From Microcaldota archaeon (GTDB taxonomy: Archaea; Micrarchaeota; Micrarchaeia; Micrarchaeales; CABMGC01), in assembly GCA_021801765.1 (NCBI GenBank), contig JAJYXO010000042.1:1-32233 (forward strand): 32,233 bases of DNA. Direction: 5' to 3'. Both the position numbers and the translations under genes were made by a program. Position 1 is the stretch's first letter. Each line of letters begins with the position of its first letter. This document shows positions 1-32,233 of this stretch, one piece after another. The notes beneath the pieces are model-generated. The model was not told the origin of the DNA. It did no database searches and saw only the letters and a list, made by a program, of their open reading frames with translations.

Positions 1-428
1 GAATGAAGCAGGGAGCGGTGCCTATGACGCCAAGGCAGATAGAAGGGCTGGTCCGCCTGGCCGAATCCAGCGCAAAGGCAAGGCTTGCGGAAATAGTCGA
101 ACAGAAGGATGCAGAACTTGCAATAGGCCTCTTCGAATACATGCTCAACACCCTTGCCGTAGACAGGACCGGAAGAAGGGATATCGACGCATTGATAACA
201 GGCATGCCAAGGGAGAAAGTAAACAAGATAAACGTGCTTATGGGCATAATCAAAAAGCTCGAGGAGGAAGAAAAGAGCGCAAGGATGGTGAGGATACTCG
301 AGGAGGGCGAAAAGCAGGGCCTAGACCGCGCTTCAACTACCAAATACATAAACGAACTCGAAAGGAACGGGGATATCTTCAGCCCAAAACCAGGCATAAT
401 AAAGATAGTGCGAAGAGATGAGGAGTAA
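1..428 (+). CDS. mcm: MCM replicative DNA helicase, C-terminal part (5' truncated)
   Basis: This is the tail of the replicative minichromosome maintenance helicase, the ring ATPase that unwinds DNA at archaeal forks. The reading frame is open from the window edge (first full codon at 3), so the ATPase core lies outside. The visible part begins with the sensor-2/lid region (TPRQIEGLVRLAESSAKARL, close to the family pattern of R-Q-L-E-x-hh-R-L-x-E-A-x-A-x-x-x-L). The last ~80 residues form a charged helix and a small winged-helix-like domain (EEGEKQGLDRASTTKYINEL), as in archaeal MCMs. It ends six bases before the stop of the convergent kinase-like gene. The Met codon at position 3 is internal, not the start. 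The identification is firm; completeness cannot be judged. Confidence 0.9.
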   Translation, partial: MKQGAVPMTPRQIEGLVRLAESSAKARLAEIVEQKDAELAIGLFEYMLNTLAVDRTGRRDIDALITGMPREKVNKINVLMGIIKKLEEEEKSARMVRILEEGEKQGLDRASTTKYINELERNGDIFSPKPGIIKIVRRDEE

Positions 429-434
429 ATCCAT

Positions 435-1361
435 TCACAGCAGCTTCAGGACCACTAATGCTATGTCAAGCGCCAGGGCAACGCTGAAATTATCATCTAT
501 TATCAATGGAAGGCTCTCAACAACAGCAGCTATGAGCCCTAGCAGTATTCCAATCGGACCTATGAAAACAACGGAGATGGATGCAGCTGCAGCGAAATAT
601 GAGACTGAGCCTGCAATGCTCTTCCTGTAGTTGTAAGGCAGCTTTGCCTTTCCAAATTTCATGCCCACAAGCGTAGATATGGAATCTGCTATGAATATCG
701 CTGCGAAGACTGAGATTATGTCTCCTCTATTGCCAACGAATGCCATGGCCGCAAGCGTGCCGAGGGCAAGCCATATCGCCCCATAGCCCAGTTGGACGCG
801 CCGCCTCTCCGCGCGATATAAGATCATCGAGAGCCTGCTTCTTCTGCTGGTTATCGCATACGAAGCTACTCCGGAGGCAAGTATTATCAGCAGCATCACT
901 GCTTCTTCGGCGTAGCTTCCTCCGAAGAGCAGCACTCCGATCACTATTGCGCCGCATGCTATCTGTATTGTGTTCCTCCTTACCTCTATGTCCTTATGCG
1001 TATGCTTCTCCCTGGCGCTTCCGAACATTACTACGCTGCTGAGTACGCCAATAAGCAGTCCCTGCGCCATGTACGGTGCGGCTATCCCCAATGCAGATGC
1101 ACCAATCAGATATGCTGCTGAAATGAATGCAAAGAGGTAATCTGCCTTCTTACCGTAATATGATGCCATCATCGAAGAAACTGCTACGGCTCCAAGCAGC
1201 GGTATAATCTCCGCTCCTTCATAAGCGAAAAGCAGCACTGCCAAAATGAAGAAAGGCAGAAATCCTATGGCTGTTGTCCTGTTAAGTTTGGCTATCCTAT
1301 ATATTATAAGCAGTATTCCTGCAGCATAGAGCAAGACCTCCGCTATTCCTGCATACGCCAT
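435..1361 (-). CDS. Dolichol/phytol kinase-like (SEC59/COG0170) membrane protein
   Basis: Polytopic membrane protein of 308 residues with about eight to ten hydrophobic helices. The C-terminal third carries the SEC59/phytol-kinase pattern: IADSISTLVGMKFGKAKLP, then a KSIAGSVSYF segment (family K-S-x-x-G-S), then VESLPLIIDDNFSVALAL (family E-x-x-P-x-x-D-D-N). Known members use CTP to phosphorylate polyprenols such as dolichol or phytol, or salvage isoprenoid alcohols at the membrane. In an archaeon the likely substrate is a dolichol-type lipid carrier or geranylgeraniol; this is inference. Its start is 24 bases downstream of the sufS stop, so it may be read through from the suf operon without a functional link. 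The ATG at 1359-1361 has a G-rich stretch just upstream. Confidence 0.72.
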   Translation of the reverse strand: MAYAGIAEVLLYAAGILLIIYRIAKLNRTTAIGFLPFFILAVLLFAYEGAEIIPLLGAVAVSSMMASYYGKKADYLFAFISAAYLIGASALGIAAPYMAQGLLIGVLSSVVMFGSAREKHTHKDIEVRRNTIQIACGAIVIGVLLFGGSYAEEAVMLLIILASGVASYAITSRRSRLSMILYRAERRRVQLGYGAIWLALGTLAAMAFVGNRGDIISVFAAIFIADSISTLVGMKFGKAKLPYNYRKSIAGSVSYFAAAASISVVFIGPIGILLGLIAAVVESLPLIIDDNFSVALALDIALVVLKLL

Positions 1362-1385
1362 ACATTAACATCCCCTGCCATACTA

Positions 1386-2636
1386 TTAAGCCTTTCTTCC
1401 AAGCCTAAGCACCTTACGCACCTTTTCTACAGCCTCTATCACCCTATCTACCTCCTCTTCCTTGTTATAGAGATAGAAGCTCATTCTTGCAACTGCAGGC
1501 ACGCCTATAACCTTATTGACCAGCGGCATGGCGCAGTGGTGCCCTGCCCTTATGGCTATGTTTTCGCTGTCAAATATCGTAGAAGTGTCGTGCGGGTGCG
1601 CCCCTTCTATGTTGAAAGAGATTACTCCTGCCCTGTTGCCGCTCTCCATCCCTTCAGAGCGTATGCCATAGACAGTTATGCCTTTATCCTCCTCAAACCT
1701 CTTAAGCGCATATGCAGTCAGGTCCAGCTCATGTTTCCTTATATTCTCTATTCCTACCTTCTTCAGGTATTCCACTGCAGCGCCAAGGCCGATGCCACCT
1801 TCGATATTAGGCGTTCCTGCCTCAAACTTCCATGGGAGCTCATTCCATGTGCTTTCGTCGAAATCTACACTCCTTATCATATCTCCGCCGCCTAATGCAG
1901 GCTGAATCCCTTCGAGTATCTCCTCCTTGCCGTATAGCACCCCTATGCCTGCAGGCCCCAGCATCTTATGGCTGGAGAAGGCAAAGAAGTCGCATCCGAT
2001 ATCCTCTACATCTACTTTAATATGGGGCACCGATTGCGCACCATCGACGAGGACAACAGCGCCATTTCCATGCGCCATGCTAGTCATCTTCTTTGCATCG
2101 TTGATGCTTCCTAAGACATTAGACACATGGGTGAAGGAAACGAGTTTCGGGCCCAGTGAGACCTTTTCAGCATAATCTTCCATATCTACCTTAAAAGAAT
2201 CGTCAACCTCCACATAATCCAGCACTGCCTTCTTTCTTTTAACAAGCAACTGCCATGGCACTATGTTGCTGTGGTGCTCCATCTTCGTAATTAGTATATG
2301 GTCCCCTTCATGGATCTTCTCCTCAGCCCAGGTGAGGGCAGCCAGGTTTATGGCCTCTGTTGTGTTTCTGCAGTAGATTATGTTTCTGTACGATCCGGCG
2401 TTTATCATCTCAGATACAAGCTCCTTGGAATGCACATATGCATCAGTTGCCTTCATAGAGATATCGTAGAGCCCCCTGTGTATGTTTGCATTGTAGTTCC
2501 TGTAGTAATCGCTTATTGCGTCTATGACTGCGTTTGGTTTCTGCGATGTCGCCGCGCTGTCGAGGTATGCCAAATACTTGCCATTCCTCATAGTGCCAAG
2601 TATGGGGAAATCCTTTCTTATCTCTTCTATATCCAT
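1386..2636 (-). CDS. sufS: Cysteine desulfurase SufS
   Basis: PLP-dependent class V aminotransferase-fold enzyme that removes sulfur from L-cysteine and feeds it as persulfide to the SUF Fe-S assembly machine. At 416 residues it has normal family length. The PLP lysine sits in SSHKMLGPAGIG (Lys224). The PLP-binding HHSN and DGAQ motifs are at about 121 and 198. The catalytic cysteine lies in RAGHHCAMP (Cys368), the group II (SufS) RxGHHCA signature rather than the IscS type. Eight bases separate it from sufC, so the two are co-transcribed. No SufE or SufU partner gene lies next to it in the window. Confidence 0.95.
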   Translation of the reverse strand: MDIEEIRKDFPILGTMRNGKYLAYLDSAATSQKPNAVIDAISDYYRNYNANIHRGLYDISMKATDAYVHSKELVSEMINAGSYRNIIYCRNTTEAINLAALTWAEEKIHEGDHILITKMEHHSNIVPWQLLVKRKKAVLDYVEVDDSFKVDMEDYAEKVSLGPKLVSFTHVSNVLGSINDAKKMTSMAHGNGAVVLVDGAQSVPHIKVDVEDIGCDFFAFSSHKMLGPAGIGVLYGKEEILEGIQPALGGGDMIRSVDFDESTWNELPWKFEAGTPNIEGGIGLGAAVEYLKKVGIENIRKHELDLTAYALKRFEEDKGITVYGIRSEGMESGNRAGVISFNIEGAHPHDTSTIFDSENIAIRAGHHCAMPLVNKVIGVPAVARMSFYLYNKEEEVDRVIEAVEKVRKVLRLGRKA

Positions 2637-2644
2637 ATCCAGAC

Positions 2645-3370
2645 CTACGCGTTGTATCCCTTCTCCTCTACTTCTGTTATCAACTCCTTGCCTCCCTCCT
2701 TTATTATCACTCCGTCCTTCATTACGTGTATGAACTGCGGCTCCATATAGTTCAGTATCCTGCTGTAATGTGTTATCAGCAGTATGCCCATCTCGTTCTT
2801 GCTCCGGAGCTGATTTATGCCTTCCGCAACAACCCTCACCGCATCTATGTCTAGCCCGGAATCCGGTTCGTCAAGTATCGCTACCTTCGGCTTTAGGATC
2901 GCCATCTGGAGTATCTCTATCTTCTTTTTCTCCCCTCCTGAAAACCCGAAGTTTAACGATCTGCCTATAAGGTCTTCTTTTATAGAGAGAGAGCTGACGC
3001 TGTTCTTCACCTCCGCCATGAAGTCCTTAAACGAGAGTCTGTCCCCGTATATCGATCCCTTTGCAGCATTCAGAAAGCTCATAAAGCCCAGACCTTCGAC
3101 CTCTACGGGATTCTGAAACTGCAGGAAGATTCCGAGCTTTGCCCTTTCATCAACCTTCATCCCCAATATGCTCTTCCCATCTACTAATATGTCTCCTCCA
3201 GTCGCCTTAAGGTCAGGCTGGCCCATTATTGCCTTGGCAAGCGTGGTCTTTCCTGATCCATTGGGGCCCATGACAACATGGAGCTCCCCTTTTCTGATCT
3301 TCAGGCTTACTCCCTTTACTATCTCCTTCTCTTCTGCAGATATGTGCAAATCTTTTATTTCCAATTCCAC
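2645..3370 (-). CDS. sufC: SUF Fe-S assembly ATPase SufC
   Basis: ABC-type soluble ATPase of the SufBCD scaffold that assembles Fe-S clusters. At 241 residues it has the usual length. Walker A is GPNGSGKTT (35-43), the Q-loop lies in FLQFQNPVEVEG (about 82-93), the signature is FSGGEKKK (143-150), and Walker B is VAILDEPDSGLD (163-174). The GEKKK form of the signature is typical of SufC. The start is a GTG (3368-3370) directly abutting the TGA stop of sufD (3371-3373), which implies translational coupling. It lies between sufD and sufS in a single leftward operon. Confidence 0.95.
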   Translation of the reverse strand: MELEIKDLHISAEEKEIVKGVSLKIRKGELHVVMGPNGSGKTTLAKAIMGQPDLKATGGDILVDGKSILGMKVDERAKLGIFLQFQNPVEVEGLGFMSFLNAAKGSIYGDRLSFKDFMAEVKNSVSSLSIKEDLIGRSLNFGFSGGEKKKIEILQMAILKPKVAILDEPDSGLDIDAVRVVAEGINQLRSKNEMGILLITHYSRILNYMEPQFIHVMKDGVIIKEGGKELITEVEEKGYNA

Positions 3371-4600
3371 TCAATCACCATTATTCATTGCTTCTGACCA
3401 GATTCCCCTAGAGGTCAGGCTGCTCACATCGCCGAATGTGCTCTTGCCTATCCTGCCCAACACGAGTGAAGAGGCAATCTCCCTTATTCTCGGGTCGCCT
3501 ATGCCAGACAGATACCTGGATAGAAACGCAGACACAAACATCTCCCTAGCCTGCTCCTCCTTTACTCCTCGCGCTCCCATATAGAATATCGCATCCTTGT
3601 CCATAGGCGCTGTTGCAGCGCTGTGCGTTGCGGATACCTCGTCGCTATAATCTATCGACATGTCTGGAAGTGCGTCAATGTGCGCAGTCTGGCTAAGAAG
3701 TATCCCCCTCTCCGTTATCCTTGACTTTGCCCCCTTAGTCCATTTGTCTACTTTTGCATATCCTTTAAAGACGCAATTCGAATTTCCGTCAAGCACTGCG
3801 CCCGACTCCAGCATCGCATTGCTCTTCTGGCTTGCATTCGTTATAAACGTATTTATATCAAATCTTTGTTCTGAAGCACCGTATACTACCTCACTTACGC
3901 GGACATCGCTGCCTATTCCTGAAGCGCTCACTTTCCCTATGGCTTTAGTCAGCGCAGCGCCGTTGTACGCAGCGTTTATCCTCAGGCTTGAGCTATTGCC
4001 GGCATATCCTTTGAAGAGGTTAACTAAATTGGCGTTTTTGTTCTCACAGTGCACCTGGTTTATCTCTACCTTGGAGCTTTCTGCAGCCGCCTCGTGCATT
4101 ACAGATACCAGCGACCTGCGGTCTGATGTAGAAAAATAAAATTCCGAAAGGCTTATGGCCGAGGAGTCTGCGTCTACAAACACCTGCGAGAAATCGCTCC
4201 CATCGTTTACAAAGAGCGCATTTATCTTAACCGCCTCTCCTGTGGCTCTGATCAGCAGCGCCCTTTCAGAATATGCATTTGAGAACGCGGCAAGTTTTCC
4301 TTCACTGCTCTTGTATTGTTTGCGTCCAAGCACTTCTGCTATATCCTGCATCCTTTCTATCCTGACATTACTGCTCTTGTTCCTGATGAAATCTCCGAAG
4401 AGAACAACGTCGAAGTTAATGCTGAGGCTCTTCTCCACATGCTCTAAGAATTTCCTCTTGTCAGAGGCCCCCGCCGCTTCAGTCTTCTCCAAAGGCACGC
4501 TTACGCTGTACTTTTTGTATAACTCCTCTGTCTCATAAGGCATGGACATATAATGACGCATAGCGTCATTTCTAAACTCTTCGTAATTCAAAACCTGCAC
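3371..4600 (-). CDS. sufD: SUF Fe-S assembly scaffold protein SufD
   Basis: Beta-helix scaffold protein, partner of SufB in the SufBC2D complex. The 409-residue product has a poorly conserved N-terminal half and the recognisable SufB/SufD C-terminal core: MLESGAVLDGNSNC, a YSDEVSATHSAATAP segment (the family H-S-A-A-T histidine region) and FYMGARGVKEEQAREMFVSAF. The start is a GTG (4598-4600), nine bases after the sufB stop. It is more diverged than SufB, as is normal for SufD. It could only be confused with a second SufB paralogue; the position after a clear SufB and before SufC supports SufD. Confidence 0.88.
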   Translation of the reverse strand: MQVLNYEEFRNDAMRHYMSMPYETEELYKKYSVSVPLEKTEAAGASDKRKFLEHVEKSLSINFDVVLFGDFIRNKSSNVRIERMQDIAEVLGRKQYKSSEGKLAAFSNAYSERALLIRATGEAVKINALFVNDGSDFSQVFVDADSSAISLSEFYFSTSDRRSLVSVMHEAAAESSKVEINQVHCENKNANLVNLFKGYAGNSSSLRINAAYNGAALTKAIGKVSASGIGSDVRVSEVVYGASEQRFDINTFITNASQKSNAMLESGAVLDGNSNCVFKGYAKVDKWTKGAKSRITERGILLSQTAHIDALPDMSIDYSDEVSATHSAATAPMDKDAIFYMGARGVKEEQAREMFVSAFLSRYLSGIGDPRIREIASSLVLGRIGKSTFGDVSSLTSRGIWSEAMNNGD

Positions 4601-4609
4601 CTTTATCCG

Positions 4610-6022
4610 TCAGCCTACTCCGCCGCTAGTATCAAGCTTTATAAGCCTCTTCAGCTCCAGCGAGTACTCCATAGGCAGTACTTTTGTAAGATCCTCTATG
4701 AATCCAAGGACAATCATCGCCACTGCGTCATCCTCAGATATTCCCCTGGACATCAGGTAGAATATCTCTTCGCTGCTTATCTTGCCTATTTTTGCTTCGT
4801 GGCTTATCACAGCATCATTTCTGTTTATCTGGTTGTAGGGATAGGTGTTGGTTTTTGCGAATCCGTCCAGAAGCAGCGCGTCGCATGAAACATGGGCCTT
4901 CACATCCGCAGCGTTCTTTGCCACATGCATAAGCCCTCTAAATGTCGTTACCCCGCTTCCTTTCGAAATGCTCTTCGATATAATCTTCGATGTGGTCTTA
5001 GGCGCAAGGTGGTATATTTTCCCTCCGGAGTCCTGCACCTGCCCTTCACCTGCTATCGCAATTGAAAGAACCTCTCCCTTTGCCTTAGGTCCCATCAGGA
5101 ATATGCTTGGATATTTCATATTTATCTTGCTTCCTATGTTGGCATCTATCCACTCTACACTCGCGCCTTCTGCAGCATGCGCCCTCTGCGTTACAAGGTT
5201 ATATACGTTCTTTGACCAGTTCTGTATAGTGACGTACCTTATGTGCGCATTCTTCTCTGCAACAAGCTCCACAACAGCAGAGTGCAGCGAATTAGACGCA
5301 TAGACTGGGGCAGTGCAGCCTTCTATGTAAGTGACATCAGAGCCTTCATCTGCGATTATCAGCGTGCGTTCAAACTGCCCTGACTTTTCTGCGTTTATCC
5401 TGAAGTAAGCGTTAAGCGGCATAGGCACTTTCACCCCTTTGGGTATATATATGAAAGAACCTCCTGACCATGTGGCTGTGTTCAGCGCTGCAAACTTATT
5501 GTCTGTAGGGGGTATAATCCTTCCAAAGTATTTCTTGACTAGCTCTGGATACTTTTTAACTGCAGTATCTGTGTCAACGAAGATTATTCCAAGCCTGTCG
5601 AGCTCTTCGTTAACGTGGGAGTAGACTACCGACGAATCGAACTGAGCCTCGGCTCCTGCAAAGAACTTCCTCTCTGCCTCAGGCACGCCGAGCTTGTCAA
5701 AAGTCCTCTTTATGTCCTCTGGAACATCATCCCAGCTCTTCGCCTCCTTTCCCTTAGGGCTTCTGTAGTAATAAACGTCATCAAAGTTGATGTCACTGAG
5801 GTCAGCCCCCCACCTTGGCATGGGCTTGCTCTCGAATACCCTGTATGCCGCCAGCCTCTTTTCCAGCATCCACTCCGGCTCATTCTTTATCTTGGATATC
5901 TTGCGCACCACATCCTCAGAAAGGCCCTTTTCGAAATCCTCGTACTCTACCTTTTCGCTGAACCCGTACCTCTCAACATATTCATTCGCATTTACTAGGG
6001 ATTCCACCTGTTTGTCTACCAT
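4610..6022 (-). CDS. sufB: SUF Fe-S assembly scaffold protein SufB
   Basis: Central scaffold of the SUF system on which the nascent Fe-S cluster is built. The 470-residue product shows strong family blocks: an N-terminal YGFSEKVEYEDFEKGLSE region, KFAALNTATWSGGSFIYIPK, VTYIEGCTAPVYASNSLHSA, and VISHEAKIGKISSEEIFYLM near the C-terminus. The length matches complete SufB without intein or truncation. The ATG at 6020-6022 lies 15 bases after the stop of the upstream HTH regulator, so it is the second gene of the operon. Confidence 0.96.
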   Translation of the reverse strand: MVDKQVESLVNANEYVERYGFSEKVEYEDFEKGLSEDVVRKISKIKNEPEWMLEKRLAAYRVFESKPMPRWGADLSDINFDDVYYYRSPKGKEAKSWDDVPEDIKRTFDKLGVPEAERKFFAGAEAQFDSSVVYSHVNEELDRLGIIFVDTDTAVKKYPELVKKYFGRIIPPTDNKFAALNTATWSGGSFIYIPKGVKVPMPLNAYFRINAEKSGQFERTLIIADEGSDVTYIEGCTAPVYASNSLHSAVVELVAEKNAHIRYVTIQNWSKNVYNLVTQRAHAAEGASVEWIDANIGSKINMKYPSIFLMGPKAKGEVLSIAIAGEGQVQDSGGKIYHLAPKTTSKIISKSISKGSGVTTFRGLMHVAKNAADVKAHVSCDALLLDGFAKTNTYPYNQINRNDAVISHEAKIGKISSEEIFYLMSRGISEDDAVAMIVLGFIEDLTKVLPMEYSLELKRLIKLDTSGGVG

Positions 6023-6037
6023 TATTTACACCAAAAT

Positions 6038-6358
6038 TCATTTTGTAGATGCGAAACTGCATCCGAAGTTGTTCACTGTCGTGCATATCTTGCATATGCA
6101 TAAATTCACAGCACCTATCTTTCCAGAGGCTATCTCCTTGGCATAGGATTCAATAATTCCCCTGTCAAGCTTCGCTTCTATATCCTTGATTTTTACAGAG
6201 TACTTCTCCCTTATGTACTTGCTAACAGCAGCTTGGGTTATTCCGAGATAGCTGGATATCTCTTCTTCTTTTATATTGTATTTAGTCTTAAGTTCTTTAA
6301 TAAGCGCCAACCTTACTGCAGGTATCACTTCCTTTGCTGCTATCTCATATCCAAGCAT
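6038..6358 (-). CDS. HTH regulator with C-terminal cysteine cluster; candidate suf operon Fe-S sensor
   Basis: A 106-residue DNA-binding protein, first gene of the suf operon. Residues about 12-55 form a helix-turn-helix with a standard recognition segment (SSYLGITQAAVSKYIREKY). The family resembles the archaeal COG2522 regulators. The C-terminus carries four cysteines in a C-x-C-x2-C-x7-C pattern (Cys87, 89, 92, 100), suited to bind an Fe-S cluster or zinc. Position, 15 bases ahead of sufB and directly behind the operon promoter, suggests it senses Fe-S or iron status and autoregulates the suf genes, as IscR and SufR do in bacteria by unrelated folds. DNA binding is well supported; the metal and the regulatory sign are inference. 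Confidence 0.8.
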   Translation of the reverse strand: MLGYEIAAKEVIPAVRLALIKELKTKYNIKEEEISSYLGITQAAVSKYIREKYSVKIKDIEAKLDRGIIESYAKEIASGKIGAVNLCICKICTTVNNFGCSFASTK

Positions 6359-6399
6359 AAGACCACTAATATAACCCAGTTATAATTATCTTGGTAAAT

Positions 6400-6409
6400 G
6401 TTTATAAAC
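6400..6409 (-). promoter_or_regulatory. TATA box of suf operon overlapping a perfect palindrome
   Basis: On the minus strand an archaeal TATA element (TTTATAAA, 6401-6408) lies about 26 bases upstream of an expected transcription start near 6378. This would give a leader of about 20 bases before the regulator ATG at 6358. The TATA is embedded in the perfect 10-base palindrome GTTTATAAAC and is flanked by TTGG on both sides (6391-6394, 6411-6414). A repressor binding here would block TBP. TATA boxes are often partly palindromic, so operator function is only a suggestion. Confidence 0.5.
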
Positions 6410-6478
6410 CTTGGCAATAAGCTGGCCTTGCACGAATAATGAGATTCGCGCTTTTATCTGGACTTTTATGCTTATTCT

Positions 6479-6502
6479 TATAGAGCCTAATAAGCTCCTA
6501 TA
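6479..6502. other. Bulged inverted repeat between divergent promoters
   Basis: TATAGAGC, a seven-base loop, then GCT-C-CTATA can pair as an 8-bp stem with one bulged C. It sits between the suf promoter (6400-6409) and the pilin promoter (about 6561) in the divergent intergenic region 6359-6597. It could be a protein-binding site or a weak structure. The rest of this intergenic stretch shows nothing recognisable. Confidence 0.3.
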
Positions 6503-6560
6503 TCTGCATCTTCGGGTAACAAGCCCTATCCTTCAATTTAATGCACAGCTTATGCTAAAC

Positions 6561-6569
6561 ACATAAAAA
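6561..6569 (+). promoter_or_regulatory. Probable TATA box for pilin operon
   Basis: The A/T-rich element ACATAAAAA lies about 25 bases before an expected start near 6590. The first available ATG is at 6598, which would make the transcript nearly leaderless. The ATG favoured by homology is at 6631. Confidence 0.4.
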
Positions 6570-6630
6570 GATTCATATGGATAGCTAATTCGGTGCAATG
6601 ACAATATTTCTGCATAGTAAATGTATATCT

Positions 6631-7500
6631 ATGATAAAATCCCAGTCCGCAATGGAGTACCTGATGACCTACGGATGGTCCATACTGGTTGTAGCAGTTG
6701 TCCTCGGCGCCCTCGCCTATCTTGGAGTCTTCAATCCCCTTTATTTCGCTCCGAAGGCAAACCCAGGAAGTTGCCAGGTCTTCCGGCCTAACGGCGCCGG
6801 AACTTCTTACGATATAAATTTGCTCGGGGTCTGTAATAATGAGATACCGCAGTTTGTTGGTAAATTCAATGGTTATGACAGTGCAATGTTAGCACAGAAT
6901 GCAATTCCGAATGCAATGTCTGCTATCACGATTACGCTATGGATCGATCCTTTTAATAGTTTATCTTCTTGGACGCTTCCTTTTACTGATGAGTGGACAC
7001 AGCAAATAGCCTGGGATGGTAGCAGCATAGCTGGCACTACTAATGGCGGTAACTGGGGTTATTCTCCAAAACTTCTTACTAATTCCTGGTATTTTGTTGC
7101 GCTTTCAGCGAATAATATCGGAGGAACGCTTTACGTTAATGGAGATGCAGTAAACACTTTGTCTGGCTCAATTGCATCTGAGAGTACTACTGTATATATA
7201 GGGGGCACAGGCGAAGCAGGAGGCGGAGGTTGCTGTGCATATGCTTTCGATGGATACATATCTAATGTACAAGTTTATAACGCATCTCTTGATCAGAGTT
7301 CAATAATCGCCCTATATCAGGAAGGGATAGGAGGAGCGCCTATAAATTTGCAGAGCCTCCAAGATTGGTGGCCGCTTAATGGAGATGTTAATGATTACTC
7401 GGGCAATTACCATGATGGCACTACTTATTCATATCCAAGCTCTTTAAATCAGAATGATCTGTATACGGATAGTTGGATAAACAGCTATAATCCTCCGTGA
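6631..7500 (+). CDS. Class III prepilin with LamG-like lectin domain (copy 1)
   Basis: Secreted, pilin-like protein of about 289 residues. It starts MIKSQSAMEYLMTYGW; the QSAMEYL motif is the archaeal class III signal (PF04021 type), cleaved before the Gln by a prepilin peptidase (EppA type). The hydrophobic assembly helix SILVVAVVLGALAYLGVF follows. Then comes a short Cys-containing linker (GSCQVFRPNGAGTSYDINLL...VCN). Next is a concanavalin-A/LamG-like beta-sandwich: ITITLWIDP, WYFVALSANNIGGTLYVNG, FDGYISNVQVYNASLDQSSI. It ends with a WWPLNGDVNDYSGN segment. This suggests a pilus or surface filament that displays a sugar-binding head. An upstream in-frame ATG at 6598 would add 11 residues. 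I prefer 6631 because copy 2 begins at the matching point. Confidence 0.82.
   Translation: MIKSQSAMEYLMTYGWSILVVAVVLGALAYLGVFNPLYFAPKANPGSCQVFRPNGAGTSYDINLLGVCNNEIPQFVGKFNGYDSAMLAQNAIPNAMSAITITLWIDPFNSLSSWTLPFTDEWTQQIAWDGSSIAGTTNGGNWGYSPKLLTNSWYFVALSANNIGGTLYVNGDAVNTLSGSIASESTTVYIGGTGEAGGGGCCAYAFDGYISNVQVYNASLDQSSIIALYQEGIGGAPINLQSLQDWWPLNGDVNDYSGNYHDGTTYSYPSSLNQNDLYTDSWINSYNPP
6637..6873 (+). repeat. Direct repeat: conserved pilin 5' module (unit 1; unit 2 at 7514-7750)
   Basis: About 237 bases encoding the signal motif, helix and Cys linker recur at 7514-7750. By hand count about 39 bases differ (roughly 83% identity), yet only about 5 of 79 codons change the residue (V/I, N/D, F/Y, G/A, K/R). 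Differences are therefore nearly all synonymous. The repeats are in the same orientation 877 bases apart and could support recombination or gene conversion. Confidence 0.85.
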
Positions 7501-7504
7501 TCTT

Positions 7505-8416
7505 ATGATTCACAAATCTCAATCAGCGATGGAGTACCTGATGACCTACGGCTGGTCTATACTGATTGTAGCTGTAGTCCTCGGCGCCCTCGCATATCTC
7601 GGAGTCTTCAATCCTCTTTACTTCGCTCCAAAGGCTAACCCCGGAAGCTGCCAGGTCTTCAGACCTAACGGCGCCGGAACTTCTTATGACATAAACCTGC
7701 TTGGAGTCTGCAACGATGAAATACCCCAATACGTTGCCAGATTTAACGGACAAAATCCAGGAAGTGAAATCTATCTAGGCACAAGCCAGTACTTAAACCC
7801 AGGCGCTGGGAGTTTTACTATCTCAGGCTGGGTATATGCTATGGGATATGCATATCCAGACACGCGCTTCCCTATAGGCGGAGGTGGCATGGATGGCAGT
7901 GAGGGCTGGATACTTGAAAATGGATACAACTCCCAAGGGATAAACGTCAATTTTGGCGATGGAACATCTCAGGTATCTGGTACAATAGCATGCGATGATG
8001 GGTATCTTCCTGCAAATACGCTCGGTAAATGGACAAACATAGTTGTAGTGTTTAATCGAACATCTGGAGAAGCCTACGCCTTCATCAACGGAGCCAAACA
8101 ATCCGGATCCGTGAACATAGCTGCTGTGACAAACAGCGTAACAAACCCTTATGGCACATATCTTGGAGACAGTTGGGGCTGGAGGCTTTACGGATTTATG
8201 GCTAATATGCAATTCTACAATGCTTCTCTAGATTCTAACTCTGTCCAGGCGCTATACGCAGAAGGAATCGGAGGAGTACCTATAGACCTGCAGAACCTTG
8301 TAGGTTGGTGGCCGTTGAATGGCAACTCCAACGATTATTCCGGCAATGGAAATAACGGCCAACCCACCGAAATCAACTATACTGAAGGTTGGATAAGCAG
8401 CTATAATCCTCCTTAA
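7505..8416 (+). CDS. Class III prepilin with LamG-like lectin domain (copy 2)
   Basis: Tandem paralogue of the preceding gene, starting four bases after its stop; 303 residues. Same order: class III signal (HKSQSAMEYLMTYGW), assembly helix, Cys linker, LamG-like domain (FTISGWVYAMGYAYP, WTNIVVVFNRTSGEAYAFING, LYGFMANMQFYNASLD) and the C-terminal WWPLNGNSNDYSGN. The first ~80 residues are almost identical to copy 1 while the lectin region has diverged strongly in sequence and loops. The two products probably share one assembly platform but present different heads. The ligand is unknown; no other pilus assembly gene is in the window. Confidence 0.85.
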   Translation: MIHKSQSAMEYLMTYGWSILIVAVVLGALAYLGVFNPLYFAPKANPGSCQVFRPNGAGTSYDINLLGVCNDEIPQYVARFNGQNPGSEIYLGTSQYLNPGAGSFTISGWVYAMGYAYPDTRFPIGGGGMDGSEGWILENGYNSQGINVNFGDGTSQVSGTIACDDGYLPANTLGKWTNIVVVFNRTSGEAYAFINGAKQSGSVNIAAVTNSVTNPYGTYLGDSWGWRLYGFMANMQFYNASLDSNSVQALYAEGIGGVPIDLQNLVGWWPLNGNSNDYSGNGNNGQPTEINYTEGWISSYNPP

Positions 8417-8529
8417 ACATAATCATCTAAAATTGCATGGGAGAACCTGCAGCATAAATGCGCGATAATAACTGAAAAGCCACATAAGCCCCTCATCTTT
8501 ACATCCAAAATACCTAAAATATGCTAAAC

Positions 8530-8538
8530 AATATAATG
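8530..8538 (+). promoter_or_regulatory. Probable TATA box for rad50
   Basis: AATATAATG lies about 33 bases upstream of the rad50 ATG (8567), which would give a very short leader. The remainder of the 8417-8566 gap holds no other recognisable element. Confidence 0.35.
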
Positions 8539-8566
8539 ATTGATTCATATTTAATATTGTGTTCAG

Positions 8567-10873
8567 ATGCTTGAGGAAATAGAGCTTACCAATTGGAAGA
8601 CACACGGCCACACGATGCTTTATTTCTCAAAAGGCACAAACATACTAGTAGGCCAGATGGGAGCTGGAAAGAGCTCAGTATTGGATGCAATCTCTTTTGC
8701 ACTTTTCGGCACATTTCCAGCTGTGAAAGGCAAAAGGATCAATACTGAGGATCTGATACGCAACAGGCCAGAGCAGGAGGAATCTGCAAAGGTGAAACTG
8801 AAGTTCAGCGTAGGAACCGATTCATACGCGGTTGAGCGCGAAATCCATGCAAAAGGCACTGCCAAAGCAAGATTAGAGAGGAATGGAGAGTACGTGCAAT
8901 CACAGCCGCAGAGGGTCACCGAAGAGGTAGAACGTGCCCTCAAAATAGATTATGATCTTTTCTCCAGGGTAGTATACTCTGAGCAGAACAATCTCGACTA
9001 TTTCCTCGAGCTGCGGTCGTCTGAAAGAAAGCGGCAGATAGACAACTTGCTAGGTCTCGATCGCTTTTCCACAGCGCAGGACAATGCTACTTCACTTGCA
9101 AACAGAATAAAATTTATGGCTGACGAAGAGGAGAAATCAATAAAGGCCCTTGACCTGCCTACAATTAAGAGCCAGCTCTCAGAGCTTGAGAAGAGAGCAT
9201 CAGCATATGCTTCTGAAATGGAGAAAATATCCGCAGCGATTTCATTGCTTAAGGAGGCAAAATCAAAGGCCGATGCAGATTATGCCAAGACAAGAGGGCA
9301 ATATTCAAGGAAAATAGCACTTATCAACGAAGCGACTTCAGCTTCGAGCAAGCTAGCTGCCATGCAAGATGAGATCAAGGCTATCGAATCAATGGGCATA
9401 GCGAACACAGAAGGCATAATCGGCCAGCTCAGGGAAGCTGAAGCCACATACTCCACTATCAAAGCAAACGATGAGAAGGCCCTTGGCAGGCTGCAGGCAT
9501 TGCGCACTTCGATTGGAGGAAAACGGAATGAGCTCCTAAATGCGGAAAAGGCCGAAGCGGAGATAGCAAAGCTCAAAGAGGGCATAAAAGGCATGGATGA
9601 GAAAAAGGTAAGGGAAGAAATTGAGAAGAATTCAGCTATGCTAAAATTGCTTGAGCAGGAAGCTGCCGCATTCTTGCATGCCCGCAAGGAGAATGAGAGA
9701 TGGATCTCAGAGCTCAAGGAGCACGATTCGCAAAATTGCCCTCTTTGCGACCGCCCTCTAGATGATGGAATGAAACAGCAACTTCTCAGCACAAAGCAAG
9801 GGCAGATAAATGAAATCCATGCAAAAGAGTCTGCATCTGCTAAAAGAATTCGCGAACTGAGCGATGCAATCGAAGCGTTGAGGGAATCCGACCTGACGCT
9901 TAAGAAAAACTCCAGCCTGATAGCTGCAAACATGCCTGCCGCAGAAAGGAGACTACTGCTTAAGGAGGAGATAATATCCATTGAGTTTGAAATAACGAAG
10001 CTGGAGAAAGAGAGGGATAAAATAAAGGCTGAAGCTGAAAAGGCAGCTTCTTCAGTATCCGCTCTAAGGATCTCCAAAGATTCCGCAGAGAGAAGGGATA
10101 AGCACCTTAGGTCTGCAGAAGAGTTGAAGTCCAAAATAGAAGCCATAAGCGCAGAGTTATCTGAAATAAAGGTTTCCGAGGCTGAGCTTGACGAGATGCA
10201 GAAAGGCATAGTCGCTATAAATAGCGACCTGAGTACGAAAACAGCACAGCTAGAATCTAACAGGAGAATGCACGATGAAATATCCAAGCAGATATCCGAT
10301 AAGAAAAAGGAGATAAAGACCTTGGAGGAAATGCAGTCAAGCGTTGCAAGGAAGAGGAAAGCAGCTGAAGATGTAGCAAAAGTAAAGGCTGCGCTTGAAG
10401 AGACCCAGACGGCATTGAGAACAAGGCTGATAAGCTCTATAAATGCCATAATGCAGGCCATCTGGCCTGATATCTATCCTTATGGCGACTATGGCGATAT
10501 AGCGCTCTCTGCAACTGATGGCGATTATTCAATGCAAGTAAGGACATCGCGTAACGGGGGGATGTGGGAGCCTGTAGAATCCATCGCCAGCGGAGGCGAA
10601 AGGAGCTCCGCATGCATGGCACTTAGGATAGCATTTGCGCATGTATTGGCTCCTAACCTTAAGTGGCTCATACTGGATGAGCCAACGCATAACATAGATC
10701 AGCAAGGAATAACTAAAATGCTGAGGCTATTCAACGAAGTGCTTCCGGAGATGATGGAACAAATATTCGTAATCACGCATGATGAGCAGCTCAAGCAGAT
10801 ATCAAACGGAAAGGTCTACTCTCTTACAAGGAACAAAGACGAAGGAAAGGAGACCGAAGCGATTGAGATATGA
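8567..10873 (+). CDS. rad50: DNA double-strand break repair ATPase Rad50
   Basis: SMC-family ATPase that works with Mre11 nuclease to tether and process DNA ends. The N-terminal Walker A is GQMGAGKSS (29-37); a Q-loop lies in YSEQNNLDYFLELRSSERK. Two long coiled-coil arms flank a zinc hook, CPLC, with cysteines 391 and 394. The C-terminal lobe has the signature SGGERSSACMALRIAFA and Walker B LKWLILDEPTHNID. At 768 residues it is shorter than many archaeal Rad50 proteins, mainly through shorter coils. The ATG at 8567 begins the conserved MLEEIELTNWKTHG strand. No mre11 or herA/nurA gene is adjacent, which is unusual for archaea. Confidence 0.94.
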   Translation: MLEEIELTNWKTHGHTMLYFSKGTNILVGQMGAGKSSVLDAISFALFGTFPAVKGKRINTEDLIRNRPEQEESAKVKLKFSVGTDSYAVEREIHAKGTAKARLERNGEYVQSQPQRVTEEVERALKIDYDLFSRVVYSEQNNLDYFLELRSSERKRQIDNLLGLDRFSTAQDNATSLANRIKFMADEEEKSIKALDLPTIKSQLSELEKRASAYASEMEKISAAISLLKEAKSKADADYAKTRGQYSRKIALINEATSASSKLAAMQDEIKAIESMGIANTEGIIGQLREAEATYSTIKANDEKALGRLQALRTSIGGKRNELLNAEKAEAEIAKLKEGIKGMDEKKVREEIEKNSAMLKLLEQEAAAFLHARKENERWISELKEHDSQNCPLCDRPLDDGMKQQLLSTKQGQINEIHAKESASAKRIRELSDAIEALRESDLTLKKNSSLIAANMPAAERRLLLKEEIISIEFEITKLEKERDKIKAEAEKAASSVSALRISKDSAERRDKHLRSAEELKSKIEAISAELSEIKVSEAELDEMQKGIVAINSDLSTKTAQLESNRRMHDEISKQISDKKKEIKTLEEMQSSVARKRKAAEDVAKVKAALEETQTALRTRLISSINAIMQAIWPDIYPYGDYGDIALSATDGDYSMQVRTSRNGGMWEPVESIASGGERSSACMALRIAFAHVLAPNLKWLILDEPTHNIDQQGITKMLRLFNEVLPEMMEQIFVITHDEQLKQISNGKVYSLTRNKDEGKETEAIEI

Positions 10874-10889
10874 TCGAATGTTGCTACGC

Positions 10890-11915
10890 TCATATGCCTT
10901 CTATCCCTGAACCAAACCCCTTTCTTGTATTCGAAGGCCCGAGGAGCGACCCGCCAGATACGCCTGTGAAGATCGCTATCACCTCTACTCTTCCGTTGTA
11001 GGATTCGTCAAGCCTCGCGCCCCATGTCACGCTGGCGTTATCGGAAACGTTCTCCGTGAGTTTCTCTCCTATCCTTGTAGCTTCTCCTAGCGTCATGTCC
11101 GTGCCTCCTGTGACATGGAAGAGCACGCCGTTTGCATTTCTATAATCAACATCAAGCAACCTGTTGTTCAGGGTATCCCTAACCACATCATCCACCCTGT
11201 TGGACCCATGCGCGCTTCCTATGCTTATCATCGCTAAGCCTCCATGTGACATTATCTGCCTTACGTCTGCAAAGTCAATATTCATCATGCTAGGCTGCGT
11301 TATCGTCTCCGTTATGCCCCTTACTGCCTTTGCTGTTATCTCGTCGGCAAGCATGAATGTTTTCTCTATTGGCAAATTCGGATAAAGGGTAACCAGCCTC
11401 TGGTTGTCTATCACAATTAGAGTATCCAGGTTCTGCCTTAGCTTCTCTACTCCTCTTTTTGCAGTTTCAAGCCTGACCCGTTCCAAAGCGAATGGCATTG
11501 TTACGATGCCTATGACAACAGCTCCATTCTCCTTTGCCGTTTGCGCTACTACAGGAGCAGCGCCTGTTCCTGTCCCCCCTCCCATACCTGCCGCTAGGAA
11601 GGCAAGGTTTATGTCCTTTAGCAAATGCTCTATCTCGCTTCTGGATAGTATTGCAGCCTTCTCCCCTACTTCCGGATATCCTCCAGCACCTAGCCCTTTT
11701 GTAATTTCCTTCCCCAGCATCAGCTTAGTTACGTTTGAGCTTAGCATCCCCAACTGCGTCGCATCAGTATTGAAAGCGAATAGCGATGCGCCCTTGATAT
11801 CCATGCTGCTTAGCCTATGCACAGTGTTGTCTCCTCCTCCGCCAACCCCAACAACCGCTATTCTTGGCTTGAAGAAATCGTCAGAGTTGCCCAAATCCCC
11901 TTCCTGCGCATACAT
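10890..11915 (-). CDS. ftsZ: Cell division GTPase FtsZ
   Basis: Tubulin-like GTPase that polymerises into the division ring. The 341-residue product has the nucleotide-binding GVGGGGDN loop (23-30), the FNTDATQL segment (48-55), the tubulin signature GGGTGTG (112-118) and the catalytic T7 loop NIDFAD (212-217). The C-terminal activation domain is complete (VEVIAIFTGV). The tail after it is short and Gly-rich, with no obvious conserved partner-binding peptide. A TATA-like element (11937-11945) lies 25 bases from the ATG, so the mRNA is probably leaderless. It converges with rad50, 16 bases between stops. Only one copy is visible; whether it is the FtsZ1 or FtsZ2 type is not decided. Confidence 0.95.
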   Translation of the reverse strand: MYAQEGDLGNSDDFFKPRIAVVGVGGGGDNTVHRLSSMDIKGASLFAFNTDATQLGMLSSNVTKLMLGKEITKGLGAGGYPEVGEKAAILSRSEIEHLLKDINLAFLAAGMGGGTGTGAAPVVAQTAKENGAVVIGIVTMPFALERVRLETAKRGVEKLRQNLDTLIVIDNQRLVTLYPNLPIEKTFMLADEITAKAVRGITETITQPSMMNIDFADVRQIMSHGGLAMISIGSAHGSNRVDDVVRDTLNNRLLDVDYRNANGVLFHVTGGTDMTLGEATRIGEKLTENVSDNASVTWGARLDESYNGRVEVIAIFTGVSGGSLLGPSNTRKGFGSGIEGI

Positions 11916-11936
11916 AACTGATAATTAAACAAGAAG

Positions 11937-11945
11937 GATAAAATA
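11937..11945 (-). promoter_or_regulatory. TATA box for leaderless ftsZ
   Basis: The minus strand reads TATTTTATC here, centred about 25 bases before the ftsZ ATG. That is the standard archaeal TATA-to-start distance, so transcription probably begins at or beside the initiation codon. It separates ftsZ from the HAD gene upstream. Confidence 0.5.
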
Positions 11946-11965
11946 CTTTTGCTATTTTTGCTATC

Positions 11966-12712
11966 TCACGCTCTGCGCATATCAAATACGTACGCTCTTC
12001 CTTCCCGCTTTATCGATTTCAGTGCAGATGCAAGGCTGCCGAATGGATATATGCCATTCCTGGCATTATCTCTGTACTCCTCCTCAGGAACCTCCCTGCC
12101 GGTTATCCATACTGCTACCATCTGCATCTCAACCGGCACTCTTAACATCTCCTTGTTATCATCAAAATACGCTGTCTCTTCAGGGGTGAACCCTGATAGT
12201 GCTATGGCCTTCTCATAAGCGCCTTTCCCAGGTTTCATCTGCAGTCCAAGCCTCTCCACGCCTATTATTTCTGCAAACTCTCCCCTAGCTCCGATGGCTG
12301 AGAGTGCAGCGGATACAAATCTCTCTGAAGAATTTGTAAGTATGACCTTAGGCATATTCAATTCTCTCATCATATCCAGAAATTCTGTGTCTGCTCCAAA
12401 CGTATGTCTGCCCATGTTGGATATCTCTGGCACATGCACTCTCTCTGTGAATTCAAGCGCTGACATCCCAAATTCTCTCTGCATTGCGATTGCAGATTCA
12501 TTGGTATTATGCTTTGCCAGCAATCTTTTCCATTCAGCTTTCACAGATTCCCCTGTCACGCCACTCTTATCCGAAACAAGCCTGAGGATGTTGTTGAGCA
12601 GCCCTTCCCCTCCTGGCCTTTCTGTCTCCTTCCTGAGGATGACACCGTCAAAATCTACCATGAGGCCGCTTATCAGCCTGCCCCCTCTGCCTTTTGAAAC
12701 TCTCTCTGCCAT
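11966..12712 (-). CDS. HAD-superfamily hydrolase (phosphatase-like)
   Basis: Haloacid-dehalogenase-fold hydrolase of 248 residues, probably a small-molecule phosphatase. All four HAD motifs are present: motif I MVDFDGVI (nucleophile Asp20, acid Asp22), motif II VILTNSS (Thr126), motif III Lys160 in KPGKGAYEKA, and motif IV AYFDDNKEM (Asp184/185). A helical cap sits between motifs I and II (type C1, residues about 30-115). Substrate cannot be told from sequence; pyrimidine nucleotidase or phosphoglycolate-phosphatase relatives are possible. It starts seven bases after the stop of the unknown gene at 12720-13655 and is likely co-transcribed with it. Confidence 0.8.
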   Translation of the reverse strand: MAERVSKGRGGRLISGLMVDFDGVILRKETERPGGEGLLNNILRLVSDKSGVTGESVKAEWKRLLAKHNTNESAIAMQREFGMSALEFTERVHVPEISNMGRHTFGADTEFLDMMRELNMPKVILTNSSERFVSAALSAIGARGEFAEIIGVERLGLQMKPGKGAYEKAIALSGFTPEETAYFDDNKEMLRVPVEMQMVAVWITGREVPEEEYRDNARNGIYPFGSLASALKSIKREGRAYVFDMRRA

Positions 12713-12719
12713 AAACCCA

Positions 12720-13655
12720 CTATAGATCTGCGGCCTTCCTCCGTAGCTCCTTCAATTCCTGCTCTTTTCCTGTTTTACTTCTTATTTCAGATATCTCCCT
12801 TATTGCCTTTTCTAACCTTGAGCCTTCTCCATAAGATGCTAGGGCAGCTTCTGATATACATATTGTAGACCATTTTGTCACATCTGGATTCTCTGAAATT
12901 ACAGTATCCTTGATTTTGCCTGCCATCGATCCCAAAAGCTCTGCGCTAGCCAACACTGCGTCAGCACCACCCATCATCGCATCTCTTGCGAGCTGAGCTA
13001 CTACCCACTCTGCGGACCTGCCTGAGGTTCCAAGCACATACGAACCTGTAACTTCAGCAACCTTATCCACTGCATTATGTGATGAAGTGTAGAGCGCAGC
13101 CCTTCCTATCCCCTGATATACAAATGTAATCGCTGCGCTTTTTCTGAACAATAGCACATTCTCTATAACCGCATCAGATTCGAGAAGATAAGAAAGTTGA
13201 TCTACATCTCCCGTACCTCTAGGCTTCATCACGAATTTCGAAGCCTCAAGCGCAACATCGCGCCTTGATTTTCTGTCTCCATTTTCGATGAGGTTGATAA
13301 TGGACTTTGCAAGTTCGCTTTGAGCTAGATGCCCTCTGTGAAGCTTGGCAGTATACCCTACTTCAGTAGGGCTTTCGCGCGATACGCTTGATAAGTAAAA
13401 CGCCATCCTCTCTCCGCCTCCATTCCCGTCAACTCTTAGGAACCCGCGTATAGTCCTAATTGATTCGATAGCGCTGTGTCTGTCATTAAGGCCAACTATA
13501 TTGCGTAGATATGTTGGTATAAACTCCTTGTCAGTAAAAGAACTAAGGGTTCTTTCAGTCTGCTTTAGCAGCGCACCATTAGCTCCAGCTAACTTCTCAT
13601 TAAGATCCATCATTCTATCTGAAGCCGACTTCCTACTCTGTTTTTCCAAAAACAC
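12720..13655 (-). CDS. Hypothetical helical protein, unknown function
   Basis: Not recognised. The 311-residue product has no signal peptide or clear membrane segment. It is predominantly helical, with several amphipathic stretches that could be armadillo/HEAT-like, and a charged C-terminal coiled coil (EISEIRSKTGKEQELKELRR). The start is a GTG at 13653-13655 preceded by AAGGT. A TATA-like ATTATATATG (13681-13690, minus strand) sits about 30 bases upstream. It heads a two-gene unit with the HAD hydrolase. Coding status is supported by uninterrupted frame, operon spacing and codon use; function is unknown. Confidence 0.65.
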   Translation of the reverse strand: MFLEKQSRKSASDRMMDLNEKLAGANGALLKQTERTLSSFTDKEFIPTYLRNIVGLNDRHSAIESIRTIRGFLRVDGNGGGERMAFYLSSVSRESPTEVGYTAKLHRGHLAQSELAKSIINLIENGDRKSRRDVALEASKFVMKPRGTGDVDQLSYLLESDAVIENVLLFRKSAAITFVYQGIGRAALYTSSHNAVDKVAEVTGSYVLGTSGRSAEWVVAQLARDAMMGGADAVLASAELLGSMAGKIKDTVISENPDVTKWSTICISEAALASYGEGSRLEKAIREISEIRSKTGKEQELKELRRKAADL

Positions 13656-13680
13656 ACCTTATTACCATGAAACTCGTTTT

Positions 13681-13690
13681 TCATATATAA
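13681..13690 (-). promoter_or_regulatory. TATA box for the 12720-13655 gene
   Basis: ATTATATATG on the minus strand is centred about 30 bases upstream of the GTG start at 13655. It is divergent to the plus-strand promoter at 13725-13732, about 40 bases away. Confidence 0.4.
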
Positions 13691-13724
13691 TGCTTTGTGC
13701 ACAGCGTGGAATTCTGTAGAAAAG

Positions 13725-13732
13725 ATTTAAAT
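13725..13732 (+). promoter_or_regulatory. TATA box for the accessory block starting at 13770
   Basis: ATTTAAAT lies about 26 bases ahead of an expected transcription start near 13754. That gives a short leader before the small ORF at 13770 and about 150 bases of untranslated or upstream-ORF RNA before the 612-residue gene at 13904. Confidence 0.45.
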
Positions 13733-13733
13733 A

Positions 13734-13745
13734 TGTGACATCACA
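13734..13745. promoter_or_regulatory. Operator-like palindrome TGTGACATCACA
   Basis: A 5-2-5 inverted repeat, TGTGA-CA-TCACA, begins two bases after the TATA element. A further half-site, GTGTGA (13760-13765), pairs with TCACAC (13741-13746). Such placement between TATA and the transcription start is typical of archaeal repressor sites. No cognate regulator is identified. Confidence 0.4.
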
Positions 13746-13769
13746 CATAAACATTACCCGTGTGAGATT

Positions 13770-13850
13770 ATGCAAAGGATATGCCTCTCAGCATCTATCT
13801 GGAATCAATTAGTTGGCATGTTCAGCATAGCCGTATTCTTGTATGCTTAA
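13770..13850 (+). CDS. Candidate 26-residue hydrophobic microprotein / leader peptide
   Basis: A small open frame of 26 codons starts at an ATG preceded by GTGTGAG (13760-13766), which contains a GTGAG Shine-Dalgarno-like core. It lies directly behind the promoter at 13725. After the first three residues (MQR) the peptide is continuously non-charged and hydrophobic (for example NQLVGMFSIAVFLYA), so it could span a membrane once. Its TAA stop (13848-13850) is immediately followed by a hairpin. It may be a true microprotein or a leader ORF controlling the 612-residue gene. Chance occurrence is possible at this size. Confidence 0.35.
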   Translation: MQRICLSASIWNQLVGMFSIAVFLYA

Positions 13851-13880
13851 GCCGCTAGATCTAAACCGATCTTAAGCGGC
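13851..13880 (+). other. Strong hairpin between small ORF and 612-residue gene
   Basis: GCCGCT pairs with AGCGGC and AGATC with GATCT, making an 11-bp stem with a two-base bulge (TA) and a six-base loop (TAAACC). It starts at the base after the small-ORF stop and ends 23 bases before the next ATG, which has GGTGAG upstream. No T-run follows, so it does not look like a terminator; an mRNA processing or translation-control element is more likely. Confidence 0.5.
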
Positions 13881-13903
13881 ACCAAAAATATAGGTGAGAA
13901 TAA

Positions 13904-15742
13904 ATGCCAATCGTACACAACCCAAACAAACCCCACAGGCCTCTAAACAGGAATGAGTACAGAGAGATAAAAGTAAGCCTAGCTGAGATTCGCGCAGAGT
14001 CCAGAGCACTTGGAAATTTTGTAAAACCACAGGAAGCCACCAATATAATGCACGCGGTGCTAAACGCAGAGAAAAAAACACTCGTAAACCTTGCTGAGGC
14101 TATAGGCCTCTCCGATGCAGATTACAAATTTGCCATGAAACAAATAGAAGTCATAACGCGCTACCCAAGCGACCATATCAACAAGAAATACGGCGACGAA
14201 GATCGCATCAGAAGATACCATGCAGGATGCCTAATGCAAGTGTTTCAAAACAAGCTTGATGTACCTGAAAAGCAGAAAATATCCCCCGAAATCGTAGTGA
14301 AATCTCACGAGGATCCTAGTTTGATGTCAGAATTATCCAAGCTGCTACCATACACTATAGAAAGAATAAAGGAAACCTTTCTCCCCAGATCAACTGGTAT
14401 AATCTCCCGCGAGCTTGAAGATAGCATAGCACTCTTTGAGCAACTTGTGATGGGCAATTTCAACAAAGAAAACAGGGCTCTTGCCGTAACGCTTCTAGGA
14501 AGCTGGTTCTCTGCATCAAGATTCGGAGAGGTAGAGGCCGAGATACCATATCTCTTAAAGCAGACATACAGAAATCCGAAGATGCCGCTTGGACTATTCT
14601 TATTTATGAGCAAGGGAGGTATAGAAGCAAGCGACAATGTAGATGCTATGGGGCGCCACCTGCCAGACCTCTCCGAATTTATATACTATGAAAGAATGCG
14701 CATAGCAGGTTATGAGAGAGTTGTAGTTTACGATGAATTCAGTAATGTAGGTAAGATGCTGCAGCCAAATGGCAACTCGGTGTATGTAGATGGGTTAAGA
14801 TCCATGCTTGATAGCAGCCTGCACATTGAAGTCTTACCGAACAATGGAGGGTTTCTGAAGAAAGATGTTGAAAAATTCTACAGATATATGCGCATACTAC
14901 ACACGGTAGTTATGCCTTTCTCCATGTCTGAAAGAAAATCCACAATTATGCCTTGGGAGCAGAACTTTGCAAACGAAAAAGAAAATGCTGAAGCCCGCGT
15001 ATCAGCATACATATCTAATCTTACCCTTGAGGAACGCCGATGGCTCTCGATTGACAAAATAGACGCGGAGAAATTTGCGAAATTATCTGAACAGCTTATC
15101 TGGAACTATGGAGCCATTCGCAGATATGCGCCTCCTAAGAAGGCATGGGATGCCGCTGCGATACAGGTGGCATTTGCAAATTCGAAAGTATCTCCAAGGG
15201 AGGAGACCTTCTACCTCTCTCATACGGCTAAACCTGGCAGATTAAAGATTGGCTGGCCTCTGAGCGCAGGATACAGCAATACGCATGCTGAGCCTGTAAT
15301 ATATACAAACACACACGGGGAGCTCATAATAGAGACGATACCAAAGATACAGCTAGTGGAGCTTAGCCGTATGTTTCCTCACAGAATTAGCACATATAGG
15401 GTTGTAGATGAATCGGGTTCTTTCCTCGCAAATGGCCTTTCAATTGGCGATAGTGCTATGGGCGAAGACACGGTTTACAAGGCATTGCAAAGCGCTCTTA
15501 GAAAGCCATCAAGAATGCAAAACCACAATGGCAACCTTACAATGGGTATACTGAACACTGCCCTACATCTGAGAGGTGCAGATGCGGAGATAATCGGCAC
15601 TGCAGGCGCTATGTATGGGATAGATAATGGCAGATCAGGTACAGTTACAAACGATGTGATGCGGGAGCTTAGCCGCCGGGGAGTTGATAAAGCAACTATT
15701 GAAAAGACATTGGAAAAGACTGCTGAAGGCTATAGGAGCTAA
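13904..15742 (+). CDS. Hypothetical 612-residue protein, unknown function
   Basis: Not recognised. The product is soluble, with no signal peptide and no clear transmembrane helix. The N-terminal ~210 residues are helical and charged. A middle region contains alternating hydrophobic strands (YERVVVYDEFSNVGKML, LHIEVLPNNGGF). The C-terminal ~200 residues hold mixed segments such as AEPVIYTNTHGELIIETIPK and a Gly-rich stretch TAGAMYGIDNGRSGTV. I see no Walker, zinc-finger or nuclease motif. The ATG at 13904 has GGTGAG ten bases upstream. It is followed 45 bases later by the 346-residue gene in the same orientation, so the two may act together. Confidence 0.75.
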   Translation: MPIVHNPNKPHRPLNRNEYREIKVSLAEIRAESRALGNFVKPQEATNIMHAVLNAEKKTLVNLAEAIGLSDADYKFAMKQIEVITRYPSDHINKKYGDEDRIRRYHAGCLMQVFQNKLDVPEKQKISPEIVVKSHEDPSLMSELSKLLPYTIERIKETFLPRSTGIISRELEDSIALFEQLVMGNFNKENRALAVTLLGSWFSASRFGEVEAEIPYLLKQTYRNPKMPLGLFLFMSKGGIEASDNVDAMGRHLPDLSEFIYYERMRIAGYERVVVYDEFSNVGKMLQPNGNSVYVDGLRSMLDSSLHIEVLPNNGGFLKKDVEKFYRYMRILHTVVMPFSMSERKSTIMPWEQNFANEKENAEARVSAYISNLTLEERRWLSIDKIDAEKFAKLSEQLIWNYGAIRRYAPPKKAWDAAAIQVAFANSKVSPREETFYLSHTAKPGRLKIGWPLSAGYSNTHAEPVIYTNTHGELIIETIPKIQLVELSRMFPHRISTYRVVDESGSFLANGLSIGDSAMGEDTVYKALQSALRKPSRMQNHNGNLTMGILNTALHLRGADAEIIGTAGAMYGIDNGRSGTVTNDVMRELSRRGVDKATIEKTLEKTAEGYRS

Positions 15743-15787
15743 AAAAGTGCAATGAATAAATAAACTTGGATCAGATAGGAAACGGTA

Positions 15788-16828
15788 ATGAATATGCCTG
15801 CAGTTGTGCCAGATTCTTCAGTGCTGCCCTTCAGGCACCAGCTAGACGCAAGTTTGCTCTCGAATAAAGCAAATTTTGAGCGCTATGATACTGGCATAGA
15901 TGAATTCGCTTCGTTGATAGAAAAAGATACAAAGAGGGTATTTCCTTTCAAGTACGACAGGCCAGAAGATTTAATCTCTAAAGGCACATTTGCCTCATAT
16001 GAAGGCGATGTTAATGCCTTTGTATCTGGTTTCAGAAACCGCGAGCGGCTAGGTTTTCTCATATTAATCTATCTTGGCCGGACCCAAAACAAGCTGAAAG
16101 CCCAGAATAGCTCCACTGATCTCTCAATGATTATTTTTTTCAGCAGGCTCTCAATGCTATGCAGCGAACTTGAAAGGATGACTTCCAAGGAAGCTAAAAT
16201 AACTGTCGCAGTTGAGAACACATTCTTCGAAAGAAATATTTTTCGCTCAACTGCAGACCCTGAGGCCGAGATTCGCAATATTCGGCGGCTTCTTTCTGAT
16301 TTTGAAATAAAACGCATATGTTTCGAACCTGTGCAGAAATTCCTCGGAGAAGGCTATATTGACTCCTTCAACAATAACCTGGAGGCACTGAAAAGAAGGG
16401 AAAGCGAGCTGAAGGCAGACTCTAACTTCAACAAGATGTTCAGCCTTTTCTATGGCTCTTACCCGACGAAATCCTTCGATGAAGCTCTCTCGCTCTATTC
16501 AGCAGGCACAAACCCTGAAATTTCGGAATGGGCGCTGGAAAGCACTATTAGGTACATGGCATTCTTCAACGCAAGAGATGAGACAGATTTCTGGGGAAGA
16601 AACAGCGATTTTATTCGAAGCACTGACAGCAATAGGAAAGGGGTTCTCTCATTCAGATTCAGCATTGGCAGACTCTCTCCAACTCAAGGCACATCAACTA
16701 CAAATAAGGGGGAAATAGGCACCGAATACTACTATGACATAGTTAAAGCCTCATCTATGAAAAATGAGACCATCAATTTTCTATGTTATAAGGGCGCAGA
16801 AATGTGTGTTTCAAACCCACAAATCTGA
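15788..16828 (+). CDS. Hypothetical protein with weak isonitrile-synthase (PvcA/DIT1)-like motif pattern
   Basis: A 346-residue soluble protein without a clear family. By eye, several segments run in the order seen in PvcA/DIT1 isonitrile synthases (PF05141): FPFKYDRPED near 52, RTQNKLK near 100 (cf. K-S-x-N-x-x-K), DLSMIIFFSRLSMLCSEL (cf. the D-x-x-E-x-x-x-L-x-x-L-x-x-x-C helix), EAKITVAVENTFFERN (cf. A-x-x-T-I-x-S-D-G-x-V-F-x-D) and LSFRFSIGRLSPTQG near the C-terminus (cf. I-R-L-S-I-H-P). Length also fits (PvcA is about 330). However, the Asp-Gly of the core strand is replaced by Glu-Asn, so activity is doubtful even if the fold is right. GATAGGAAACGGT precedes the ATG. The homology is a hypothesis; coding status is likely. 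Confidence 0.7.
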   Translation: MNMPAVVPDSSVLPFRHQLDASLLSNKANFERYDTGIDEFASLIEKDTKRVFPFKYDRPEDLISKGTFASYEGDVNAFVSGFRNRERLGFLILIYLGRTQNKLKAQNSSTDLSMIIFFSRLSMLCSELERMTSKEAKITVAVENTFFERNIFRSTADPEAEIRNIRRLLSDFEIKRICFEPVQKFLGEGYIDSFNNNLEALKRRESELKADSNFNKMFSLFYGSYPTKSFDEALSLYSAGTNPEISEWALESTIRYMAFFNARDETDFWGRNSDFIRSTDSNRKGVLSFRFSIGRLSPTQGTSTTNKGEIGTEYYYDIVKASSMKNETINFLCYKGAEMCVSNPQI

Positions 16829-16866
16829 CATGTAGAGAAGCAATTTAGTATTTGCTGTTAATAATT

Positions 16867-17766
16867 ATGAAGATGGATACGTATATCGGCTTGGATATGG
16901 GTAAGACTAAATTAGCTGCTGGCCTCGTTACTGAAGAAGGCAAGATACTAAGAAGGAATTCAGTGCTAACCGATTGGAGTGATGGCGGCATAAACATACT
17001 CGATCAAAGCAGGAACCTTTTGCGTAGCCTCATCGAAGGCGCTGAAAAACCAAAGGGAATAGGCATCGGATGCTTTGCGCTTGTGGACCAACGCCGCGGG
17101 GTTATAATAAAAAGTTCTGTTAAGTCTTGGATAAATACGCCGCTCTCCAAGATATTCTCTGAAGAATTCGGCATGCCTACTGTAATAAACACTGATGTGG
17201 AAGCAGCATGCTTGGCAGAGTACCTTTTTGGCGCAGCAAAAGGTTCAAGGACAGCTTCGTATATGACTATATCCTCTGGCATAGCTGAGGCCACAATTTT
17301 TAATGGCAGAATATGGCATGGAAGCAGATCTCTGGCCGGCCATATAGGCCACCTTGAGATGAACTGCCCTGGCACTATGGACGACCTATTCAGCGGCTGG
17401 GGGATGGACGAAAAAGCGAAAAATATATCTGGCAACAAAATAAGCACCAAAGAGATATTCGATGCTGTAAATACAGATCCAAACCATCCATATTCAAAGA
17501 TAATAAAAGACGCAGTAAGAACTGCAGGGGCGGCAGTTGCATGGATAAACAATCTGATAAACCCTGATGTGATAGTTATCGGAGGCAGCATAGGGCACAA
17601 TCAGAAGGGCTTCGTAAATGCCATAAAGTCGGAAGCAGAAAGGATAATGGGCGTTTATATGGTGCAATATCCCGGCGGCCTTAATGTACTACCTTCTGCA
17701 CTCGGCAGCGACAACGGGATAATAGGCGCAGCTCTGCTTCCTAAGAACGAGGTTGCAAACGATTGA
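16867..17766 (+). CDS. ROK-family sugar kinase/regulator-like protein
   Basis: ASKHA-fold protein of 299 residues, of the ROK family of glucokinases, N-acetylhexosamine kinases and related repressors. The phosphate-1 loop is GLDMGKTKLAAGLV (8-21). The catalytic aspartate is in INTDVEAACLAEY (Asp110). The substrate loop is AGHIGHLEMN (157-166), matching G-E-x-G-H. The adenosine motif is PDVIVIGGSIG. The usual zinc motif C-x-C-G-x2-G-C-x-E after the GH loop is missing: only one Cys remains (MNCPGTMDDLF). A DNA-binding domain is absent, so it is kinase-like rather than a NagC-type repressor. I chose ATG 16867 over a TTG 15 bases upstream. The sugar is unknown. Confidence 0.8.
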   Translation: MKMDTYIGLDMGKTKLAAGLVTEEGKILRRNSVLTDWSDGGINILDQSRNLLRSLIEGAEKPKGIGIGCFALVDQRRGVIIKSSVKSWINTPLSKIFSEEFGMPTVINTDVEAACLAEYLFGAAKGSRTASYMTISSGIAEATIFNGRIWHGSRSLAGHIGHLEMNCPGTMDDLFSGWGMDEKAKNISGNKISTKEIFDAVNTDPNHPYSKIIKDAVRTAGAAVAWINNLINPDVIVIGGSIGHNQKGFVNAIKSEAERIMGVYMVQYPGGLNVLPSALGSDNGIIGAALLPKNEVAND

Positions 17767-17782
17767 CATTTAGGTGTTTTAG

Positions 17783-18607
17783 ATGGATAATGGAGAATTC
17801 GACACAGAACTTATGGACGCAGCTATATACAGCAAGAGCCCATTCACGAAAATCGCTGCTCTTGAACGATTCGGTAAAAAACTAACAGTGCTGCAGAAGG
17901 CAAAAATACTCAAAGATACAAATCCGTATGTAAGAAAAGCAGCTACCATATATCTTGGCCTTTCAGAGAGTCAGTTAGAACACATGCAACATGACAAAAG
18001 CTGGCATGTAAGGAAGACGCCGCCAAGGTATCTGAAACAGAATGGCCGTCAGATAGACATCTCCCTGAATGATAAGCACGAGGCAGTAAGGGCCTTCGCA
18101 GTCTTAAAGCAGAACTTAAATGAGAAGCAGATGGAGAAGGCAATTTCAGATCCAAGCAAGAAAGTAAGGGAAGCAGCAACATGGAGGAATCTGCATGAAA
18201 AAGAGAAGTTTAGCGAAGGGCTTTCTTCAAAAAACTGGTATATACGCGTAGCTGCCATAGAGATGTTCAAATCAAAGCTCACAGGAAGTAATGTCTCGGA
18301 GCAACTTTCATGCAGTAATTGGTATGTGAGGAAGACGATATCCAGTGTCGACAAAATATTTAACAAGGCGCAGATATCTGCCGCGCTAAACGATCCGCAT
18401 TGGAGAGTAAGGGAAGCAGTAGGATGGCATCAGGATCTTACAAAAGAGCAGACCGAGAATATACTTAAAGACCCCAACCCTGCAATCCGTTCGCTCGCAT
18501 ACGCTAAGAGGGATCTGAACAAATATCTAATAGAAAAAGGCCTGAAAGACCCAGATTGGAGAGTAAGGGAAGCAGTCAGGATTTTTCAGCTTCGCAAGGC
18601 TGAATGA
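17783..18607 (+). CDS. HEAT/LRV-like helical repeat protein
   Basis: The 274-residue product is built almost entirely of about nine repeats of 25-28 residues. Each is centred on a D-P-x-W-x-V-R-x-A motif: TNPYVRKAA, DKSWHVRKT, DKHEAVRAFA, DPSKKVREAA, NWYIRVAA, NWYVRKTI, DPHWRVREAV, DPNPAIRSLA, DPDWRVREAV. This is the pattern of PBS-lyase-type HEAT or leucine-rich-variant (LRV) repeats, which form an extended solenoid used for protein binding. No catalytic domain is attached. It starts 17 bases after the ROK gene stop with AGGTG upstream, so the two are probably one transcript. The partner is unknown. Confidence 0.8.
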   Translation: MDNGEFDTELMDAAIYSKSPFTKIAALERFGKKLTVLQKAKILKDTNPYVRKAATIYLGLSESQLEHMQHDKSWHVRKTPPRYLKQNGRQIDISLNDKHEAVRAFAVLKQNLNEKQMEKAISDPSKKVREAATWRNLHEKEKFSEGLSSKNWYIRVAAIEMFKSKLTGSNVSEQLSCSNWYVRKTISSVDKIFNKAQISAALNDPHWRVREAVGWHQDLTKEQTENILKDPNPAIRSLAYAKRDLNKYLIEKGLKDPDWRVREAVRIFQLRKAE

Positions 18608-18670
18608 ACCTCTGTATCAAACCGCGGGCAAATACCTTTGAGAAGAACTGCAAATTGTTAACCTGCAGGC

Positions 18671-19600
18671 CTATTCCTTCAACTTCAGCTTGAGCTCCTC
18701 TATTTCCGTTACATTTAGTGGGTCCTTGTCAAGAAGCCCAGCAAGGTGAAAGGTAATGTAATCGCCTATATGCACCATCGACATTATCCTCGAAAGTCTT
18801 GATTTACCCCTTGCCCCTATCTGCCTGAACATCGTGCCGGTTATCTCTTCAGTAGCCTTTATCCTCTTGTCCATCCTGCTGTCTCTGTTGTCGCTCAAGC
18901 AGAAGAAATAGAAATCTGATTTCTTGTACGTATTCTTCAGCGCCATAGTGTCATTATGGTTGAGCTCAGGAAACGAGCTGGAATACGCAATTACTTTCGA
19001 ATTCTCATTAAACTGCGTCTTCCACCTGTAAGCTACAGCTTTGTATGGATATACTCCATATATGACAGGTATCTTCTTCCCCATGGCAACCTCCTCAGCT
19101 ATGAGCTTCTCACCTTCGTTTTGTGCATCTATCTTTCCCAGAATATCGTATGCCTCTCCTATCTCATCATTGCCTGCCATGCCGAAAGATTTCAAGAGCG
19201 GCATTATCATGTATCCAAGCGCAGCCCTTGGCTGGAGCCCCTGCGGTATGATTATCGGTTCCTTAGATTCAGATGCCAGCGCTCCTCCAGATGTTATTGC
19301 AACCATCTTGGCGCCTTTTTCTGCAGCCTTATCGTACGCAGAGAGAGTCTCTTCAGTATTGCCTGAATAGCTTATAGCAACAAAAAGCGTTTCTTTATCT
19401 ACAAAGTTCGGTATGTGATAGTCATTTACCATGTATACTGGCAACTCCGAGTAAATCTCCTGGAAGATCATGCCCGCTATGCCTGATCCTCCCATTCCTG
19501 CTATAACTATATTCTTGGCTCCAGCAACATCGAAAACCCTGTCAAACTTCAGTTGCTCCTTCAACGATACTAATTCCTTCACATAAGCTTCATTGGCCAT
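18671..19600 (-). CDS. Bifunctional phosphoglucose/phosphomannose isomerase
   Basis: SIS-domain isomerase interconverting glucose-6-P or mannose-6-P with fructose-6-P, the archaeal/crenarchaeal-type PGI/PMI of central sugar metabolism. It has two SIS halves. Key motifs are IAGMGGSGIAG (33-43), SYSGNTEET (78-86), the arginine in QPRAALGYM (Arg125), and the catalytic block FPELNHNDTMA with Glu212 and His215. The product is 309 residues from the ATG at 19598-19600, the normal family length. An in-frame upstream ATG at 19666 would add 22 unusual Cys-rich residues and is rejected. A GGTG lies seven bases before the chosen start. Confidence 0.88.
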   Translation of the reverse strand: MANEAYVKELVSLKEQLKFDRVFDVAGAKNIVIAGMGGSGIAGMIFQEIYSELPVYMVNDYHIPNFVDKETLFVAISYSGNTEETLSAYDKAAEKGAKMVAITSGGALASESKEPIIIPQGLQPRAALGYMIMPLLKSFGMAGNDEIGEAYDILGKIDAQNEGEKLIAEEVAMGKKIPVIYGVYPYKAVAYRWKTQFNENSKVIAYSSSFPELNHNDTMALKNTYKKSDFYFFCLSDNRDSRMDKRIKATEEITGTMFRQIGARGKSRLSRIMSMVHIGDYITFHLAGLLDKDPLNVTEIEELKLKLKE

Positions 19601-19743
19601 TTTGAACACCGTTGATTTTATGCACGAATAACAATAAATAAGTACACAGCAAAACTTCGGAAGCAATTGTCAACACCAATATCATACGCATCTTCGTCAA
19701 ACTCATAAATCTCCTGGAACATTTATAAGCCGCCAACAAAGAT

Positions 19744-20415
19744 ATGTATCACCATGGACATATCCATCTGGTAATTGCTAGCGATGATATCATGATAGAA
19801 GGCATTGCAATGCGAAGGCCGCACATCTCTAAGGCTGTTTTGCAGAACTCTGAGGAAATACGAAAGCTTGCTACATGGATGGGCAGCAATGCAGAATTAT
19901 CAGTCTCTTATATGCGCAGCGCATCCAAAAAAACTGAAATAGGGAGAGCTGCGCTCGGATTCCTTTATACACATAACACCTTGCTAGAATTGACATCGCG
20001 TGGCAGAAAATATGGGTTAGATTCCACATATTCCTGTTCTGAAAAGTGGCACGATGCGGGGATAACTCGTATCCTAAAAGATGCATCTAGAGATATGGGA
20101 ATCAGTTACACAGTTCAGGGCCGCTCCAAGATACTCATAGCGACAGCAGAACTTCTTGAGAGATCCCTTAGCATCTCTTCAGGAAATGAACTTGCATTAT
20201 TTGCAGGGCACGTTACAAGGGCTGCCAAAGCACTCAGGAGGAGATTTAACAAGGCCCTCCCAACTCCTTCTGCGTTTTCAAAGGTAAACTCAACGCAAAA
20301 CTATATCTATTCGTGCTTGTGCACTATAACTGCGACATATTGCTCCCTGCGCGACCCGCTTGAATCATCAGAGTGTTCTTCCTTCGAAGTAGCGCTTAAA
20401 AAAAGCATAAGATAG
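19744..20415 (+). CDS. Hypothetical helical protein, unknown function
   Basis: Not recognised. The 223-residue product lacks a signal peptide and appears largely helical and basic. It contains several cysteines in the C-terminal half (YSCLCTITATYCSLRDPLE). A TATA-like ATTTATAA (19721-19728) and a CATAAAT (19704-19710) lie just upstream; spacing to ATG 19744 is short, so the mRNA may be leaderless or translation may begin at the ATG at 19792. It is divergent from PGI/PMI and convergent with the ITP/XTPase gene, with no operon partners. Confidence 0.55.
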   Translation: MYHHGHIHLVIASDDIMIEGIAMRRPHISKAVLQNSEEIRKLATWMGSNAELSVSYMRSASKKTEIGRAALGFLYTHNTLLELTSRGRKYGLDSTYSCSEKWHDAGITRILKDASRDMGISYTVQGRSKILIATAELLERSLSISSGNELALFAGHVTRAAKALRRRFNKALPTPSAFSKVNSTQNYIYSCLCTITATYCSLRDPLESSECSSFEVALKKSIR

Positions 20416-20432
20416 TATCTCTATTCATTGTA

Positions 20433-21029
20433 TTACAAGTTCTTTCTGTAAAGCTCCGGTCTAAGGAACGGCGCAAGGGCATAGAAGCATAAAATTTTGA
20501 ACATCTCTTCCCTGTTCGTAAGCTCTTTTGTAAGTAACCCTATTGCTCCTGTTTTCATGTTGGCATTCTTTACTCCAAAGACGTTATCTGCGATATCCTT
20601 CAACTCTTCACCTTCCCTTATTCGCTTTGCTATGTACTCAGGTATGGATATAGACGTGCCTCCGCCTATGCCTATTCTTCCGTTCCCATCCACTACGGCG
20701 ACATAGCTGCATAGCATTAGCTCTGCGCCTGTTTTTTCCACTCCTCCTTCCATCCCTACGCCAAAATCTGCCCCAGTTTTCTTAATTGCCTCTTTTGCTC
20801 TATTCTCAGCCCCTCTCCTTGTTTCAGAGGAACTCATCGGCATCTCCGACACCCCTGATCTTGTTTTAAGCTTGCTGATTCTAACATTCCCAAAAGCCTC
20901 AGTGAACGCGGCTTCTGCTGCATTTACCTTTACCGGGTTTGTCGAGCCTACTGCGACAAGTATACCTATCTTGGTATCTCGTATCCTTTCTGCTTTAGGT
21001 TCTCCCTGTCCATCATGCTGTAGCGCCAT
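20433..21029 (-). CDS. Inosine/xanthosine triphosphatase (YjjX/PF01931-like)
   Basis: House-cleaning phosphatase that removes deaminated purine nucleotides (ITP, XTP) from the pool. The family core starts at ILVAVGSTNPVKVNAAEAAF and continues through MPMSSSETRRGAENRAKEA, FGVGMEGGVEK, and GGGTSISIPEYIA with a basic C-terminus. The start is uncertain. The family's normal N-terminus lies exactly at the aIF1A stop, where the frame has ATA codons (20967-20969 and 20961-20963) but no ATG, GTG or TTG. The nearest ATG (21027-21029) lies inside aIF1A and adds about 20 residues (198 in total). It is the third gene of the aIF2-beta/aIF1A operon. Confidence 0.8.
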   Translation of the reverse strand: MALQHDGQGEPKAERIRDTKIGILVAVGSTNPVKVNAAEAAFTEAFGNVRISKLKTRSGVSEMPMSSSETRRGAENRAKEAIKKTGADFGVGMEGGVEKTGAELMLCSYVAVVDGNGRIGIGGGTSISIPEYIAKRIREGEELKDIADNVFGVKNANMKTGAIGLLTKELTNREEMFKILCFYALAPFLRPELYRKNL

Positions 21030-21268
21030 ACTATGTCGCCTCGTTTGTCTCCTTGCACCACCCATGGCTTTACTAGAACAACGTCTCCCTCCTTTATCCA
21101 AAATCTCCTCTTCAGCCTTCCTGGTATAGAACATGTCCTTTCGTTCTTGTCTGAGCAGAAGACCATGAAATTTGTGGCGCCTAGCGCCTTGGTGATAATC
21201 CCTATTATCTCATCGTCCTTTGGAAGCAGCAGCGCACGCGGGGCTTCGGGGTTTGGCTTTTTGTACAT
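20966..21268 (-). CDS. eif1a: Translation initiation factor aIF1A
   Basis: OB-fold initiation factor (homologue of eukaryotic eIF1A and bacterial IF1) that binds the A-site of the small ribosomal subunit. The 100-residue product shows the conserved series LLPKDDEIIGIITKALGATN, MVFCSDKNERTCSIPG, RLKRRFWIKEGDVVLVKPW and GDIVWRY. The ATG at 21266-21268 is eight bases after the aIF2-beta stop. Its own 3' end overlaps the likely start region of the downstream NTPase gene. Confidence 0.95.
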   Translation of the reverse strand: MYKKPNPEAPRALLLPKDDEIIGIITKALGATNFMVFCSDKNERTCSIPGRLKRRFWIKEGDVVLVKPWVVQGDKRGDIVWRYSMMDRENLKQKGYEIPR

Positions 21269-21276
21269 ATGACCAC

Positions 21277-21702
21277 TCAGTAGCTTTTTACAGTATACCT
21301 AGCTCCACATGCTTCGCATATTATATTGACGTATCCCCTGTCCCTGCCTTCCATGCGCGTATCTGGCTTGCCGCACTCCTTGCATATGACGTAGGCTACG
21401 AAAAATCTCTTTATCTTTTCATTTAGGGTATTTGCGTTTACTTTCGCGCTTATCTCCATGCCGTGCGCTGTAAGGCTTACTGGGGCTGCCAATTCTCTTG
21501 TGAGGTATTTTGCTATCTCACTCTTGTCCCTTCTCGCCTTGTCAGCTATCTGATCAATATTCTTCACTATAGTTTTGTTGCCCTGCACCAGCGAATCTGC
21601 TAAAGGTATCTGAAAGTCAGATTTCTCTGCGGATAGGCTCGGCAACTCTGCAAACGCCCTATCTAGCAACTGCTCATAATTCACTTTAATCACATATAAC
21701 AT
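21277..21702 (-). CDS. eif2b: Translation initiation factor aIF2 subunit beta
   Basis: Beta subunit of the archaeal initiator-tRNA-delivering factor aIF2. It contains the conserved N-terminal YEQLLDRAFAELPS, the core (NKTIVKNIDQIADKARRDKS, YLTRELAAP) and a C-terminal zinc ribbon, C-K-E-C-G ... C-E-A-C-G. Length is 141 residues from the ATG at 21700-21702. The TATA box at 21715-21722 places the transcript start near 21692, downstream of that ATG. The GTG at 21682-21684 (giving a protein beginning NYEQLLDRA after the initiator) or the GTG at 21691-21693 is therefore the more likely start. It leads the operon aIF2-beta, aIF1A, ITP/XTPase. Confidence 0.94.
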   Translation of the reverse strand: MLYVIKVNYEQLLDRAFAELPSLSAEKSDFQIPLADSLVQGNKTIVKNIDQIADKARRDKSEIAKYLTRELAAPVSLTAHGMEISAKVNANTLNEKIKRFFVAYVICKECGKPDTRMEGRDRGYVNIICEACGARYTVKSY

Positions 21703-21714
21703 TCAACGTAAGCA

Positions 21715-21722
21715 TATTTAAA
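21715..21722 (-). promoter_or_regulatory. TATA box of the aIF2-beta operon
   Basis: TTTAAATA on the minus strand. At usual archaeal spacing transcription begins near 21692, which argues for a GTG start of aIF2-beta. Confidence 0.5.
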
Positions 21723-21919
21723 TGTAAATACACCTGCTTTTGGCACTCTCAATGTCCCTTTTTCTTTTTGCTTTGAAATCATTAGCGAACAGAAACGCAA
21801 CCTATGGGCACCCGCTCATTATGCGTCCGCGCGCCTTCTGTTGAATCTTTGTTGGATGTTTGCATTTATAAATCCCGAAAGGAGGAAACTGGAAGCTAGA
21901 TGCGACCTTTTCTTTATAG

Positions 21920-21936
21920 AATTACCAATAGTAATT
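21920..21936 (+). terminator. Weak hairpin plus T-run, possible terminator
   Basis: AATTAC pairs with GTAATT around the loop CAATA, followed by TTAT. With the TATA box at 21865-21872 it would bound a transcript of about 45 bases. The stem is AT-rich and weak, so this is tentative. Confidence 0.25.
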
Positions 21937-21953
21937 TTATATGCTAAAATTAT

Positions 21954-21961
21954 TATAAATA
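21954..21961 (+). promoter_or_regulatory. Probable TATA box for the 21987 ORF and transglutaminase-like gene
   Basis: An ATTATAAATA-type element is centred about 26 bases before an expected start near 21983, only a few bases ahead of the ATG at 21987. A second AT-rich element (CATATAATA, about 21968-21976) lies just downstream. Confidence 0.4.
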
Positions 21962-21986
21962 TGTTGCATATAATAACTTAAACATC

Positions 21987-22067
21987 ATGAATGATCAAAT
22001 GAAAACCCGGACACTGAAGACAAACCTAATGGCATTTGCTCTCCATTCAAAATTCTTTGCCGCGTGA
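21987..22067 (+). CDS. Candidate 26-residue upstream ORF
   Basis: Open frame of 26 codons (starts MNDQMKTRTLK, ends HSKFFAA) located right behind the promoter. It ends four bases before the ATG of the transglutaminase-like gene, in a different frame. The spacing would allow translational coupling. The peptide is basic with a hydrophobic middle. There is no homology that I recognise; it could be a chance frame. Confidence 0.25.
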   Translation: MNDQMKTRTLKTNLMAFALHSKFFAA

Positions 22068-22071
22068 TTTT

Positions 22072-22665
22072 ATGCCTGAAATTATAGATCGCAGAGCAAT
22101 AATATTGACGCAGTTTCCCACGGGCAATATGCGCAATTCGAGACAAAGTGTAGAAGTAACCTGCAGCGATTCAACACTAACCGGATTTCTTAGAAAGGCT
22201 TCCGGGCAGATTCCAAAAAATTCAATCAGGAGCACTGCAAAAGCAGTTATGGAGCTTGTAAGCGATTCCCTAAAATTTGATTTTGAGAGAGAGTTGTCTA
22301 TCCATGTGAGCTGGATACAATGCAATGGGTATAAGCTGCCTGTCAAACTTGGGGAATTCATATCAGAAGGAGTCGGCGTCTGCGTGGAGCGGTCGATTCT
22401 TTCACAAGTGACGCTTTCATATCTCGGAGTGAAGAGCTCCTTAGCATGTGCCTTCGCAAAAAAGGAACATGTTGGCAAACTCTTTGGCCATTTCTGGGTT
22501 GAACTAAAGGATGAAAATGGCATTTCTTTTGTTCTGGATCCTAACGATGGCCTTCTCAGTTTAGAGCGGGCTTACATGCATTATGAAATACCTGAAAAGA
22601 GGCTGATTGCATTAAGGCAAGAGATAAGTAGGCCACTGCATGAGCTTCTAAGATCTGCAAGTTAG
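22072..22665 (+). CDS. Transglutaminase-like cysteine protease-fold protein
   Basis: A 197-residue protein of the transglutaminase-like superfamily. The catalytic triad is visible in order: Cys104 in EGVGVCVERSILSQVTL, His140 in FGHFWVELKDENG, and Asp156 in FVLDPNDG. The segment LSYLGVKSSLACAF between Cys and His is the usual helix and strand. No signal peptide or membrane helix, so a cytoplasmic peptidase or deamidase-like role is possible. Substrate unknown. The ATG at 22072 is preferred over an in-frame TTG at 22036, which would add 12 residues. Confidence 0.7.
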   Translation: MPEIIDRRAIILTQFPTGNMRNSRQSVEVTCSDSTLTGFLRKASGQIPKNSIRSTAKAVMELVSDSLKFDFERELSIHVSWIQCNGYKLPVKLGEFISEGVGVCVERSILSQVTLSYLGVKSSLACAFAKKEHVGKLFGHFWVELKDENGISFVLDPNDGLLSLERAYMHYEIPEKRLIALRQEISRPLHELLRSAS

Positions 22666-22737
22666 AATATGAAAGCTTCTTAATCCAACATTGCAAAAAA
22701 GAAACCGCTATAAAGAGAATAGTTCAAGGATAGAAGC

Positions 22738-23445
22738 ATGGACAAACTTATCAAGTACAAAAAGAGCGTGATAGTTTCCTGTGACGTAAGGGCTATCGGC
22801 CATCTTAGGAAGCTTGTAGAGCAGACGTGCAACGTGCCAAAGGTAGGAGGATACAAGGTGGGCCCCATCCTCTCTATAAGATATGGCTTGCCGAAAGTGG
22901 TAAAAGAGATACGCAAACTCACTGATCTTCCAGTAATATACGATCATCAGAAGGGAGGGACTGATATACCTGCGCTAGGGAAAGAGTTCATAAGCGCGGT
23001 AAAAAGCTCAGGCGCCGATGCCCTGATACTCTTCCCGATGTCTGGCCCGGCCTCTGAAGAAACATGGATAAACGACGCAGAAGAAGCAGGCCTCAAGGTG
23101 ATAGTCGGCGGTGAGATGACCCATCCCAAATATAAAAGGAGCGAAGGCGGTTACATACACGACGATGCGCTTGATGAGATGTACTTGCTCGCAGCTGGCA
23201 TGGGTGTAAGGGATTTTGTGGTTCCTGGCAATAAATCTGATCGAATAAAGCATTACAAAGAACTCCTCAATAAAGCTGTAGGCAAGGAGATTGTATTTTA
23301 TTCCCCTGGATTTATACTACAGGGCGGATCTATAGCTGCAGCTGCAAAAGCAGCGGGCGAAAGATGGCATGCCATAGTCGGCAGGTATATCTACTCTGCA
23401 GAAAACATGCGCAAGGCGGCATCTGAGATAACAAGAAAACTTTGA
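22738..23445 (+). CDS. pyrF: Orotidine 5'-phosphate decarboxylase
   Basis: TIM-barrel enzyme converting OMP to UMP, the last step of de novo pyrimidine synthesis. The 235-residue product has Asp16 (VSCDVRA), Lys40 (GGYKVG), and the catalytic segment VIYDHQKGGTDIPA carrying Asp69, Lys72 and Asp76. This is the archaeal D-H-Q-K-x-G-x-D-I variant rather than the bacterial/eukaryotic D-x-K-x-x-D. Later strands (ADALILFPMSG, GLKVIVGGEMTHP, VRDFVVPGNK, ERWHAIVGRYIYSA) complete the barrel; GRYIY matches the phosphate-binding G-R segment. It is monocistronic, and the tRNA-Gly gene follows. Confidence 0.85.
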   Translation: MDKLIKYKKSVIVSCDVRAIGHLRKLVEQTCNVPKVGGYKVGPILSIRYGLPKVVKEIRKLTDLPVIYDHQKGGTDIPALGKEFISAVKSSGADALILFPMSGPASEETWINDAEEAGLKVIVGGEMTHPKYKRSEGGYIHDDALDEMYLLAAGMGVRDFVVPGNKSDRIKHYKELLNKAVGKEIVFYSPGFILQGGSIAAAAKAAGERWHAIVGRYIYSAENMRKAASEITRKL

Positions 23446-23533
23446 ACCTTGTCTTTCCGACGCAACTAAGCCGATAAACATGGAGCATCAAAAGGGCTAT
23501 ATTTGTTGTTCTGCTGTATAATAGCCGCATATT

Positions 23534-23606
23534 GCGAGCGTAGTCTAGCCTGGTAGGACTTTGGCTTGCCAAGTCAATGGCCCGGGTTCAAATCCCGGCG
23601 CTCGCA
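23534..23606 (+). tRNA. tRNA-Gly (anticodon GCC)
   Basis: A complete cloverleaf can be folded. The acceptor stem is GCGAGCG/CGCTCGC with discriminator A (23606). The D arm is at 23543-23559. The anticodon stem TTGGC/GTCAA (23561-23565, 23573-23577) includes one G-T pair around loop TTGCCAA with GCC at 23568-23570. The variable loop is TGGC. The T arm is CCGGG-TTCAAAT-CCCGG (23582-23598). No intron and no encoded CCA. A TATA-like GCTATATTTG (about 23496-23505) lies at suitable distance. Confidence 0.96.
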
Positions 23607-23624
23607 TTTCATTACAGTAGCATA

Positions 23625-24275
23625 TCAAGCCTTTTTCGCGTGTACATACATGTACTTGAAAAGCCTGCCTACTGCATCCCACTCTTCTGCATAATTTACA
23701 ATTGAAAATCCACAGCGTTGCATGCTAGATTCAACTGCATTACGGGTGTGGTAGTTCACATTTATCTTTCCACCTTCATGTGCCTCCTCTACAACTTCTT
23801 TCTGCTCTTCTGCTGCTCTTGTAGTTATAAATACGGCGCCGCTCTTGGCAAGAACGCGGGCAAATTCTCCAAATACCTTATCGAGCTCGCTTTCCATTAT
23901 ATGTATAAGCACGCCTCCTGCGCACAAGATGCCATCGAAAGTGCCTTCTTTAAATTCTAATTTGCGTATGTCCATCCGGCGAAAGTTGACACTGGGAGCT
24001 TTCTCCCTAGCAATCTTCAGCATGTCCTCCGAATAATCTACGCCTATCACATTAAATCCTTCCCTTAGCAGATAGCTTTCTGCAATGCCGGTACCGCAGC
24101 CTGCGTCAAGTACGATTCCGTTCTTCGGCAGCATAGTGTAAAATCTGTTATAGCAATTGTCGATGAACTTCCTGTTATCCTCATCCATTCTCACGTTGCT
24201 CCAAAGCATATCATAATCCGTAGCAACCTTGCTGCTGAAGTAATGGCGTTCCGGATCTTCCTGTACGATTCCCAT
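23625..24275 (-). CDS. Class I SAM-dependent methyltransferase
   Basis: Rossmann-fold methyltransferase of 216 residues. Motif I is VLDAGCGTG (55-63), with the acidic end of strand 2 in NVIGVDYSEDML. Motif II/III segments are NFRRMDIRKLEF and FDGILCAGGVLIHI. It resembles the UbiE/ubiquinone-type Methyltransf_11 group; the substrate is not predictable. The C-terminus (FKYMYVHAKKA) stops 18 bases from the tRNA gene on the other strand. It has its own AT-rich promoter (about 24308-24316) and lies 50 bases downstream of the site-2 protease gene. Confidence 0.85.
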   Translation of the reverse strand: MGIVQEDPERHYFSSKVATDYDMLWSNVRMDEDNRKFIDNCYNRFYTMLPKNGIVLDAGCGTGIAESYLLREGFNVIGVDYSEDMLKIAREKAPSVNFRRMDIRKLEFKEGTFDGILCAGGVLIHIMESELDKVFGEFARVLAKSGAVFITTRAAEEQKEVVEEAHEGGKINVNYHTRNAVESSMQRCGFSIVNYAEEWDAVGRLFKYMYVHAKKA

Positions 24276-24286
24276 ATAAACACAAT

Positions 24287-24305
24287 CTACTTTTAGCGCA
24301 AGTAG
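24287..24305. other. Small inverted repeat in methyltransferase leader
   Basis: CTACTT and AAGTAG form a 6-bp inverted repeat around a seven-base loop between the probable TATA and the methyltransferase ATG. It could be an operator or a small RNA hairpin. Confidence 0.25.
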
Positions 24306-24325
24306 AATTTATTAATATACATAGT

Positions 24326-25426
24326 TCACAAACCCGTACCGTGAGCTGAATGCCTGCCTTTCTTGGCCTTGCTCATCGTGTGCAGCGTTATGAGCGCCTG
24401 GAGCCTCTGGCTGGTTATAATTCCAATAGGTTTGCCTCCCCTTACAAGTATGCCTATGCCTGTTTCGCCAAGCTGCACTATTGCATCTATCACATTAGTA
24501 TTCGCAGGCAGGTTCGGCACGTTAACTGTAAGACCCTGCGCATAATCTGCAACAGCAGCTCTCCTCCTGAAGATATCTACAAGTGCGTAGCCGTCGCCTC
24601 CCTTTGTTATTATTATATGCTCCTTGCTACTCTTGAATAGCCTGTAAAGCTCCTCAATACTGGCGCCAGGGTCCACAAGCACAAAATCCTTTGCAGCAGC
24701 ACTAATCACTGTAAGCCCCTTGGTATCCCTCCTGAGTATGGCGCGCTCCCTCTCCGCCTGCGTGCCGCCATATAACCAGAATGCTATGAACAGCGTGATC
24801 AAGAAGTCAACTTCTTTCACTATAAAATTGGCATTGATTTCTATTATGTAAGCCAATGTCCCTACAACTATCAAAGCTATAATGTACTTGCTGATCCTGG
24901 CTGTTAGCATTGTAGCGTCAAATTCTCCGCGCTTTTCCCTCAGGTAGCTCATCATCACTCTTCCTCCGTCCATTGGGAATGCCGGAAGCATGTTGAAGAG
25001 CCCAAGGAACATATTCAGTATGAACATCAGCTGCATTGCAAAAGTTATGATTCCCATGGGTGATATCACTGCAAGAATTCCAAAGATGCCTCCAAGAAAG
25101 AGGCTCATGACAGGGCCTGCGATTGAGAGGTTGAACTCTATGTCCGGCCTTATCCTTACGCTGTCTATCATAGAGAGACCTCCTATTGGAAGTAATATTA
25201 TCTCCTTAACTTTTACCTTGTTTCTTATCGCAGTGACTGAATGCGCCAGCTCGTGCAGGAAGACGCATGTGAAGAGAAGCACTATCCCAAGGAATCCTAA
25301 TATATAGATGGACTCTAGGGTGAACAAGAAGAGAAAGAGGGGCAACAGCAGTAGAATCACGAAAGTCCAATGGAGGCTTATCCTTATACCAAATACACTG
25401 CCTATCCCTACAGATCCAGAAGCCAT
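24326..25426 (-). CDS. Site-2 protease family (M50) intramembrane metalloprotease
   Basis: Multi-pass membrane metalloprotease, 366 residues, that cleaves substrates within the membrane. Zinc ligands are in HELAH (58-62) and in NMLPAFPMDGGRV (145-157, Asp153). The N-terminal helix begins ISLHWTFV and there are about six membrane segments. After the last membrane helix (LFIAFWLYGGTQ, about 210-225) comes a cytoplasmic domain of some 140 residues resembling a pair of CBS motifs (FVLVDPGASIEELYRLFKSS, HIIITKGGDGYALVD, TNVIDAIVQLGETGIGILVR). CBS pairs usually bind adenosine nucleotides and may gate the protease. Its natural substrate is unknown. Confidence 0.9.
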   Translation of the reverse strand: MASGSVGIGSVFGIRISLHWTFVILLLLPLFLFLFTLESIYILGFLGIVLLFTCVFLHELAHSVTAIRNKVKVKEIILLPIGGLSMIDSVRIRPDIEFNLSIAGPVMSLFLGGIFGILAVISPMGIITFAMQLMFILNMFLGLFNMLPAFPMDGGRVMMSYLREKRGEFDATMLTARISKYIIALIVVGTLAYIIEINANFIVKEVDFLITLFIAFWLYGGTQAERERAILRRDTKGLTVISAAAKDFVLVDPGASIEELYRLFKSSKEHIIITKGGDGYALVDIFRRRAAVADYAQGLTVNVPNLPANTNVIDAIVQLGETGIGILVRGGKPIGIITSQRLQALITLHTMSKAKKGRHSAHGTGL

Positions 25427-25490
25427 TCCACCATCGATTCATAAGTCATACCGTATCAATGGTTATTAATCTTTAGGTGATTCTTCATTT

Positions 25491-26219
25491 ATGATAAAGT
25501 TCATCAAAGGCACGCCTGCAGTGTTCGTGGAGCCAGAGAATGCGTTAGTAGTTGGAGATATGCATCTTGGCAAGGAGCTAGCCATGCGCAATTCTGGGAT
25601 ATACTTCGCAGACGCTGCAAAGTCCATAGCCACAGAGCTACTAAAGATATACGAAAATTCCAATGCTTCGAGGCTCATCCTTCTGGGTGATGTGAAAGAA
25701 AGCATAGCGTATCCTCCTACGGAGGAACGCAGGTCCATACTTGATTTCTTTCATCTGCTTGGGGACATCCGCATAAGCATAGCAAAAGGAAACCATGATG
25801 CGCACCTTGCCGAGGTTCTCCATGATCTTGGCATAGATGCCGAGGTAAAACATGAGATAAACCTAAGGCAGGCATCCCTGATGCACGGCAATTCCATGCC
25901 TTCCGAAGAGGCCCTTGGCAAAAGGCATGTGATAATGGCGCACGGACACGCCGTGGTGCGCGGAGTAGATTCTGATAAAAAGATATGGATTGTCGCAGGT
26001 CCTGGAAAGGGAAGCAAAAGGTACGGCGTAAGGAAGAATTCAAAGCTTGTCATCGCACCGGCATTCAGCAGGCTGATAGGCGGCACGAGGCTTAGCCAAA
26101 GCCTTAAGCAGTTTATACCTGCATTCAGGAACGACCTTTTCGACTTCAAAAGCTCCATTGTCTACGATCTGGAGAAGAAGCTGCTCGGGAAAGCCGATGA
26201 CATAGCTTCTGAGGATTAG
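25491..26219 (+). CDS. ICC-like metallophosphoesterase (COG1407)
   Basis: Calcineurin-fold phosphoesterase of 242 residues. Metal-binding motifs are GDMHLG (Asp23, His25), LGDVKES (Asp67), GNHD (101-103), MHG (His132) and AHGHAV (His151, His153). The archaeal COG1407/TIGR00024 family matches in length and motif order. It differs from Mre11 by its small size and the MHLGKE opening. Function is uncertain (nuclease or cyclic-nucleotide phosphodiesterase relatives). The ATG at 25491 follows GGTGA; the gene is divergent from the site-2 protease, 64 bases away. Confidence 0.82.
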   Translation: MIKFIKGTPAVFVEPENALVVGDMHLGKELAMRNSGIYFADAAKSIATELLKIYENSNASRLILLGDVKESIAYPPTEERRSILDFFHLLGDIRISIAKGNHDAHLAEVLHDLGIDAEVKHEINLRQASLMHGNSMPSEEALGKRHVIMAHGHAVVRGVDSDKKIWIVAGPGKGSKRYGVRKNSKLVIAPAFSRLIGGTRLSQSLKQFIPAFRNDLFDFKSSIVYDLEKKLLGKADDIASED

Positions 26220-26306
26220 CTTCAGCCTGACAAATGTAGAGCATATGTTGAAATATTCGGCTATCCCTCCGCACACACCTGCTACGATCCCCGAAGGGAG
26301 TGGGTT
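26220..26306 (-). pseudogene. PspC-domain gene remnant
   Basis: In the short convergent gap, the minus strand encodes GIVAGVCGGIAEYFNICSTF followed by VRLK, an excellent match to the PspC-domain core (G-V-C-G-G-x-A-E-Y-F-x-I-D-x-x-x-V-R-L). A TAA at 26307-26309 interrupts the frame just upstream. In another frame the preceding bases read RFIYAGVKP, reminiscent of the K-R-L-Y-R-S start of PspC proteins, so a frameshift is likely. Downstream, where the membrane helix should follow, the sequence is instead the antisense of the phosphoesterase end. This looks like a decayed, doubly truncated gene. Confidence 0.65.
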
Positions 26307-26342
26307 TTACACCAGCGTAGATAAACCTGCTACGGAGTTTGC

Positions 26343-26888
26343 TCAGCCTATGATCTTTAGTAGTTCGTTCAGCGCCACATGCAGCTCTGCCATATTGAAA
26401 TGGCCCATCCCCTGTTGCATAAGCACCTTCGCACCAAGCTTCTCCTTCAGTATTTCGCTCTGTCTGAGCGGCACGTAACCATCGTTGTCCGATGCTATGG
26501 CTACAAACCTTTTGCAGCGTGCATTTATCCTCTTCCAATCCACTGGCTCATCCAAGAAATTGGCAATCTGCTTTATACCCAAGTCTTCCGTGAACCCAGC
26601 GACTAGCACAGCGCCTCCTATTTTATCCTCATCTCCCAGACCCTGCATATAGCGCAGTATCGTTATGCATCCCAGACTATGGCCTACCATGAATGTCTCC
26701 GCATCAGGCCCGCCGACTGCCTTTCTTAATGTCTCCAGCCATGCAGCCAGCTTCGGATTCTCTGAATCAGGCATGCGCGGAACTACTGCTTCCATTCCAC
26801 GCTTTTCAAGCATCTCTTTGAGCCACGGAAACCAGTTTGAGCCCGGATCGCCTCCCCATCCGTGTATTATGAAGACCCTCTTGGCCAT
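26343..26888 (-). CDS. RBBP9/YdeN-like serine hydrolase
   Basis: Small alpha/beta hydrolase of 181 residues, similar to the RBBP9/COG3545 family of short esterases. The opening RVFIIHGWGGDPGSNWFPWL is the family oxyanion loop. The nucleophile is Ser71 in MVGHSLGC; the acid is in AIASDNDGYVP (Asp134 or Asp136); the base is His163 in MGHFN. The start at ATG 26886-26888 is preferred over a TTG 12 bases earlier. Substrate unknown; possibly an acyl ester or thioester. Confidence 0.85.
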   Translation of the reverse strand: MAKRVFIIHGWGGDPGSNWFPWLKEMLEKRGMEAVVPRMPDSENPKLAAWLETLRKAVGGPDAETFMVGHSLGCITILRYMQGLGDEDKIGGAVLVAGFTEDLGIKQIANFLDEPVDWKRINARCKRFVAIASDNDGYVPLRQSEILKEKLGAKVLMQQGMGHFNMAELHVALNELLKIIG

Positions 26889-27131
26889 GCATCTCAGCAA
26901 CTACTATATCCACTATCAATATAAAATGGCGCAGGGCGCTTGGGTTCTGCATAGCATCTTATGGCATATAATTGAAAAATTTAGATTTATGTAAATACCC
27001 TGTTGCAGTAGTATATTTAATGCTTTCAGTTTGATAGATAGTGGCTCAGGCCGCTACCATATATTGTGCTTATATTTTTGAAATACACAAGATATGGTGG
27101 TTTCCTGGCGTTTTGCTTAAATGGTGTTGTA

Positions 27132-29549
27132 ATGGCTGATGATGGGAAAAATGTTGTTTTAAAAGAGGAGGAGAAGGTACAGGAGCTTCATCAGGATGGC
27201 GTTGTGACCATCCCAAAGGAGACGTTTGATTTCTTTGGAAACGATGAGATACGCGCGAGGGTCTTCTATGAAAAATATGCCCTTAAAGATGAATCAGGCA
27301 AGATAATAGAAAAGACTCCAAAGGAAATGTGGCATAGAGTTGCAAAGGCGATAGCAGCTGTGGAGGCAGGGGCCAGGGTCGCAGAGTGGCAGGAGAAGTT
27401 TGAATGGCTGCTCAGCGATTTCAAATTCGTTCCAGGAGGCAGGATTATGTTTGGAGCAGGTCAGCCAAGGAGGTCAACGCTTCTGAACTGCTATGTGATA
27501 CCGATAAGGGAGGATTCCATCGAAGCCATATTCGACTGGTGCAAGGAAGCTGCCAGGACGTACAGCTTCGGAGGAGGCGTAGGTACAGACATAAGCATCC
27601 TGAGGCCAAAGGGCGCTCCGGTGAATAACTCTGCTGTTTATTCTACTGGATCTACATCTTTCATGAACATTTTCAGCGAGACGACGCACACGATAGGCCA
27701 GTCGGGAAGAAGGGGCGCTCTCATGATAACGATATCCGTGGATCATCCTGACATCATGAATTTCATCAATATAAAGAAAGATCTAAGCAACGTGAGGTAT
27801 GCAAACATCAGCGTGAGGGTCACAGATGAATTCATGCGCGCTGTAGAAGGGAACGGGGAATTCACGCTCAGATACGAGGGCGAAAGAGTTGGGCGATTCG
27901 AGAAGAAGGTCATGGCGCGGGATGTCTGGAGTGCGCTGGTCTCCTCTGCGAGAGATTGGGCGGAGCCTGGATTGATCTTCTGGGACGCTGTTAAGAAGTA
28001 TTCCCCTAGCGAGTACAACGGCATGGAGGTCGTCGGGACAAATCCATGCTCAGAACAGCCTCTGGACAAATACGGCGCATGCGATCTGGGAAATATAAAT
28101 CTCTCCGCGTTCGTACTTGGGCCTTTCACATCCAACGGAACCCTCGATTGGCAGAACCTAGAGAAGACCGTGCGCTACGGGGTAAGGTTCCTAGATGATG
28201 TGCTGGATTACAACGACCCAAGGCAGCCTCTCCAGCAACAGAGAGATGCAGCAAGGAACAGCAGGAGGATAGGCATAGGCGTAACCGGCCTCGCTGACAT
28301 GCTTATAAAGCTGGGCATGAAGTACGACACGGACGAGGCGCTAATGTTCGTAGATGAGCTCTTCGACAGGATAAAACAGATAGCGTACGATGAGAGCATA
28401 GAGATAGCCAAGGAGAAGGGGAGCTTCGGAAAGTTCGAGAGCGCGAAGCACCTCTCAATGCCTTTCATACAGGCATTGCCACAGGAGATAAAAGACAAGA
28501 TTTCAAAGTACGGCCTCAGAAATGTAGCTATACTCACAATACCTCCGGTAGGCAGCGGATCAGTGCTTGCAGGCACATCAAGTGGCATAGAGCCTGTCTT
28601 CGCATTTGAATATACCCGGAGATCAGAATCATTAAGTCAGGAATACTTCAAAGTATATCATCCTCTGGTGCTTGATTACATAAAGAGGTCCGGCCTGGCC
28701 GAAGGTGCAAAACTCCCAGATTACTTTATACCTGCGCATAAAATCAACGCAGAATTCAGGGTTAAGATGCAAGGCACAATACAGAAGCACATAGACAGCG
28801 CAATATCCTCTACTGTGAATCTCCCAAGCGATACAACTGTCGAGAGGGTAGAGCAGATTTACATGCAGGCATGGAAAGCAGGATGCAAAGGCATAACTGT
28901 ATATAGGGAGGGATCTAGGGAAGGAATCCTTATAACCAACGAAGAGACTGAGAAGGAGACAAAGGACAAAGTTGGGAATGTACCTTCAGTAACTCCTGCT
29001 ATAGCAGAGTCTTGGGAACGCCCTTATACAATGTCAGGGCAAACGATAAAGATAAATACCCCACAAGGGGCGCTATACGTCACTGCCAACGCGGAGGAAG
29101 GCGATGGAGTTCGGGAGGTATTCATAAACCTCGGGAAGACAGGAAGCGACGAGAAGAGCTATACAGAGGCGATAGGCAGGCTGATAAGCAAGTACCTGCA
29201 GCTCGGAGGAGATGTTAAGGAAGTGATAAGCAGCCTGAAGGGAATCAGGGCTAACGTTTCAATATCCTGGGACAGAGGTATGAAAATATACAGCATACCT
29301 GACGCGATAGCGAAAGGGCTGGAGATCATGGCAGGCATAACCAAGCCTATGTTCACTTCAGACCTGCGCAAAAGCACAGCAGCGGATCCAAAGCTCGGCC
29401 GGCAGCTTCCTATAGGTGCTGAAGCTATAAAACCTGAGATGCCTGGCAACGAAGGGTTCGAAGCATGTGTGGCATGCGGCGAGAAAACAGCAGTACACGA
29501 GAATGGCTGCTACATTTGCAAGTCTTGTGGATATACTGTCTGCGATTGA
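27132..29549 (+). CDS. nrdJ: Adenosylcobalamin-dependent (class II) ribonucleotide reductase
   Basis: Makes deoxyribonucleotides from ribonucleotides using adenosylcobalamin as radical source. The 805-residue chain has an N-terminal domain (PKEMWHRVAKAIAAVE), the first redox Cys in TLLNCYVIPI (Cys120), GGVGTDISILRPKG, and the active-site NPCSE with Cys306 and Glu308. A TSCPD-like domain covers about 630-710 (IKINTPQGALYVTANAEEG). The C-terminus has a Cys cluster (CVACGE, CYICKSCG, CD) like the zinc-ribbon tail of class II enzymes. An in-frame GTG at 27066 would add 22 residues; ATG 27132 with GGTG upstream is preferred. The gene stands alone. Confidence 0.93.
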   Translation: MADDGKNVVLKEEEKVQELHQDGVVTIPKETFDFFGNDEIRARVFYEKYALKDESGKIIEKTPKEMWHRVAKAIAAVEAGARVAEWQEKFEWLLSDFKFVPGGRIMFGAGQPRRSTLLNCYVIPIREDSIEAIFDWCKEAARTYSFGGGVGTDISILRPKGAPVNNSAVYSTGSTSFMNIFSETTHTIGQSGRRGALMITISVDHPDIMNFINIKKDLSNVRYANISVRVTDEFMRAVEGNGEFTLRYEGERVGRFEKKVMARDVWSALVSSARDWAEPGLIFWDAVKKYSPSEYNGMEVVGTNPCSEQPLDKYGACDLGNINLSAFVLGPFTSNGTLDWQNLEKTVRYGVRFLDDVLDYNDPRQPLQQQRDAARNSRRIGIGVTGLADMLIKLGMKYDTDEALMFVDELFDRIKQIAYDESIEIAKEKGSFGKFESAKHLSMPFIQALPQEIKDKISKYGLRNVAILTIPPVGSGSVLAGTSSGIEPVFAFEYTRRSESLSQEYFKVYHPLVLDYIKRSGLAEGAKLPDYFIPAHKINAEFRVKMQGTIQKHIDSAISSTVNLPSDTTVERVEQIYMQAWKAGCKGITVYREGSREGILITNEETEKETKDKVGNVPSVTPAIAESWERPYTMSGQTIKINTPQGALYVTANAEEGDGVREVFINLGKTGSDEKSYTEAIGRLISKYLQLGGDVKEVISSLKGIRANVSISWDRGMKIYSIPDAIAKGLEIMAGITKPMFTSDLRKSTAADPKLGRQLPIGAEAIKPEMPGNEGFEACVACGEKTAVHENGCYICKSCGYTVCD

Positions 29550-29595
29550 CTAAGCTACGATTTGACTCGCAAAAATACTGACTAAATCTGCAGCA

Positions 29596-31335
29596 TTACG
29601 GCAGTATCGGCGCATTTTCCTCCTCAGTCTCTTCTCCTACTACCATTGCGCCTGGTATAGCAACCGGCGCTACTTCCTGCCCCCTTCTCTGCGCTTTGAG
29701 TTCATTGATCTCTGCCAGCCTTAGGAAATAATCGTCAAGCTCTCTTCCACGCTCCTCTCCTACCATGTTTGTAATATTCATCAGAGCTTCCTTCACCGTA
29801 TCCTCCATATCTAGCAGTCTTTGCAGTGAATCCTCTGCATCTGATAGGGCATCCTTTAGTGGCCTATAAATATTTGAGGCGTCAGAATCTAGATTATCAA
29901 CATTTACTGTATTGACTCTTCTCCCCAACAGTTTTGCTATTCCATTCTTACCGTCACTTATCATCGTATTGGTCTCTAAAAGCATCCTGCTGAGCAATAC
30001 CTTCTCTCCTGCAGTAACCTCCTCCATATCGCCGAATAGCTTTACTTCAAGGTGCAGTTTTATATTTGCCTTGTTTATCCCTTGCACCAGTTGGTCTATA
30101 TTCAATACTTCTCCTCCTACATCTATCCTCTTCTGTGTCGCAGGGTCAATATGCACCACTCCTCCGTGTCCCTTTGCATACCTTACCATCTCGCAAAGGC
30201 GCTCCACGTCATCTCTGTGTTCCTTTATTTTCTTAGTGAGTTCAGTGTGCATGACGGCCTGCGCAGCCTTCTCAGCGCTACTTTCACTTATACTCTTCGA
30301 AACTTTCCTCAATCCATAATCGCCCAAGCTCTGTGGCCTATCAATCTTCTCTTTCAAGAAATCGTAGCCTGCCTTTATCGCGCCTATTGTCTTATCCTTG
30401 TATACCACATCAAATGCCATCTTGTATAGAGTTACCTGCACAACTGCACTCTCCAGTTTTTTAAATTCTCCCACAAGCGCATCGATATCCAGCTTTTCCA
30501 CTCTCTTCACTACCGCCTCGTTTGCGGAATCCATATCCCTGCCTAACATTTCGCCTATCCCATATACCCCTTCCTTGAAAGCTGACGTAGAAGTAGCCCT
30601 TTCTTTTCTTATTGCAGATCTCCTCATGCTATCTGATAAGCTTTTCACTACATATGCCTGAGTCCCCACATCTCCAAATCTGTGTATCTCTCCCCTTGCT
30701 TCTTTCATTTTGTCAAGCAAATCCTGAAGGAAAACGCCTTCGGTAGCTGGTGTATATCCTGACAGGATTTTGCCTATCTCCTCTCTTGCCATGGCATCTC
30801 CATTTTCAGTGGCGTTCTCCAACTTCCTGTCAAAATCTAGCCTCAAAGCCCTTATTTCCTCTGCACTCTTTGTAGCTTCCAACCTCTTTTCCGCGGAGGT
30901 TATTGCATCCATGTACGCTTTAAGCTGGCGCTTATGCGGCAGGCTGCCTTCGCCTGCCATGGGAGTACTCTCAAATTCCATGGCCTTATTTATCAATTCT
31001 TTAACGCGTTGTGCAAACTCGGGATCTTTTGCGTCAATGGCCTTTATTTCTTCGCTATTTTCTCGATCATATTCTACATATCCCGAAGTAATGAATTTCA
31101 TAGCTCCCAGACACTCTTCTTTCAGTCTGCTCTGGGCCTCCTTATGCTCATAACCCATAGCTTCCTCCAGCCACATCAAGCCCCTCCTGAACTGCGTCTC
31201 AACTCCGGCTATCTGCCTGACCTCTGAAACTGCCTCCCTAGATAACTTATCTGCCTGATTTCTAACTAACCCTACGTTTGATAACCCATGGGATACGGAT
31301 CGCTTCGCGCTAGTAACAGATTCTTTGACTGCCAT
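29596..31335 (-). CDS. Large hypothetical helical/coiled-coil protein
   Basis: Not recognised. The 579-residue product is charged and almost wholly helical, with extended heptad-like stretches (for example TSAEKRLEATKSAEEIRALR and DALSDAEDSLQRLLDMED). There is no signal peptide, membrane helix or catalytic motif. The C-terminal tail is Pro/Glu-rich (ending EEENAPILP). The ATG at 31333-31335 follows a TATA box (31371-31380), with a leader of about 14 bases. It is monocistronic between RNR and purB. A structural or scaffolding role is possible but unsupported. Confidence 0.65.
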   Translation of the reverse strand: MAVKESVTSAKRSVSHGLSNVGLVRNQADKLSREAVSEVRQIAGVETQFRRGLMWLEEAMGYEHKEAQSRLKEECLGAMKFITSGYVEYDRENSEEIKAIDAKDPEFAQRVKELINKAMEFESTPMAGEGSLPHKRQLKAYMDAITSAEKRLEATKSAEEIRALRLDFDRKLENATENGDAMAREEIGKILSGYTPATEGVFLQDLLDKMKEARGEIHRFGDVGTQAYVVKSLSDSMRRSAIRKERATSTSAFKEGVYGIGEMLGRDMDSANEAVVKRVEKLDIDALVGEFKKLESAVVQVTLYKMAFDVVYKDKTIGAIKAGYDFLKEKIDRPQSLGDYGLRKVSKSISESSAEKAAQAVMHTELTKKIKEHRDDVERLCEMVRYAKGHGGVVHIDPATQKRIDVGGEVLNIDQLVQGINKANIKLHLEVKLFGDMEEVTAGEKVLLSRMLLETNTMISDGKNGIAKLLGRRVNTVNVDNLDSDASNIYRPLKDALSDAEDSLQRLLDMEDTVKEALMNITNMVGEERGRELDDYFLRLAEINELKAQRRGQEVAPVAIPGAMVVGEETEEENAPILP

Positions 31336-31370
31336 TCAATGTCCCTATTGTAGATATTACAACTTATGAT

Positions 31371-31380
31371 ATTTAAATAT
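31371..31380 (-). promoter_or_regulatory. TATA box for the 29596-31335 gene
   Basis: ATATTTAAAT on the minus strand is centred about 40 bases upstream of the ATG, giving an expected start near 31349. Confidence 0.45.
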
Positions 31381-31411
31381 ACATGGAAATGCTTTTAAAG
31401 GCGATTCCGAC

Positions 31412-32233
31412 TTACAGAGAGATATCCCTCTTGCCCATGTATTTTTTGGCAATGCGCTCTACTAGGCGCTCTGATGCTCCTATGTAAGTCTTCGGGTCGC
31501 CAAGCTCCTTTACTTCCTTTTCAGAAAGCAGCTTCCTTACTTCCCTGTCTCTGAGGAGAACCTCAGAATATTGGATTGACTTTGCAAATGCCTTTGATGC
31601 AGCCCTGTTGACTATATTTCTGGCTTCGCTTCTCTCCATGCCCTTGGATATAAGCCTGCTCATGATACGCTGCGAAGTTATCACGCCATTAGTCAGGTTC
31701 AGATTCCTTTCTATATTTCTATGCACAGGCTCTACTCTCTGCATCAAGTTCTCAATAAGCCTTGCAGAGTAATCTGCAAGAACAAACGATTCGGAGATTG
31801 CAATCCTATCCGAGAGAGAGGCAGTAAGGTCCCGGAAGTCTTCGCTGTGCACTGCCTCCATCTCCGATACTGCGTATCCCCTTATTATCCTAGAGATAGA
31901 AATGCACCTCTCTTCTATGTGTGGATTGCCGTGCAGGTTTTTGTGCGGCATCGCAGAGCTGCTTATTACTCCCTTATCTGGCATCTCCTGGAGCTCAAGT
32001 ATCTCATTTCTCTTTAGAGTCTTTATGTATTCTGCTATTGACTCCAATCTGCCTGCAAGCACTGCTATATCATTTATTACATATGCGATATCTTCTCTAG
32101 GAGGTATCTGCATTGTAATTTCTGCAGGAGCTATGCCTATGCTACGCAGCATTTCGCCCTGTATTTTCTCCCCATCCATGCCTTCATCGGCTGATACATC
32201 GAATGTGCCTATCGCGCCTGAGAACTTTCCATG
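31412..32233 (-). CDS. purB: Adenylosuccinate lyase, C-terminal part (5' truncated)
   Basis: Fumarase/aspartase-superfamily enzyme acting twice in purine synthesis (SAICAR to AICAR, adenylosuccinate to AMP). The frame is open to the window edge, and the first visible residues (GKFSGAIGTFDVSADEG) belong to the conserved core, so the N-terminal part lies outside. The signature loop SSAMPHKNLHGNPHIEE is intact and carries the catalytic serine region. The C-terminal helical domain is complete (KTYIGASERLVERIAKKY). The methionine at 32179 is internal, not a start. Confidence 0.93.
   Translation of the reverse strand, partial: HGKFSGAIGTFDVSADEGMDGEKIQGEMLRSIGIAPAEITMQIPPREDIAYVINDIAVLAGRLESIAEYIKTLKRNEILELQEMPDKGVISSSAMPHKNLHGNPHIEERCISISRIIRGYAVSEMEAVHSEDFRDLTASLSDRIAISESFVLADYSARLIENLMQRVEPVHRNIERNLNLTNGVITSQRIMSRLISKGMERSEARNIVNRAASKAFAKSIQYSEVLLRDREVRKLLSEKEVKELGDPKTYIGASERLVERIAKKYMGKRDISL

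Follow-up and report, generated by a model that had tools for sequence, protein, structure and literature searches.

The suf operon of this archaeon, a member of the Micrarchaeota, is rather likely to be controlled by a Cro/C1-type repressor that is encoded by the first gene of the operon itself and that would read Fe-S or iron supply through three cysteines, an account that we have drawn from the comparison of genes and promoters among related genomes. In the window (the whole 32,233-nucleotide stretch of DNA analyzed), the genes lie on the minus strand in the order HTH-sufB-sufD-sufC-sufS, with successive gaps of 15, 9, 0, and 8 nt. The regulator gene is an open reading frame of 106 codons at positions 6038-6358, recognized as an HTH protein from its HTH_3 domain and an AlphaFold2 model. 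It is followed by sufB (4610-6022; TIGR01980, 689 bits against a cut-off of 346), a sufD-like gene with the SufBD core (3371-4600; PF01458, E = 2.5e-35, with TIGR01981 below its cut-off), sufC (2645-3370; TIGR01978, 302 bits against a cut-off of 213), and the cysteine desulfurase gene sufS (1386-2636; TIGR01979, 558 bits against a cut-off of 475). The initial annotation, which placed the HTH gene at the head of the operon and straight before sufB, is thus confirmed by the gene coordinates.

Matches to the regulator are encoded in 75 of 79 genomes of the same family, a set in which many genomes are incomplete MAGs and related genomes are not independent of each other. They fall into two groups, A and B. 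Group A comprises the window protein and its orthologues at 68 loci, and in 67 of these the gene lies directly before sufB; the exception, in genome G005, has both the gene and the operator described below, with sufB absent on its short contig. Group B is a paralogue that forms a clade of its own in the tree (support 0.96), lacks the cysteine motif, and stands directly 5′ of the glutamate dehydrogenase gene gdhA in all 23 loci examined (for example G000:C50:9235-9498, corresponding to L002 1453-3055, and 22 further loci). It is probably a dedicated gdhA regulator with the same fold as the suf regulator. Homologues without the cysteines and unlinked to suf, which the initial annotation had said would speak against its proposal, were found as this separate gdhA-linked clade only and not among the orthologues.

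The HTH of the regulator is a member of the Cro/C1 (XRE) superfamily. The Cro/C1-type HTH_3 domain (PF01381) is matched by 53 of the 57 family members, with a best E-value of 2.7e-9, and the window protein itself scores 22.4 bits against a cut-off of 23. The AlphaFold2 model, computed with 57 aligned sequences, is all-helical (pLDDT 91, pTM 0.84). Alignment and model together locate the recognition helix QAAVSKYI at residues 42-49 (6212-6235, minus strand), in which Q42, A43, S46, and K47 are invariant among the 67 aligned group A proteins. The C-terminal end of the regulator reads ...NLCICKICTTVNNFGCSFASTK, and its CICKIC-x7-C tail reproduces exactly the C-x-C-x2-C-x7-C pattern that had been reported for this small HTH protein. 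The four cysteines are, however, not equivalent. Their codons (C87, C89, C92, and C100) occupy 6059-6100 on the minus strand, and in the orthologue alignment C89, C92, and C100 are invariant in 67 of 67 sequences, whereas C87 is kept in 47 and replaced by Y, A, or L in the other 20. This rules out the four-cysteine motif as the ligand set, and the cluster proposed at the outset has to be reduced to three conserved ligand candidates. In the model, the last helix (residues 82-96) bears C87, C89, and C92, while C100 is located in the tail after it. The cysteines are the sole conserved sensory residues of the regulator in this alignment.

A close examination of the promoter identified two palindromes, of which the one first noticed is not the one conserved. 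The decamer GTTTATAAAC (6400-6409, minus strand), proposed originally as a palindrome lying over the TATA box, does exist, occurs once in the window (0.02 copies expected), and holds the TATA box TTTATAAA at 6401-6408. As an operator it can be dismissed, since only 2 of the 68 orthologous upstream regions contain it, so that the upstream conservation looked for is not found; the decamer is merely the TATA box of this genome. The proposed operator is a different palindrome at the transcription start, the dyad TATAAC-N3-GTTATA, matched exactly by TATAACCCAGTTATA on the plus strand at 6370-6384, which is 16 bp from GTTTATAAAC and inside the segment (6038-6409) singled out by the initial annotation. 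This dyad is exact in 67 of the 68 orthologous promoters and has one mismatch in the remaining one, while only 0.09% of shuffled upstream regions get to within one mismatch. Over all 79 genomes the exact dyad occurs at 112 sites, compared with 6 for a reversed control pattern. Its center lies a median of 27 nt downstream of the TATA center in the 68 promoters, and the usual archaeal transcription start is about 27 nt downstream of TATA. The dyad therefore covers the expected start site, a location that suggests repression. From the end of the dyad to the start codon the median distance is 11 nt, and in six loci the dyad touches the start codon.

The tie between regulator and dyad is supported by several comparisons in which the two can be followed separately. 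In a second family of the order, the genes are arranged as sufB-sufD-HTH-sufC-sufS, placing the regulator inside the operon, and in all eight such loci (L189, L191, L193, L195, L196, L197, L207, and L212) a single dyad is kept before sufB and nowhere else in the locus. Nine genomes (G015, G187, G188, G189, G191, G242, G243, G244, and G245) have sufB without the HTH gene, and none of their sufB upstream regions has the dyad, the best match showing at least three mismatches. The Fisher probability of this co-loss is about 1e-12, a naive value that ignores relatedness; the gene losses span five genera and probably reflect several separate events. Five further genomes (G201, G202, G249, G252, and G253) have the HTH gene and no exact dyad, with the dyad present at one to two mismatches. 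The group B paralogue, in which the cysteine cluster and the TATAAC-N3-GTTATA dyad are both absent, serves as a control that ties the dyad to the suf-linked protein. Through relocation, loss, and divergence, the dyad thus appears to follow the regulator.

In other Micrarchaeota families, 19 of the 25 best matches to the regulator adjoin sufC-sufB (10 loci), an IscS-type desulfurase gene (8 loci, named from sequence), or sufS (1 locus). Among these deeper relatives, the operator differs with the recognition helix. Where the helix reads TQxxVSK, the upstream dyad is TATAAC-N3-GTTATA within two mismatches in 9 of 13 cases; where it reads T or S, then P, E, or R, then AVSQ, the dyad is TTAAC-N4-GTTAA within one mismatch in 8 of 10; proteins with TQPAISQ are intermediate. 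The TTAAC-N4-GTTAA form precedes the regulator gene, mostly in regulator-iscS or regulator-sufCB operons (L273, L275, L276, L278, L279, L281, L282, and L284). Operator type therefore appears to track the recognition helix, although few clades are involved and a small number of evolutionary changes may underlie the covariation. Homologues that end in a C-terminal C-x2-C were also noticed next to suf genes in two further genomes, one from Woesearchaeota (L202 2094-2372) and one an unassigned MAG whose title reads bacterium (L201 4019-4360), and the suf linkage of the regulator may extend beyond Micrarchaeota.

The circuit seems wider than autoregulation, because second operators precede metal transporter genes. 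Of the 112 exact dyads, 45 are outside suf promoters. Of the 43 among these that we inspected, 18 lie before ZIP-like metal transporter genes, in 17 genomes from 9 genera; Pfam Zip is matched by 5 of 9 aligned members of this set (best E = 5.6e-9), and the profile of the set matches the solved structure 5tsa (E = 4e-7), which we take to be a ZIP transporter. The genome of the window has one second dyad, also before a ZIP-like gene (L072). The encoded protein falls short in the Pfam test for Zip, and Q stands where the HNxxEG motifs normally have histidine; this loss of the canonical metal-ligand histidines makes its substrate uncertain. Single dyads precede genes for an NRAMP transporter (L248, E = 2.8e-45) and an Fe/Mn-superoxide dismutase (L133), and two are near radical-SAM genes (L119 and L252). 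Roughly half of the sites outside suf are not followed by an iron-related gene. Some are inside genes (L122 and L258), near methyltransferase genes (L107, L108, L113, L116, and L123), or near Lrp-like genes (L109 and L117), and these are possibly chance sites or regulon members. In three genomes (L127, L128, and L129) an exact dyad is found near the same type of secreted or membrane protein (GYGTSSISL... WGTT...).

We propose the following mechanism. A dimer of the 106-residue protein would bind the 15-bp dyad, cover the transcription start, and shut out RNA polymerase, so repressing both the suf operon and the regulator's own gene. C89, C92, and C100 would hold an Fe-S cluster, or iron, as the signal of Fe-S supply. 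With adequate supply, the loaded protein would keep suf repressed, together with a metal importer (ZIP-like, sometimes NRAMP) in many species; on loss of the cluster, repression of suf, of the regulator gene, and often of the importer would be released. The operator, the linkage to suf, the co-loss, and the regulon emerge from the genome comparison itself, and repressor action is well supported. Fe-S or iron sensing is what the cysteines and the target genes lead us to infer, and the same grade applies to binding itself, dimerization, and the identity of the cluster. The direction of the response is suggested by analogy, being borrowed from the logic of IscR and SufR.

Zinc could just as well occupy the three cysteines, or these could serve as a thiol switch, and the rival readings that deserve most weight concern what is sensed. 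A metal-ion sensor, in which Zn(II) or Fe(II) binds the cysteines without an Fe-S cluster and both the importer and suf are controlled under iron or zinc starvation, is not the likely explanation but deserves serious attention. It would account for the second regulon member (ZIP-like in 17 genomes, NRAMP in one), and the C-x2-C-x7/8-C spacing is also compatible with zinc. A plain zinc sensor nonetheless fits poorly with a main target that is an Fe-S assembly operon in 67 of 68 loci, and iscS in deeper relatives. Because the target is almost everywhere the machinery of assembly itself, whether suf or iscS, we prefer the Fe-S reading to zinc, although the protein may also sense iron directly, with no cluster. 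A redox or thiol switch, by which peroxide or metal stress would oxidize the cysteines, free the repressor from DNA, and induce suf, we regard as improbable. The dyad at the Fe/Mn-superoxide dismutase gene in one genome and the absence of conserved sensory residues other than cysteines are in its favor; two cysteines usually suffice for such a switch, however, whereas three are invariant here, and the recurrent second target is metal transporters and not oxidant-defense genes.

Two other readings question the repressor itself and carry much less weight. Some Fe-S regulators work both ways, and the HTH protein might by that token activate suf instead of repressing it, but archaeal activators generally bind upstream of BRE/TATA, and a dyad over the expected start, 27 nt past TATA and in six loci reaching the start codon, makes activation very unlikely. 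We consider it slightly less credible still that the dyad serves another protein or an RNA hairpin and that the HTH gene is a passenger of the operon. Adjacency by itself cannot prove the identity of the binder; against this, gene and dyad are lost together in several genera, the dyad remains at the operon promoter when the HTH gene relocates, and half-site changes go with the recognition helix. A hairpin leader is rejected on the position of the dyad at the start site, which would leave only about half of it transcribed, and on the folding of the region, which as a single DNA strand was no better than that of shuffled sequences.

The suf repressor proposed here is distinct from the known bacterial regulators with the same task. 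Like IscR, the Rrf2-type regulator of bacteria, it is a small protein of DNA-binding type whose gene opens an operon for Fe-S assembly, and it has three conserved cysteines, here candidate ligands; some Micrarchaeota regulators lie directly 5′ of iscS. Unlike IscR, it is an all-helical Cro/C1-type protein with C-x2-C-x7/8-C cysteine spacing, and it operates at an archaeal TATA promoter with its putative operator at the start site. The Rrf2 domain PF02082 gave no match to the window protein at E <= 0.1 and is missing from the 25 commonest families matched by the 57 regulator members; no Rrf2/IscR protein scored above cut-off in the 79 family genomes, in a search whose control detected its target in 12 of 14 named genomes. 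IscR acts through a palindromic operator, whereas the corresponding control here is suggested by linkage and a dyad seen in genome comparison. SufR proteins are larger than 106 residues and of a different HTH class, and no SufR model appeared among the NCBIfam matches of the window protein at E <= 1. Membership in either family is thereby ruled out. The likeness to SufR of cyanobacteria and actinobacteria (eg, Rv1460), a repressor whose gene adjoins the suf operon or leads it (PMC6034842), is the position of the regulator gene as the first of that operon.

With Cro/C1 (XRE) repressors, the regulator shares the HTH_3 domain, a TQxxVSK-type recognition helix, and a dyad operator of about 15 bp; it differs from them in the cysteines borne by its C-terminal helix and tail, and a Foldseek search of the model against the PDB returned no solved structure at E <= 0.001. 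COG2522-type archaeal predicted regulators presumably have similar helices, with LGxTQAAVSxY and C-terminal cysteines, which we take as a lead only. Bathyarchaeota homologues (among L198-L213) have the LGxTQAAVSxY motif and cysteines near the C terminus, with more cysteines than the window regulator and no suf genes within ~4 kb.

The three-cysteine regulator and its palindrome point to an archaeal counterpart of IscR and SufR with a separate origin, and the view in the initial annotation of a compact archaeal suf circuit, analogous to those systems and not homologous with them, is borne out and reinforced by the linkage to suf and the conserved operator. More broadly, we hold it a little better than an even chance that a separately evolved family of Cro/C1 Fe-S-sensing repressors controls suf or isc and metal import across Micrarchaeota, and probably other DPANN, with a specificity that shifted at least once, between TATAAC-N3-GTTATA and TTAAC-N4-GTTAA, together with the recognition helix. 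The regulation of Fe-S cluster assembly in archaea is essentially undescribed, and our searches of the open-access literature turned up no regulator of suf or isc in archaea; the present analysis supplies a family of proteins, the sequence of their putative operator, and a set of genes predicted to form the regulon. The circuit would solve in another, unrelated way what IscR and SufR solve in bacteria, and it is kept by a DPANN symbiont whose genome is reduced and yet retains a dedicated regulator for Fe-S assembly. Candidatus Micrarchaeum harzensis is a cultured relative with public RNA-seq data (PMC8975820).

Two observations concern neighboring proteins. SufB of many Micrarchaeota has an in-frame, intein-like insert of ~350 residues at EG^CTAP, which starts with CLPA and ends with VHN (L191 and L302), and the SufB matches are also split in L190, L194, L195, L196, and L212. 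At 6598-8416 of the window there are two tandem genes with near-identical N termini that look like class III signals (KSQSAMEYLMTYGWSIL), and Pfam assigns a concanavalin-like/laminin G domain to the first of them; they are probably duplicated surface proteins or pilins.
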